Under the pieces are notes generated by a model. The model did no database searches. It was not told the DNA's origin and saw only the letters and a program-made list of their open reading frames with translations. This document shows, piece by piece, positions 1 to 52,547 of a stretch of DNA of 52,547 nucleotides. This DNA comes from Thermincola carboxydiphila. GTDB lineage: Bacteria; Bacillota; Thermincolia; Thermincolales; UBA2595. Each line of letters starts with the position of its first letter. Position 1 is the first letter of the stretch. The position numbers and the translations under genes are program-made. The DNA is taken from the NCBI GenBank assembly GCA_016841725.1, contig JAENYP010000019.1:1-52547 (forward strand), read 5' to 3'.

Positions 1-2
1 CT

Positions 3-347
3 TTTTTCCTGGCGTTTTCTTTAATTCTGGCTTACTTTTATTCTAGCGTTTATAGGCTAGATGGATACTTAGACGACAAAGATAATCCTGATGATTTGTT
101 TTTAATTATGACATATATAGAAGGTAAACTAGATGGCTATGGAACAGATGAATACAAAGTTTTCAACGAACACTTTGATGACTATTGGGACTTTGTTGAT
201 TACACAGAAGATGCAGGAATTACCTTCTGGGATAAGTTATCTGGTAATGTAGAAGAAAAACGTCAAATTAGGATTAAGGCCCGGGAAAAAATTAATGAAA
301 TAGCAGGTTGGTTGGCTAATGATTTTAAACAAGACATCGGAGAATAA
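3..347 (+). CDS. Hypothetical protein, N-terminus cut by window edge
   Basis: The reading frame is open to the left edge, so the true start lies outside the window; the first in-window start candidate (TTG at 96) is internal. The visible part starts with a hydrophobic stretch of about 15 residues (probable membrane anchor or signal segment) followed by a roughly 100-residue acidic, aromatic-rich soluble part ending in FKQDIGE. It looks like a small single-pass membrane protein. I do not recognise the family. A ribosome binding site and a 50-aa membrane peptide follow about 80 bases downstream on the same strand. Confidence 0.55.
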   Translation, partial: FFLAFSLILAYFYSSVYRLDGYLDDKDNPDDLFLIMTYIEGKLDGYGTDEYKVFNEHFDDYWDFVDYTEDAGITFWDKLSGNVEEKRQIRIKAREKINEIAGWLANDFKQDIGE

Positions 348-426
348 AGTAGGAAGTATAATGTCAAGTCCTGATTGAGAAAGAACTCTATAATCGTTAT
401 ACCTATTTTAGGAGGGAGGACTTGAA

Positions 427-579
427 GTGAAAGATATTATCTTAATATTATTTTTAGTAGTGGGAGTATCTTTTTTAGCTGCGTTAACAAGAGGTGATAG
501 AAAAAATATTGGATTGAAAACAGTTGTTGGGACAGGTTTAGGTATTGTAATATATGTTATATTAAAATTTCTAAAATAA
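427..579 (+). CDS. 50-aa small membrane protein
   Basis: A GTG start lies behind the strong Shine-Dalgarno AGGAGGGAGGA (about 411-421). The 50-residue product has two hydrophobic segments (about residues 3-17 and 29-45) separated by a short basic loop (TRGDRKN), so a two-pass membrane peptide is likely. No family is recognised. The good ribosome binding site and membrane-protein composition are the reasons for calling it; codon evidence is limited by the length. It could be co-transcribed with the cut gene upstream. Confidence 0.5.
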   Translation: MKDIILILFLVVGVSFLAALTRGDRKNIGLKTVVGTGLGIVIYVILKFLK

Positions 580-624
580 ATAAGTTGGGTTTTAATAATA
601 TCATCATAAAAGATGTTCTTCCGG

Positions 625-681
625 AGTTTAGCGCCGCTTAGTCTCCGATTGCATTAGCGGGAGTCTTAGGGGTGCTAAACT
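625..681. other. Hairpin element related to the lexA leader element
   Basis: AGTTTAGCGCC (625-635) pairs with GGTGCTAAACT (671-681): 11 pairs with one G-T wobble. Inside the loop, CTCC can pair with GGAG. The segment around 628-650 resembles the lexA leader at about 3806-3829; both contain TTAG-G-CCGCTTA followed closely by TCTCC. No run of T follows, so it is not an ordinary terminator. It may be a structured RNA or a small dispersed repeat. Confidence 0.5.
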
Positions 682-683
682 AA

Positions 684-899
684 TGGTACAAGAATAGGAA
701 GATACCACAGGGACCGGAAGGTGAAAAAGTAGAGCTTACATATTACCTTAATGATGTATCTGACCCGCTGACTCAGGTATTGATGACCTACAACGAAGAA
801 GGAAATTTTGATGCTGCCTATACATACGGTTTAGAACGTATCGAAGTTGGGGCATTAATCTATTGGAGATATTTCAAATTGGTAAATATTAATTTATGA
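684..899 (+). pseudogene. RHS/YD-repeat protein remnant
   Basis: The frame encodes a stretch including YYLNDVSDPLTQVLMTYNEE and AAYTYGLERIEV, the characteristic RHS/YD-repeat signature of large wall-associated or polymorphic-toxin proteins. It opens just after a stop at 681-683 and ends at a TGA after about 70 codons. No start codon or ribosome binding site precedes it, whereas real RHS proteins exceed 1000 residues. This is therefore a leftover fragment of a lost large gene. The hairpin at 625-681 abuts its 5' end. Confidence 0.8.
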
Positions 900-908
900 A
901 AAAAGTTA

Positions 909-940
909 AAACCTCAAGGGAGAAGTCTCTTGAGGTTTTG
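909..940. terminator. Intrinsic terminator
   Basis: AAAACCTCAAG (909-919) is perfectly complementary to CTTGAGGTTTT (930-940) around a 10-base loop, giving an A-stem/T-tail hairpin that works in either direction. It follows the RHS remnant and probably terminated the original gene. Confidence 0.85.
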
Positions 941-1262
941 CATACTCATCCCAGGGGCATAAAAGTCAGACTGACCGCCGGGGAAGTGGGAAGAGTCTAG
1001 CTGATAGCCAAGTGATACTCAAAATAATGTTTTCTTTCGCTAGTTTACATAATTATTATTATAGGAAGTTAATCAAATGACTTTAAATGAATAAATCATG
1101 CTTCTTTATCGATAAATAAATTAACCCCGCTATCCTCTTAAAAACGAAGCCTCAGATTGCTCTGTAAGCCGTTTAAAAAACTATCCGGGTATCCTAGTAC
1201 CCCTTGTTTTTTTTCTGGGTTGATATTTAAAGATAAAAAAATGAAGGTTATAAACCGAACCT
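941..1262. other. Intergenic stretch without recognisable gene
   Basis: 322 bases of mostly AT-rich DNA with stops in every frame. I see no convincing ribosome binding site, RNA motif or repeat. It sits between the terminator of a decayed gene and the Cys-rich small protein, and is probably decayed sequence. Confidence 0.5.
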
Positions 1263-1472
1263 TCATTTTTGTTTAAAAACTTTAGTATCAATTATTTTTA
1301 ATTTCCTTTTGAGATCCTCAGCAATTATCACATCATCAATTTCACGTAATATTGCTCCAAAATCGATGCATTTTGCACAGTTATCACAAATCTTATTTGG
1401 GTCCAGATCACACGTATGGCATTCCAGGCAGTTATCACAGATTTTATTTTCTTCAAGCATACATTTTTTCAT
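1263..1472 (-). CDS. Small Cys-rich CxxC protein
   Basis: The 69-aa product has eight cysteines in its N-terminal half, in two near-repeats of the form ICDNC-x2-C and ICDNC-x2-C, plus CHTC. This is the pattern of a metal- or Fe-S-binding mini-protein. The C-terminal half is an acidic/basic helix without cysteine. I place the start at the ATG at 1472 because the AGGATGTGGGG upstream is better spaced for it than for the GTG at 1481. The function is unknown; a metal chaperone or zinc-knuckle accessory role is only a guess. The gene stands alone. Confidence 0.6.
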   Translation of the reverse strand: MKKCMLEENKICDNCLECHTCDLDPNKICDNCAKCIDFGAILREIDDVIIAEDLKRKLKIIDTKVFKQK

Positions 1473-1948
1473 GTTCCCCACATCCTTTTGCTCACCGAGT
1501 CAAAGGAACTACCCATAAAATGCTAGTTAACATAACATAAAACGGGGGGGAGAGCAAATTTAACAAGATTGCATAGAACTGCAAACTTATTATCATTCCT
1601 TTGATCTAATGATAGTAATCTAATGTAAAATTAATGTTGCTATAGTGGTTAGCAACGCCAACAAAAATGTTGACATACGCGCCGCTTGGACTGCTTTCAA
1701 TTCATGACCAGTTAGTACGAATGAGTCTGGATTCGGTAGGACGTTGGATTCTGACAATTGTTGCATAAGTCTCGACCCACTTTCGGCTCGTGATGATATA
1801 AAGTTTTTCTAATAATATTTTAATATAGTAAGCAAAACCAGGCATTATTATTTTGCCCAATAGGAAAAACTCGTTATTTAACGGTTAACTGGTAAGTTAA
1901 ATGGTTATCTTGTGAAGAATATTGCAATTCAAAGGATGTTTAACCCTA
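1473..1948. other. Intergenic stretch without recognisable gene
   Basis: About 475 bases with no supported ORF or RNA family on either strand. It contains a G run (1542-1550). It separates the Cys-rich protein from a pseudogene and is probably decayed sequence. Confidence 0.45.
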
Positions 1949-2303
1949 TTAATAGTCGGGAGCCGTATGGATAAAGGCTCCCCCCTCTTCAGTGGCGGTT
2001 TTTGCTATTTCCCTATATAGCTTTTGTGGCAGCCATTTCAATGCATCTGTTATCAAGTGTGCGCGTACATCTTTAGCTTCTTTAAGCATGATTTCAGGAA
2101 CAGGGGTAGCTATCGCAAATATTATTTACTCTGCCATCAAGTTAATATATTCACTTTTCAATATATTCTTTTCTGTATTCTTTTCTGTGCTCCAGGTCCC
2201 GAAACCTTCTCTCTGGTTTTTCCTGTGAGTTTGAGGGAACTAAGCAGACCAGCCAGGACAACAATAGCAGTACCGTGCTGGTCATCGTGAAATACCGGCT
2301 ACA
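1949..2303 (-). pseudogene. Malic enzyme remnant (NAD-dependent)
   Basis: On the minus strand the first piece reads [19 protein letters not shown], the malic-enzyme substrate-site signature, and stops after about 40 further codons. After frame breaks a second piece reads IFAIATPVPEIMLKEAK, matching the family's later ANPVPEIM region, and runs to a stop at 1949-1951. The central NAD-binding domain and the N-terminus are missing. So this is a deleted, frameshifted malate dehydrogenase (oxaloacetate-decarboxylating) gene. It lies directly downstream of, and in the same orientation as, the PAS regulator, which may once have controlled it. Confidence 0.8.
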
Positions 2304-2305
2304 GC

Positions 2306-3211
2306 TTAACTGATCTGGTACTTCTTCAATTTATTATAAAGTGTTGCCAATGATATATTAAGAGCCTTGGCAGCTTTTTTCTTTCCTTCAACAGAATATC
2401 CAAACCTAGTCAGGGCATGTCTCAACATTATTCTCTCCATTTTGTCAATTGCCATAACATCTGAAATATTTAGTTCGTCAAGACCGTTAATCTGTCCCAG
2501 CCTGTCATAGAGACCCTCTATGATTGAAGTTGAACGCTGTAGTTCTTCCATTAGGCGGAAAATGTCGGGACTCAGCCGGAACACTCCAATAACACCGGCC
2601 AGAGATTCTCTAACATATATCGGACTAACGGTATAACTGAATTCCTTGGTGTCATCACCAAAAGAATACCTTTGTCCCGCTATCTGCTGCCCGCACTTGA
2701 CACAGTGGTCTAACGGACTTCCCGGATATTTTTCAAAAACATTATAATTAAGAAATTCCTTAGTCCGTAACCCTAAGTATTTTTCAAATGTTTTATTTAT
2801 AAATTTGATAAAACCATGGCTGTCTACAATTATAATAGCATCTTGTACTGAGCTGAGCAGTGAAAATAATTCTGCTTCTGCTTTTTCTTTGTTATCCGCA
2901 AGCGTAGCCAGAAGGTCAAGGATTGATGATTCAATCACTGTGGTGTTGTTGCTTTTTATTATGTTGATTTTTTGTGATATTGAAGGATTACGTGTAGTAT
3001 TGATGATCAGATGAATATCCTGGTAATCAGATAATTGTTCAATTGAACCAAAAACCGTGATTTCATTTTTTGTCTCTATTGGAGATATATTGGGATCACG
3101 TTCTAAGTCCACGATGCCAATAATCTCAACATTGGGAATTTCCCGAAAGCAATAATAAAGAGAGGTCCCTTCGCTGCCTGCACCAACAATGACCAGCTTT
3201 ATTCTATTCAC
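2306..3211 (-). CDS. PAS/Fis-type transcriptional regulator lacking AAA+ domain
   Basis: The 301-aa protein begins with a nucleotide-binding-like fold (VGAGSEGTSLYYCF, then VEIIGIVDLERDP), followed by a PAS domain (about residues 110-215, VQDAIIIVDSHGFIKF, with Cys-x2-Cys at CVKCG). It ends in a Fis-family helix-turn-helix (GKKKAAKALNISLATLYNKL). The modules resemble sigma-54 enhancer-binding proteins, but the AAA+ ATPase (GAFTGA, Walker motifs) is absent. It therefore cannot act as a classical sigma-54 activator by itself. The start is the GTG at 3211 behind AAGGGGCTGGGGG. The malic enzyme remnant follows it. Confidence 0.75.
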   Translation of the reverse strand: MNRIKLVIVGAGSEGTSLYYCFREIPNVEIIGIVDLERDPNISPIETKNEITVFGSIEQLSDYQDIHLIINTTRNPSISQKINIIKSNNTTVIESSILDLLATLADNKEKAEAELFSLLSSVQDAIIIVDSHGFIKFINKTFEKYLGLRTKEFLNYNVFEKYPGSPLDHCVKCGQQIAGQRYSFGDDTKEFSYTVSPIYVRESLAGVIGVFRLSPDIFRLMEELQRSTSIIEGLYDRLGQINGLDELNISDVMAIDKMERIMLRHALTRFGYSVEGKKKAAKALNISLATLYNKLKKYQIS

Positions 3212-3298
3212 TTCCCCCAGCCCCTTAGGAGTATTTTCTTAATATTGTATATTATTTGACAAATCATGCAATTATCCTTCGACCAGAGGAAAAAAATT

Positions 3299-3628
3299 CT
3301 AAAAGTTTAACGGAATTTTTATTTTTTGCCCGGGATAAATATCTGAATGCTTCATATTATTAATTTTTCTTATTTCATAGACTACCTTTTGGATATTCTC
3401 GTTGACACAATAGTCTTTTGATATTTCCCATAAAGTATCTCCGTGGCGCACCACAACTTCCTGATATTCTACGCCTGTAAAGCCGCTGGCAGTTGATTTA
3501 AAAAACAGAGACATCGCAGCTAACAGTACCAGTGTCAGACAAAGCATCTTGGTAAACTTAAATGGATTGAACTTAATTTTCTTCTTTTTTTCTTTGGAAA
3601 CTCTGGTTTTTGTATTAGCGGTATTCAT
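3299..3628 (-). CDS. yneA: LysM-domain SOS division inhibitor, YneA-like
   Basis: The 109-aa product has a basic N-terminus (KEKKKKIKF), one transmembrane helix (about residues 30-48) and a C-terminal LysM domain (EVVVRHGDTLWEISKDYC to YPGQKIKIPLNF). This is the layout of YneA, the SOS-induced cell-division suppressor encoded next to lexA in Bacillus and relatives. The ATG at 3628 is chosen because GGGAGG lies 8 bases upstream; the GTG at 3634 is too close. An SOS box (3642-3655) sits between promoter and start, and lexA is divergent. The family assignment is firm; the exact in vivo role is inferred from synteny. Confidence 0.8.
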   Translation of the reverse strand: MNTANTKTRVSKEKKKKIKFNPFKFTKMLCLTLVLLAAMSLFFKSTASGFTGVEYQEVVVRHGDTLWEISKDYCVNENIQKVVYEIRKINNMKHSDIYPGQKIKIPLNF

Positions 3629-3641
3629 CAGCACAACCTCC

Positions 3642-3655
3642 CGAACACTTGTTTG
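3642..3655. promoter_or_regulatory. LexA (SOS) box 1
   Basis: CGAACACTTGTTTG matches the Gram-positive SOS consensus CGAAC-N4-GTTCG with one mismatch. It lies just upstream of the yneA ribosome binding site. Confidence 0.8.
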
Positions 3656-3669
3656 ATATTAATATAGCA

Positions 3670-3683
3670 CGAACAGGTGTTCT
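3670..3683. promoter_or_regulatory. LexA (SOS) box 2
   Basis: CGAACAGGTGTTCT matches CGAAC-N4-GTTCG at nine of ten fixed positions. It lies 28 bases from box 1, in the yneA-lexA divergent region. Confidence 0.8.
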
Positions 3684-3730
3684 GTGTCAACGGTTTCGTG
3701 TATAATTATGGGCAAAATTGCTAAAAAATA

Positions 3731-3744
3731 CGAACAGACGTTTG
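3731..3744. promoter_or_regulatory. LexA (SOS) box 3, overlaps lexA -35
   Basis: CGAACAGACGTTTG matches CGAAC-N4-GTTCG with one mismatch. Its right end overlaps the -35 hexamer of the lexA promoter, so LexA bound here would block its own transcription. Confidence 0.8.
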
Positions 3745-3770
3745 CACAAATATGTAAAAAATGTTATAAT
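3742..3770 (+). promoter_or_regulatory. Sigma-A promoter of lexA
   Basis: TTGCAC (3742-3747), a 17-base spacer and a perfect TATAAT (3765-3770). Transcription should begin near 3777, leaving a leader of about 110 bases before lexA that contains a structured element. Confidence 0.75.
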
Positions 3771-3796
3771 TACAATTAATAGATTTCTTGCGTCAG

Positions 3797-3868
3797 GTGG
3801 GATTCTTAGTGCCGCTTATCTCCCACGATAAGAATTTGAGCCTTGGCGGCTTTAGCTGTTGGAAAACT
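3797..3868 (+). other. Structured lexA leader element
   Basis: Within the predicted lexA 5' UTR, CTTATC-TCCCAC-GATAAG (3815-3832) is a perfect 6-bp hairpin. The loop TCCCAC is complementary to the upstream GTGGGA (3797-3802), and GCCGC (3811-3815) can pair with GCGGC (3846-3850). These pairings are partly exclusive, as in a switching leader. The core is similar to the element at 625-681. No known riboswitch family was recognised. Confidence 0.45.
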
Positions 3869-3888
3869 ATAATTAAGGGGTGACTCTA

Positions 3889-4503
3889 GTGTATTCAGAC
3901 TTAAATGAACGCCAGATATCAATTCTTAATTTCATAAAAAAGGAACTCCAAAAAAAGGGGTATCCCCCTTCGGTGAGGGAAATTGGTGAAGCTGTTGGGC
4001 TCAGCTCCAGTTCAACAGTCCATGGTCATTTAGCTCAACTGGAGAAAAAAGGTTATATCAGGCGTGATCCCACCAAGCCCAGGGCTATAGAGGTTATTGA
4101 GGGAGAAGGCAACTTTGTCCGCAAAGAGATTATAAATGTTCCAATTGTCGGCAGGGTAACTGCAGGAGAACCCATTCTGGCAGTTGAAAACATCGAAGAT
4201 ACCTTCCCGCTTCCTATAGAATTTGTTAACAATGATAACGTGTTTATCTTATCCGTGCGTGGGGAAAGCATGATAAATGCCGGGATACTTGACGGGGATT
4301 ACGTTGTGGTCAGGCAACAGTCTGTTGCCCGAAACGGTGAAATAGTTGTTGCCCTGTTGGAAGATGAAGCCACTGTAAAAACATTCTACAAGGAAAAAGA
4401 CTATATCAGATTACAGCCTGAAAACCCGTATATGGACCCTATTTATGCAACTGATGTTAAAATATTGGGTAAAGTAACCGGGGTGTTCAGGCGCATTCAA
4501 TGA
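3889..4503 (+). CDS. lexA: SOS repressor LexA
   Basis: The 204-aa LexA starts at the GTG at 3889, 8 bases after AAGGGG; the GTG at 3880 overlaps that site. The winged helix-turn-helix ([20 protein letters not shown]) occupies about residues 26-45. The self-cleavage site is Ala92-Gly93 in VTAGEP. The catalytic dyad is Ser127 (GESM) and Lys164 (EATVK). Bound to CGAAC-N4-GTTCG boxes it represses SOS genes until RecA filaments trigger autocleavage. Three boxes lie upstream, so autoregulation and control of the divergent yneA are expected. Length and motifs are typical of the family. Confidence 0.97.
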
Positions 4504-4554
4504 TTTAATTGAAATGTTTTCAAGTTGAATATAATTTTGCTTAGTATAATTAAT

Positions 4555-4583
4555 AAACCCAGGCTTTTCCCAAGCCTGGGTTT
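4555..4583. terminator. Intrinsic terminator after lexA
   Basis: AAACCCAGGCTT (4555-4566) pairs perfectly with AAGCCTGGGTTT (4572-4583). It closes lexA and, in reverse, the convergent MvhD-like gene. Confidence 0.85.
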
Positions 4584-4632
4584 GGTTTGATGTAAATTGT
4601 TAAGGTCAGGTATGCTGATTTTGAACGGTAGG

Positions 4633-5088
4633 CTAGTTAACCCATCTTAATATACTGGGATGTGCCCCTTCTGCTCCCACGAAATTGCATTCAGTCCCTT
4701 TACGGAACTCTGTTTTCAGGAATTCAATCATATCTTCAACTATTTGGATAAGTTGTTTCCCACCGTATGGTGAAACACTGGCAATCTTCAGTTGTTCTCT
4801 GTGCAAACCAAATATGGGAAGAATATCTTTTAGAATTTCACGCCTCTTCATAATGGCTTTATTTTCCGGACAGCAACAGGCATCCTTAGGACAGGCTACA
4901 ACTAATCCATCACAGCTTTTCCGGAGTAATTTAATAAAAACAAACGGATCTAATTCCGACGGGCAGGAAACAGCCATTAGCTTGACGTTTTCAGAAAAAC
5001 GGAACTGCATTTCAGGCAGCAATTTTTCCGACATGCCTTTACAGTTGTTACATATAAGCAGAAGCACCAGTGGGTTACCAGTGTTCAT
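4633..5088 (-). CDS. MvhD-like hydrogenase iron-sulfur subunit
   Basis: This 151-aa protein fits the MvhD/FlpD family (hydrogenase delta subunit), which carries a [2Fe-2S] cluster passing electrons between a hydrogenase or dehydrogenase and heterodisulfide-reductase-like partners. Visible landmarks are ICNNCKG near the N-terminus, VSCPSELDP, and VVACPKDACCCPENKAIMKR in the position of the family's GCHxxxCHYxxGN cluster region. I choose the ATG at 5088, preceded by GGGGGGAG. No HdrA or Mvh partner is adjacent; the window's [NiFe] hydrogenase is 22 kb away. The partner is therefore unknown. Confidence 0.75.
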   Translation of the reverse strand: MNTGNPLVLLLICNNCKGMSEKLLPEMQFRFSENVKLMAVSCPSELDPFVFIKLLRKSCDGLVVACPKDACCCPENKAIMKRREILKDILPIFGLHREQLKIASVSPYGGKQLIQIVEDMIEFLKTEFRKGTECNFVGAEGAHPSILRWVN

Positions 5089-5209
5089 AGTTCTCCCCCC
5101 TAACGGACTGTAGCACCTATTAGTGATAAAAGTGTCAAAATATACATTTAAATTCAAATCTTCTTATAATTAATTATAAAATAAAACTCTTGACAGTTCA
5201 TGCAGTTTT

Positions 5210-5240
5210 CCGTTAATCAACCTATTTAAAGGTTTAACGG
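5210..5240. other. Intergenic hairpin
   Basis: CCGTTAA (5210-5216) and AACC pair with GGTT and TTAACGG (ending at 5240). No T run follows on either strand, so terminator function is uncertain. Confidence 0.35.
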
Positions 5241-5266
5241 TCTGTGTTAAAAGTTACCGGGAAAGA

Positions 5267-5746
5267 TTAAAAAACACCGGAAATAAAAATCATTATCATT
5301 GCAACTGCAAAAATTACTTTAAATAAGGCTCCACCTGCCAAGCCAATAAAACAGCCAAGGCCCACTTTTAAAGCTTCCTCTGCCTGACGGCCGCCCAGCA
5401 TTTCTCCCGCGACAGCTCCCACAAACGGACCAAGCAGTAAACCGGGAATACTAAAAAAAATAATCCCCACAATCCCACCGATAAAGGACCCCCAAGTACC
5501 ATGTTTTGTTGCCCCGTACTTTTTGGCGCCCAGAACTCCGGCGAAATAATCAATCAACAGGGTTATAACCATCAAACCAAAAAGAATGCCCAGAATCAGA
5601 GGAGTTATTCGATTAAAACCTTCGTAATACCCGTAACCGAGTGCAGAAAGAAATATTAACGGAGTACCTGGTACTACCGGCAGAAAGGTGCCCAGTGCGC
5701 CTATGACCATAACCAGCAAGGCTAACCAAAATGCTGCATTTAACAA
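5267..5746 (-). CDS. DUF456 family membrane protein
   Basis: This 159-aa, very hydrophobic protein has the DUF456 signature: LPVVPGTPLIFLSALGYGYY near the N-terminus, a Gly-rich helix (GSFIGGIVGIIF, PGLLLGPFVGAVAGEML) and a final hydrophobic segment. It has about five transmembrane segments. The function of the family is not established. The TTG start at 5746 is supported by GGGGTGGAG four bases upstream. It lies directly downstream of the REC-GGDEF gene (21 bases), so co-transcription is likely. Confidence 0.85.
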   Translation of the reverse strand: MLNAAFWLALLVMVIGALGTFLPVVPGTPLIFLSALGYGYYEGFNRITPLILGILFGLMVITLLIDYFAGVLGAKKYGATKHGTWGSFIGGIVGIIFFSIPGLLLGPFVGAVAGEMLGGRQAEEALKVGLGCFIGLAGGALFKVIFAVAMIMIFISGVF

Positions 5747-5767
5747 GTTACTCCACCCCTGAGGTTA

Positions 5768-6709
5768 TTATCTGTTTCTTCTATCCTTAACATACACACT
5801 GCCAAGTTTGGATTTTGCATATTTTTTCATCTCTGCGGCAATTTCCGCCACCTGCCAATGGCTGTCAATAAATCTGTTTTCATTAGAAACGATTGCTATG
5901 GAAATAGTCATTAAGGGAAATTGCGTTTCATGATTTGTTCTATCTCTGGTAATAATGTAACCTCTTCTCCGGTCCTCTGAAGAATAGAACAGTGATATCG
6001 TACTGTCAAACTGACTAATAATTGATTTACAGATTGCATCAACTCTATCAATTGAAGTTATTGAAATAAAGTCATCGCCACCGATGTGGCCCACAAAATC
6101 TTCCAAATTACCATGTTCTTTTACATTTTTGTTTAGGAGATGGGCTACAAACTTGATAACTTCATCACCTTTGAGAAAACCGTAAACGTCATTATAGGCC
6201 TTGAAATTATCCAGGTCGAGATAGAGTACTGCAAAAACCGACCCGTCTGCCAGCCTCTTTTTGATTTCTTCATCAATGAGAATATTCCCGGGGAGACCTG
6301 TCAGCGGGTTAAAAGATTTTTCCTGTTTTGCCCTGCGCAGGTGAGTCCTAACTCTGGCTACCAATTCAAGAGTATCAAAGGGTTTGGTAATATAGTCATC
6401 TGCTCCGGCTTCAAGACCGGCCACTTTATCTTCGACCTGAACCTTGGAGGTAAGCATAATAATAGGAACATGGCTGGTTCTGGTATCATTCCTGAGCAGT
6501 CTGCAGATTTCATAACCATTGAGTTTGGGCAGTACAACATCAAGCAGAATTATGTCGGGAGTAGACTGATAAATTTTATCCATTGCGGAATTAAAGTCTG
6601 TAGCACTGTCAACAGAAAAACCTTCTTTATGAAGGCAGTCTTCAATGACTCTGAGCATAAATCTGTCATCATCTACAACGAGAACCTTGGCGTTTTTTAT
6701 GTTTTGCAC
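5768..6709 (-). CDS. Response regulator with GGDEF domain (diguanylate cyclase)
   Basis: The 313-aa protein has an N-terminal REC domain (about residues 7-125; phospho-acceptor Asp in IILLDVVLP, switch residues MLTSK and KPFD) joined to a GGDEF domain (about 135-305; start LTGLPGN, active-site loop GGDDF). REC-GGDEF proteins make c-di-GMP from two GTP when phosphorylated. The signature is GGDDF rather than GGDEF/GGEEF, and the residues before it (NLED) lack the Arg of the RxxD inhibitory site, so feedback inhibition is not expected. The start is GTG behind AAAGGGGGG. No cognate kinase is adjacent. c-di-GMP riboswitches at about 11.1 and 38.2 kb are plausible readers. Confidence 0.88.
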   Translation of the reverse strand: MQNIKNAKVLVVDDDRFMLRVIEDCLHKEGFSVDSATDFNSAMDKIYQSTPDIILLDVVLPKLNGYEICRLLRNDTRTSHVPIIMLTSKVQVEDKVAGLEAGADDYITKPFDTLELVARVRTHLRRAKQEKSFNPLTGLPGNILIDEEIKKRLADGSVFAVLYLDLDNFKAYNDVYGFLKGDEVIKFVAHLLNKNVKEHGNLEDFVGHIGGDDFISITSIDRVDAICKSIISQFDSTISLFYSSEDRRRGYIITRDRTNHETQFPLMTISIAIVSNENRFIDSHWQVAEIAAEMKKYAKSKLGSVYVKDRRNR

Positions 6710-6790
6710 TACCCACCCCCCTTTATCGACAACTAATTTTATTGATTCGGATAAATTCTATATTCTACTTTAAGATACTAATTCCTTCTA

Positions 6791-6830
6791 TACTAACGAC
6801 ATAATTTAGTTACTAACGACATAATTTAGT
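6791..6830. repeat. 20-bp tandem duplication at the ynbB 3' end
   Basis: TACTAACGACATAATTTAGT occurs twice, back to back (6791-6810 and 6811-6830). The second copy contains the stop codon and last codons of ynbB. The coding outcome would be the same with a single copy. Confidence 0.95.
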
Positions 6831-8084
6831 CTTTTCAGCGATGCACTCTCTGGCAGCAGAAATCAAGCCGAGCTTAACATAGTCCCTGGAAATCCCTCCC
6901 TGCATATAAACTGCGAAGGGTTCCCTGATAGGTCCGTCGGCGCTGAGTTCAATAGTTGACCCCGCTATAAAAGTACCTCCTGCCATAACAACCTTATCTG
7001 TGTAACCCGGCATGAGGACAGGTTCCGGAACAACATATCCGTCCAGCGGTGAGCCCTTCTGCAGGCCGCGGCAGAAGGCTACCATTTGTTCCTCATTTTT
7101 AAGACAGAGGCCCTGAACAATATCAGACCGCGATTCGTCATATTTGGGGGATACTACATAACCCATTTTTTCGAACAGGGCTGAGGCAAACACAGCCCCC
7201 TTTAAAGCTTCGCAAACTATATGAGGAGCCGAAAATATCCCTTGGAGAAACATCCGGTTATAGTCCAGGGTGGCACCCACTTCCCCTCCGATTCCGGGGG
7301 CGGTTAGGCGGTGTGCCGCCATTTCAACCAGTTCTGCCTTCCCCACAATATATCCACCTGTAGCAGCAATACCACCACCCATGTTTTTGATTAAGGAACC
7401 TGCAGCCAAGTCTGCACCGGCTTCAATTGGTTCAGTTTCTTCCACAAACTCACCATAACAGTTATCAACAAAGATAACGGCTTTTTCGCTTACGCTCCTT
7501 ACCATTTCACAGGCCTCACTAATTTGAGATATACTGAGGGCAGGACGCCATTCATATCCTCGCGAACGCTGTATAATAACCATTTTTGTGTTCTTGTTGA
7601 TTGCAGAAATTATCCCTTCCCTGTCCAGCCCCCCGTCAGGGTGGAAGTCAACTTCCCGGTATTTAATCCCCCATTGGGCAAGGTTACCGGGAGCATTTGC
7701 CCTAATGCCCAGCACCTCCTGGAGGGTGTCATAGGGGGCTCCTGAGACAGAAAGGACTTCATCACCCGGTCTTAAGATACCAAACAGGCAAAGTGTTATG
7801 GCATGGGTCCCCGACACGATCTGACCCCTAACGAGGGCAGCTTCTGAACCGAAAACAGATGCAAAAACACTTTCAACCGCATCCCTGCCGGCATCGCCGT
7901 AACCATAGCCTGTAGAACCCTTCAGGTGAAACTCGCTGACTCTGGCCTTGTGAAAAGCCCTGAGCACTTTGCTGTGGTTACACAAGGAAATGCGGTCAAG
8001 CCCTCTGTATACCGGGGTAATCAGTTCTTCAACCTCGCCAATGATATCTTCCAAGTCCAAGTTAATTAAATCAGCTTTTTGCAT
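6813..8084 (-). CDS. ynbB: Methionine gamma-lyase family PLP protein (YnbB-like)
   Basis: The 423-aa PLP-dependent aminotransferase-fold enzyme belongs to the group long annotated as aluminium resistance/methionine gamma-lyase family. Landmarks are GSTGYGYGDAGRD near residue 60, RGQIVSGTHA (cofactor phosphate loop), VFVDNCYGEFVE with the Asp that contacts the pyridine nitrogen, and the Schiff-base Lys in GSLIKNMGG. The real substrate of this Firmicute group is not settled. Its start overlaps the end of hflX by 14 bases, so translational coupling is likely. The ynbB-hflX-spoVK neighbourhood matches that of Bacillus. Confidence 0.88.
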   Translation of the reverse strand: MQKADLINLDLEDIIGEVEELITPVYRGLDRISLCNHSKVLRAFHKARVSEFHLKGSTGYGYGDAGRDAVESVFASVFGSEAALVRGQIVSGTHAITLCLFGILRPGDEVLSVSGAPYDTLQEVLGIRANAPGNLAQWGIKYREVDFHPDGGLDREGIISAINKNTKMVIIQRSRGYEWRPALSISQISEACEMVRSVSEKAVIFVDNCYGEFVEETEPIEAGADLAAGSLIKNMGGGIAATGGYIVGKAELVEMAAHRLTAPGIGGEVGATLDYNRMFLQGIFSAPHIVCEALKGAVFASALFEKMGYVVSPKYDESRSDIVQGLCLKNEEQMVAFCRGLQKGSPLDGYVVPEPVLMPGYTDKVVMAGGTFIAGSTIELSADGPIREPFAVYMQGGISRDYVKLGLISAARECIAEKTKLCR

Positions 8085-9939
8085 TAGTGTTACCTCCGTC
8101 TATACTGTCTGATAGCCGGAACTCTTCAGCCAGCGCCTTAGTCTCTTCATCAGCATCTATCGTGATTTGGATATATTGGTCAAGATAATCCTCCTGAAGC
8201 ACTCTGGCCCGGTCATGAAACAGGGAAACCAAAGATGCATTGGAATAGGGAATTCTGTAAGTAACCCGGGTCATCTTTCCGGGCAGGTTCAATGAAATCA
8301 TTTCCAGCAGCTTATCTATCCCCTGCCCTGTTCCGGCTGAAATAAAAACACTACCGGGAAACCTGTTTCGCCATAAGTCTGCCAGGCGTTCTTTATCTGC
8401 CTCATCAAGTTTATCAATTTTATTAAAAACAGTAATAATGGGTTTGTCACAAGCCCCAAGGTCTGCCAGCAGCCTGTTAACCGAGTCCATTTGAGAATCC
8501 ATAGCTTGGTGACTGATATCCACAATATGAAGCAGAACATCTGACTCAATTACTTCTTCAAGGGTCGCCCTAAAGGCCGCAATCAGGTGATGAGGTATTT
8601 TATTGATGAATCCCACGGTATCAGATATCAGGGCTGGCCTGTTGTCCGGAAGTTTTAGCTGTCTTGTAGTGGGGTCGAGGGTGGCAAAAAGCTTGTCCTC
8701 GGCAAGTATCCCGGCATCTGTCAACCTGTTAAGCAGAGTTGATTTGCCTGAGTTTGTATATCCACAAATAGAGACCACTGGTATCGAAATACGTTTTCTT
8801 CTGGCTCTGTGCAATTCCCGGTTTTTCCGGACTGCTTCCAATTCCTTTTTTAAATCGTTTATTCTCTTTCGGATTCTTCTACGGTCAACCTCCAGTTTGG
8901 TTTCTCCAGGCCCCCGAGTCCCGATTCCGCCTCCCAGCCTCGAAAGAACCAGCCCTTTACCTGTAAGCCTGGGCAAAAGGTAATTCAACTGGGCCAGCTC
9001 AACCTGAAGCTGTCCTTCCATTGTCCGGGCCCGCTGGGCAAAAATATCAAGAATGAGGGTTGTCCTGTCCACAGTTTTTATTCCGGTGATTTCCTCAAGG
9101 TTTCTCTGTTGGGCCGGACTCAGTTCATCATCAAAAATCAGCAAATCTGCATTCAGGACCTGTGCTTTGAGACCAAGCTCACGGGCCTTGCCTTTGCCGA
9201 TATAGGTTGCCGGGTCAGGGCGCAGCCTGGGCTGGATAGCTTGATACAAAACTTTAACCCCTGCGGTATCAGCGAGCAAAGCCAGTTCTGACAGGGAATC
9301 GGCAGCCTGTTCTTCCGAATCTGCCCTTCTTTTTACCGCAGCAAGAATAGCCCTTTCCGGGTGTTGTACGGTATCTGGCGGCATTGCCGGGGCCTTTCCC
9401 GACATCTTTTTTTCCGTCATCTGAATAATCTCCATCAGACTGCTGCCGGAGATTGTAGAAATACTATATGGCCCATAAATAATGTAATTCCTGGAACTGT
9501 TACCATGAACCGGGTCGGCATGATTTTTCATTCCCACATAAATTTCAGTTTCCATGTCACTGCCTAACCCAATTGAAGCAATGGCATCAAGATTGAGGGC
9601 ATCTAATGCAGACAGGTCAACATCACTGGGTATTGCACTGCCTCCCGGATGGGTATGGATACATCTCACACCGCTAAACCGTCTTTGACTGCGCCGGCAT
9701 TTTATTTCTCCAAGGCTGACAGTTGATTTATCTCCAACCGAAACATCAACAACATTGCCTTTTCTATTGATATAAACTGAAATTTCCCTGTTGGTTTCTG
9801 TGGAAACAGACATAACCAGGGATACAATATCCCCGGTAACAAATTCAGAATGTCCGGTCGTCATCGTATATAGTTCTTCCAACCGCTGCAGCTGGCTTTT
9901 TTTCAAGCCGGCTATATTACCGCTTACATTATGGGGCAT
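8071..9939 (-). CDS. hflX: Ribosome-associated GTPase HflX with N-terminal JAMM-like domain
   Basis: The 622-aa protein contains the full HflX core: an N-terminal nucleotide-binding region (about 190-370, with PGETKLEVDRRRIR), then a GTPase domain with Walker A GYTNSGKST, DTVGFI and NKID, then a C-terminal domain. HflX splits or rescues stalled ribosomes. It is about 190 residues longer than E. coli HflX (about 426). The extra N-terminus carries His95-x-His97-x7-Ser105-x2-Asp108 (IHTHPGGSAIPSDVD), the metal motif of JAMM/RadC-type domains, with Glu52 as a possible catalytic acid. The extension is inferred to be a metal-binding hydrolase-like module of unknown role. The ynbB gene overlaps its 3' end. 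Confidence 0.93.
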   Translation of the reverse strand: MPHNVSGNIAGLKKSQLQRLEELYTMTTGHSEFVTGDIVSLVMSVSTETNREISVYINRKGNVVDVSVGDKSTVSLGEIKCRRSQRRFSGVRCIHTHPGGSAIPSDVDLSALDALNLDAIASIGLGSDMETEIYVGMKNHADPVHGNSSRNYIIYGPYSISTISGSSLMEIIQMTEKKMSGKAPAMPPDTVQHPERAILAAVKRRADSEEQAADSLSELALLADTAGVKVLYQAIQPRLRPDPATYIGKGKARELGLKAQVLNADLLIFDDELSPAQQRNLEEITGIKTVDRTTLILDIFAQRARTMEGQLQVELAQLNYLLPRLTGKGLVLSRLGGGIGTRGPGETKLEVDRRRIRKRINDLKKELEAVRKNRELHRARRKRISIPVVSICGYTNSGKSTLLNRLTDAGILAEDKLFATLDPTTRQLKLPDNRPALISDTVGFINKIPHHLIAAFRATLEEVIESDVLLHIVDISHQAMDSQMDSVNRLLADLGACDKPIITVFNKIDKLDEADKERLADLWRNRFPGSVFISAGTGQGIDKLLEMISLNLPGKMTRVTYRIPYSNASLVSLFHDRARVLQEDYLDQYIQITIDADEETKALAEEFRLSDSIDGGNTNAKS

Positions 9940-10002
9940 TTTAGAACTCCTTTATATTTATAAAGTAGAATTACTTAATAACGGAACGTTATCAGTTATT
10001 CG

Positions 10003-10980
10003 TTATAATATGAAATTCTCCTTCTTTATGTAATTACAAACTCTCAGGACTTCATTTGCTTCCTCTATATCGTCATCGGTAATCAGCATCAGGTCTGCAA
10101 CGGTAATTTCCTCTCTGCTTATCAACCGGACCGCCTGTCGTCTCATGGCCTTCTCAATCAAGTTTCTGACCAGCCGGGCATTTCCTGAATGCTCATATCC
10201 CTTTCCGGTCCTCAGCTCAATAATACGCTTCAGAGCATCACGGGCGGAGGGAGTTAGTTTGTACTGCCGCTTATCAAGCATCAGGTCTGCAATTTGCAGC
10301 AGCTCTTTTATGGTGTAGTCGGGAAAATCGATGTGGATCGGAAACCTGGATTTTAATCCGGGGTTTGTTTTAATAAACTCATTCATCTCCTGGTTATAAC
10401 CGGCAAGTATCAGAATAAGGTTGTCTTTTTGGTCCTCCATAGCTTTGACCATAGTATCGATAGCCTCTTTCCCGAAGTCTTTTTCGCCTCCTCTTGCCAG
10501 GGAGTAGGCCTCATCAATAAAAAGTATGCCCCCTGAGGATTTTTTCAGCTGTTCTCTGGTTTTCTGGGCTGTATGCCCAATATACTCACCAACAAGGTCG
10601 GCGCGTTCAATTTCAACCAGATGGCCTTTTGACAATACATTCATTTCTCGGAAAAGTTTTCCCAGAATCCGAGCCACAGTGGTTTTCCCGGTCCCTGGAT
10701 TGCCTCTGAAAATCATGTGCAGGACCAAGGGTTCGGAAACAAGCTTTTCCTGCTGCCTTCTCTTTTGAATTTCTATAAAGGCACTTATTTCATATACCAG
10801 TTTTTTTACTGAATGTAAGCCTATCAGGTCATTAAGTTCATTTGTTATATTTTTCAGCTGTTCTCTGCCGGGCGATGCAAACGGCAATTCTTTGGAGTCG
10901 GTATCATTGTGTTTTTCGATATACTCCGCAGTATTGCTACTTGCAGCCTTGCTCCTGGGGCGGACAATTCTTATTTCCAA
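10003..10980 (-). CDS. spoVK: Stage V sporulation protein K, AAA+ ATPase
   Basis: The 325-aa CbbX/SpoVK-type AAA+ protein has Walker A GNPGTGKTTVARILGKL, pore-type sequence ADLVGEYIGHTAQKTR, Walker B GGILFIDEAYSLAR, sensor 1 LILAGYNQEM and the second-helix region KSRFPIHIDFPDY. SpoVK is needed for late spore maturation in Bacillus; the molecular target is unknown. The first 50 residues are a variable linker. An upstream AAGGGGGGAAGGC supports the ATG at 10980. It sits upstream of hflX on the same strand with a 63-base gap. Its presence supports a spore-forming host. Confidence 0.9.
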   Translation of the reverse strand: MEIRIVRPRSKAASSNTAEYIEKHNDTDSKELPFASPGREQLKNITNELNDLIGLHSVKKLVYEISAFIEIQKRRQQEKLVSEPLVLHMIFRGNPGTGKTTVARILGKLFREMNVLSKGHLVEIERADLVGEYIGHTAQKTREQLKKSSGGILFIDEAYSLARGGEKDFGKEAIDTMVKAMEDQKDNLILILAGYNQEMNEFIKTNPGLKSRFPIHIDFPDYTIKELLQIADLMLDKRQYKLTPSARDALKRIIELRTGKGYEHSGNARLVRNLIEKAMRRQAVRLISREEITVADLMLITDDDIEEANEVLRVCNYIKKENFIL

Positions 10981-11042
10981 AAGCCTTCCCCCCTTTGTGC
11001 AAAGTGTTTTACTCTACTATTATACGCACAATTACAACATCT

Positions 11043-11072
11043 GTGACAGGAAATTAAAAACCTTGTTATAAT
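11043..11072 (+). promoter_or_regulatory. Candidate promoter for the riboswitch-hup unit
   Basis: GTGACA (11043-11048), an 18-base spacer and TATAAT (11067-11072) precede the c-di-GMP riboswitch by about 65 bases. The -10 is perfect and the -35 is moderate. Confidence 0.55.
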
Positions 11073-11135
11073 TTGGATATAATTGCAGGAATTTCAGAAG
11101 TTATGTAGAATAAGTATTATCGAAATTAGTAAATT

Positions 11136-11213
11136 AGCGCTGATAAAGGCAAACTTTTCGTAAGAAAAGGACGCAAAACTACAGGGTCCTAAATAATGGG
11201 ACAGCCAGTTGCC
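11136..11213 (+). ncRNA. Cyclic-di-GMP-I (GEMM) riboswitch upstream of hup
   Basis: The conserved GEMM-I order is present: GGCAAAC (11148-11154), a hairpin capped by the GNRA tetraloop GTAA, GGACGCAAAACTACAGGGTC, a second helix, then CAGCCAGTTGCC. GGCAA and TTGCC close the P1 stem. The family senses c-di-GMP. A terminator-like hairpin follows at 11230-11260. The P1 3' strand GTTGCC could alternatively pair with GGCAAT inside that hairpin, so ligand binding would favour termination (an OFF switch; inference). Confidence 0.92.
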
Positions 11214-11229
11214 GCGATCGAAGCAATTT

Positions 11230-11260
11230 ACCTGCTGGCAATTTTGGCAGGTTATTTTTT
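11230..11260 (+). terminator. Riboswitch expression-platform terminator
   Basis: ACCTGC (11230-11235) pairs with GCAGGT (11247-11252), followed by TATTTTTT. The loop carries GGCAAT, complementary to the riboswitch P1 3' strand, which makes a mutually exclusive antiterminator possible. Confidence 0.75.
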
Positions 11261-11397
11261 GGCGGGAATTAAACGGCTGCAAATTTCGTTCTGGAATATG
11301 CCGGCCTGGCTTAAAACACTCGAAGGGAGGGTTTAATTCTTTAGTAACATATGTTTTTAGCGCCTGATAACCCATAATATCAAAGGAGGTTTTCTTG

Positions 11398-11673
11398 TTG
11401 ACCAAAACTGATCTGGTTGCTCAAGTTGCAGAGAAGGTAACTCTCAAGAAAAAAGATGTTGAAAAGGCTGTTAATGCGGTATTTGACAGTATTCAGGATG
11501 CTCTCGCCAAGGGAGAAAAAGCTCAATTCATCGGTTTCGGGACATTTGAGGTGAAGCAGCGTAAGGCCAGAAAAGGCCGTAACCCTCAAACGGGAAAAGT
11601 TATTAACATACCTGCTGCCAAGGTTCCTGTTTTTAAGGCAGGTAAAGCCCTTAAAGGTAAAGTAGCCAAATAA
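11398..11673 (+). CDS. hup: DNA-binding protein HU
   Basis: The 91-aa HU/IHF-family nucleoid protein includes the helical N-terminus ([20 protein letters not shown]), the [21 protein letters not shown] arm region that inserts into the minor groove, and a basic C-terminus. I prefer the TTG at 11398, 7 bases after AAAGGAGGT, over the TTG at 11395. It is a single plus-strand gene inside a long minus-strand block and has its own promoter and terminator. The unusual point is the leader: a c-di-GMP-I riboswitch plus terminator, which ties this architectural protein to second-messenger control. Confidence 0.95.
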
Positions 11674-11683
11674 ATAGACTAGA

Positions 11684-11715
11684 AAAAGAGGGTGCCTCAA
11701 AGGACATCCTCTTTT
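11684..11715. terminator. Intrinsic terminator between hup and hfq
   Basis: AAAAGAGGGTG pairs with CATCCTCTTTT (one G-T wobble) around a short loop. It is bidirectional between the convergent hup and hfq genes. Confidence 0.8.
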
Positions 11716-11751
11716 ATATTAACAGCAACAGCATAGGGTCTTATTGAATTT

Positions 11752-11994
11752 TCATGACTTCATTTGGTCACTCATGTTTGTGGAAATAGCCTTAAAAGGA
11801 GTTATTGTAGAAATGGCATGTTTGTATACCATTTGCTGTTTTCCTTCATATTCCAGGATAACCGTAAAATTATCAAATCCCCGGACGATTCCCTTTAATT
11901 GAAAACCGTTAACCAGATATATAGTAACGGGAATATTCTCCTTCCTAACTTGGTTCAAAAATGAATCCTGTAAATTTATCTGCGTCTTTGTCAT
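11752..11994 (-). CDS. hfq: RNA chaperone Hfq
   Basis: The 80-aa Hfq has the Sm1 motif ([30 protein letters not shown]), the Sm2 motif (YKHAISTI) and a short tail, typical of Firmicute Hfq. The protein forms a hexameric ring that binds small RNAs and mRNAs. It lies just downstream of miaA (36-base gap), the conserved miaA-hfq order. The ATG at 11994 is preceded by GGAGGGACC. Confidence 0.97.
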
Positions 11995-12030
11995 TCTGGT
12001 CCCTCCAAATTTCAGTTTTTCTTTTCTATT

Positions 12031-12981
12031 CTACGTTTTACCAAATTGTCCTTCTGATTCAGATACTATTTCGCTCGCAATTTCATCAAAATTGCTGTAG
12101 CTTTCGACATCTTTCCATCTGATTCTGGAATCCTGCCGGAACCATGTCAACTGCCGTTTGGCAAACCTGCGGGTATTACGTTTGATTAATTCCACCGCTT
12201 CTTCAAGACTGTACCTACCATTTAAATAATCAATAATTTCTTTGTACCCAATCGCCTGCATTGAAGTGTGGTGAGTACCATATCCCATTTCCAAAAGTTT
12301 TTTTACCTCATCAACCAGCCCCCTTGAAATCATAACATCAACTCTTTTTTCTATTCTCTGATATAATCTTTCCCTATCCATTGTCAAGCCAAAATACGCC
12401 AGATCGTATTTTGGCGGAAGCCTCTCAGAATGATACTGAAATTCAGAAATTGGCCTTCCGGTTGCATAATAGACTTCCAGCGCCCTGATAAGGCGTCGTG
12501 TATCATTGTGATGAATTCTTCCAGCTGAAACCGGGTCAATGTTTTGCAGAAGCTTGATTAGAGCTTCAGTACCCTGCTCCTCAGATAATTTCCTGAGTTC
12601 CTCCCTCTTTGACGGATCTTCACCCGGTGGAGTGAAATCATAATAATCAATAACAGACCTGATATAAAGTCCCGTGCCTCCGACAATAATGGGTAACCTT
12701 CCATTATTATGTATATTAATCAGATATTTTTCAACAAGATTTTGGAAAACAGCCACATTAAATTCTTCATCTGGGTTAATGGAGTCTATCAGGTAATGTG
12801 GAATGCCTCCCATCTCCTCTTCTGAGGGTTTGGCAGTACCAATATTCATGAATTTGTACACCTGCATGGAATCACCCGAGATAATCTCACCAGCTATCAT
12901 TTGAGCAGCCTTAACACCAATCTCTGTTTTGCCGACTGCGGTCGGTCCCACTATAACTATTAAAGGCAGCAGCTCGTTCAT
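12031..12981 (-). CDS. miaA: tRNA dimethylallyltransferase MiaA
   Basis: The 316-aa enzyme adds the dimethylallyl group to A37 of tRNAs reading UNN codons, the step before MiaB. It has the P-loop GPTAVGKTEIG, the substrate loop SGDSMQVYK and GTAKPS, the VGGTGLYIR motif, and FAKRQLTWFR near the C-terminus. Its start overlaps the end of the upstream methyltransferase by 4 bases, so the genes are translationally coupled. Its partner gene miaB is about 9 kb upstream on the same strand. Confidence 0.97.
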   Translation of the reverse strand: MNELLPLIVIVGPTAVGKTEIGVKAAQMIAGEIISGDSMQVYKFMNIGTAKPSEEEMGGIPHYLIDSINPDEEFNVAVFQNLVEKYLINIHNNGRLPIIVGGTGLYIRSVIDYYDFTPPGEDPSKREELRKLSEEQGTEALIKLLQNIDPVSAGRIHHNDTRRLIRALEVYYATGRPISEFQYHSERLPPKYDLAYFGLTMDRERLYQRIEKRVDVMISRGLVDEVKKLLEMGYGTHHTSMQAIGYKEIIDYLNGRYSLEEAVELIKRNTRRFAKRQLTWFRQDSRIRWKDVESYSNFDEIASEIVSESEGQFGKT

Positions 12982-13772
12982 AATCCTGTCTCCTGTTTTT
13001 CGATAATCCCAAAGGCAACGGGACTGTACCTGCCCCCAATAACAGTGCTGAATCCCAGCCTGGCAAACTCCTGGCTGAAGGTGTTTTCTTTCATAACTAC
13101 CCGTTTCTGGGCAACCCTCAGGGCCTCCCGGACCGCATCCCGGGATAAAGGGTCATATTTTACAATTCCCCGCAGAGGCTCCATCGAACTGGACTTCAGC
13201 CGGGGATGCCTGAACATGGGGTCGAAATAGACTATATCAAATGCCTGATCGGGAATTCCGGTCAGGTACTGCTCATAAAGAGCACATTCAACCCGAATCC
13301 TTGCCATAGCTGATTTTAGGGCCTGTGATTCTGTAATGTAATTTGCCATTCCGTGTTTTACTATCAGGGCTATTTCAGGGACGGCCTCAATGCCTGTGAC
13401 CATACCTTCCGTACCGGCAGCAAAGCTGGCAACGATGGCGTCAGAGCCAAGACCAAGGGTGCAGTCAAGAACGCTGTCGCCGGGTTCTAAATCCATGGCT
13501 GCGATCATGTGGTCACTTTTCCCCTGCTTGATAGCTTTAATCCGGGGCACACTCATACTCGGGTGAAAAAAGTATTCACCCCGGGGACTGTAAAGTTTCA
13601 TATCACCATTTGCCACTACTATGATATTTTCGGCATTATGTTTAATTTTAAGATCCTCGAGAGACATTCTGCTGCGATCAACAAATTCCGAGTTTAAAAT
13701 TTCAGCTGCCCAGCCGCCTATGGCCACGGAACGTGGATCAGGCTTGTGAGAGGTGGTCACAATTGTCTGCAT
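12978..13772 (-). CDS. RsmJ-like class I SAM methyltransferase
   Basis: The 264-aa protein has a Rossmann methyltransferase core: VLDCTLGLGSDAIVAS (SAM loop), GIEAVPEIALIV (acidic ribose-binding residue) and DIVYFDPMFRHP. This order and the DPMF motif match the RsmJ/SAM_MT family (16S rRNA m2G1516 in E. coli). It is longer at the N-terminus than RsmJ, so the exact substrate in Firmicutes is uncertain. It sits between mutL (2-base gap) and miaA (4-base overlap) in one transcription unit. Confidence 0.8.
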   Translation of the reverse strand: MQTIVTTSHKPDPRSVAIGGWAAEILNSEFVDRSRMSLEDLKIKHNAENIIVVANGDMKLYSPRGEYFFHPSMSVPRIKAIKQGKSDHMIAAMDLEPGDSVLDCTLGLGSDAIVASFAAGTEGMVTGIEAVPEIALIVKHGMANYITESQALKSAMARIRVECALYEQYLTGIPDQAFDIVYFDPMFRHPRLKSSSMEPLRGIVKYDPLSRDAVREALRVAQKRVVMKENTFSQEFARLGFSTVIGGRYSPVAFGIIEKQETGL

Positions 13773-13774
13773 AG

Positions 13775-15577
13775 CTATAAAACCCGTTTAAACATTTTTT
13801 CCAGGTCATAACCCGAAAAATGTATCAATGTCGGCCTGCCATGCGGGCAAGTATACGGATTTCGGGTATCTGCCAGTTGGTTCAGGAGTGACTCGATTTC
13901 CGGCATCCCCAGCCTGTCATTTGCTTTAATGGCGCTCTTGCAGGCCATCATAATCAGCAGTTTCTCTTTGAGGGCCTTACCTGATATTGTGTACCGGTTG
14001 TGGGAAAAATAATCCAGTAAATCTAAAAATATTTCTTTAGCGCCATTTTTTACAACTGCAGCGGGAATGGCCCTGATAAGAAATGAATCACCACCAAAAT
14101 GTTCAACTACAAAGCCCAGGTCAGCCAGAATTACTATATTTTCATTGAGCACCTGGGCTTCCTGGTGTGTTAGCTCCAAGGTTACCGGAAAGAGAAGCTG
14201 TTCACTCACGGTAAACTCTTCCGGCCTGTCCATGAATTTTTCGTAAAGAATCCTTTCATGGGCTGCATGCTGATCGATGAGATACATCCCATCCATCCCC
14301 TGAGCGGCAATAAATGTGGCATTAATCTGGCCTATGGGCCTGAGCCAGGGGAAACCCGGATCAGGGTCAGCACCCATGTCTCTGGCGGCGGTTTCCGTTT
14401 CAGCCGCCACATATGGCACCGATGCGGCGGTTTCAGAAGCTGAGCGATAATCGACCTCAGGCATTTCAGAGACACTGTCCGGTTCCGGTACAGGTCTGTT
14501 GAATTTAGGCTCCCAGGCTTCCTGAACCGGTTTAACCGGCCTGATTCCCGGAAAAACTTTCTTCGGGACAGCCGCAGGCGGTATGAGCCTGTTTGAGCAA
14601 AGCGCTCCGGCTATCTCTTCTGTGATGAACTCCGGCAAATCCAGGCTGTCAAGAAGTCTTACTTCTGTTTTAGCAGGATGGACATTGACATCAACTTCAG
14701 AAGGGTTAAGCGCAATCTTGATTACGAAAACCGGATACCTGCCCGTCATCAGCATTCCGTGATATGCTTTTTCAATTGCTTCACTGATTATCCGGTTCTT
14801 AACAAACCTGCCATTTATGTAAACAGTCTGGTGACTTCGTGAAGCCCTTGACAGTGAAGGTTTACCGATATATCCCCACAGCCGGGTGGTATCATTTGCC
14901 GCCTCAAGGCTAAGCATATCCCTGGCTGTTTCCGCACCGTAAACAGCAGCAATACTATCCCTCAGGCTGCCGTTTACCGGTGTCTTAAGCAGAATCCGGC
15001 CATTACTTTTCAACTGAAATGAAATCTCCGGATAACCCATAGCAAATTTATTAACAACTTCACTGACATGTCCTGCCTCCACATTTGGTGTTTTCATATG
15101 CTTTTTTCTGGCCGGGGTATTAAAAAAAAGTTCTCTTATGCTTATCAATGTTCCCTGAGGGGAACCGGTTTCAAAACTATTGAGCGTATTTCCTCCCTCA
15201 ATAACCAGACCGGTACCGGAGACAGCGCCGGCAGCACGTGTTTTCAGGCTCAGCCGTGATACTGCCGCAATACTTGGCAGGGCTTCACCCCTAAAACCAA
15301 GGGTCAGTATATTTTCCAGGTCTGCAGCATTCCTGATTTTACTGGTGGCATGGCGTGCAAAGGCAAGAACAGCATCATCAGGGGCCATGCCGCTGCCATT
15401 GTCGAAGACGATGATTTCAGACAAACCGCCGTCTGTGATAGAGATTTCGATGCGGGTACTGCCGGCATCAATAGAATTTTCCACCAGTTCCTTAACAATT
15501 GAGGCGGGTCTTTCGACAACTTCACCGGCCGCTATTTTGTTGGCAACATGTTCTTCCAGCAAGACGATTCTGCCCAT
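13775..15577 (-). CDS. mutL: DNA mismatch repair protein MutL
   Basis: The 600-aa MutL has an N-terminal GHKL ATPase (IAAGEVVERPASIVKELVEN, DNGSGM, GFRGEAL), a variable acidic linker (about 335-410) and a C-terminal dimerisation/endonuclease domain. The nuclease motif DQHAAHERILYE and CPHGRP are intact, so it is a nicking-type MutL, as in bacteria lacking MutH. I choose the ATG at 15577, because AGGTGA is 5 bases upstream, over the GTG at 15586. mutS lies two genes upstream on the same strand. Confidence 0.97.
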   Translation of the reverse strand: MGRIVLLEEHVANKIAAGEVVERPASIVKELVENSIDAGSTRIEISITDGGLSEIIVFDNGSGMAPDDAVLAFARHATSKIRNAADLENILTLGFRGEALPSIAAVSRLSLKTRAAGAVSGTGLVIEGGNTLNSFETGSPQGTLISIRELFFNTPARKKHMKTPNVEAGHVSEVVNKFAMGYPEISFQLKSNGRILLKTPVNGSLRDSIAAVYGAETARDMLSLEAANDTTRLWGYIGKPSLSRASRSHQTVYINGRFVKNRIISEAIEKAYHGMLMTGRYPVFVIKIALNPSEVDVNVHPAKTEVRLLDSLDLPEFITEEIAGALCSNRLIPPAAVPKKVFPGIRPVKPVQEAWEPKFNRPVPEPDSVSEMPEVDYRSASETAASVPYVAAETETAARDMGADPDPGFPWLRPIGQINATFIAAQGMDGMYLIDQHAAHERILYEKFMDRPEEFTVSEQLLFPVTLELTHQEAQVLNENIVILADLGFVVEHFGGDSFLIRAIPAAVVKNGAKEIFLDLLDYFSHNRYTISGKALKEKLLIMMACKSAIKANDRLGMPEIESLLNQLADTRNPYTCPHGRPTLIHFSGYDLEKMFKRVL

Positions 15578-15611
15578 TTTATTCACCTGGCCTGTTTATA
15601 TTGAAATCTTG

Positions 15612-16982
15612 TTATATTTCTTCCCATTCCCGGTTCTTTTCTCTGGAATAAGCCCTGTAGGTATCAGAAACCCTGTCCTGAAAGTACACGTAATCATAGG
15701 CTTTTTTATCCATACCAAGCTCATATTCCGCATATGCTTCCTCCCTGCATTCATGGCAGCCGTTAAAGGGTATACTGAGTGCAAGTATGTTTTGCGGCGC
15801 ACCATGATAATGATATGCCTGGGAAACTATAGAGAGATATCCTCCGCATTCCGGGCACAGCCTGAGTCTTTCGGTCTGCTGTTCATTAATCCCGTCAGTA
15901 TCATAGAAGATTGATTTTTGTCTGCTGAAAAAGTCGTTTTTAGCCCTCAGGGCTCCCAAATCAATAGTATTCCTCCGGTCCCACAGCGCCCTGACCTCAT
16001 GGACCAGCTCCATAATCAGGGTCATCTTTTCATCACTCATCTTATGCATTCCGGGCCTGTATTCGGGTTCCACAACATTGCTGTAATCCATTCCGGCCAT
16101 TGCCAGGATAATTCCTGTATTCAGGTAAGGAAGCGCTGTTTCAATAGCATAGCCTCCTTCCAGAACTGCCAGATCAGGCCTGAGTTTTTCGTTCAGTCTG
16201 GCATAGCCCTGGGTGGTAACCTTCATGTTTGCCAGGGGGTCGGTAAAGTGGTTATCCTGACCCGCAGAATTTATCACCAGCTCAGGCTTGAATTCTTCCA
16301 GCACAGGAAGGATAAGGTTGTCAAGGATATAATGGATACCTTCATCAGTTGTGCCTACAGGCATAGGTACATTCAGGTTCCTGCCAAAAGCGGCGGGTCC
16401 TCCCGTCTCATTGGTAAAGCCGGTGCCCGGGAAGAGGGTGCGCCCGTCCTGATGAAAAGAAATGAAGAGCACCTCAGGGTCATGGTAAAAGATGTCCTGG
16501 GTCCCATCACCGTGATGCACATCTGTATCGATTATGGCAATCTTTTTCAGGCCATATTGCTTTCTCAGGTAATCTACCATTATTGCTTCATTATTTATAT
16601 TACAGAACCCCCTGTTACCGTGCACAACCCTCATGGCATGATGTCCCGGGGGTCTGATCATGGCAAAGCCGTTCCTGATCTCTCCTGCCATCAGGGCATC
16701 AGCCAGGGTCAGAGCGCCCCCAGCTGAAATCAGATGTGCTTCAGTTACCTGGTCCCTGACTCCGGGAACACAGATATGTGTCCTGGCAATGTCTTTGCAT
16801 GATGCCATGCGCGGCTTGTACTCCCTAATCCGGGGCAGGTCCATGATTCCTTCTTCAAATATCTGGTCTCTGGTATATAAAAGCCTTTCCTCACGTTCCG
16901 GGTGGGTCGGCGTAATCCGCCAGTCAAAAGCCGGAAAAAAGACCAGCCCGGTCTGCCCGCTCTTTTTGCAGTTCCTGTTCAT
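15612..16982 (-). CDS. Histone deacetylase-like metalloamidase with Cys-rich C-terminus
   Basis: The 456-aa protein has the class II HDAC/acetoin-utilisation (AcuC) fold: MIRPPGHHAM with the two active-site histidines, IIDTDVHHGDGTQDIF with metal ligands, ISFHQDGRTLFPGTG, and LEGGYAIET. Such enzymes deacetylate lysine, polyamines or small amides using zinc. The last 100 residues hold LCPECGG and GCHEC about 30 residues apart, a zinc-ribbon-like extension not in the standard domain. It starts (ATG 16982) 4 bases after the hydantoinase-like gene. Its location between mutS and mutL is unusual; the substrate is unknown. Confidence 0.85.
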   Translation of the reverse strand: MNRNCKKSGQTGLVFFPAFDWRITPTHPEREERLLYTRDQIFEEGIMDLPRIREYKPRMASCKDIARTHICVPGVRDQVTEAHLISAGGALTLADALMAGEIRNGFAMIRPPGHHAMRVVHGNRGFCNINNEAIMVDYLRKQYGLKKIAIIDTDVHHGDGTQDIFYHDPEVLFISFHQDGRTLFPGTGFTNETGGPAAFGRNLNVPMPVGTTDEGIHYILDNLILPVLEEFKPELVINSAGQDNHFTDPLANMKVTTQGYARLNEKLRPDLAVLEGGYAIETALPYLNTGIILAMAGMDYSNVVEPEYRPGMHKMSDEKMTLIMELVHEVRALWDRRNTIDLGALRAKNDFFSRQKSIFYDTDGINEQQTERLRLCPECGGYLSIVSQAYHYHGAPQNILALSIPFNGCHECREEAYAEYELGMDKKAYDYVYFQDRVSDTYRAYSREKNREWEEI

Positions 16983-16986
16983 GTTT

Positions 16987-18657
16987 TCACTGCTCCTGTC
17001 CCAGGTAAAATAAAATATCTCTCGGAGTCTGGACTGAAATGTCAAATATTTTCCCTGTTGTTGTCCAGTTGCGTACCATGTTAAAGACCTCGCTGTGAAC
17101 TACCTCCAGTTCTTTAACATATTCCTTCACTCCAAGCCGTTCAGCCCTGGCAAAAAGAGCATCCTTGGCCAGTTTGAGGGCATCGGCCTCGGTAAAGGGC
17201 TGACCCTGGGCTAATTTCCCCGAGTATCCGTCCTCAACAAGAGTATAAGTTCCCTGTTCAGTATCAATCCGGACATTTGCAGTTACGGTTGGCTGGGCAG
17301 CCGCTGCTCCCAGCGCATTGGCAACCTCGGCATGTTCAGGAATAATGGCATTACAGTTCATCAAGGCAGCAACTGTGGGAATAAGTCCTTTGGCAGCCCC
17401 GCCAACCCCAACCACATTATTGGGACGTATTTTGGTCCTCTGTTTGAACTCCCAGATTCTGTAGGCGGGTTCCTGTTCCCAGTTTATAAACATTTGCTCA
17501 ATGGCATTAACAATAATTCGCGCTGCCTCTGAAATTATTTCAGCCGCTAATTCCTCAGGGTTTTTTTCTGCCTCAGCCGCAGTTTTATTAATGATGTGAA
17601 CTGCTCTGGAGAAATCGCCGACACCGGTCTTGTTTAAAAACCTCAGGGCATCAGAAGGGGTAAGCCCTTCTCCTCCCATACAGTATGCCGGGCCTTGTCT
17701 CTGAGGAAGTATTTGCACCTTCCCCTTTTTGACCACAACTGTGCTGTCACCTCCAACGGGTACAGACCGGACGGCAAATGACGTGATATTTGTCAGGTAA
17801 TCCTCCACTACAGCCCCTTTTGAGGCCAGCAGCGGTTTACCTGACAATATCAGGGCCAGATCAGTGGTTGTCCCGCCAATGTCTGCCACCACAGAGGTCT
17901 GGCCTTTGGGTGAAAGTGACATCGCCCCAAGAGCGCTGGCGGCGGGTCCCGAAAAAATGGTTTCCACCGGCATTCTAAGTGAGGAATCAGGCGGCAGAGT
18001 CCCTCCATCTGCTTTTAAAATAAAAACAGGGGCCGCAATGTTTCGCTGTTTCAGGGAATTTTTGACTGCATCCAAAAATCCGGCAAAGACACTCTTGGTG
18101 GCAGCAGTCAGCATCGTGGTCGCGATCCTTCTGGGATAATTGAGCCGGCCAGATATCAAATGCCCCATCTCAATGTTCAGGTCACTGTCCAGCAATCCCT
18201 TGATCAGAATTTCGTGACTCTGGTTACGGTTGGAAAACTTACCGACCACAGCTGCTGTACTGTAGCCCTGTGCTTTAATATCCTGACCTGCCCTGACAAC
18301 CTCTTCCCTGTCTATCGGCGCAATTTCCCTGCCCCTGAAATCAATGGCACCGGAAATGATGTGTGTCAGGGTGTGAAAACGGTACTCGCTGTGGCTGAGC
18401 CCCGGACCGGGGGAGAGTATCAGGGCCACCGGCGGGGTTTTCTTTTCGGCAATTACATTGGTCACCAGGGTGGTACTTATCACAATCCTGTTGACCAATG
18501 AAACATCCATGTCAAGGGTAACAGCATCAAGGGCAGCAATCAGGCTATCCAGCAGGTTTTCATGCCTGGTTACGGTTTTATGTTTGGCAATGATCTGACT
18601 TCCGTCGGTAAGCACCGCATCAGTATAGGTCCCTCCAACATCGATTCCAATAAACAA
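16987..18657 (-). CDS. Hydantoinase/oxoprolinase A family protein
   Basis: The 556-aa protein has the N-methylhydantoinase A/acetone carboxylase beta-type actin-like ATPase fold: GIDVGGTYTDAVL (phosphate 1), VADIGGTTTDLALI (phosphate 2), FSGPAASALGA and VGVGGAAKGLIP (adenosine site). These proteins hydrolyse ATP to activate a cyclic amide or carbonyl, usually with a HyuB partner. No hyuB gene is present; a deacetylase-like hydrolase gene follows 4 bases downstream and may act on the product (inference). The TTG start at 18657 is supported by AAGGTGA five bases upstream. It lies about 60 bases downstream of mutS. Confidence 0.85.
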   Translation of the reverse strand: MFIGIDVGGTYTDAVLTDGSQIIAKHKTVTRHENLLDSLIAALDAVTLDMDVSLVNRIVISTTLVTNVIAEKKTPPVALILSPGPGLSHSEYRFHTLTHIISGAIDFRGREIAPIDREEVVRAGQDIKAQGYSTAAVVGKFSNRNQSHEILIKGLLDSDLNIEMGHLISGRLNYPRRIATTMLTAATKSVFAGFLDAVKNSLKQRNIAAPVFILKADGGTLPPDSSLRMPVETIFSGPAASALGAMSLSPKGQTSVVADIGGTTTDLALILSGKPLLASKGAVVEDYLTNITSFAVRSVPVGGDSTVVVKKGKVQILPQRQGPAYCMGGEGLTPSDALRFLNKTGVGDFSRAVHIINKTAAEAEKNPEELAAEIISEAARIIVNAIEQMFINWEQEPAYRIWEFKQRTKIRPNNVVGVGGAAKGLIPTVAALMNCNAIIPEHAEVANALGAAAAQPTVTANVRIDTEQGTYTLVEDGYSGKLAQGQPFTEADALKLAKDALFARAERLGVKEYVKELEVVHSEVFNMVRNWTTTGKIFDISVQTPRDILFYLGQEQ

Positions 18658-18718
18658 GGTATCACCTTCACTTTTTTGTAGATAACAATTCTTATTAAGA
18701 AGCCTGTTAATTTAAATA

Positions 18719-21358
18719 CTATTCTTCTCTTATTTTCAGGTGAAGTTTGTAAAGCAGGTTAAGCGCATCAATAGGGGTCAGGTTAAGAATATCCAATTTT
18801 TTAATTTCCTCGATAACAGGGTTAATGTTTTCGGTTTCACCGAAAATGCTCAACTGCCGGCGCGCATCATCCCGGGCATGTTTTTTTCTCCCGGCGGCCG
18901 CCTCCCGCTGTCCTTTAGCCAGGTCTTCAGTGGTTTCCAGGGTGGCCAGAATTTCCCTGGCCCTGGTAAGCACCTCACCGGGAAGGCCAGCCAGCCTGGC
19001 TACCTGAATGCCATAACTCCGGTCTGCTCCTCCCGGGACTATTTTTCTGAGGAATATTATATCTTCACCCTTTTCCCTTACAGCTATGCTGTGGTTTTGC
19101 ACACCGGGAAAGATTTCGGCAAGTTCGGTAAGCTCGTGATAGTGAGTGGCAAACAGGGTCTTGGCCCCAATTTTACCGGTGTCCAGGATATATTCGGCCA
19201 CTGCCCAGGCAATGCTCAAGCCGTCAAAGGTACTGGTGCCGCGGCCTATTTCATCAAGGATTACCAGGCTCTTAGAGGTGGCATTATTCAAAATATTGGC
19301 CACCTCATTCATTTCCACCATAAAGGTGGACTGTCCTGTGGCCAGGTCATCAGAAGCCCCTACCCTGGTGAATATCCGGTCAACAATACCGATTTGGGCA
19401 TATTCGGCAGGGACAAACAAACCTGTCTGGGCCATCAGGCAAATCAGGGCAACCTGCCGCATATATGTACTCTTTCCCGCCATATTGGGCCCTGTAATGA
19501 TGTCGAGGCGGTAGCCTGACCCGTCCAGATAAGTATCATTGGGGACAAAAGGCTCATCTGAGAGCATCTTTTCCACAACAGGGTGTCTGCCCTCTTTTAT
19601 TTCCAGCACATCACTGTCTTTGACCACCGGCTTGGTATAATTGTTTCTGACGGCTGCTTCCGCGTGTGACCGGTATACATCAAGCACTGCAATCAGGGAG
19701 GCGCATTTCTGAATCCGCGGGACTTCCCTGTTTACTTTTTCACGTATCTCGCAGAACAGGTCATACTCCAGCTGGGTTACCCTGTCCTCAGCGCCCATAA
19801 TGAGGTTCTCGTATTCCTTTAACTGTGGCGTAATATAACGCTCAGCATTGGCCAGAGTCTGTTTCCTGGTATATTCATCAGGCACCATGGCCAGGTTTGA
19901 CCTGGTGACTTCAATATAATACCCAAATACCTTGTTAAACCCTACTTTCAGGGACTTTATCCCTGTGCGTTCCTTTTCCTGGGCTTCAAGGGAGGCTATC
20001 CACTGTTTCCCTTCCCGGGAAGCGGTCCTCAGCTTGTCAACATCAGGACTAAAGCCTGTTTTAATAATATTTCCGTCTCTTACCGAAAGAGGCGGTTCCT
20101 CATGAATGGAGTCCGTGATAAGGCTGACGACATCATCCATGCAGTCAAGCGTTTCCTGGATTTGCACCAGTCCGGGAGAATATGAGTCCCGGAGCAGATG
20201 ATACACCTGTGGCATAACCTCCAGGGAACACTTCAGGGCTATCAAATCCCTGGCATTGGCAGAACCGTAAGCAATCCTTCCCGCAAGCCGCTCCAGGTCA
20301 TAAACCCTGTCAAGCAGCTTCCTGAGGTCACTCCTGATGATTGCATCGGCAGCCAGTTCTTCAACTGCATCAAGGCGTTCTGAGATGGCAGCAATATCAA
20401 GGAGGGGCTGTTCCAGCCATAGCTTCAGAAGCCTGGCCCCCATTGCGGTAACAGTATGGTCTACAACCCACAAAAGCGACCCTTTTTTCTGGCCATCCCT
20501 GATGGTCTGGGTCAGCTCCAGGTTTCTGCGGGTGGCATTGTCCAGGAGCATATAAAAGTCGGTGGTATATGGCAATATCTTGTTAATATGTGTCAGGGCC
20601 TTTTTCTGGGTTTCCTTCAGAAAGGCCAGAACACCTCCGGCAGCTCTAATCCCAAGTTGGATTCCTTCACAGCCAAACCCTTCCAGGGAACATGTCCCGA
20701 AATGCTCCAGTAAAGCGTTATAGGAGGCACCGGAGGAAAATGATTTCCGCATAAAATAATTTATCGACAGGCCTTTGAAGGTGGACAATTTGACCTGGAA
20801 TTCCCTGTTTTCTTTTAATTCATCGGGAAGGATGCATTCAACCGGTTTCAGGCGGGAAATTTCGTCAAGGAGCCGGGTCAGCGCCATTGGTCCTGTAATT
20901 TCAGTCATAGCGAAATATCCTGTAGAAACCTCTGCAACTGCCACGCCAAATCCCAGGTCATCCCTGACAATACCTATCAGAAAATTATACCTGGTTTCAT
21001 CCAGCATACTGCTTTCGGTAACCGTACCGGGAGTAATAATACGGGTGACTTCCCGTTTCACAATCCCTTTAGCGGTCCGGGGGTCTTCCACCTGTTCACA
21101 GATAGCTACTCTGAAGCCTTTGTCAATAAGGCGGGCAATATATGATTCAGCGGCATGATAAGGCACGCCGCACATGGGGGTTTTTTGTCCGCTGCCGCTA
21201 TCGCGTGCGGTCAGCGTGATTTCCAGGGCTTTTGAGGCTACCTCAGCATCATTGAAAAACATCTCATAGAAGTCTCCCAGTCTGAAAAAAAGGATTGTAT
21301 CCGGATGCTGTTCTTTTATAGTAAGATACTGCTTCATCATTGGAGTGAGTTCTGTCAA
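18719..21358 (-). CDS. mutS: DNA mismatch repair protein MutS
   Basis: The 879-aa MutS starts with the mismatch-recognition domain (MKQYLTIKEQHPDTILFFRLGDFYEMF, containing the conserved Phe-x-Glu element) and ends with the ABC ATPase: Walker A GPNMAGKSTYMRQ, signature DDLATGQSTFMVEM, Walker B LVILDEIGRGTSTFDG and the switch ATHYHEL. It recognises mismatches and recruits MutL. The start is TTG at 21358, behind GGGAGGG. Length and domain order are standard. It is followed by two metabolic genes before mutL. Confidence 0.98.
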   Translation of the reverse strand: MTELTPMMKQYLTIKEQHPDTILFFRLGDFYEMFFNDAEVASKALEITLTARDSGSGQKTPMCGVPYHAAESYIARLIDKGFRVAICEQVEDPRTAKGIVKREVTRIITPGTVTESSMLDETRYNFLIGIVRDDLGFGVAVAEVSTGYFAMTEITGPMALTRLLDEISRLKPVECILPDELKENREFQVKLSTFKGLSINYFMRKSFSSGASYNALLEHFGTCSLEGFGCEGIQLGIRAAGGVLAFLKETQKKALTHINKILPYTTDFYMLLDNATRRNLELTQTIRDGQKKGSLLWVVDHTVTAMGARLLKLWLEQPLLDIAAISERLDAVEELAADAIIRSDLRKLLDRVYDLERLAGRIAYGSANARDLIALKCSLEVMPQVYHLLRDSYSPGLVQIQETLDCMDDVVSLITDSIHEEPPLSVRDGNIIKTGFSPDVDKLRTASREGKQWIASLEAQEKERTGIKSLKVGFNKVFGYYIEVTRSNLAMVPDEYTRKQTLANAERYITPQLKEYENLIMGAEDRVTQLEYDLFCEIREKVNREVPRIQKCASLIAVLDVYRSHAEAAVRNNYTKPVVKDSDVLEIKEGRHPVVEKMLSDEPFVPNDTYLDGSGYRLDIITGPNMAGKSTYMRQVALICLMAQTGLFVPAEYAQIGIVDRIFTRVGASDDLATGQSTFMVEMNEVANILNNATSKSLVILDEIGRGTSTFDGLSIAWAVAEYILDTGKIGAKTLFATHYHELTELAEIFPGVQNHSIAVREKGEDIIFLRKIVPGGADRSYGIQVARLAGLPGEVLTRAREILATLETTEDLAKGQREAAAGRKKHARDDARRQLSIFGETENINPVIEEIKKLDILNLTPIDALNLLYKLHLKIREE

Positions 21359-21440
21359 GAGTGTCCCTCCCTAGTATTAATGCCCTGTCCATATAATAAT
21401 ACCATAATCTGGCCTTGAACAAAAGTTTGTTAAAGTAAAG

Positions 21441-21465
21441 AGAGTGCCTCTTTTCGAGACACTCC
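21441..21465 (-). terminator. Hairpin between ricA-like gene and mutS
   Basis: GAGTG-x-CTC (21442-21450) pairs with GAG-x-CACTC (21456-21464). On the minus strand a T-rich stretch follows. It could attenuate read-through from the miaB-ricA unit into mutS. Confidence 0.6.
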
Positions 21466-21503
21466 CCTGATTTTTTCCCATAATTCAATAAATTAATGAA
21501 GTT

Positions 21504-21905
21504 TTAGCTGCAGCTGCATCCCGAACCACAGGAAGGTCCGCATTCATCTGACCCGCAGTCACAGCCCCCCTGGTCTCCGGAAAGAGCTTTGGTAATAATA
21601 AGGTTTACACTCCTGAGGAGATTCTCAAAATTCTGGGAAGCCTCGATATAAGCCTTAATAGCGGGATTGCCATTCATTGTGATTTCCATTTCAGAAACAT
21701 TCTTTTTATCCTCATCACTAAGTTCCTGCCCGCTCATCTGCTTTTTGTAAATGTCTTCCTGAACCTTTTGAAATTTACCGATAATCTTGACTGCCTCCAG
21801 GTCCTTATTCATGTCTGCTTCTCTGATCTTCATAATCTCGAGTTCGGCGCTGCCGGCAATAAGTTCGGCTAATTCATTGGCCTTTTCCATAATCGCTGCT
21901 GACAT
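21504..21905 (-). CDS. RicA/YmcA-like YlbF-family protein with Cys-rich tail
   Basis: The 133-aa helical protein of the YlbF/YmcA (RicA/RicF) family has the core from KANELAELIAGSAELEIMKI to IKAYIEASQNFENLLRSVN. In B. subtilis RicA, RicF and YaaT form an Fe-S-containing complex that supports RNA processing, biofilm formation and sporulation. Gene order miaB-here-mutS equals B. subtilis ymcB-ymcA-(cotE)-mutS, so orthology to ymcA is likely. The last 20 residues carry seven cysteines in CDCG/CGPSCGSGCSC spacing, suggesting a metal-cluster tail. The start ATG at 21905 follows GGAGGTGA. Confidence 0.85.
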   Translation of the reverse strand: MSAAIMEKANELAELIAGSAELEIMKIREADMNKDLEAVKIIGKFQKVQEDIYKKQMSGQELSDEDKKNVSEMEITMNGNPAIKAYIEASQNFENLLRSVNLIITKALSGDQGGCDCGSDECGPSCGSGCSCS

Positions 21906-21959
21906 CTGACTCACCTCCAATTCATAGTATCTTCGACAATAGAATATAAAAACCTTTTT

Positions 21960-23312
21960 TTAAATAAGTTCACCATCAAGATGCCAAGTCCCGGATTCGG
22001 TTATTCTGACCTGCAGTAACCGCCCTGTCATTTCAGGAGTTCCCCCGAAAAGCACCAGTTTATTTGTCCTGGTACGGCCTTCCATCAGGGCCGCGTTGCC
22101 GCTGTTAACACCTTCAACGAGTATTTCATGGGTTTTGCCCAGCTGGGCCAGGTTGTTTTCCTGGCTGATACTGTTCTGCAGGGTAATAAGCTTTTGAATC
22201 CGTTCCTTTTTAACCTGGTCATGTACCTGGCCGGTCATTTCAGCTGCCGGAGTCCCGGAACGCTTGTTGTAAACAAAGGTAAAGGCCGCATCAAACCTGA
22301 CCTGTTGCAGCAGGTCAAGGGTTTCCCTGAAGTCATCATCTGTTTCACCCGGGAATCCTACGATCAGGTCTGTAGTGATACTGGCTTGAGGTATTTTATT
22401 TCTTATTTTATTTACCAGGTTCAGATATGATTCCTTGGTATATCCCCTGTTCATTTCCTTCAGAACATTATTGCCACCGGCCTGTACCGGCAGGTGGAAG
22501 TGTTCACAAACCTTCTCAGTCGAGGCAATTACATCTATCAGCCTGTCATTGAAATCCCTGGGATGGGAGGTCATGTATCTGATCCTTGCCAGGCCATCAA
22601 TCTTGTCCAGTTCCTGAAGCAGGTCGGCAAATTCAGTTTTGGGTTCCAGGTCTTTTCCATAGGAATTAACATTCTGTCCCAGGAGCATTACCTCTTTAAA
22701 GCCTTCACTAACGAGTCCCGCAACCTCTCCGATGACGTCAGCAGGCAGACGGCTTCGTTCCCTCCCGCGCACATAAGGGACGATACAATAAGTACAGTAA
22801 TTATTGCAGCCATACATAATGGTCACATAAGCCCTGATGCCTTCGGTCCGCTTTGAGGGCAGGTTCTCGACTATATTCCCCTCAGTTTCCCAGATATCTA
22901 TAACTGCCTGGCGTTCTTCCTTTATTTTGCCAACCAGTTCCGGCAGCCGGTGCACATTATGGGTTCCAAAAACCAGTTCCACATGAGGAGCGCGTCTCCT
23001 GACCTTTGCTGCCATTTCAGACTGCTGTGTCATACAGCCACAGATGCCGATAATCAGGTCCGGGTTTTCACTCTTCAGGGCCTTCAGTTCCCCAATTCTG
23101 CCCCAAACCTTGTTCTCGGCGGTTTCCCTGACACAGCAGGTATTGAGAAGAATGATGTCTGCCTTGTTTAATTCACCCGTTGGCTGATACCCCATCTCCT
23201 GGAGCATGCCGGCAAGGATTTCCGAATCCCGTTCATTCATCTGGCAGCCGAAAGTCATCAAAGTGTAGTGAAGCCGCTTCTTTACTGCGTTTGTTGCGTC
23301 CTGTTCATTCAT
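21960..23312 (-). CDS. miaB: tRNA-2-methylthio-N6-dimethylallyladenosine synthase MiaB
   Basis: The 450-aa methylthiotransferase has an N-terminal UPF0004 domain (TFGCQMNERDSEILAGML, then LLNTCCVRETAE and GICGCMTQ, binding the auxiliary [4Fe-4S] cluster), a radical SAM core (YGCNNYCTYCIVPYVRGRERSR) and a C-terminal TRAM domain. It adds the methylthio group at C2 of i6A37, after MiaA. The start ATG at 23312 is preceded by GGAGG. It opens the minus-strand block that contains ricA, mutS, mutL, miaA and hfq. Confidence 0.97.
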   Translation of the reverse strand: MNEQDATNAVKKRLHYTLMTFGCQMNERDSEILAGMLQEMGYQPTGELNKADIILLNTCCVRETAENKVWGRIGELKALKSENPDLIIGICGCMTQQSEMAAKVRRRAPHVELVFGTHNVHRLPELVGKIKEERQAVIDIWETEGNIVENLPSKRTEGIRAYVTIMYGCNNYCTYCIVPYVRGRERSRLPADVIGEVAGLVSEGFKEVMLLGQNVNSYGKDLEPKTEFADLLQELDKIDGLARIRYMTSHPRDFNDRLIDVIASTEKVCEHFHLPVQAGGNNVLKEMNRGYTKESYLNLVNKIRNKIPQASITTDLIVGFPGETDDDFRETLDLLQQVRFDAAFTFVYNKRSGTPAAEMTGQVHDQVKKERIQKLITLQNSISQENNLAQLGKTHEILVEGVNSGNAALMEGRTRTNKLVLFGGTPEMTGRLLQVRITESGTWHLDGELI

Positions 23313-23385
23313 CTTAATTCCTCCGTGGAAAATCTTTTCTTATTATAACACAATGGAGGAAAATATAGCAAAATTTATTCTTTAA

Positions 23386-23415
23386 ATAAAAAACCGCTGC
23401 AAATGCGGTTTTTTT
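23386..23415. terminator. Intrinsic terminator
   Basis: AAAACCGC (23390-23397) pairs with GCGGTTTT (23405-23412), with A and T runs on both sides. It lies upstream of miaB and probably ends whatever minus-strand gene once stood at 23.4-23.6 kb. Confidence 0.8.
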
Positions 23416-23466
23416 GGGTTGATTATAATAAAAAAACCTCTCAAAGAGTCGACTTCACAAGTGCTC

Positions 23467-23613
23467 TTAGGTAAAGGCATTTATAATATCTTCAATTTTG
23501 CGTTTCTTTGCTGCATTCATAACTTTTCCAATGAACAATTGTGTTATGTATCATATTATCCCCATATAAAGTTCGGAATCGACCCGCATTGAAATAGTTC
23601 TACCAGAGTACTG
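23467..23613 (-). pseudogene. Possible short gene remnant
   Basis: A continuous 49-codon frame interrupted by one TGA. The part after the stop reads LFIGKVMNAAKKRKIEDI and looks like a genuine basic C-terminal helix ending just before the 23386 terminator. The family is not recognised. I call it a remnant because of the internal stop and the terminator placement. Confidence 0.3.
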
Positions 23614-23648
23614 TTATGGGATTAGTTTTTGGGTGTTATAATTTTTCA

Positions 23649-23858
23649 TTATATAAAATGTGCAATACCAAGATTAGAAACAAGTAATCCTATGTTTGCC
23701 CCGAAAATAGCATGATGAGAGAATTGGCAGTTAGAATTTATCTTTAATTCTTCCAAAGGTTGGGTAAGAAGATTTTTGAGGCCGAAAACTGTAATAACCG
23801 CCGGGATAATTAAATAGCGAAATGAATTAATTATTAGCAGTAGGTAAAAATAAAACAA
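23649..23858 (-). CDS. Possible small membrane protein
   Basis: A 69-aa frame with a TTG start and a weak AAGG upstream. Residues 1-25 are strongly hydrophobic, and a second hydrophobic patch lies at the end. No family is recognised. It could equally be the tail of a decayed membrane protein gene, given the remnant just downstream. The 23.4-24.1 kb stretch otherwise holds only short frames. Confidence 0.3.
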   Translation of the reverse strand: MFYFYLLLIINSFRYLIIPAVITVFGLKNLLTQPLEELKINSNCQFSHHAIFGANIGLLVSNLGIAHFI

Positions 23859-24089
23859 AAAGAACCTTGATAGTGATTTGCAATTAAAAAGGGAACTGTA
23901 AGATTTATGAAATATACGATTAAAAGAGAAACAGGATCCCTATATTTTTAGAACCTTTAATGAAGTAATTGTGGACATGGTTAGCCACATTGCATGGGGT
24001 GGCATAGCGGCATGGTTTATTATCTTTAACTTAAGAAAAACTCAAATATGACTTAAATAAGACTTAAAAAAAGGTGGAAGTATATAATA

Positions 24090-24545
24090 ATGAACACAAT
24101 ACTTAGACTAAAAGAGTTTTACTTGCTTGAAATGTTTCAATTGACAGTATACGAATCTCAGATGGCTTCACTTCAAAATGAATATATTGAGCATGCCTAT
24201 CAACGAATTATCGAATTGGAACGCCATCATGTGGATTATTATAAAGAAACCTTACAGCAACACGGCGAAGAAGTACCTTTTTTTTCTGGTAGCCTGACTG
24301 CTTTGGCTGGGAGGTTTCTCGGTGGACCTATGCTAGACTTAACCACAGCCGAAAACCGCTACAAATTAGGTGTGGCAGTGGAAACTAAAGCAATAGAAAT
24401 GTACAGGGCATTTGTAATAGAAGCGTGGGAGTATCCTGACATTTGTAAAAGGTTATGGAATAACATGATTGATGAAGAGTTTCATCTATTATGGTTTAAA
24501 GATAATCTTAAACATGCTACTTCGTTGGTTCAATCGATACAATAG
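24090..24545 (+). CDS. Ferritin-like domain protein
   Basis: The 151-aa four-helix protein has metal-type carboxylate/histidine motifs on successive helices: LEMFQLTVYESQ, ELERHHVDYYKE, AVETKAIEMYRAF and DEEFHLLWF. The E-ExxH/E-ExxH-like pattern resembles the demethoxyubiquinone hydroxylase/rubrerythrin superfamily. Whether it binds iron or is a structural spore protein cannot be told from sequence. It is AT-rich and starts a three-gene run with two membrane-protein genes (gap of 14 bases to the next). A second, distinct ferritin-like protein is at 34.6 kb. Confidence 0.65.
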   Translation: MNTILRLKEFYLLEMFQLTVYESQMASLQNEYIEHAYQRIIELERHHVDYYKETLQQHGEEVPFFSGSLTALAGRFLGGPMLDLTTAENRYKLGVAVETKAIEMYRAFVIEAWEYPDICKRLWNNMIDEEFHLLWFKDNLKHATSLVQSIQ

Positions 24546-24559
24546 GAGGCAGATTCTGA

Positions 24560-25099
24560 TTGGATAAAGTTAGTAAAGGTTTTTGGGCCGGGCTTGTAAC
24601 TTCCATACCGATAAATGTCTTAAATCTAATCGCCTACTATTCCGATTTTACAACTATGTTGTTTTTAAATTGGGCAGGTATATTTCTATTTGGAAGATTA
24701 ACCAGAAGTGTAGGAGAGCAGATAGTTGGACAGTTGGGGCAAATAATGTTCTGCGGATTTGTGGGAATAGGTTTTAATTACTTTGTATCTTACAAATCGA
24801 GAATGAATTATATTTTCAAAGGCTGGCTTTTTTCAGTGGCAATTTGGGGATCTATCTTTGGGATATCAGTGGCTTTTAGATTCCCCTACCTATCTCGCCT
24901 ACCATTTAAGACAGTATTAACAAACCTTATTTTAACCTCGATTTTTGGCATGATATTACCTGAAATACTTAGATGGTTTACATGTAATCAGAAACAAAAG
25001 AATAGACATCATGTATTCAGGGTTCTTCCATTTTCGGCTAAGAAAATTCAGAAGGAAGAAAAGAAAGTAGGGTTGAAAAAGCCGATTAAACTCAAATGA
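24560..25099 (+). CDS. Membrane protein, four transmembrane segments
   Basis: The 179-aa protein has hydrophobic segments near residues 10-28, 32-47, 58-76 and 85-105, a further segment around 120-135 (VLTNLILTSIFGMILPEIL), and a strongly basic cytoplasmic tail (KKIQKEEKKVGLKKPIKLK). The TTG start at 24560 follows AATAGGAGG. No family is recognised with confidence. It is closely linked to the ferritin-like gene and the next small membrane gene. Codon use is AT-rich like its neighbours. Confidence 0.6.
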   Translation: MDKVSKGFWAGLVTSIPINVLNLIAYYSDFTTMLFLNWAGIFLFGRLTRSVGEQIVGQLGQIMFCGFVGIGFNYFVSYKSRMNYIFKGWLFSVAIWGSIFGISVAFRFPYLSRLPFKTVLTNLILTSIFGMILPEILRWFTCNQKQKNRHHVFRVLPFSAKKIQKEEKKVGLKKPIKLK

Positions 25100-25125
25100 G
25101 GTAAAGCGACAGAATAGGTCAGACC

Positions 25126-25428
25126 TTGTTTGCTTTATTCATCCATTTGGTCTGGCTAGGATTTCTTGGTGTAATATTCGCTTTTGCAGTTCCTATAATC
25201 ATGAGTAAAGGTTTAATAATTAAAGGTGTATCCTACAGTTTAATTTGCAGTTTCCTGATTTATGCCTACAGTTTTCGAGGATCAAATCAACGAATTGGAG
25301 AAAGAAATGAATACTTATGGAATCGGGCTTCCCCGGAGACCGTTGATCTGCTAAATACCTGGATAAAATATGGGAACGCCAAGGGATGGCTGAGGCCAAC
25401 TCCAAGATATAAAACTACTACATCATGA
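25126..25428 (+). CDS. Small membrane protein with conserved-looking tail
   Basis: The 100-aa product has two hydrophobic segments (about residues 3-25 and 34-48) followed by a polar tail with NEYLWNRASPETVDLLNTWI. The TTG start at 25126 lacks a strong ribosome binding site; AGGTCAG is the nearest purine-rich stretch. The frame is open back to 25105, so the start is uncertain. It may be the third gene of the run starting at 24090. The family is unknown. Confidence 0.45.
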   Translation: MFALFIHLVWLGFLGVIFAFAVPIIMSKGLIIKGVSYSLICSFLIYAYSFRGSNQRIGERNEYLWNRASPETVDLLNTWIKYGNAKGWLRPTPRYKTTTS

Positions 25429-25443
25429 TTGCAAATTAGTTTA

Positions 25444-25947
25444 TTACAAGATCATTGTAATGTTCATATTATTATTCGGTTCCAATGTTGACCTAATGAA
25501 ATACATATTTAGAAACTGTTTCTGCAAAACGTAGATAAATGCGACTATAAAGTAGTAAAAACATAAACAAGCCGGCAAAGAATAAATACCTCCGCCCACT
25601 ATCTTGTTTTTTTTAATTCTCCATAAAGACCCGGAACGTGCCCACGGTATAATAACACTCACATTAGCCTCAAGAACTCCAAAATCTACAACGTAAAGAT
25701 TCTTACCTGTAGGGTCAAATTTAGCGTCCACCGGTCTGGCCGGACCTGTTCCTCCGGGGCCTGGTCTGTTAATAACCAGGAAATCCCGAGTTTGCTGTGT
25801 CTGTAAGTTAACCCGTACAACCTTAAACCCTGGCATTCCGGGCGGGCGCCCGGTTACGGGAGCGCCGGTACCTAATTGTGCGACAAAAATCTCATTGGGG
25901 AAACCAAAGATTGCTTTATCATAGCATGCCTCCTTACCGGAAATCAC
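25444..25947 (-). pseudogene. Truncated sorbosone dehydrogenase-like beta-propeller remnant
   Basis: The first 120 codons resemble the C-terminal blade of glucose/sorbosone dehydrogenase-type propellers: NEIFVAQLGTGAPVTGRPPG, VRVNLQTQQTRDFLV, RPVDAKFDPTGKNLYVVDFG and SGSLWRIKKN. The family is normally over 350 residues, so the N-terminal three quarters are missing. The frame then runs on about 55 codons past the usual end into unrelated hydrophobic sequence. It is interpreted as a 5'-deleted remnant. Confidence 0.7.
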
Positions 25948-26104
25948 ATTTATGCTACATTAGATATTATGTCAATAAAAATAAAAAGGTTCCGCGCTTA
26001 AATCTTGCATACGCCATTCATCTGACAGCAAAAAGTCATAAGATGGCAGCGAAGGCGCTTCCCGTTGGGTTTAAATGGTTAGTTTGTTTTTAGAGCAGTT
26101 CTAA

Positions 26105-26123
26105 AAACCCACCAGGTGGGTTT
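26105..26123 (-). terminator. Terminator after yitT
   Basis: AAACCCAC and GTGGGTTT pair around CAG, followed on the minus strand by T residues. It lies 8 bases beyond the yitT stop. Confidence 0.75.
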
Positions 26124-26130
26124 CACAAAT

Positions 26131-26991
26131 TTAGTGAATCGCTCTCTTTTTAAACCTGCCACCCATAACTTCGTGAACATCACTAAAGGTCACAAAAGCA
26201 TTTGGGTCAATTTCCTCAATAATAGATTTTAACTTGGCAATCTCCAGCCTGGTTACCACACAGTACAATACACCCTTAAATATCCCTGTGTAAGCGCCTT
26301 TTCCCTGAAGGATGGTAACTCCACGGCCCAATCTTGCCATAAGTACTTCGGCTATTTCTTCGGGCTGGTCAGATACAATTATAACAGATTTTGATTCCTC
26401 CAGACCTTCCACAGTCACATCAATGACCTTAAAAGCAATGAAATACGCTATAAGTGAATACATTGCTTTATCCCAACCGAAGACTAAACCGGCGCTCGAT
26501 AAGATAAAGAGGTTAAAGAACATAACAATTTCACCGATGGAAAACCCTGTTCTCTTGTCCAGGATAATGGCTACAATTTCCGTACCGTCAAGGGATCCTC
26601 CATAACGGATGATTAGTCCGACACCGATACCTAAAGTAATCCCTCCGAAAACAGATGCCAGTAAAACATCTTTTGTTAAGCCGGGGATAGGGTGAAGAAC
26701 AGTTACACCTATTGATAATGCCGTAACTGCAAATAAGGTTGACCATACAAAAGTTTTCCCTATCTGTTTGTATCCTATTGCCAAAAACGGCAGATTCAAG
26801 ACAAAAATGAATATACCTAACGGAAGTTTGGTGAGATGGCTGGAGATAATTGATATACCTACCACTCCACCGTCAATTATATTATTTGGGACAAGGAATA
26901 TCTCTAATCCTATAGAAGCAAATACTGCACCGAGGAGCAGAAAAATGTACCTTTTGATCGTTCTCAGGACTATTTTGCTTTTAGTAGGCAT
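26131..26991 (-). CDS. YitT family membrane protein
   Basis: The 286-aa protein has five to six transmembrane helices (residues about 12-175) with the family motifs VPNNIIDGGVVGISII and GGSLDGTEIVAIILDKRTGFSIGEI, and a C-terminal cytoplasmic DUF2179 domain (about 200-280, LGRGVTILQGKGAYTG and FVTFSDVHEVMGGRFKK). The DUF2179 domain may bind a small ligand; transport function is proposed but unproven. Several paralogues per genome are usual in Firmicutes. It is a single gene with its own terminator; the ATG follows GAGG. Confidence 0.9.
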   Translation of the reverse strand: MPTKSKIVLRTIKRYIFLLLGAVFASIGLEIFLVPNNIIDGGVVGISIISSHLTKLPLGIFIFVLNLPFLAIGYKQIGKTFVWSTLFAVTALSIGVTVLHPIPGLTKDVLLASVFGGITLGIGVGLIIRYGGSLDGTEIVAIILDKRTGFSIGEIVMFFNLFILSSAGLVFGWDKAMYSLIAYFIAFKVIDVTVEGLEESKSVIIVSDQPEEIAEVLMARLGRGVTILQGKGAYTGIFKGVLYCVVTRLEIAKLKSIIEEIDPNAFVTFSDVHEVMGGRFKKRAIH

Positions 26992-27066
26992 TTATACCTC
27001 CTCTATATGCTTTTACCTTTATTATATAATAAATTACAGCATTTATCCAGGCACCACTTGGCAAAA

Positions 27067-27525
27067 CTACTCAACAACCAGCTGCAGTATACCGGTTACA
27101 TGATCACAAATTTCAGCCAACCTATTTTTAAGGACGGGGCTTAAGTCAAAGTGATAACAAATGTCAAAAGGTTCAATTCCAATCAAAAAACCCTTTATTT
27201 CCATTCCAAAGTTGGATATACAGTCTAATAAGGTTTGGTTATGTAGGGAAATCCCTCCTCTTGAACCTGTAAATTCATCGATCTCCAAGACCAAAATATC
27301 TCCGGGCTGTTTTCCGCTTATAACAGCATCAATTATTACTATGATAATATCTTTGTCAGATGCTTCTCTGATTACCGAAAGGCAAAAATCAATGTCTGTT
27401 TCTCCGACCATAAACTCAAAGTCTGCCATGTTATTTTGTCTGCTTAGCTGTTCAACCACATATATCCCGATTCCATCATCTTTCATCAGGCGGTTTCCGA
27501 TGCCAAGCACAAGTATTTTTTTCAT
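27067..27525 (-). CDS. Hydrogenase maturation protease (HyaD/HybD family)
   Basis: The 152-aa endopeptidase removes the C-terminal peptide of a [NiFe] hydrogenase large subunit after nickel insertion. It starts KKILVLGIGNRLMKDDGIGI, the family's GxGNxLxxDDGxG motif with the nickel-sensing Asp, and continues with IVIIDAVISGKQPGDI. Its ATG at 27525 overlaps the TAA of the large-subunit gene (TAATG), so the two are coupled. It very likely processes that subunit. It is the last gene of the operon. Confidence 0.92.
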   Translation of the reverse strand: MKKILVLGIGNRLMKDDGIGIYVVEQLSRQNNMADFEFMVGETDIDFCLSVIREASDKDIIIVIIDAVISGKQPGDILVLEIDEFTGSRGGISLHNQTLLDCISNFGMEIKGFLIGIEPFDICYHFDLSPVLKNRLAEICDHVTGILQLVVE

Positions 27526-28931
27526 TACAGCACCTGAAAAGTTCTTTTTTCCTGCCCGGGATAATAAACATGAGTGGCACAGGATATACACGGATCAAAG
27601 GAACGGACAATCCGTCCGATTTCCACAGAGTTACTGATATCTTTTATTGATGTGCCAATTAACGCCTGTTCTGTTACTCCCCTGAACCTCTTGTCACGGG
27701 TTGAAAAATTCCAGGCTGTTGGTGTGATAATTTGATAAAAAGAAAGGACCCTATTGTCTATTTTCAGCCAGTGGCCTAAGGCACCCCTTACGGTATCAAT
27801 CAGGCCTCGTCCCACTGCATTTTCGGGTATGCGGTATTCCTGCTGTACTGATACGTTGGGAACAATATTGGACAGTAAAACCCCCATTATTTCTGTTATC
27901 TTTTTAGCCTCCAGTACCCTGGCAATAGTTCTGTCCAAGGCTGATATCCCCCTTCTATACTCGCCGCTTAACCACATCCTGGCCAGCGGGCCGGTTTCAA
28001 AAGGAATTCCTTTGTACCTGGGCGCCTTAACCCATGAATATGCTTTAGCTTTATTCTGGTTATCTTCAGGTACTGTTTCCAGAGGTTGGTAGGTAACAGG
28101 GCCGGTATCATACCACGAGTAATCAATGTTTTCCGTGATATTATGTTCAACCAATTTTTCAGTCTTGCCTTTAAAATAAACAGACGGTTCTAAATAGAGG
28201 GTTCCCAGGTGTTCATACCCAGCAAAACATCCATAACTCAAAAAGCTACCATAACCACTGCCCAGGTTAAAGTAATCCGGGTAATATTCAGAGATGGAAT
28301 AAACATCAGGAATCATACTGTTCTCAATAAATTTTTTTATTTTACACAAAATTGATTTTATCTTAATGATTTTGTCAGTGGTCGGCTGAGTAGTTATGCC
28401 TCCTATAAAAACACCGTGATTATGTGGGGCTTTTCCGCCTAAAACTGCCAGCATTTCGTGGGCTTCCCTGCTGTATTCAATGGAAGCGAAATAGTTTTGG
28501 GCTATCTGTTCATTTAATTTTTTCGGAAGACGGTAATCTCCGCGGTCGGTACAATATACGGTGGAAACATGAGGTATCTTTACAAAATCAGGGACGGTGT
28601 ACTGGTAAAAATGTCTGATGTGATTTTGGAGAAATTCACAGCAGTGCAGTATATCCCTTAAATATCTACCCTGTTCGGACGGCCTTATCTTTAAAGCGTC
28701 TTCTAAGGCAAGGGTTGAGGCCATGGAATGAGCAGTTGAACAGATACCGCATATTCTTTGGGTGAAATAGACGGCATCAAAGGGCGCCCTGCCGACCAAC
28801 ATTTTTTCAAAGCCCCTGAACAAGAAACCCTTTGTTTTTGCTTCCGAAACATGCCCGTTTTCTACAGTTACGTCAATTTCAGCAAAACCGCTGATTCTGG
28901 TTAATGGGTTTATAATTACTTTTTCCGACAT
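27525..28931 (-). CDS. [NiFe] hydrogenase large subunit
   Basis: The 468-aa catalytic subunit has the N-terminal L1 motif RICGICSTAH and the C-terminal L2 motif DPCISCATH, giving the four cysteines of the Ni-Fe site. Fourteen residues (VYYPGQEKRTFQVL) follow the L2 histidine, the usual peptide removed by the protease encoded next. The protein is shorter than periplasmic group 1 enzymes (about 560-600). It oxidises or evolves H2 with the small subunit. The exact group needs a tree; the Tat-less small subunit indicates a cytoplasmic enzyme. Confidence 0.95.
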   Translation of the reverse strand: MSEKVIINPLTRISGFAEIDVTVENGHVSEAKTKGFLFRGFEKMLVGRAPFDAVYFTQRICGICSTAHSMASTLALEDALKIRPSEQGRYLRDILHCCEFLQNHIRHFYQYTVPDFVKIPHVSTVYCTDRGDYRLPKKLNEQIAQNYFASIEYSREAHEMLAVLGGKAPHNHGVFIGGITTQPTTDKIIKIKSILCKIKKFIENSMIPDVYSISEYYPDYFNLGSGYGSFLSYGCFAGYEHLGTLYLEPSVYFKGKTEKLVEHNITENIDYSWYDTGPVTYQPLETVPEDNQNKAKAYSWVKAPRYKGIPFETGPLARMWLSGEYRRGISALDRTIARVLEAKKITEIMGVLLSNIVPNVSVQQEYRIPENAVGRGLIDTVRGALGHWLKIDNRVLSFYQIITPTAWNFSTRDKRFRGVTEQALIGTSIKDISNSVEIGRIVRSFDPCISCATHVYYPGQEKRTFQVL

Positions 28932-28948
28932 CTACAAACCTCTTTCTT

Positions 28949-28992
28949 TCAGGTAATATCATAGTTTATATCAGGTAATGTCATAGCTTATA
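28949..28992. repeat. 22-bp tandem duplication at the small-subunit stop
   Basis: TCAGGTAATRTCATAGYTTATA occurs twice in tandem (28949-28970 and 28971-28992) with two differences. The second copy begins exactly at the stop codon of the small-subunit gene, so the intergenic space before the large subunit is a duplicated gene end. Confidence 0.9.
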
Positions 28993-29768
28993 AATGGTGC
29001 CATTTTATCAGGGAAACCGAATTGAGCACAGCCTATGCATGGTGTATCGTCTTCAACCGGCCAGTTCACATAACCGTTCCACTGCCTGACAGGACAATCA
29101 ATCCTGGTGACCGGACCACGGCATCCCATTTTAAACATACAGGTTTTATCCCCCAGTTTATTTGCAAAGACGCCCCTGTCGAAAAAGGATCTTCTTGGAC
29201 ACAGGTCATGCAGCAAATTTCCGTAGAATATTACGGGCCTATCCAAATCATCAAGAACAGGCTCGCCATATAACAATATGTGGGCCAGAGTACCCAGAAA
29301 CCAGTCGGGATGGCAGGGACAGCCCGGCAGTTTGATTACTTTTCTTTTTAAGACAGACTGTACACTGACACATTCGGAAGGATTTGGGCCGGCAGCAGAA
29401 ACTCCGCCATGGGTGGCACATGCCCCAACTGCAATAACATGAGAAGCTTTCTCTCCCAGCCATTTTACGGCTTTTAGTGCAGTTATGGGCTGACCCCTCC
29501 ATTTACCGACTATGTTGTACATGCCGTTGTTTTTTGTTGCCACAGCGCCCTCCACAGCCAGAATAAAATCAGTGTCTATGACCCTTTCCAGTTTTCCAAA
29601 GGCCTCTTCTCCTTCAGATATCATCAGGCTGTTGTTATATACAAGATTAACCATGCTTTTTACCAGATATGGATAATCTGGATTGGACCCATTCAACAAT
29701 GAAATGATGTTTCCTGAACAACCGGTTGCTTCAAGCCAGACAAGGTTTTTGAGTTTTTTTTCTTTCAT
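28971..29768 (-). CDS. [NiFe] hydrogenase small subunit, no Tat signal
   Basis: The 265-aa electron-transfer subunit binds three Fe-S clusters. Visible ligands are EATGCSGN, GACATHGG, PGCPCHPDWF (proximal and nearby), DLCPRRSFFDRG, MGCRGP, IDCPVRQWN and TPCIGCAQFGFPD (medial and distal). It lacks the twin-arginine signal peptide and the C-terminal membrane helix of periplasmic uptake enzymes, so it should stay in the cytoplasm. Its ATG at 29768 overlaps the TGA of the cytochrome b5-like gene (ATGA), so these two are translationally coupled. Confidence 0.93.
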   Translation of the reverse strand: MKEKKLKNLVWLEATGCSGNIISLLNGSNPDYPYLVKSMVNLVYNNSLMISEGEEAFGKLERVIDTDFILAVEGAVATKNNGMYNIVGKWRGQPITALKAVKWLGEKASHVIAVGACATHGGVSAAGPNPSECVSVQSVLKRKVIKLPGCPCHPDWFLGTLAHILLYGEPVLDDLDRPVIFYGNLLHDLCPRRSFFDRGVFANKLGDKTCMFKMGCRGPVTRIDCPVRQWNGYVNWPVEDDTPCIGCAQFGFPDKMAPFISYDIT

Positions 29769-30208
29769 TTTACCAATCGCCCCACAACCGGCAGTGTATT
29801 CAATATCTGCTGCTGTCCCTGGTGGCAGCCGGCAAACTCCTGAGTCAGGTCTCTTCCTGTATTTAAGCCAAAATGTGTTGCTGCCGCCCATGCTGCTGAA
29901 TTGGTTACATTATATACAATACCATTAACGGCAATATATGCCGCCTGACCATTCCTGCCGTTATACCGGGTTAATTCATCCTGAGTAAAGGTTCTCTGGG
30001 GCAGCTCACCAGGTTGACTGCTACCAGGTTTTGTCTGACATGATTGCAGGTTGTTTAAAAAACGGATAAAAGAAATATTCTGCCGCAGCAAGTTGAGGAC
30101 CATGTTTCTTGTATATGGGCATGGTGTGACGTATAAACAATCAATGTAATTGTTCATTTCCCTTAGCACATTATTGGTTTTAATGCGTACCAACCGGTCA
30201 TTATACAT
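29765..30208 (-). CDS. Cytochrome b5-like heme-binding domain protein
   Basis: The 147-aa protein opens the hydrogenase operon. Its C-terminal 75 residues match the bacterial cytochrome b5-like heme/steroid-binding fold: TQDELTRYNGRNGQAAYIAV, GIVYNVTNSAAW, THFGLNTGRDLTQEF, CHQGQQQIL, VVGRLVK. Two histidines (in ATHFG and GCHQG) sit where the axial heme ligands are expected. The N-terminal half is helical with three cysteines and no signal peptide. The ATG at 30208 follows AAAGGAG. The 4-base overlap with the hydrogenase small subunit suggests a partner role in electron transfer (inference). Confidence 0.8.
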   Translation of the reverse strand: MYNDRLVRIKTNNVLREMNNYIDCLYVTPCPYTRNMVLNLLRQNISFIRFLNNLQSCQTKPGSSQPGELPQRTFTQDELTRYNGRNGQAAYIAVNGIVYNVTNSAAWAAATHFGLNTGRDLTQEFAGCHQGQQQILNTLPVVGRLVK

Positions 30209-30287
30209 ATTCCGCTTCTCCTTTGCTTCAAAATGCTATTTCATTCTATTCAGAAGATAGATTATTTGATTATCTATAAATAACGTA

Positions 30288-30316
30288 TTGACTAACATAA
30301 CGCGCTACTGTATATT
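30288..30316 (+). promoter_or_regulatory. Sigma-A promoter of merR-like gene
   Basis: TTGACT (30288-30293), a 17-base spacer and TATATT (30311-30316), in the divergent region between the hydrogenase operon and the MerR-like gene. Confidence 0.7.
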
Positions 30317-30372
30317 CATACTAAGCAGGATTACTTGTCATTATCCATAAAGGGGTTGGTTTATTTGGGGAC

Positions 30373-30795
30373 GATGTAAAATTCCTCCGGATCGGTGAAC
30401 TGGCCCGGTTAGCCGGCGTAAGTTCCCGTACCATTGATTATTACACACAAATGGGCATTATTAATGAAGCAGCCAGATCTCCCGGCAAACATCGGCTGTA
30501 TTCTGAAGAAGCGCTGAAAACCATAAGAATCATCAAAGAATTACAAAAGCAGCACTATTCCCTGCATGAAATCTGTGAAATATTTAAAGAAAATAAAAAC
30601 AGCGATTTATTTGAAAAAACCGCAAATATCAGGCAGTATTTGGACAGTTTACAAAAAGAAGTAGCCGGACTTTATCCTGCTATCCGTCTCTGCGGGTCAG
30701 ATGAAAAGGTCAAGCTGGTCTCTGCTGATATAATAAATAAAAGCGTTCTGGTTCTGCAAGCATTGATGATTATGTTCAATAAACCTCTGGATTAA
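30373..30795 (+). CDS. MerR-family transcriptional regulator, start unclear
   Basis: The frame encodes a MerR helix-turn-helix (FLRIGELARLAGVSSRTIDY, then YTQMGIINEA and HRLYSEEALKTIRIIKELQ) followed by a coiled-coil dimerisation helix and a short C-terminus. Starting at the first ATG (30451) would delete the recognition helix, so the true start is upstream, yet no ATG, GTG or TTG lies in frame between the promoter and the domain. ATT at 30340 or another near-cognate codon, or a frameshift near the out-of-frame ATG at 30374, are the options. It probably regulates the divergent hydrogenase operon. Confidence 0.75.
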   Translation, partial: DVKFLRIGELARLAGVSSRTIDYYTQMGIINEAARSPGKHRLYSEEALKTIRIIKELQKQHYSLHEICEIFKENKNSDLFEKTANIRQYLDSLQKEVAGLYPAIRLCGSDEKVKLVSADIINKSVLVLQALMIMFNKPLD

Positions 30796-30835
30796 TTAGT
30801 GAGTTTTAAAAAATATATAAAGGAGATGTTTTTCC

Positions 30836-32173
30836 ATCGAAAGTTTTATCTGGAGTTTGTTTAAAATATTTGTGGCGTTATTCTTGGTAGTTTTAAACGG
30901 ATTCTTTGTTGCTGCAGAGTTTTCTTTGGTTAAAGTCAGAAAGACCCGCCTGGCAGAACTCGAGGAAAATGGTTCTAAGAAAGCCGCTGTCGCCCTTGAA
31001 GTTACTTCCAAGCTGGATGCTTATCTTTCTGCCTGCCAGTTGGGAATCACCCTCGCCTCCCTTGGACTGGGGTGGCTGGGTGAACCGGCCATTGCCTCAT
31101 TGCTCGAACCCTTGTTTTCCGGTATAGTTGGCTGGTCACCTGTTTATACACATACTGTTGCTTTGATTTTTGCCTTTTTAATGATTACATTCCTCCATAT
31201 TGTCCTGGGTGAACTGGTGCCAAAATCACTGGCAATACAGAGTGCGGAAAAAACTGCTCTGGCAACTGCCGGTTTACTGAAGATGTTTTACCGCATTTTT
31301 TATCCGGCTATTTTTGTTCTTAACGGCTTGGCCAATGCAATACTGCGGTTATTAGGAATGGTGCCGGCAAACGAAGCTGACCTTGCCCACACAGAAGAAG
31401 AACTGCGCATGCTGGTAGATGCCAGTGAGCGCCATGGATTCCTGGACAAAATGGAAAGCACTCTCCTGGATAATGTCTTTGAATTTTCCGACCGGATAGC
31501 CGGCGAAGTCATGGTTCCAAGACAGGACATGGTTTGCCTTTATATTCAGGATACAATTGATGAGGCATTGGATGTGATCAAAGAATACGGGCATACCAGA
31601 TATCCGCTGTGTGATGATGATAAGGATAATGTCATCGGTATGATTCATGTCAGGGATATGATCTCAATCAGAGACAATCCGGTAAAGGATATTTCCCAAA
31701 TAAAGCGTGATATTCTTATCGTTCCTGAAGGAGTTCCGATTTCCCACCTGGTTCAAAAGATGCGCAGCCAGCGGACTCATATGGCTGTGGTTGCGGACGA
31801 GTTCGGTGGTACTGCAGGCCTGGTAACAATTGAAGACCTGTTGGAGGAACTGGTTGGGGAAATATATGATGAATTTGACCGGGAACAGCCTCATGTAAAA
31901 AAAGTTAATGAAACTGATTATGAGGTCAATGGACGCGTACTGCTGGAGGATATCTCTGAAATGCTCGATATTGATATTGATGAGGAAGGCATAACAACCA
32001 TTGGGGGGTATATTTTTACCCAGATAAGCCGGAAACCCAGGAATGGTGACGAGGTGTCATTTGACGGCTATGTTTTTCAGGCCGCAGAGGTAGTGGGATC
32101 AAGAATATTAAAAGTAAAGATAATTAAAAAACCAAAAACTGCTGCACCGGCAGAATTTAAGGAGGGTCTCTGA
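30836..32173 (+). CDS. CNNM/CorC-type transporter with CBS domains
   Basis: The protein of about 445 residues has an N-terminal DUF21/CNNM membrane domain (LNGFFVAAEFSLVKVRKTRL, four helices to about residue 140), a CBS pair (MVPRQDMVCLYIQD to FGGTAGLVTIEDLLEELVGEI) and a CorC_HlyC C-terminal domain. Family members are implicated in Mg2+/Co2+ efflux. The strong site AAAGGAG (30819-30825) points to ATC at 30836 as the start, giving the expected leader IESFIWSLF; the first standard in-frame start, TTG at 30857, is 7 codons later and lacks a spaced site. The stop overlaps the start of htpX. Confidence 0.85.
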   Translation: MESFIWSLFKIFVALFLVVLNGFFVAAEFSLVKVRKTRLAELEENGSKKAAVALEVTSKLDAYLSACQLGITLASLGLGWLGEPAIASLLEPLFSGIVGWSPVYTHTVALIFAFLMITFLHIVLGELVPKSLAIQSAEKTALATAGLLKMFYRIFYPAIFVLNGLANAILRLLGMVPANEADLAHTEEELRMLVDASERHGFLDKMESTLLDNVFEFSDRIAGEVMVPRQDMVCLYIQDTIDEALDVIKEYGHTRYPLCDDDKDNVIGMIHVRDMISIRDNPVKDISQIKRDILIVPEGVPISHLVQKMRSQRTHMAVVADEFGGTAGLVTIEDLLEELVGEIYDEFDREQPHVKKVNETDYEVNGRVLLEDISEMLDIDIDEEGITTIGGYIFTQISRKPRNGDEVSFDGYVFQAAEVVGSRILKVKIIKKPKTAAPAEFKEGL

Positions 32174-33021
32174 TGAGCGGATTGGGAAATCAGCTGAAAA
32201 CCGTAATGTTGATGGGGCTTTTGACTGCATTTGTTATTCTGGCAGGCGGCGCTTTGGGCGGAAAAAGCGGCTTGATTATTGCATTAGGGCTGGCGCTGGT
32301 GATGAATGGGGCCAGTTACTGGTATAGTGATAAAATAGTCATCAAAATGACGAAATCAAAGCCATTGGACAGAAAGGATAATCCCAAACTCTATGAAATG
32401 GTGGAGTCCCTGGCTTACAATGCCAATATCCCTACACCCAGAATATATTTAACCCCTTCTTCGCAGCCCAACGCCTTTGCCACCGGCCGTAACCCGGCTC
32501 ATGGGGTAATAGCTGTTACCCATGGTCTTCTCCAATTATTGACTGCTGAAGAACTAAAAGGGGTAATTGCCCACGAACTCGCCCATATTAAAAACCGTGA
32601 CATTCTGGTTGGAACAGTAGCTGCTGTGATGGCAGGTATCATTACTACCTTGGCTAACCTGGCACAGTGGGCTCTGATTTTTGGCGGGTTAAGCGGGGAT
32701 GACGATGGAGAAGGTTCTGCTCTGGCTGCCCTCCCCCTGATAATCCTGGGTCCTCTTGCTGCTCTCCTGGTGCAAATGGCCATCTCCCGTTCCCGTGAAT
32801 ACCTTGCAGACTCAACCGGGGCTGCCATTTCCGGAAACAGTGAAGGTCTGGCTCAGGCCTTATTGAAACTTGAACAGGGTTCCCGCTTAAGGCCTATGCA
32901 GGTAAACCCGGCAGCCAGCCACATGTTTATTGTCAATCCATTATCTGGCCGGCGATTAATGAGCCTTTTCAGTACCCACCCACCTATTGCTGAACGTGTT
33001 AAACGGTTAAGAAACTCTTAA
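32173..33021 (+). CDS. htpX: M48 family zinc metalloprotease HtpX
   Basis: The 282-aa membrane protease has two N-terminal transmembrane helices (about residues 9-50), the zinc motif VIAHELAHIKNRD, two further hydrophobic segments (about 145-200) and the third ligand region SREYLADSTGA. HtpX degrades damaged membrane proteins. Length and layout are standard. ATG overlaps the TGA of the CorC-like gene (TGATG), so the two are translationally coupled. A terminator follows. Confidence 0.95.
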   Translation: MSGLGNQLKTVMLMGLLTAFVILAGGALGGKSGLIIALGLALVMNGASYWYSDKIVIKMTKSKPLDRKDNPKLYEMVESLAYNANIPTPRIYLTPSSQPNAFATGRNPAHGVIAVTHGLLQLLTAEELKGVIAHELAHIKNRDILVGTVAAVMAGIITTLANLAQWALIFGGLSGDDDGEGSALAALPLIILGPLAALLVQMAISRSREYLADSTGAAISGNSEGLAQALLKLEQGSRLRPMQVNPAASHMFIVNPLSGRRLMSLFSTHPPIAERVKRLRNS

Positions 33022-33060
33022 ATTCTTTAACAAAAAAAGAGCGGTTAACTACCGCTTCAT

Positions 33061-33104
33061 GGGAGTGTCTCATAAGTTACATACTTATGGGCGCTCCCTT
33101 TTTT
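33061..33104 (+). terminator. Terminator after htpX
   Basis: GGGAG-x-G and CATAAGT pair with ACTTATG and GC-x-CTCCC around TACAT, followed by TTTTTT. A long stem ending in a clear T run. Confidence 0.85.
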
Positions 33105-33196
33105 AGGTGATGAAATAATAAAATTCCGCCAATTCGCCCAGTCTAAATAAAAGAATACAATTCAGGGAAAGTTAATTTTGGGGACATTGGAAAGGG

Positions 33197-34609
33197 ATGT
33201 TGAACAGTATGAACAGAAGTTTATCTGACAAGTTATTGATATATTCCCTGGGGTCGGTATTGGGCTATCAGGCTGTGAAATTTTTAGGCAGGCTGGTCTT
33301 CAGGGATGTGATTACTGATGCCGCTAAAACAATTATGACTGATCTATATGACGAGAACTTATGGGAACTGGTCTCAGCGACAACAAAATACACGCCTCAG
33401 GTTATTGCCGAAACAAACCTGCGGGCACAGGAAGGAAAGGTAATTAAGCGTCCTCTGGGTACTCCCAGGAAGTTTCCCGGCCTTGACCAGTTAATGTTTA
33501 ATATCAGTCAGCTCCATACAATGCCGACTCCTCTGGAAACTCCGGTGAATACGAAAGTTTGCATCGGTAAGGCATGTAAAAGACCCCTGATAATCGATAT
33601 TCCTATTATGATAGCCGGGATGGCGTATGGTGCGGCACTGTCGGAAAAAGCTAAAATAGCTCTTGCTAAAGGAGCCGGCATGGCAGGAACCGCAACCAAC
33701 ACCGGAGAAGGACCGTTTCTCCCAAGTGAAAGAAAGGCTGCTAAAAAACTTATTTTACAGTATAACCGGGGCAGTTGGAATAAATCTGATAAAACTATTC
33801 GGCAGGCAGATGCTGTAGAAATACAGTTTGGACAGGGTGCAACCGGGGGTACAGGTCACAAAAACAACATAGGTTTCTTTGATTTTAAGCTGCAAAAGGG
33901 CTTTGGAGTGGGATTGGGCAAAGATGCTGTGCTCCATGCACGTCATGCCGAAATTGAACACCCATCTGAAATCCCCCGGCTTGTCCGCAGGCTGAAGAGT
34001 ATCGCCGGAGATATTCCTATTGGTGCCAAGATAGGCGCCGGTAAGTATCTTGAAAGCGATCTCAGGTGGCTGGTTAACGGTGGTATTGATTTCGTTACAA
34101 TAGATGGCGCTGAAGCAGCTACCAAGGGCTCGGCTCCTATTTTGCAGGATGACTTCGGGGTACCCACCATATTTGCTGTCTACCGGGCTGCAGAATTTTT
34201 ACGGAAAAATGGTTTGAGTAACAAAGTGTCGTTAATTGCATCAGGGAAAATACAAACCCCGGGAGACATCCTGAAATTACTTGCCCTTGGTGCGGACGCC
34301 GCTTATATTGGCGGCATTTCTTTGTTTGCGATGTCACATACCCAGGTATTAAAAGCCTTGCCATTCGAGCCGCCAACTCAGGTTATCTGGTATGATGGAA
34401 AATATGCCGGTAAATTTAAAGTGGCATCCGGGGCTAAAAATCTCGCGAAATATCTTAAGTCCTGTAAGGAAGAACTTGTAGAGGGCGTCCGGGCATTGGG
34501 GAAAACATCTGCTGCCCAGGTTAATAAGGATGACCTATTTGCCCTGGATGAACTTATTGCTAAAGGGTTGGGGGTTTCAATGGCATATTCGCCATATATA
34601 CCTGATTAA
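33197..34609 (+). CDS. FMN-binding GltB-type glutamate synthase family protein
   Basis: The 470-aa protein corresponds to the central FMN/synthase domain of glutamate synthase, without the glutamine amidotransferase domain. Landmarks are IPIMIAGMAYGAALSEKAKI, GTATNTGEGPF, EIQFGQGATGGTGHKN, IGAKIGAGKYLES, DFVTIDGAEAATKG and ALGADAAYIGGISLFAM. Similar stand-alone proteins occur in archaea and anaerobes; their reaction is not always glutamate formation. The start is either ATG 33197 or ATG 33209; the site GGAAAGGG favours neither clearly. It is followed 19 bases later by a ferritin-like gene. Confidence 0.85.
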   Translation: MLNSMNRSLSDKLLIYSLGSVLGYQAVKFLGRLVFRDVITDAAKTIMTDLYDENLWELVSATTKYTPQVIAETNLRAQEGKVIKRPLGTPRKFPGLDQLMFNISQLHTMPTPLETPVNTKVCIGKACKRPLIIDIPIMIAGMAYGAALSEKAKIALAKGAGMAGTATNTGEGPFLPSERKAAKKLILQYNRGSWNKSDKTIRQADAVEIQFGQGATGGTGHKNNIGFFDFKLQKGFGVGLGKDAVLHARHAEIEHPSEIPRLVRRLKSIAGDIPIGAKIGAGKYLESDLRWLVNGGIDFVTIDGAEAATKGSAPILQDDFGVPTIFAVYRAAEFLRKNGLSNKVSLIASGKIQTPGDILKLLALGADAAYIGGISLFAMSHTQVLKALPFEPPTQVIWYDGKYAGKFKVASGAKNLAKYLKSCKEELVEGVRALGKTSAAQVNKDDLFALDELIAKGLGVSMAYSPYIPD

Positions 34610-34628
34610 GAAGGAGGCAAAAATCAAT

Positions 34629-35078
34629 ATGAAAGACAGGGAACTTATCAGGGAATTAAATAAGATCCTAACACTGGAACATGGTCACCTGGGTATGTAT
34701 GAAAATTTCCTGAATCATCGTGACAAGGATACCCGCAGAACCTTCAGAAGGTTTATGGAAATTGAAAAAGAGCATATTAATAAAATAACAGCTGTTATTT
34801 TAAACATGGGTGGAAAACCATCAATTATTGTGGAAAGCGGCGATATCATCGGACAGCTTTTTGGAATTACTATAAATGCAGCCACTGATCGTGAGGTTAT
34901 TAAGACCTACAGTTATATTGAAAAGAAATCCCATCAGGGGTATAGCGATTTTGTCACCAAACTGGAGGACGATTCTGAAGCAAGAAACCAGTTTATTGCC
35001 GAAATAGCCAGTTCCAATATGCTGGAAGCACAATTAATGCATCTATGGCTGGAAGACAAATTAAAAACTTTAAATTAG
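34629..35078 (+). CDS. Ferritin-like protein
   Basis: The 149-aa, four-helix protein has carboxylate/His-bearing helices (ILTLEHGHLGMYENFL, MEIEKEHINKI, YIEKKSHQGYSDFV, SSNMLEAQLMHLWLEDKL) in the rubrerythrin/ferritin-like pattern. I choose the ATG at 34629, about 10 bases after AAGGAGG, over upstream in-frame starts that lie inside the previous gene. It probably shares a transcript with the GltB-like gene. Iron binding and any peroxidase or storage role are inferred from fold only. Confidence 0.7.
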   Translation: MKDRELIRELNKILTLEHGHLGMYENFLNHRDKDTRRTFRRFMEIEKEHINKITAVILNMGGKPSIIVESGDIIGQLFGITINAATDREVIKTYSYIEKKSHQGYSDFVTKLEDDSEARNQFIAEIASSNMLEAQLMHLWLEDKLKTLN

Positions 35079-35130
35079 ATGACTTAGTTTAATGCTCATT
35101 CTGTTTATCCAAAACAGATTATTTCTAGCC

Positions 35131-35616
35131 TCAGCCTCCACCGCCGGACTGGTTGTTTTGCTCATGTTCTGTCCCATGTGATTGCTTTTGGGTTTCATTT
35201 TCGGGCGGCGCATCACATATTTCTATGCCTGTAATTCTGATTTTCTGCTGCTGTGCCAGCCTACTGATAAAAAATATGACACTGTTCTCACTAATCTTTA
35301 ATTGATCCGCAATTGCAGATGGAGCAGCCTGATTATTTGCTTTAACAAAGTTTAGAATATCCTTTTCTGCTTCGGTAACCCAGTCTTCAAATAATGCCCT
35401 GACTTCGGGAGTTGCATAACTTCCCATTTCAGCTGCTTTGGTTACAGATGAAGTCATCTGGCGGCACATTTCCGATGGATTAAAGCCGGCACCGGCCATT
35501 TTCTCTTTCATCATCTCCTGGCATTTCTTCATCATATCCGGCCCCTTTTTCATCATCTCCGGGCCACAGCCCATTTGTCCCATAGGACCCATTTTACCCA
35601 TCATGCCCATCATCAC
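35131..35616 (-). CDS. Met-rich N-terminus plus winged-helix domain protein
   Basis: The 161-aa protein has a first 45 residues extremely rich in Met, Lys and Gly (MMMGMMGKMGPMGQMGCG, MMKKCQEMMKEKM), with Met spacing like copper/silver-binding Met motifs. Residues 70-125 form a winged helix (EAEKDILNFVKANNQ, SAIADQLKISENSVIFFISR), and the tail is His/Gln/Gly-rich. The GTG start at 35616 follows AAGGAGGG. It lies 30 bases downstream of an ArsR-type gene and is probably co-transcribed with it. A metal-responsive DNA-binding role is inference; no named family is recognised. Confidence 0.7.
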   Translation of the reverse strand: MMMGMMGKMGPMGQMGCGPEMMKKGPDMMKKCQEMMKEKMAGAGFNPSEMCRQMTSSVTKAAEMGSYATPEVRALFEDWVTEAEKDILNFVKANNQAAPSAIADQLKISENSVIFFISRLAQQQKIRITGIEICDAPPENETQKQSHGTEHEQNNQSGGGG

Positions 35617-35646
35617 ATTAATCCCTCCTTGAAATTTATAATCTTT

Positions 35647-35994
35647 TTAAGTTTTCTTAAAAAACCATGGCGGACAAGAGCAAAATATTTGTGGTCCGTC
35701 AAAATTATTATCATCTTCCGAGGTATAGGTCTCACAGGCAGAAAGCAAATCTATCAGGCCGTGATCTTTCAGCCGGTAATAAATAAAAGCTCCCTTCCGT
35801 TCAGTTTCGACAAGTCCGGCTTCTCGCAATATCCTAAGGTGAAAAGACACCAGTGTCTGCGGCAGTCCGGTATCTTTCATTATACCGGATACCGAACACT
35901 CCTCTTTTCCGATTGCCGATATTATCCTTAAACGGTTTGTATCAGCTAATATCTTGAGGAATTTTGCAATCCTGTCAATAGCTTCCATCCCCAT
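35647..35994 (-). CDS. ArsR/SmtB-family transcriptional regulator
   Basis: The 115-aa winged-helix repressor has ILADTNRLRIISAIGKEECS and SGIMKDTGLPQTLVSFHLRI (DNA-reading helix), RKGAFIYYRLKDHGLIDLLS (wing), and a C-terminal tail with FCSCPPW. The usual ELCVCDL metal motif is replaced by EECSVSGI, with one cysteine. Together with the tail cysteines it could still bind metal, but the inducer cannot be assigned. The ATG at 35994 follows AGGCAGGTGA. An inverted repeat upstream (36026-36061) may be its operator. Confidence 0.88.
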   Translation of the reverse strand: MGMEAIDRIAKFLKILADTNRLRIISAIGKEECSVSGIMKDTGLPQTLVSFHLRILREAGLVETERKGAFIYYRLKDHGLIDLLSACETYTSEDDNNFDGPQIFCSCPPWFFKKT

Positions 35995-36025
35995 TATATC
36001 ACCTGCCTTTTACTAAGATTCGTTA

Positions 36026-36061
36026 ATATGAGCCCTTATTGATATATGCGCTTACTCATAT
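36026..36061. promoter_or_regulatory. Candidate ArsR operator
   Basis: ATATGAG (36026-36032) and CTCATAT (36055-36061) form a perfect 7-bp inverted repeat around a 22-base spacer, immediately upstream of the arsR-like gene. Similar ATATGA half-sites are common in ArsR-family operators. Confidence 0.5.
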
Positions 36062-36130
36062 AATATACTTCAAAGCACAATTTGTCAATGATACCGGTCA
36101 AAATAATAAGAAGATACCTTCCTGCAGTAT

Positions 36131-36161
36131 TAAAAAAAAAAAACCCCGGAGCGGGGGGTTT
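36131..36161 (-). terminator. Terminator at the end of the LysM gene
   Basis: AAACCCC and GGGGTTT pair around a short loop, with a run of ten Ts on the minus strand. The stem overlaps the stop codon of the second LysM gene. Confidence 0.85.
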
Positions 36162-36477
36162 AACGGAAACTTACCGGTATACGCAGTTTTTGGCCGGGAT
36201 AAATATCAGGACCATCCAGATTGTTCATTTTCATAATCTTTGAAACCACTTTTTGAAGGTTCTCTCCAGTAACATTATCTCTGGAAATATCCCATAAAGT
36301 ATCACCCGGCAAAACAACAACTTCTGTGAACATTTCCCCGTTACGCCCATCTGCTGTTGATTTAAAAAACAGGGAAATAGACATTGTTATAATCAGCGCC
36401 CATAAGAGTGTTTTTAATATTTTAATGAAATTAAATCTGTTTTTTATTGCTTCTCTGTATTGGTAACCTGATTTCAT
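36160..36477 (-). CDS. Second LysM-domain YneA-like protein
   Basis: The 105-aa product is a clear paralogue of the lexA-adjacent LysM protein: a basic start, one membrane helix (LLWALIITMSISLFFKSTAD) and a LysM domain (EVVVLPGDTLWDISRDNVTG to YPGQKLRIPVSF). Both share SLFFKSTA at the end of the helix and CTCCCGAACA before the ribosome binding site. A half SOS box (36493-36506) lies at the same distance from the start as box 1 of the first copy. The function is inferred to be cell-wall or division related; SOS control is doubtful. Confidence 0.75.
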   Translation of the reverse strand: MKSGYQYREAIKNRFNFIKILKTLLWALIITMSISLFFKSTADGRNGEMFTEVVVLPGDTLWDISRDNVTGENLQKVVSKIMKMNNLDGPDIYPGQKLRIPVSFR

Positions 36478-36492
36478 GTCCTCAATCCCTCC

Positions 36493-36506
36493 CGAACATT
36501 CGTAAT
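36493..36506. promoter_or_regulatory. Degenerate LexA box (half-site)
   Basis: CGAACATTCGTAAT keeps the left half CGAAC of CGAAC-N4-GTTCG but not the right half. Position relative to the second LysM gene matches box 1 at 3642. Probably weak or non-functional. Confidence 0.35.
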
Positions 36507-36543
36507 GATGAATCAGGATACCATTTTTTATTTTTCTTAAGAA

Positions 36544-38052
36544 TTACATTCTTTGTTTATTGCCTTTTTTGCCATTATCATTCTGAATATCTACATTGGC
36601 TGATGCGTCATCGTCCTCATCGTCCTCATCCTCATCCTCATCATCTTCATCGTCTTCATTTTCATCGTCCTGATCAATTGTTTGGGTTGGCATTGAATAG
36701 GCCTTTATGGTTGTTACCACATTGTCATCATTTAGAGTCAGGATAACGATATCCCCCGCTTCCAGATTCTCAAGCTCTGCATTATTACCGTTTAAGGTAA
36801 TAGCTGCATCATCTGTGACTGAGTATTCGACAGGATCTGCCGTAATGGCAATTGTTTCAGTAATGTTTTTTTCCTGTTCCTGCTCCTTGGGCTGTGCTTT
36901 TTTGGTATTTTTCAGAGAGCCCTTTATCTTGTTTATGTTTCTGTTACGTTCCTTTTCCTGTCCCCAGGTTTTTTCCACGATTTGTATCATATTATCATCG
37001 GCATCAACAGCATAGACAATTCCTTTTACAGTTACCGGAGCCACCTCGATATACACAGCAACACCGTTTTTGTCAACAACCAGTTTGGCGGTTGCACCAA
37101 TTGCTACATCACTGAGTTCCGCTTCCTGGTTGTAAACATATATAAGCGCATCTTCAGAGACCGGATATGTAACTGTACCGTATTCATCTTCATCTTCATC
37201 TTCATCTTCATCTTCGTCCTCGTCTTCGTCCTCATCCTCGTCTTCATCTTCATCTTCATCTTCTTCGCCTACATCAAGAGTAATGGTTCCCTGGCAATAG
37301 ATAGTTTCAGTGACAGAGTCTTCAATAGTTGTATCATCAGTGGAGACTTCAACTACAGTACCGTTAATGTAGGTCTTGAGCTGCCCCGGGATGGGAAGTT
37401 CATCTGTTGAAGATCCCAGCATAACTGCTAACTCAGCTCTGGTAACAGGTTTATTAGGCTTGAATGTTTTGTCAGGGAAACCGTTGATAATATTGTTTTT
37501 CATTGCCGAGGCTATACAGCCGGTATCAGAAATTTCTGCAGCATCCTTGAAAGGCAGGAGCACATTTTGCATCTCAGCGGCATCTTCCTCCAAGCCCAGT
37601 GCCTTTATAATAAGTTTTACAACCCATTCTCTGCTGGCTGCCTTGGTTGACTGAAAATTGCCCGAAACCGACTCTTCCAGATAACCGTTTTCATAAGCAT
37701 AGGCTACATGTTTTTTCGCCCACTCAGGAATCTTATCAGCATCTTTGTAAGGCAGAACCACTGAAGCTGAATCAAAATCTGCGACTTCTTCTTCAAGCCC
37801 GGCCGCCCTTAGGGTTAAGACAACTGCTTCTGCATGGGTGACAGGTTTGTTAGGCTGGAATGAGCCGTCAGGATAACCCATGATTACATTTTGCGCCTTC
37901 ATTTTATAGACATGTTTTTGCGCCCACTGGGCCTGATCCAGGTCCTTAAAATCAAAACCCCCAATGCCTTTTTTGGCAACAGCCCCGGTTGTGGCAGTCA
38001 TCAGGATAAATACGGTAATCATCAAAACAGCTATTATTTTATTTTTTCTCAC
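36544..38052 (-). CDS. S-layer homology protein with acidic DE-repeat regions
   Basis: The 502-aa exported protein has a signal peptide (KNKIIAVLMITVFILMTATT, cleaved near AVA), three SLH domains (about residues 35-215; GYPDGSFQPNKPVTHAEAVV and GFPDKTFKPNKPVTRAELAV) that anchor to secondary wall polymers, then beta-rich segments interrupted by Asp-Glu runs (around residues 263-290) and an acidic, Asn/Lys-ending tail. It could be a surface Ca2+-binding protein. A c-di-GMP-I riboswitch lies upstream in the same orientation, with a terminator before the gene. The start ATG follows GGGGAGGG. Confidence 0.9.
   Translation of the reverse strand: MRKNKIIAVLMITVFILMTATTGAVAKKGIGGFDFKDLDQAQWAQKHVYKMKAQNVIMGYPDGSFQPNKPVTHAEAVVLTLRAAGLEEEVADFDSASVVLPYKDADKIPEWAKKHVAYAYENGYLEESVSGNFQSTKAASREWVVKLIIKALGLEEDAAEMQNVLLPFKDAAEISDTGCIASAMKNNIINGFPDKTFKPNKPVTRAELAVMLGSSTDELPIPGQLKTYINGTVVEVSTDDTTIEDSVTETIYCQGTITLDVGEEDEDEDEDEDEDEDEDEDEDEDEDEDEYGTVTYPVSEDALIYVYNQEAELSDVAIGATAKLVVDKNGVAVYIEVAPVTVKGIVYAVDADDNMIQIVEKTWGQEKERNRNINKIKGSLKNTKKAQPKEQEQEKNITETIAITADPVEYSVTDDAAITLNGNNAELENLEAGDIVILTLNDDNVVTTIKAYSMPTQTIDQDDENEDDEDDEDEDEDDEDDDASANVDIQNDNGKKGNKQRM
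37182..37264. repeat. Trinucleotide-type GA(T/C)GA(A/G) repeat
   Basis: About 83 bases of alternating Asp and Glu codons inside the SLH gene, seen on the plus strand as TCATCT/TCGTCC units. A second shorter acidic run lies near 36610-36665. Replication slippage is likely to vary its length between strains. Confidence 0.9.
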
Positions 38053-38131
38053 TAATATCCCTCCCCAAATTATTTATGGTTAAAACTCAATTGAGCTGCC
38101 TGTTATCCCTCCTCTCCAAGTATTCCAACAG

Positions 38132-38166
38132 AAAACCCTTCACTGTAAAACCTGTATTCTGAAGGG
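38132..38166 (-). terminator. Expression-platform terminator of the SLH riboswitch
   Basis: On the minus strand CCTTCA and TGAAGG pair within a CCCTTCA/TGAAGGG stem (38136-38142 and 38160-38166), with a 17-base loop, followed by TTTT. It lies between the riboswitch and the SLH start. Confidence 0.65.
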
Positions 38167-38182
38167 CAGCATTTGAAAAGTT

Positions 38183-38268
38183 CTCTGGCAGCTTGGCAGT
38201 CGTGGCAAAATGCCTGCCTTAGACCCATAGCTTTGCGTCCCCGGCTTTCACCGGGTTTGCCCCTGCAG
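38183..38268 (-). ncRNA. Cyclic-di-GMP-I (GEMM) riboswitch upstream of SLH gene
   Basis: On the minus strand: GGGGCAAACCCGG, a hairpin capped by a GAAA tetraloop, GGGGACGCAAAGCTATGGGT, a second helix with GGCAGGC-TTTT-GCC, then GCCAAGCTGCC closing P1. Order and conserved residues match the GEMM-I aptamer. It is about 130 bases upstream of the SLH protein start and is followed by a terminator-like hairpin, so the SLH gene should respond to c-di-GMP. Confidence 0.9.
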
Positions 38269-38408
38269 ATTTTTATTGGGTTTTCTTTGTCATTGGATTT
38301 TTCTTAATTAATGAATACGAAAGGTTTTGCCTTTTTTATACCGTTATCATCAGCACAAAGGTACATTTTACAGCCTGTTAAAGGTTTGTTTACTTTTTGT
38401 TCATATCT

Positions 38409-38513
38409 TCACGGATATTCTGAGCTGAAGCAGCCTTTTCCTGAGTTTTGTTTAAGAGACAGGTTGTCCAGTTCCCTGGCAGGCTTCTCATGATTGTAAT
38501 TCTTTCTTGTCAA
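38409..38513 (-). CDS. Possible 34-aa small protein
   Basis: TTG at 38513 lies 6 bases after GGGAGGGG, a strong site. The product (TRKNYNHEKPARELDNLSLK and a Gly/Cys/Ser-containing end) is hydrophilic. The same frame is open to an ATG at 38558 (49 aa). An overlapping frame also gives a helical 33-aa peptide, so the coding frame is uncertain. It lies between yqhV and the SLH riboswitch. No family is recognised. Confidence 0.35.
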   Translation of the reverse strand: MTRKNYNHEKPARELDNLSLKQNSGKGCFSSEYP

Positions 38514-38605
38514 AGATATCCCCTCCCTGGAAGATTGTGTTTTAATATGGTCATTCATAGTCTTTTTCCGGCGATATGGTTTATGTGTAGCAAAAAGTAG
38601 TTCAT

Positions 38606-38884
38606 TCAGCTTTCCCTGGAAACCCCAACAAATATCAGGATTACGCCGGCAAGTATCATCCCAAATTTAACAGGGGAAATCCTGCCACTAAGACCACTCA
38701 GGCCTATGGCCATGACCACTGCCATTATGGTTGGACCGATTAAGGCCAGGAGTGCATTAATCTTTAGAGCAGTCTGAATACTGTCAAATTTAATAAAAAG
38801 CAGGGCAGCCGTAAATTCTATCAGACAGGACAAAAACCGCATCATAGCCATCCCGAAAACTATCTTGTCTTTTACAAAAAACAT
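38606..38884 (-). CDS. yqhV: YqhV family membrane protein (DUF2619)
   Basis: The 92-aa protein has three hydrophobic helices: MAMMRFLSCLIEFTAALLFI, INALLALIGPTIMAVVMAIG and KFGMILAGVILIFVGVS. The order and the RFLSCLIEFTAA motif match YqhV, a small protein found near sporulation genes (spoIIIA) in endospore formers. Function unknown. The ATG at 38884 follows GGAGGGG; the in-frame TTG at 38896 overlaps that site. Confidence 0.8.
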   Translation of the reverse strand: MFFVKDKIVFGMAMMRFLSCLIEFTAALLFIKFDSIQTALKINALLALIGPTIMAVVMAIGLSGLSGRISPVKFGMILAGVILIFVGVSRES

Positions 38885-39035
38885 TTTCCCCTCCAAATAT
38901 TATCAAGATATATGTTTTATTTATGCAGTGCTGATATTAAATAGACATTTGGTCTCTAAACCTACATTTTTTCTTTTGGAATACGAAGGCTGTATTGTGG
39001 GAAAATAGTCTTGCAGATGAAAGGAGAAGTGGAAA

Positions 39036-40421
39036 TTGAAAGCAAAAACCATACCGATCCTTGCAGCTCTGGGAGCAGTGCCTTTTATCATGGTTCTCGG
39101 AAATTCCATGTTAATCCCGGTGCTGCCTGAGATGCAGAAACAGCTTGGGATTACACAGTTCCAAACGAGTCTGGTTATCTCCATGTTTTCAATTCCGGCA
39201 GGTTTGGCAATTCCCTTCGCCGGGTTTTTATCAGATCGCTTGGGGAGAAAAAAAGTCATCGCCCCGGCATTGCTAATTTATGGGATTGGCGGCCTGATTG
39301 CGGGCATTGCCGCACTTTGTATGGAAAGGTGTTACTGGCTGATTATTACCGGCAGGATTGTCCAGGGCATTGGCGCTGCCGGAACGGCTCCTGTTGCTAT
39401 GGCATTAGTCGGAGATATCTTCACATCAAAGGAAAGGAGTAAGGCCCTGGGGTACATTGAGGCTTCCAATGGCCTGGGGAAGGTTGTCAGCCCGATTCTG
39501 GGTTCGCTTATCGCAGTAGTAGCCTGGTTCGCAACTTTTTTCCTGTTCCCCGCCCTTACCGTTCCCATAGCTGTTGCAGTATGGTTTTTGGTAAAGGAAC
39601 CTGCAGCAGGTAAAAAACAGCAAAGTATCAGCCAGTATCTAAAGTCTGTATTTTCATTGTTTAAAAACAAGGCCGCATTTCTGATTACAGCTTTTATTTC
39701 CGGGTCCCTGGCCCTGTTGCTGCTGTTTGGCCTTCTGTTTTATTTATCTGACTATCTGGAAGCATCTCTGAAACTCTTCGGGGTAAAAAAGGGATTCGCC
39801 CTGGCAGGACCGGTACTGGCCATGAGTACAACTTCCCTGGCTGCAGGAAGCCTTATCAAAAAAAAGGTTTCCCTTATGAAAAAACTGATCATTACCGGTT
39901 TAGGCATTATTACTCTCACCTTAGGGGTACTGCCCTTTTTTGAAAATCCATGGTTAAATATTGGGGTGATGTCTGTCACCGGAATCGGTGTAGGGCTGAT
40001 ATTGCCCTGTCTGAATACCCTGATCACCAGTTCTGCTTCCACAGATGAACGGGGAATGATAACATCTCTTTATGGAGGGATAAGATTTTTCGGAGTAGCT
40101 GCAGGGCCCCCGCTTTTCGGGCTCCTCGATGGATTCGGAAGATATGTGATGTTCTGGTCGGGTGCAGGTGCAGCCTTGGCTGTTGGGATACTTTGTGTCA
40201 TTGCTCTCCCGGTCAAAGCCCCGGACAACCAGGAGAAAACTTTAGAAAAGGATCACCCATCTCCTGTAAGGAAAATTGGTCAGACAATCTTTGATACCAT
40301 AACCTTCCGAAACTCTATCGGACGACTGGTAACCCGAAAACCGCTTAATCAGGGCCAGGATAATACGAAACCAGGAAAGGAAACCCAATCTGAAAAGGAA
40401 TCTGATAAGGAAAATAAGTGA
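39036..40421 (+). CDS. MFS transporter
   Basis: The 461-aa major facilitator protein has twelve predicted transmembrane segments, the loop 2-3 motif GFLSDRLGRKKVI, RIVQGIGAAGTAPVAMALV (motif C-like region of drug/H+ antiporters) and a long charged cytoplasmic tail (from about residue 395, rich in Lys/Glu). The TTG start at 39036 follows AAAGGAG. The substrate is not predictable; the neighbouring comAB genes make sulfolactate or a related organosulfonate one possibility (inference). A large hairpin follows its stop. Confidence 0.88.
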   Translation: MKAKTIPILAALGAVPFIMVLGNSMLIPVLPEMQKQLGITQFQTSLVISMFSIPAGLAIPFAGFLSDRLGRKKVIAPALLIYGIGGLIAGIAALCMERCYWLIITGRIVQGIGAAGTAPVAMALVGDIFTSKERSKALGYIEASNGLGKVVSPILGSLIAVVAWFATFFLFPALTVPIAVAVWFLVKEPAAGKKQQSISQYLKSVFSLFKNKAAFLITAFISGSLALLLLFGLLFYLSDYLEASLKLFGVKKGFALAGPVLAMSTTSLAAGSLIKKKVSLMKKLIITGLGIITLTLGVLPFFENPWLNIGVMSVTGIGVGLILPCLNTLITSSASTDERGMITSLYGGIRFFGVAAGPPLFGLLDGFGRYVMFWSGAGAALAVGILCVIALPVKAPDNQEKTLEKDHPSPVRKIGQTIFDTITFRNSIGRLVTRKPLNQGQDNTKPGKETQSEKESDKENK

Positions 40422-40430
40422 TTTAAAAAG

Positions 40431-40478
40431 AAATGATGTTATTGCCACCGGAATCACGGGTGAACAATAACATCATTT
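40431..40478. terminator. Large hairpin between MFS gene and comA
   Basis: AAATGATGTTATTG (40431-40444) is a perfect 14-bp inverted repeat of CAATAACATCATTT (40465-40478), and CACC/GGTG extends the stem inward. TTTT follows on the plus strand and AAAA precedes, so it can terminate MFS transcription. Confidence 0.8.
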
Positions 40479-40552
40479 TGAACGTAACCTTAAAAAAGCC
40501 CGGTGAATACAATACAATTGTAACAGATTTACTATCCACAAAAAGGAAGGAG

Positions 40553-41389
40553 ATGAAAGCTGTGGCCGGATTTGGTTTGCTGAACCCATGGGAAGGCACC
40601 ATAGCATTCCCTGATAATGCCAGGTTGTCAAAACCCAGGGCAAAAGGATTAACAATGGTAATGGATAAGGGCTTGGGGTTATCTGAAACTGCAGAATTGC
40701 TGTCAATTGCAGGAGAATTTATTGATTACATAAAACTGGCTTTTGGTACTTCTGCCCTGTATCCCGGTCAAATACTCAGAGATAAGGTATCCCTCATCAG
40801 GACATGGGGAATTCATGTCTATCCAGGGGGGACATTTCTGGAAATAGCGGCAATCCAGCATCAAATTGCAGATTTCCTTGAAAAATGCCGGGATCTCGGA
40901 TTCTCTGCCATTGAGGTTTCCGACGGAACCATTAGTTTAACCCCTGAGGAGAGGGCAGACATAATATCAAAGGCAAAAGATATGGGATATCACGTGCTCA
41001 GTGAGGTTGGTAAAAAATCACCCACGGAAAATCCCCGGATTGAAGAAATAGTGTCCCAGGTCAACAGTGACCTGATAGCAGGAGCTGATCATGTAATACT
41101 GGAGGCCAGGGAGTCAGGAAAGGGAATCGGCATCTTTGATGAACACGGTGATATTCGAAATGAGTTTTTCAGGAATCTTGCCCACGATCTCAGGGACACT
41201 TCAAGCATTATCTGGGAGGCTCCTCTTAAAAATCAGCAGCTGGAACTTATCAGGGCCTTCGGACCTAATGTAAACCTCGGCAACATACCTCCGGGGGAGG
41301 CTCTGGCTCTTGAAGCCTTGCGGGTTGGCCTGCGAAGTGATACTTTAAAAGATATCCTGCGCCAACAAACACCCCTGGCCCTGGTGTGA
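40553..41389 (+). CDS. comA: Phosphosulfolactate synthase ComA
   Basis: The 278-aa TIM-barrel enzyme adds sulfite to phosphoenolpyruvate to form (2R)-phospho-3-sulfolactate. It shows GLTMVMDKGLGLSE, DYIKLAFGTSALYP, GIHVYPGGTFLEIA, GFSAIEVSDGTISL, HVLSEVGKK and VNLGNIPPGEALALEALR, all typical of ComA/YitD. In methanogens this starts coenzyme M synthesis; in Bacillus spores it leads to sulfolactate. ATG 40553 follows AAGGAAGGAG; GTG 40562 is an alternative. comB follows directly. Confidence 0.92.
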   Translation: MKAVAGFGLLNPWEGTIAFPDNARLSKPRAKGLTMVMDKGLGLSETAELLSIAGEFIDYIKLAFGTSALYPGQILRDKVSLIRTWGIHVYPGGTFLEIAAIQHQIADFLEKCRDLGFSAIEVSDGTISLTPEERADIISKAKDMGYHVLSEVGKKSPTENPRIEEIVSQVNSDLIAGADHVILEARESGKGIGIFDEHGDIRNEFFRNLAHDLRDTSSIIWEAPLKNQQLELIRAFGPNVNLGNIPPGEALALEALRVGLRSDTLKDILRQQTPLALV

Positions 41390-41394
41390 GCGCT

Positions 41395-42147
41395 ATGAAT
41401 GTTGATATAATTCCCACCCTAAAGGAGGTAAGGGCTCAGAAAATCTATGGCAAAACTGTCATCGTTTTGGATATCTTCAGGTGCAGCAGCACCATCGTTA
41501 CCGCACTGGCTAATGGTTGTGTCGAAATCATCCCTGCCCTGACCCCTCAGGAAGCGAAAACCATTCTGGAAAAGAACCATCCGGAAAATGTCCTGATTGC
41601 CGGGGAAATACGCGGGTCCAGATGCAAGGATTTTAAGACAGGAAATTCGCCACTGGAATTTCGGGAATCATTGGTAAAGAATAAGACCATTATACTTACA
41701 ACTACAAACGGGACCAAAGCCATTAGACACTGCAAGCCTGCAAAGCATGTACTCATAGGCAGCTTTTTAAATGTCAATGCTGTCTGTTCGCGCGCTTTAG
41801 GATACCAAAAAGATATCATAATTGTATGTGCCGGCTCACAGGGCAACATAGCTCTCGAAGATGTGCTGGCCGCAGGTCACCATGTTTCCGTCCTGAAGAA
41901 ACAAATGCCTGATATCAGATTTGGTGAACTGGCCAGAACCTTTTATTACCTGTATCTCTATTTCAGAAATAACCTGAAACAGATATTGTCAACAACCAGA
42001 AGTGGAGTTAACCTCCAGAACCTTGGCTATACAGAAGATATTGAATATTGTCTGCAGGAAAACAAATTCCGGGTTGTCCCGGTCTTTAAGAACAACACAA
42101 TACGACTAACCCAGCCAATAGCACTGCATATTGAACCCGAACACTGA
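41395..42147 (+). CDS. comB: 2-phosphosulfolactate phosphatase ComB
   Basis: The 250-aa ComB-family phosphatase removes phosphate from 2-phosphosulfolactate. Landmarks are VIVLDIFRCSSTIVTALANG, VLIAGEIRGSRCKDFKTGNSP, TTTNGTKAI, IVCAGSQGNIALEDVLAAG and the C-terminal VPVFKNNTIRL. The ATG at 41395 is preferred over the GTG at 41386, which overlaps the comA stop; the genes are adjacent and should be co-transcribed. comC, needed to oxidise sulfolactate, is not in the window. Confidence 0.92.
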   Translation: MNVDIIPTLKEVRAQKIYGKTVIVLDIFRCSSTIVTALANGCVEIIPALTPQEAKTILEKNHPENVLIAGEIRGSRCKDFKTGNSPLEFRESLVKNKTIILTTTNGTKAIRHCKPAKHVLIGSFLNVNAVCSRALGYQKDIIIVCAGSQGNIALEDVLAAGHHVSVLKKQMPDIRFGELARTFYYLYLYFRNNLKQILSTTRSGVNLQNLGYTEDIEYCLQENKFRVVPVFKNNTIRLTQPIALHIEPEH

Positions 42148-42332
42148 GATCGAAAGAACACCTTTGATACTGTAGGAACAGTCTGGCTCACCCCCTGATA
42201 ATTTCCCTGTATGATACCACACCTGCTCTTAGTTGTACTATTACTAATTTAATGGCATAAATTTAAAATGTGTCATATGCTATAAGGAAACAGTTTCCTG
42301 GATTTTTATGTTACTTAGGGAGGTTCCTTCTC

Positions 42333-42785
42333 ATGTGGGGTGAGGCTATTCTTTTATCACTGATAATAATAGGAATACTGGGAAAGTCCAGTGTACTGGC
42401 CACCTCTTCGTGTATCCTGCTGGTAATTAAACTGACCCGGATGTATTCCCTTTTCCCTCTTCTTGAAAGGCGTGGCCTCGAGTTAGGGTTAATGTTTCTG
42501 ATGATTTCGGTACTGGTTCCCTTTGCTAAAGGTAGTATCTCTCCGGCAGAAATCGCTGGAAGCTTTACAAGTGTTACCGGAGTTGCAGCGATACTGGGAG
42601 GTGCGTTAGCCACCTATATGAACGGCCAGGGCCTGAATATGCTGAAATTGGACCCTGAGCTTATGGTCGGCCTCGTTGTCGGGGGAATCATCGGTATAGT
42701 TATGTTCAGGGGAATTCCTGTCGGCCCTCTTATGGCAGCCGGCCTGGCCGCCCTTTTTATCAAGTTTATTGAAATTTTCAGGTAA
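42333..42785 (+). CDS. DUF441 family membrane protein
   Basis: The 150-aa protein has four hydrophobic segments and the family motifs LGKSSVLATSSCILLVIKLT, ERRGLELGLMFLMISVLVPFA and GGALATYMNGQGLNMLKLDP, ending PVGPLMAAGLAALF. The function of DUF441 (YeaL family) is unknown. The ATG at 42333 follows GGGAGG and gives the family's usual length. It stands alone, between comB and the convergent DUF89 gene. Confidence 0.9.
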   Translation: MWGEAILLSLIIIGILGKSSVLATSSCILLVIKLTRMYSLFPLLERRGLELGLMFLMISVLVPFAKGSISPAEIAGSFTSVTGVAAILGGALATYMNGQGLNMLKLDPELMVGLVVGGIIGIVMFRGIPVGPLMAAGLAALFIKFIEIFR

Positions 42786-42826
42786 CCAAATTCTCTAATA
42801 AAATATTCCCGCTGCTATACCTGCTG

Positions 42827-43696
42827 CTATTCCTTTATACTATTCCTGACAAAAACAAGATTACCATAATTAACGTCAAGCTTCTCAGCCACTACTTTAC
42901 ACTTAGCTTTTAACAGAAAAAATGTCTTCTCACCTGCCAGTCGTGTCCCTTCCAGTGACTCATAATTCGCCTGGCCTTTACTGATAATAAGATCGCTATT
43001 GGTTAATATTTCGATAAATTCATGGCTGCACCGTTCTGCAATGGTCCCAAGATAGTTATTGCCATTTGTGACAACCCTGCAGATCTTGTCCATCCCAACC
43101 TGCCTGGCATCATCAGGTGTAGCATCATTCAAAATAAATGATTCCTTGACACCGTAAAATACCTCAAGGTTCCTTTGTACCAATATTTCTGCCAACAGCA
43201 TATCAAATACTATCTCCCCGCTGTTATCACCAATAATAAGAATTTTTCGGGAGTTTTGGAGCATATCCCTGAAGCATTCATAATCATCTTTTTTAAACCC
43301 GGCATCCATAACTTCTCTAACGGCGGCTCCCAGGTCATAATCCACGAATATTCCCAGATCAACAACATTCCCGGCCACAGCAAAACTAATTGCCTGTTTA
43401 AGGGGGTCGGCTGATTCAAAGACAACCTGATGAAGCTCCGGATAATATTCCAGGGCCAGTTCATTTGACTCGGCTTTGGCATTTTTAAAGGGGTCTGTTC
43501 CCTCCATTAGCTGTACAAGCCTGTGAAGCATCACCGAGGAGTTCTCAGCAGGGGTCTTTTCCCTGTCCAAAACAGCCACTTCGGAAAGCAGCCCAGCCAG
43601 CGTCTCGGCACGCTTTTCCGGCGAAAACTCTCCTTTTTCCATTGCATTGAGAATTTGATTCAGGTAACACGGTATACATTCAGCAGTTACTTTCAT
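42827..43696 (-). CDS. DUF89/ARMT1-like damage-control phosphatase
   Basis: The 289-aa protein of the DUF89 family begins KVTAECIPCYLNQILN (Cys-x2-Cys subtype I) and contains ILIIGDNSGEIVFDMLLAEI, the metal-binding Asp/Asn/Glu site, and later DLIISKGQANYESL. DUF89 enzymes are metal-dependent phosphatases that dispose of damaged or overflow sugar and cofactor phosphates. The ATG at 43696 follows GGAGGGATC. It lies 14 bases downstream of the GGCT-like gene and is probably co-transcribed. Confidence 0.88.
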   Translation of the reverse strand: MKVTAECIPCYLNQILNAMEKGEFSPEKRAETLAGLLSEVAVLDREKTPAENSSVMLHRLVQLMEGTDPFKNAKAESNELALEYYPELHQVVFESADPLKQAISFAVAGNVVDLGIFVDYDLGAAVREVMDAGFKKDDYECFRDMLQNSRKILIIGDNSGEIVFDMLLAEILVQRNLEVFYGVKESFILNDATPDDARQVGMDKICRVVTNGNNYLGTIAERCSHEFIEILTNSDLIISKGQANYESLEGTRLAGEKTFFLLKAKCKVVAEKLDVNYGNLVFVRNSIKE

Positions 43697-43710
43697 ATGA
43701 TCCCTCCGGG

Positions 43711-44142
43711 CTAAATTAAACTGTCATTTAAGAACTTTCTCCAATCACCATGTACAATATACGTGCTTTCCCTTTCCAGCTCATCAATTCGCAGCAGAGA
43801 CCATAAGTATACATAACAATTTGTTATGTTTCCTACGCTGTCTGCTGCCTCAATTATACTGCGCATGTACATATCTTCTTCCCCGGGTTGATTATGATCC
43901 TCCAGGAAGTCCAGAACAGGAATCAGGTTATCTATATCCCTGACCGTGTATATCTCACCTTTTACCGTACCAACTCCCCCGGTAGCGGCCGGGTAACCAT
44001 ATTTAAGGTGATAAAGCCTCCCTTTTATGCAGCCCTCACTGAAACCAATCACGTGGTCAGCCAGATACCGCCTGTGATAATTAAAGCCCCTCATCAGGGT
44101 GCCATATACAAAAATGCTGTTAACCGGAAATTTCTCATTCAT
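43711..44142 (-). CDS. Gamma-glutamylcyclotransferase-like (GGCT/AIG2) protein
   Basis: The 143-aa protein of the GGCT/AIG2 fold has the substrate-cradle motif IFVYGTLMRGFNYH, KGRLYHLKYGYPAA and a conserved acidic position in LDFLEDHN. Members convert gamma-glutamyl amino acids to 5-oxoproline or cleave related gamma-amides; the specific substrate is unknown. The ATG at 44142 follows AAGGGG. Its promoter would have to lie in the left arm of the long inverted repeat 44157-44483. Confidence 0.85.
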   Translation of the reverse strand: MNEKFPVNSIFVYGTLMRGFNYHRRYLADHVIGFSEGCIKGRLYHLKYGYPAATGGVGTVKGEIYTVRDIDNLIPVLDFLEDHNQPGEEDMYMRSIIEAADSVGNITNCYVYLWSLLRIDELERESTYIVHGDWRKFLNDSLI

Positions 44143-44156
44143 TGTTCTTTCCCCTT

Positions 44157-44483
44157 AAATACTGTTTTTCGCATATATTCAAACTTTAACTTCGGAAATG
44201 ACCTAGAGTATGGTTAGGTGTTGTGAATGATTTTCCTTGCACATCCGCCGCAAGAAATATTACCGCAATTCCGCTAAGCAAAGCCACGGACCGGAGCCAT
44301 GGATGGCGGAGCCGCCACTGAGCCACGGAAGGCGAATTGGCGGTTTAGTCCGTGGCTTTGCCAGGAACAAGGTTATATTTCTCCGGCGGCTGTGCGGAAA
44401 ATCAGTACAACAGCTAACCATATGCCATTTATGGTCATTTCCGGGAGAGTACAGTTTGAATATATTGTTGTCCATCAGTATTT
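44157..44483. repeat. 327-bp imperfect inverted duplication
   Basis: Left arm 44157-44291 and right arm 44348-44483 are inverted copies of about 135 bp with scattered mismatches and small indels, around a 56-bp centre. Matching blocks in order from the outside are AAATACTG, ATATATTCAAACT, CGGAAATGACC, TATGGTTAG, TGTTGT, TGATTTTCC, CCGCCG, GAAATAT and GCAAAGCCACGGAC. The right arm includes the last 16 codons of the DUF3786 gene. No transposase is present. Confidence 0.9.
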
Positions 44484-45076
44484 CTCAGTTTTCTGGAAAC
44501 CTCTACACCCATTACCCATAGTGCTGCCGTGGTCAGGTGCAGCGGTGCTGTGCTGTCAAAAAGGATGTTGGCATTGGCTTCAAATTCATCATCACCCGTC
44601 CAGATGCAGACTGCCAGCGGCAGTTTTGGGAAAACCGGGATCAATACCCCGCAGTCACCCATATCAATCAAGTTTGCGGAAAACTTCGCAGTTCTAGCTT
44701 TAAACATATCCAGATTATGTCTGCCCAGGCCAAATGTATCGGCCAATGGTTTGACGGCTTCTGCCACGAAAGGTGCATGGTGGTGCGGTCCATCCGGAAG
44801 CTGCATGAATGAAATCCAGTTCCCCCGTGGCGGAACCCCACGTGACTGCTGCAGGTACTGTAAAATCAGCACCCGGTCATTGATGGCAGTTGTCTCCTGC
44901 AAGGCCCATTGCATCTTTCCGGAAGGATGCTTTACGGTAACATCATAGCCAAGGTATTTAAGGTTAATCACTTTAGCCGGTTCTTCATATACAGCCCCTG
45001 CTTTTGCGGCCATTTCACCCGGGTCTGCTGCTGCAAAGAGCCTGACTGCCTCAGTATAGACATTAATATCCTGCAT
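44435..45076 (-). CDS. DUF3786 domain protein
   Basis: The 213-aa soluble protein matches the DUF3786 pattern: YLGYDVTVKHPSGKMQ, QYLQQSRGVPPRGNWISFMQ, GDCGVLIPVFPKLPLAVCIW and DDEFEANANILFDSTAPLHL. The family occurs in anaerobes, often near Fe-S or corrinoid enzymes, and its function is unknown. The ATG at 45076 is chosen because AGAGGTG is 6 bases upstream; the GTG at 45085 overlaps that site. Its 3' end is part of the right arm of the long inverted repeat. Confidence 0.8.
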   Translation of the reverse strand: MQDINVYTEAVRLFAAADPGEMAAKAGAVYEEPAKVINLKYLGYDVTVKHPSGKMQWALQETTAINDRVLILQYLQQSRGVPPRGNWISFMQLPDGPHHHAPFVAEAVKPLADTFGLGRHNLDMFKARTAKFSANLIDMGDCGVLIPVFPKLPLAVCIWTGDDEFEANANILFDSTAPLHLTTAALWVMGVEVSRKLRNTDGQQYIQTVLSRK

Positions 45077-45182
45077 TAACAACACCTCTGAGTTGCTTTT
45101 CTTTCACTCCATTTTAAAGAGCCAACTTTACTTGGAAAACATAATGGTGGCAGATATCTCACTGACATGTCTGCCACCCCGT

Positions 45183-45593
45183 TTATTTGAAATATTTAAG
45201 GAACTTATAATTCTCTTTAGTCTGCCTGGCAATATAATTTCTCAGTTTATCCTTTCTGGGACCATGAAGGTTTAAAAACTGAACTGCGGTGAGATACCCG
45301 GAATCAATCTGCTTGTTACGGATAACCCTGGCGAGAATGTGTTGGTCACCATACCCAGGTAGTTCAAACACAACCCTGACTACAATATCTTCCGGAAGGC
45401 TGTATTGGGATATAAAGCTCATGCCATCCTCACCCAAATCCTTTCCCTTGCCGGGACCGTGTTTGGCGCTCAAATGAGTTATATAACGGCGCTTGTATTT
45501 TAATATCGTAAAATCCACCGGGCGGTCAAAAGGAATGCGGAAGTACCGCCTTGGAAGCAGATTGGTCTTGTTTCTCATATTCGCCAGCCCCAT
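45183..45593 (-). CDS. PilZ domain protein (c-di-GMP receptor candidate)
   Basis: The 136-aa single-domain protein has the PilZ Arg motif RRYFRIPF (residues about 15-22) and a D-x-S-x2-G equivalent, KDLGEDGM, with Gly in place of Ser. Further strands (VVRVVFELPG, YLTAVQFLNL) fit the beta-barrel. Canonical PilZ domains bind a c-di-GMP dimer through these motifs; the Ser to Gly change may weaken binding. The start is ATG 45593 or ATG 45578; the latter has GGGG upstream. Single gene. Confidence 0.8.
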   Translation of the reverse strand: MGLANMRNKTNLLPRRYFRIPFDRPVDFTILKYKRRYITHLSAKHGPGKGKDLGEDGMSFISQYSLPEDIVVRVVFELPGYGDQHILARVIRNKQIDSGYLTAVQFLNLHGPRKDKLRNYIARQTKENYKFLKYFK

Positions 45594-45673
45594 TAAATTA
45601 CTATATGTATCAATTTTACTAAAATATTACTTTTAACGCTACATTTTTTTTTTATTCATTGTAAAAAATATCT

Positions 45674-46864
45674 GTGGTGGTGATAACTCTGTTTAAGATA
45701 ATAAGAAACGGGGAACTCTATGCTCCCGAAAATCTCGGGAAAAACGACATTCTTATTGCCGGAGATAAAATTGCCCTGGTAAAGAAAGATATTGGAAAAA
45801 TTACCGGCATCCCTAAAATTGAAGAAGTAGATGCCACAGATTATTTTGTGGTCCCCGGTTTCATCGACCAGCATGTTCACATAGCCGGAGGAGGCGGTGA
45901 AGGCGGACCCGTAACCAGAACTCCCGAAATAAGTATCAGCAGCCTGACAACAGCAGGTATAACCACAGTTGTGGGACTCTTAGGAGCTGACGGGATTACC
46001 AGAAGTTTGGCCGAACTGCTGGCAAAAGCTCGTGCCCTGGAACAGGAAGGAATCTCAGCATACATTTTTACCGGTGCCTATGAAATCCCAACCCGCACAC
46101 TTACCGGTTCTGTGAGGTCCGACCTGGTCCTGATTGATAAGGTCCTCGGGGTTGGTGAGATAGCAATCTCTGATCATCGTTCAGCACAACCAACCCTGGA
46201 AATGCTGGTGAAGTTAGCTGCTGAAGCCAGGATTGGCGGATTGCTGGGGAGAAAACCGGGAATTGTTCATGTCCATATCGGTGAAGGGAAACAAGGTCTG
46301 GCCCTGCTGATAGAGCTGGCCATAAAAACTGATCTTCCTGTACAGCAAATCACCCCAACACATGTTAATCGTATCGAACGTTTGCTCAGCGAGACGGCAG
46401 AACTTGTTAAAATGGGGGCTTTTGCTGACCTGACAGCGGGAATATACGCTGAAAATGCCTCTCCCGATGCTGTGGGGGTCTGTGATGCGTTAGCAATCCT
46501 GATGAAAAAAGGTATTGATCCGGGCAGGATAACAGTTAGTTCTGATGGCAATGGCAGCCTCCCGGTGTTTGATAACAGAGGAAACCTGACAAGTATCCGG
46601 GTGGGCTCAGTTAAAGTACTCTGGGATGATGTCCGGAAAACAGTCCTTAAAGAGACCCTTCCATTAGAAAAAGCCCTGTCCCTGGTTACGCGAAATCCGG
46701 CTTTGTTATTAGGGCTGCAGCCTGCTAAGGGAACTGTCACACCCGGAAGCGATGCCGATATTGTCATGCTTGACAGGAATCTGAACATTCACAGGGTCTT
46801 TGCCCGGGGAAAACTTATGGTTGACCGGGGCCAGCCGGTTATTAAGGGCTATTTCGAAAAGTAG
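45674..46864 (+). CDS. iadA: Isoaspartyl dipeptidase IadA
   Basis: The 396-aa amidohydrolase of the beta-aspartyl dipeptidase family has FIDQHVHIAGGGGEGG (first metal-binding histidines), GVGEIAISDHRSAQP, GIVHVHIGEGK (later histidines), TPTHVNRI and VSSDGNGSLPVFD (catalytic Asp). It cleaves isoaspartyl dipeptides arising from damaged proteins. The N-terminus is ambiguous: three consecutive GTG codons (45674-45682) and a CTG at 45689 are possible, with GGTGGTGA upstream of the last. The family length of about 390 fits either. Confidence 0.92.
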   Translation: MVVITLFKIIRNGELYAPENLGKNDILIAGDKIALVKKDIGKITGIPKIEEVDATDYFVVPGFIDQHVHIAGGGGEGGPVTRTPEISISSLTTAGITTVVGLLGADGITRSLAELLAKARALEQEGISAYIFTGAYEIPTRTLTGSVRSDLVLIDKVLGVGEIAISDHRSAQPTLEMLVKLAAEARIGGLLGRKPGIVHVHIGEGKQGLALLIELAIKTDLPVQQITPTHVNRIERLLSETAELVKMGAFADLTAGIYAENASPDAVGVCDALAILMKKGIDPGRITVSSDGNGSLPVFDNRGNLTSIRVGSVKVLWDDVRKTVLKETLPLEKALSLVTRNPALLLGLQPAKGTVTPGSDADIVMLDRNLNIHRVFARGKLMVDRGQPVIKGYFEK

Positions 46865-46900
46865 TCCGCTATTGGACTCCCTGAATTCGGCTTTTGTGGT

Positions 46901-47446
46901 TTAGCTTCCCCCTGCCGAACCTCCTCCGCCGGATGTGCCGCCACCTGAACTGCCTCCCTGTCCCTGGGTGCCTCCTCCTCCCTGACCTCCACCCCCCTGG
47001 ACTATCTGCATCATTGATTTTTGTACTGCTGCTGAAAGCGCCTCCTGGAACTCAGGAGTTTCCATCGCTTTCTTTATCTGTTCCTGGAATACTTTTTTCG
47101 TTTCAGCGGTTTCCAGGGCTTTCTTAATTTCTTCCTGCAGCTTAACATTTACCTCTAAGGACTCAAAGCTTTTAACAACCTCCTCACTGAGCACCACATC
47201 AGCACCAGGTGTTTTTAGTAATTCTTCAAGCTTTTGTGTTTTTGCTGAGTCTTTGATAAGCATGCGGACTTCTTCAGATTTCATTTCTTTGGCGACATTT
47301 CGTTCAACTTCCCTTGGACTTACGTATGGTTTTTTCTCCGGACTCCCCCCAATACTAAGGGAGCACCCCGGCAGCAGCCCGCCGGCAAAAAAAATGGCTG
47401 CTATATAAATAAGACTGAAAACAGGTGAAATGAGAAACTTTTTCAC
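46901..47446 (-). CDS. GerD-like spore germination lipoprotein
   Basis: The 181-aa lipoprotein has a signal peptide with lipobox LLPGC (Cys near residue 28), a long helical central part with repeated EEIKKALET/EQIKKAMETPEF units, and a Gly/Gln/Ser-rich tail of about 30 residues. This is the form of GerD, the inner-membrane lipoprotein that clusters nutrient receptors in spores. The glycine tail is longer than usual. The ATG at 47446 follows GGAGT. Assignment rests on architecture, so other Gly-tailed lipoproteins cannot be excluded. Confidence 0.7.
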   Translation of the reverse strand: MKKFLISPVFSLIYIAAIFFAGGLLPGCSLSIGGSPEKKPYVSPREVERNVAKEMKSEEVRMLIKDSAKTQKLEELLKTPGADVVLSEEVVKSFESLEVNVKLQEEIKKALETAETKKVFQEQIKKAMETPEFQEALSAAVQKSMMQIVQGGGGQGGGGTQGQGGSSGGGTSGGGGSAGGS

Positions 47447-47545
47447 AACATGCAGACTCCTTTCAAGCCTTTCAAGACTTTCAAAAAAAATCTTAACTTA
47501 GGTTTCCGCCTGCAGTCGTGTTTTATTCAGAACCATTTTGGGGGA

Positions 47546-48961
47546 TTATTGGCTTCTGGGCAGGACGAATCCAATTTCCGTGCCGCTGCCTTTTATGCTG
47601 GAAACAAACACTCTTCCTCCCAGGGACTGAATAATATGTTTTACTATTGCCAGCCCCAGCCCTGTACCACCCTGACCGCGGCTGCGTGCCTTATCAACTT
47701 TATAGAATCTTTCCCATATATATGGGAGTTCCGCTTCAGGAATTCCTTCTCCCTCGTCCCGGACTGTAACTGTAATATCTGCTGCGTTTTCTGAGAGTCT
47801 GACCCCTATTTCTGACCCTGCAGGTGCAAACCTGCACGCGTTATCCAACAGGTTTGTCATTACCTGTTCCAGCCTGTCCCTGTTGCCCAGGACCATCACC
47901 CTTTGGCCGGGCTCGTCCTGATAAACTCTTATTTTCTTATCATTAACTACAGTGCTTACCTTAATTGCCGAGTCCTGAACAATCTTAGCTATGTCTACAG
48001 ATTCCCTGACAATATCCATGCTTCCCGACTCCATTTTAGACAGGTCCAGGAGTTCATTTACCAGTCTTGCCAGCCTGAGACTTTCGTCATGCAGAATCCC
48101 AAGATATTTTTTTCTCTTTTCAGGTGTTTTATCCTTACCATCTATCATGGCCTCAATAAAACCCTGGATACTTGCCAGCGGGCTTCTGAGTTCATGGGAG
48201 ACATCTGCCAGAAAATCGCGCCTCATCTTCTCATTTTTTTCAATTTGGGATGCCATATGGTTAAAGGCCATGCCCAGATCCCCGATTTCATCCCCCTGTT
48301 TCACTGATACCCGTTCTGCAAGATTCCCCGATGCCAACTGCTTGGCTACTCTATTTATTTTCTGGAGCGGTCCGGTTACATACCTGGAAAGAAAATAAAC
48401 AACCACCGTAGAAAAAAGAATAGAGACAACCGCAGAATAAATGAATAAATTTCTCACCTTAAGCATTGTCTGAGCTATCCCAATAATTGGCGAATACATA
48501 ATAATGCCGCCAATGACACGATTGTTTTCCTCCACTACCGGAGTAATCACCCAGAGGACTGTTTCATCATAAAGCTGTGACTTCCCCTTCCTGATACTCA
48601 CTTTGCCCTGCTGCATATCCCGGATGTCGGCAGCATCAACCAGATTGCCTTCATGTGCTTGTTGATCAGCAGCAGCAGCTATCACGAAGCCCTTGGGGTC
48701 AATAACCCATATTTCCGTACCCAGGTTCCTGTCAGCCAAATTCAGGAGCCCGATGAGCTCTGCAGGGTCTCTTTTATTTACTAAAAAGGGTTTCACCAGT
48801 TTGGTGATATCATTTGCCTTAACCCGCATTTCCATTTGCTTGTTATATATAAAAAAATTATTTAACAGAAAGGAAAGCAGGACACCCAGCATTGCCAATG
48901 TAGAAATAATGATACATAAATAAGTTACCAGGATCTTGATAAATAACCGGTTTTTAATCAT
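47546..48961 (-). CDS. Sensor histidine kinase (HAMP, HisKA, HATPase)
   Basis: The 471-aa membrane kinase has transmembrane helices at about residues 8-30 and 165-190 flanking an extracellular sensor, HAMP (about 192-245), the H-box FLADVSHELRSPLASIQGF, and ATPase boxes N (DRLEQVMTNLLDNACRFAP), G1 (VRDEGEGIP) and G2 (GQGGTGLGLAIVKHI). It phosphorylates the response regulator encoded just upstream, with which it overlaps by 4 bases (ATGA). It is similar in form to the ResE/PhoR class. The stimulus is unknown. Confidence 0.95.
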   Translation of the reverse strand: MIKNRLFIKILVTYLCIIISTLAMLGVLLSFLLNNFFIYNKQMEMRVKANDITKLVKPFLVNKRDPAELIGLLNLADRNLGTEIWVIDPKGFVIAAAADQQAHEGNLVDAADIRDMQQGKVSIRKGKSQLYDETVLWVITPVVEENNRVIGGIIMYSPIIGIAQTMLKVRNLFIYSAVVSILFSTVVVYFLSRYVTGPLQKINRVAKQLASGNLAERVSVKQGDEIGDLGMAFNHMASQIEKNEKMRRDFLADVSHELRSPLASIQGFIEAMIDGKDKTPEKRKKYLGILHDESLRLARLVNELLDLSKMESGSMDIVRESVDIAKIVQDSAIKVSTVVNDKKIRVYQDEPGQRVMVLGNRDRLEQVMTNLLDNACRFAPAGSEIGVRLSENAADITVTVRDEGEGIPEAELPYIWERFYKVDKARSRGQGGTGLGLAIVKHIIQSLGGRVFVSSIKGSGTEIGFVLPRSQ

Positions 48962-49641
48962 GGCTGCACCTCGAATTTGTAGCCAATCCCCCACACTGTG
49001 TGTATATATGAAGGGTTGTCCGGCGATATTTCCAGCTTTTTGCGCAGTCTCTTGACCTGGGAATCAACAGCCCGGGTATCCCCCTCAAAATCGTATCCCC
49101 ATATTTTATCAAGAAGGCTTTCCCGCGAAAATACCCTGCCCGGGTTGGAGGCCATCAGCAAAAGCAGTTCAAACTCTTTAGGAGTGAAATCGACAGGATT
49201 CCCATCGACTTTTACCTGGCGGCTTTCAATATCCAGGACCAGGCCGGGGAAACGCAGCACCTGTGCCTTGCTGCCGCCGGAACGGCTCCTTCTGAGAACT
49301 GCTTTTACCCTTGCTGTCATTTCTCTGGGGCTAAAGGGTTTGGTTATATAATCATCTGCCCCAAGTTCAAGTCCCAGCACCTTATCCGTCTCATCTCCCT
49401 TTGCGGTCAGCATTATTATTGGGATCTCCCATTCTTTCCTGATTTCCCGGCATAACTCCCAACCGTTTTTGACCGGAAGCATTATATCAAGGATAACCAG
49501 AATTGGGCATATTTTTCTTATTTTTTCCGGAATACCGCGGCCATCATTGGCAATTTCCACTATAAAATCATCTTCCAAGTACATTTTAATCAGTTCACAG
49601 ATATTTTGATCATCATCCACGACCAGAATGGTATTACTCAT
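48958..49641 (-). CDS. OmpR/PhoB-family response regulator
   Basis: The 227-aa regulator has a REC domain (acidic pair VDDD, phospho-Asp in LVILDIMLP, IMLTAKG, KPFSPREM) and a C-terminal OmpR-type winged helix (VDFTPKEFELLLLMASNPGR, YDFEGDTRAVDSQVKRLRKK). Phosphorylation by the coupled kinase should change DNA binding. It starts (ATG 49641) inside the end of the upstream PH-like gene, an 8-base overlap. Confidence 0.95.
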   Translation of the reverse strand: MSNTILVVDDDQNICELIKMYLEDDFIVEIANDGRGIPEKIRKICPILVILDIMLPVKNGWELCREIRKEWEIPIIMLTAKGDETDKVLGLELGADDYITKPFSPREMTARVKAVLRRSRSGGSKAQVLRFPGLVLDIESRQVKVDGNPVDFTPKEFELLLLMASNPGRVFSRESLLDKIWGYDFEGDTRAVDSQVKRLRKKLEISPDNPSYIHTVWGIGYKFEVQP

Positions 49642-50080
49642 TCCTGGAAACCCCCGCTTCGATCATTTTTTTTAGAATATCAGTGGCCTCTATAGTTATT
49701 TTTCCTGTTTTCAGCTTAAAAAACAACTCCCTTGGCTGGCCGCTTTTACCATAGTATGTTACGTTAAGAAGATACCTGTTCCACAGCGGGTTCCAGAAAA
49801 GAAAATAGTAGGGATTACCCTTGCACCTTGAAGCCCAAAGGTTTTTATTGGGATTCAGAGAAATCTTTTTTACCTTGATAATCTTTTGAAAATCCAGCGC
49901 CAGGGACCAGTCCTCCACAGCCAGTTCCCGGTACCGGATCTGTTCTCTGGAGAAGCACAGGATCCCCCTGCTCCGGGGCAGCCAGAAAGACCCCTTTTTA
50001 TTTGAGGGAATATCCCCATAATAGTCGGCACGTACAATAAATTCGTTATTGTTTTGCTTATCAATGCTGTTTTTTTTCAT
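49634..50080 (-). CDS. Hypothetical protein, first gene of two-component operon
   Basis: The 148-aa soluble protein has a central beta-rich part (FIVRADYYGDIPSNKKGSFW, ILCFSREQIRYRELAVEDW, KKISLNPN, YYFLFWNPLWNRYLLNVTYY) and a C-terminal helix, an arrangement like PH/GRAM-type domains. No motif allows a firm family. ATG 50080 is used because it leaves the basic N-terminus KKNSIDKQ intact; an upstream in-frame start (50116) also exists. It overlaps the response regulator gene, so it is co-translated with the two-component pair and may modulate it (inference). Confidence 0.65.
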   Translation of the reverse strand: MKKNSIDKQNNNEFIVRADYYGDIPSNKKGSFWLPRSRGILCFSREQIRYRELAVEDWSLALDFQKIIKVKKISLNPNKNLWASRCKGNPYYFLFWNPLWNRYLLNVTYYGKSGQPRELFFKLKTGKITIEATDILKKMIEAGVSRNE

Positions 50081-50224
50081 TATAACCACTTTTCCCTTGT
50101 TTCGCCTTATTGTCAAAAAATTAATAATTAGAGGTTTTTTGGATTCTTTTATCGAATTGTTATATCGAACTAATGAGTTTAATTGTTAGTTAGCAGCACC
50201 ACAGTGAAAGGGTGTTATATTAAT

Positions 50225-51379
50225 ATGACAGACAAAAGCAGTTGTCCAAAGTCAGAGAAAAAATATAAGCCGGGATTTTCACTGCATCAAAATGCGGTTT
50301 CGCTGCGGAAAAGGCTGGAGGATTCCCGCCTGAAGAATCATGAATTAATATCTCAGTTAGAGAGAACCGAATTTGAGAGTAAACTTCTTCGGGAAATAAA
50401 TACGGCCATAACTTCAACATTTGAGCTGCAGGAAATCCTCTCTCTTATATTACAGGTCCTGACCACCCTTGTAAATACCCAGGGAGTATCGGTAATACTG
50501 GTCAATGAAACTGACAACACGCTTCGGATAGCTGAGAGCTATGGCCTTTCCACTAAGGATATAGAAAATTTCTATATCTATTATGCCAGACTCAATCAAG
50601 GGTTCTTCTACGAAATGACTGTAGAGAAAAAACCCAGGTTCTTTGACAGTGATACCGGTGTTTTCCCTCTTCTTCTATCTGTTCCCCTGGTTTCAAGAAA
50701 CAAGGTCATTGGTTTCTTAAATATCCATTCGATGTACCAAAACAAGCCTCTTACCAATGAAAAAACCTTACTGGTTTATGCCCTTGCCAGTCAGGCATCT
50801 ATTGCCATCAGCAATGCCCAGATGTTTGGCGCTATGCGGGAACAGGCAATAATGGACCAGTGTACGGGACTGTATAATTTCCGGTACTTCCAGGAAAAGC
50901 TTGATGAGGAAATGGCCTATGCTGAAGAAAATACTGAATCCTTGTCACTGATGATTCTGGATATTGATCATTTCAAGCATGTTAACGACACTTGGGGTCA
51001 TTTATACGGGGATACCGTACTCAGGGAACTGGCCAATCTGCTGAAGCGGAATGTCAGGTCCGGAGACTCTGTATGCCGTTATGGAGGCGAAGAGTTTGCC
51101 ATTATCCTGCCCAGATGTGAGAATGAAATCGCCCGGAGAATCGCGGAAAGGATTAGGGTCAGAATCCAGGAAACAACTGCCAATGACAGGAGAAATGTCT
51201 TTAAAGATCCCATCACTGTCAGTATCGGAGTCTCCGGATATAGTACAGGTGTCAGTAAAAACATCCTTATCCGGCAGGCCGACCTTGCTCTTTATTGGGC
51301 CAAAAATAATGGCCGCAACAGATCCCATCTTTTTAATCCGGATCTGGAAAGTGAATATGAAATATATAATCAAAAATAA
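50225..51379 (+). CDS. GAF-GGDEF diguanylate cyclase
   Basis: The 384-aa protein has a coiled coil (about residues 20-60, ending REINTAITSTFELQEI), a GAF sensor domain (about 65-215) and a GGDEF domain (about 220-375; DQCTGLYNFRYF, LSLMILDIDHFKHVND). The active-site loop is GGEEF, and RSGD five residues before it is a canonical RxxD inhibitory site, so it should be an active, product-inhibited c-di-GMP synthase. No transmembrane segment is seen. The start ATG 50225 lies 8 bases after AAAGGGTG. A terminator overlaps its stop codon. Confidence 0.93.
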   Translation: MTDKSSCPKSEKKYKPGFSLHQNAVSLRKRLEDSRLKNHELISQLERTEFESKLLREINTAITSTFELQEILSLILQVLTTLVNTQGVSVILVNETDNTLRIAESYGLSTKDIENFYIYYARLNQGFFYEMTVEKKPRFFDSDTGVFPLLLSVPLVSRNKVIGFLNIHSMYQNKPLTNEKTLLVYALASQASIAISNAQMFGAMREQAIMDQCTGLYNFRYFQEKLDEEMAYAEENTESLSLMILDIDHFKHVNDTWGHLYGDTVLRELANLLKRNVRSGDSVCRYGGEEFAIILPRCENEIARRIAERIRVRIQETTANDRRNVFKDPITVSIGVSGYSTGVSKNILIRQADLALYWAKNNGRNRSHLFNPDLESEYEIYNQK

Positions 51380-51406
51380 AACAGGCATAAGCCTGTTTTA
51401 TTTTTG
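51373..51406. terminator. Terminator at the end of the GAF-GGDEF gene
   Basis: AAAAATAAAACAGGC (51373-51387) and GCCTGTTTTATTTTT (51392-51406) are perfect complements around ATAA. It includes the stop codon and works in both directions. Confidence 0.9.
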
Positions 51407-51710
51407 TATAATTACTGCTAATATGCTGATTAGAAAACTAAGTCTGAGTAATCCGTATTTGATCCTGATTCCCTGGTACGGCTTTTTCTTCAATGCCACT
51501 ACATTTGAGCTGAGCATTTTAGAGCCTCCTTCCATGGATTTGTAACGGTTCATCCTTGACCCGTTTATTTGATTTGTATCTTTTATCGGGTTAATTCAAA
51601 AAAACTTTAGCTTTTTTCAAATAACTTCATGGAGGATATTGGCATACCGGGTCGAATTTTTTATAACAAAGAATCGGTTGAGTAATATTAATTTGGAGGA
51701 CTGATATTTT
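51407..51710. other. Intergenic region before minC
   Basis: About 300 bases. A 40-aa frame (51423-51545) has no ribosome binding site. GGAGG about 12 bases before the minC ATG is the only clear signal. Confidence 0.5.
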
Positions 51711-52442
51711 ATGAACGGTGACATAATCAGCATAAAGGGTACCCGCAGCGGACTGGTGGCCCTGATTAACACGGAATATGACTTCACCGAAATCAAAAAC
51801 ATACTAAGGACAAAAATAGAAAATTCGCGAGGCTTCTTTAAGGGCGCCCGGATAACTTTCCATTATCCGGGCGATAAGTGCCTCACAGAAGAAATGACCA
51901 TAGAACTGGAAGACATTTGCAGTGAATATGGGCTGTTACCCGACAGGCAGATTGCCTGGCCCTCAGCGCCGGAACCCAGAGATATCATTTCACAGACCAA
52001 TAACGAGGTGGCCGTGTCCGTGGCAGATAATGTCAACCCTGTAATGAAGGAGGCATCCCCTTCTCTTCCGGAATCAGGTATTTCACAGGCTGATCGGGAG
52101 CCAAGCCTTCTGGTCAACCGCAGTTTGAGGTCAGGACAGAAACTTTCCTATGATGGTAATGTTATCATTATGGGTGATGTCAATCCCGGGTCTGAGATTA
52201 CAGCTTCCGGTAATATTGTGGTCTGGGGCAGTCTGCGCGGAGTTGTTCATGCAGGCGCCGGGGGAAAACAGGATTGTTCAATTATGGCATTTCGCCTGAA
52301 ACCTGTCCAGTTAAGGATTGCATCAATTATCAGCCGGTCTCCCGAAAATCAGCAGCTTACATCTTATCCTGAGGTAGCCCGGCTGGCTAACGGAAAAATG
52401 GTTATCGAACCTTACCTTACATATGGACTTAGGAAAAACTGA
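51711..52442 (+). CDS. minC: Septum site-determining protein MinC
   Basis: The 243-aa inhibitor of FtsZ ring placement has an N-terminal domain (about residues 1-85; GFFKGARITFHYPGDKCL), a Pro/Ser-rich linker and a C-terminal beta-helix (about 135-225; VNRSLRSGQKLSYDGNVIIM, GDVNPGSEITASGNIVVWGS, LRGVVHAGAGG) that binds MinD. minD is not in view; a terminator and a group II intron follow within 60 bases, so minC and minD are either separated here or not linked. Confidence 0.93.
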   Translation: MNGDIISIKGTRSGLVALINTEYDFTEIKNILRTKIENSRGFFKGARITFHYPGDKCLTEEMTIELEDICSEYGLLPDRQIAWPSAPEPRDIISQTNNEVAVSVADNVNPVMKEASPSLPESGISQADREPSLLVNRSLRSGQKLSYDGNVIIMGDVNPGSEITASGNIVVWGSLRGVVHAGAGGKQDCSIMAFRLKPVQLRIASIISRSPENQQLTSYPEVARLANGKMVIEPYLTYGLRKN

Positions 52443-52456
52443 GTATTGCCCCGGAA

Positions 52457-52498
52457 ACATAAAAGGCCTGCTGAATGTGATCAGCGTGCCTTTTATGT
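52457..52498. terminator. Terminator after minC
   Basis: ACATAAAAGGC pairs with GCCTTTTATGT, with CTGCTGA/TCAGC-type pairing further in. The 3' side is immediately followed by intron sequence, so the usual T tail may lie beyond the intron. Confidence 0.75.
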
Positions 52499-52547
52499 GT
52501 GCGCCCAGCATGGGCGCAGTCTAACGGGTGCAAGTCCCGAGTGCGGG
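52499..52547 (+). mobile_element. Group II intron 5' end, cut by window edge
   Basis: Starting GTGCGCCCAGC and continuing ATGGGCGC, then GGGTGCAAGTCCCGAG, this matches the 5' end (GUGYG boundary and first domain I hairpins) common to bacterial group II introns. It is inserted directly after the minC terminator stem, a preferred target for some classes. The reverse-transcriptase gene would lie to the right, outside the window. Confidence 0.8.

Follow-up and report, generated by a model that had tools for sequence, protein, structure and literature searches.

A dispersed, mobile-type palindromic repeat with a TwoAYGGAY-like double hairpin at its tip, beside a DUF3786 gene of Thermincola carboxydiphila

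We analyzed a window of 52,547 nucleotides from the 3.88-Mb draft genome of T. carboxydiphila (40 contigs; G000 below), in which a long inverted duplication is flanked by a GGCT gene (PF06094, 43711-44142) and a DUF3786 gene (PF12654, 44435-45085), both on the minus strand. The element is almost certainly one copy of a dispersed mobile repeat, a non-coding palindrome. The explanation we favor on balance is that a mobile palindrome, itself non-coding and non-autonomous, sits at the 3′ end of the DUF3786 gene and has a double hairpin of the TwoAYGGAY type as its tip.

Imperfect inverted repeats span 44173-44465, the innermost arms lying 56 nt apart. Pairing is 94% between 44173-44188 and 44450-44465, 94% between 44209-44224 and 44407-44422, and 100% in the inner stem, where 44278-44291 (GCAAAGCCACGGAC) pairs with 44348-44361 (GTCCGTGGCTTTGC). 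As a single strand, the duplication folds at -91.6 kcal/mol vs. -38.6 ± 4.0 kcal/mol for 100 dinucleotide shuffles (z = -13.3), and no shuffle folded as well (0/100). The long imperfect inverted duplication with a 56-bp center reported in a preliminary description of this DNA is thus real, and the two observations named there as speaking against it, arms that evolved independently as terminators in relatives and comparable self-similarity in shuffled sequence, were not made. Its extent needed revision: the arms do pair over 44173-44465, but the repeated unit is 258 bp long (44190-44447, with ends CTTCGGAAATGACC and GGTCATTTCCGGGAG; plus strand, defined as the strand on which the tip reads AYGGAY), and the outermost 16-bp arms are flank particular to the window copy. 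Comparison of copies places the left arm at 44190-44277, its outermost ~60 bp being common to all copy types, and the right arm at 44362-44447. The DUF3786 gene does end within an arm, as had been described: its stop codon, TGA on the minus strand (44435-44437), is supplied by the right arm, and the protein is a few codons longer than in the same-genus genome G002.

A BLAST search of the region against its own genome returned 56 matches, from which 40 copies were delineated; a search with a second type of center and with the end pattern added ~10 more. Copies are also present in the same-genus genomes G001 and G002 and in the same-family genomes G003 and G005; G004 and G006 match the repeat in the center only, and no genome tested outside the family matched it. 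A sister species has dozens of copies, some of them at conserved sites; sister-species copies are 83-87% identical to the window copy. The exact tip pattern, searched in 84,980 species genomes (from which the window's own genome may have been left out), occurred only in HGW-Firmicutes-8 and in two MAGs labeled Thermincola ferriacetica, and had no match in IMG/VR viral contigs; we found nothing on point in the literature on Thermincola palindromes. The repeat has terminal inverted repeats, is multi-copy, non-coding, and short, as MITEs are, and the preliminary description was right that it is no IS or MITE with short ends but a palindromic element. A single local fold-back duplication of the DUF3786 end by template switching, also proposed there, is refuted as the source of these 258 bp, because the same sequence, center included, recurs at ~40-50 other loci and at conserved sister-species sites. 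As an account of the locus it is highly improbable; it may still apply to the outermost 16-bp arms, where 44450-44465 is the 3′ end of the DUF3786 coding sequence (almost identical in G002, whose locus has no element) and its inverted copy at 44173-44188 lies across the element (flank similarity 27 vs. a 99th percentile of 22).

The copies combine common outer arms of ~60 bp with one of two exchangeable centers. Type A copies (~258 bp), including the window copy, have two GGA-loop hairpins in the center. Type B copies (~310 bp) have a different multi-stem core that is conserved across genera; in an alignment of 54 distinct sequences it forms four stems, with 1211/1241 cells Watson-Crick and some compensated changes, and it had no credible match in Rfam. 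The type B center is a candidate new structured RNA. The core was also seen in three genera within palindromes of partly different arms (L162, L165, L166, L196, and others). At four orthologous occupied sites the element stays and the center type differs (L034/L116, L036/L114, L042/L124, and L051/L129). Short copies (89-167 bp) are often internal deletions, the corresponding sites in G002 being occupied by longer elements (L030, L031, L032, L044, and L052). Separately, GC-rich hairpins are inserted in tip-hairpin loops (L024 1037-1405 and its ortholog L133; L129), apparently palindromes nested in palindromes; at L024 both tip hairpins hold inserted hairpins that resemble each other.

The 56-bp center, previously taken as a spacer, is the informative part of the window copy, being a TwoAYGGAY-like double hairpin. 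TwoAYGGAY is a candidate RNA (Rfam RF01731; Weinberg 2010, PMC2864571) for which CsrA binding was proposed earlier (PMC4333381). RF01731 is the best Rfam hit of the window copy (44261-44375, plus strand, 27.2 bits, E = 0.029); this score is below the gathering score of 43, so we call the copy a relative of TwoAYGGAY and not a certified member, and a Rfam search at gathering thresholds missed the tip. Siblings in G000 (C25, 61105-61263; 43.1 bits), G002 (53.0 bits), and G004 (44.1 bits) reach the cutoff. Two tandem hairpins with AYGGAY-like loops occupy 44296-44333 in the window, namely GCC-ATGGAT-GGC (44296-44307) and GCC-ACGGAA-GGC (44322-44333), the second loop deviating from AYGGAY at its last base. 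Among 29 distinct tips, GGA is retained in 57/58 loops (first loop 28/29, second 29/29), and the second stem switches between GCC/GGC, GGC/GCC, and GTC/GAC with compensation. A relationship between the window tip and TwoAYGGAY is very likely.

The tips present paired GGA sites in hairpin loops, as expected of a CsrA-binding sRNA, and the host has CsrA (one csrA in G000). In a phylum sample of 299 genomes, csrA was found in 44/47 RF01731-positive genomes vs. 169/252 others (Fisher test, P = 8e-5, kinship ignored), and in complete genomes only, in 40/41 vs. 159/226 (kinship again ignored). Given transcription of the plus strand, a CsrA dimer would bind the paired A-N-GGA-N loops, in line with the TwoAYGGAY proposal (PMC4333381). 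We put forward CsrA binding as a possible function of the tip, tentatively and from sequence comparison.

RF01731 matches are often several per genome, counts that are lower bounds with no more than nine candidates scored in each genome, and most of the fetched examples lie within palindromes of ~200-350 bp. When the arms of 20 RF01731 copies from five genomes were compared, they matched in 47/66 within-genome comparisons and in 0/314 between-genome comparisons; G001 and G004 also hold palindromes with the same tip and other arms. This survey of relatives suggests that TwoAYGGAY in the phylum is generally carried by mobile palindromes at gene ends.

Element position relative to genes was assessed with simple ORF calls. 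Read on the neighbors' strand, a stop codon precedes the element start by a median distance of 10 nt in G000 and 7.5 nt in G002, and the element shows an orientation bias between co-directional genes of 23:7 (G000) and 22:3 (G002). In 14/16 type A copies between co-directional genes, AYGGAY reads on the strand opposite to that of the neighboring genes. This counts against a simple mRNA role: the loops are unlikely to act as part of the neighboring mRNA and would need a transcript of their own. Scans for promoters gave nothing beyond chance. Position just past stop codons, orientation bias, and the opposite AYGGAY strand are all compatible with an ordinary palindromic repeat resembling MITEs or ERIC, selfish or of slight use and located in gene 3′ regions, which would at most affect mRNA end formation or stability (e.g., through RNase III cleavage), its GGA loops reflecting common descent and not a protein site. 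Its terminal inverted repeats, high copy number, and non-coding nature agree with this, as does the ability of known MITEs to form long hairpins and influence transcripts (PMC2229807, PMC10969869). The same tip in palindromes with unrelated arms, GGA kept while stems change, and the association of RF01731 with csrA are, however, not expected of a neutral loop, and we regard the ordinary-repeat explanation as rather unlikely, if a serious contender.

Two further repeats were seen near the copies. A block of ~70 nt (AAAAACAAAAAGTCCAAGGCGTAAAGCCTTGAACATAAAGGAAATTCTATTTCCGAGAGACTTA) lies behind many of them, ahead of the next gene (L037 953-1023, L016 850-920, L054, and L057), and sometimes stands alone, e.g., before a probable GAPDH gene; an RNA model of it gave pairing changes that did not surpass those of shuffles, so we make no RNA claim for it. 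Another palindromic repeat (GGCAGATGTGTTCCGGA...) occurs downstream of several copies (L017, L028, L040, and L043; L139); at L139 in G002 it lies beside a terminator hairpin, and it is absent in G000 at L038.

Across 31 copies, the left arm resembles its own right arm more (50.7) than the right arms of other copies (42.4), a value reached in 0/20,000 permutations. Inverted similarity also runs past the element into the flanks (17.3 vs. 13.2, 0/20,000 permutations), and direct similarity of the flanks shows no extension beyond the element. A signature resembling that of template switching, as suggested earlier, is present, with arms covarying within a copy and the flanks of copies being inverted copies of each other. 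Insertion into a pre-existing hairpin was also considered for the palindromic flanks; for the window copy inverted copying is preferred because one of its flanks consists of coding sequence that is found in G002 as well, the other side not being polarizable. Selection for RNA pairing should leave more G:U than A:C on the transcribed strand; no such excess was seen on either strand (131 vs. 156; outer arms 49 vs. 63), which disfavors selection on RNA pairing and is a weak clue to mechanism. A hairpin of attenuator or terminator type, with arms kept paired by RNA selection in the neighboring mRNA, would fit the intercistronic position with its orientation bias and the conservation of some orthologous sites above their flanks (at L016/L119 the arms are 97-99% identical vs. 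~86% for the flanks). Besides the missing G:U excess, pairing that runs into copy-specific flanks and the large internal deletions tolerated at orthologous sites argue against this explanation, which we consider quite unlikely. Arm-to-arm DNA copying fits best and probably maintains the palindrome: template switching between arms during replication would keep the hairpin near perfect and extend it into the flanks. Replication template switching is known to repair and create stems by reverse-complement copying (PMC8794818); the process proposed here is the same, but we infer it from comparison of many copies, whereas single events were reconstructed there.

The clearest sign of insertion comes from a relative with another arm family. 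In G125 a TwoAYGGAY palindrome has on either side a terminator hairpin particular to the locus, the two being direct copies, e.g., CAAAAAACCCGCAGCTAGTTGCTGCGGGT and a version with a single change, and at the G156 site orthologous to L226 (L250, ~1775-1830) there is one terminator hairpin and no element. The pattern looks like insertion with duplication of the terminator; we found nothing on point in the literature on terminator-targeting duplications. Direct terminator-hairpin copies of 20-30 bp were noted around TwoAYGGAY palindromes at L226, L227, and L229-L231 (G125) and at L244 (G259). No direct flank repeats indicating target duplication were found for the window repeat family, one site, L053/L155, having an 8-bp repeat that may be a target duplication or may mark a deletion junction. 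A scan of the draft G000 assembly (40 contigs) with the end pattern revealed no gene evidently enclosed by two such ends and no transposase-bearing copy, i.e., no parental transposase with the same ends.

Among the relatives' loci there was no clean empty site for the window copy. The G002 and G001 loci were rejected as such: deletion is likely there because GGCT is also missing and remnants of it persist in G001 and G003. The GGCT gene is intact in the window; at the same place (L082, L084, and L081), G001 and G003 have only its 3′ remnant, and G002 has none of it. The G002 sites corresponding to L046 and L036a were likewise rejected as empty, since element remnants are present and indicate deletions.

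The favored explanation, a non-autonomous mobile palindrome with a TwoAYGGAY-type tip, would have copies spread through an activity acting in trans that favors gene ends and terminators. A wider scheme, which we offer as speculative and rather doubtful, places the TwoAYGGAY RNAs of Firmicutes at the tips of mobile palindromes, which would target terminators for insertion and duplicate them, undergo repair and extension by template switching, swap centers, and act as dispersed CsrA decoys. If this were true, the poorly conserved outer stem of an orphan candidate RNA would be explained as the arms of lineage-specific repeats, TwoAYGGAY would be recast as part of a mobile element, and the CsrA proposal for Firmicutes would become directly testable. 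The ~50 related palindromes per genome would also be a natural data set on whether long hairpins are kept near perfect by DNA copying or by RNA selection.

The element shares with MITEs and with ERIC, Correia, and RUP repeats (PMC2229807, PMC10969869) its small size, non-coding and intergenic nature, inverted repeats, multiple copies, long hairpins, and the occasional supply of a reading-frame end. It differs in exceeding their usual 100-200 bp, in an inverted repeat that covers nearly the whole element, in its exchangeable centers, and in that neither a TA target duplication nor a parental IS was found. REP/BIME palindromes with RAYT transposases (PMC2817692) are likewise palindromic, extragenic, and of high copy number, but REPs measure 20-40 bp and the window-type unit ~260-310 bp. 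Multi-copy or mobile behavior did not come up in the TwoAYGGAY papers that we consulted (PMC2864571, PMC4333381). The known TwoAYGGAY RNA and the window element share two adjacent hairpins with AYGGAY-type loops and an outer stem closing both, and same-genus siblings of the window copy pass the RF01731 cutoff; here, in contrast, arms of ~85 bp make the outer stem a long palindrome, of which there are ~50 copies with exchangeable centers.
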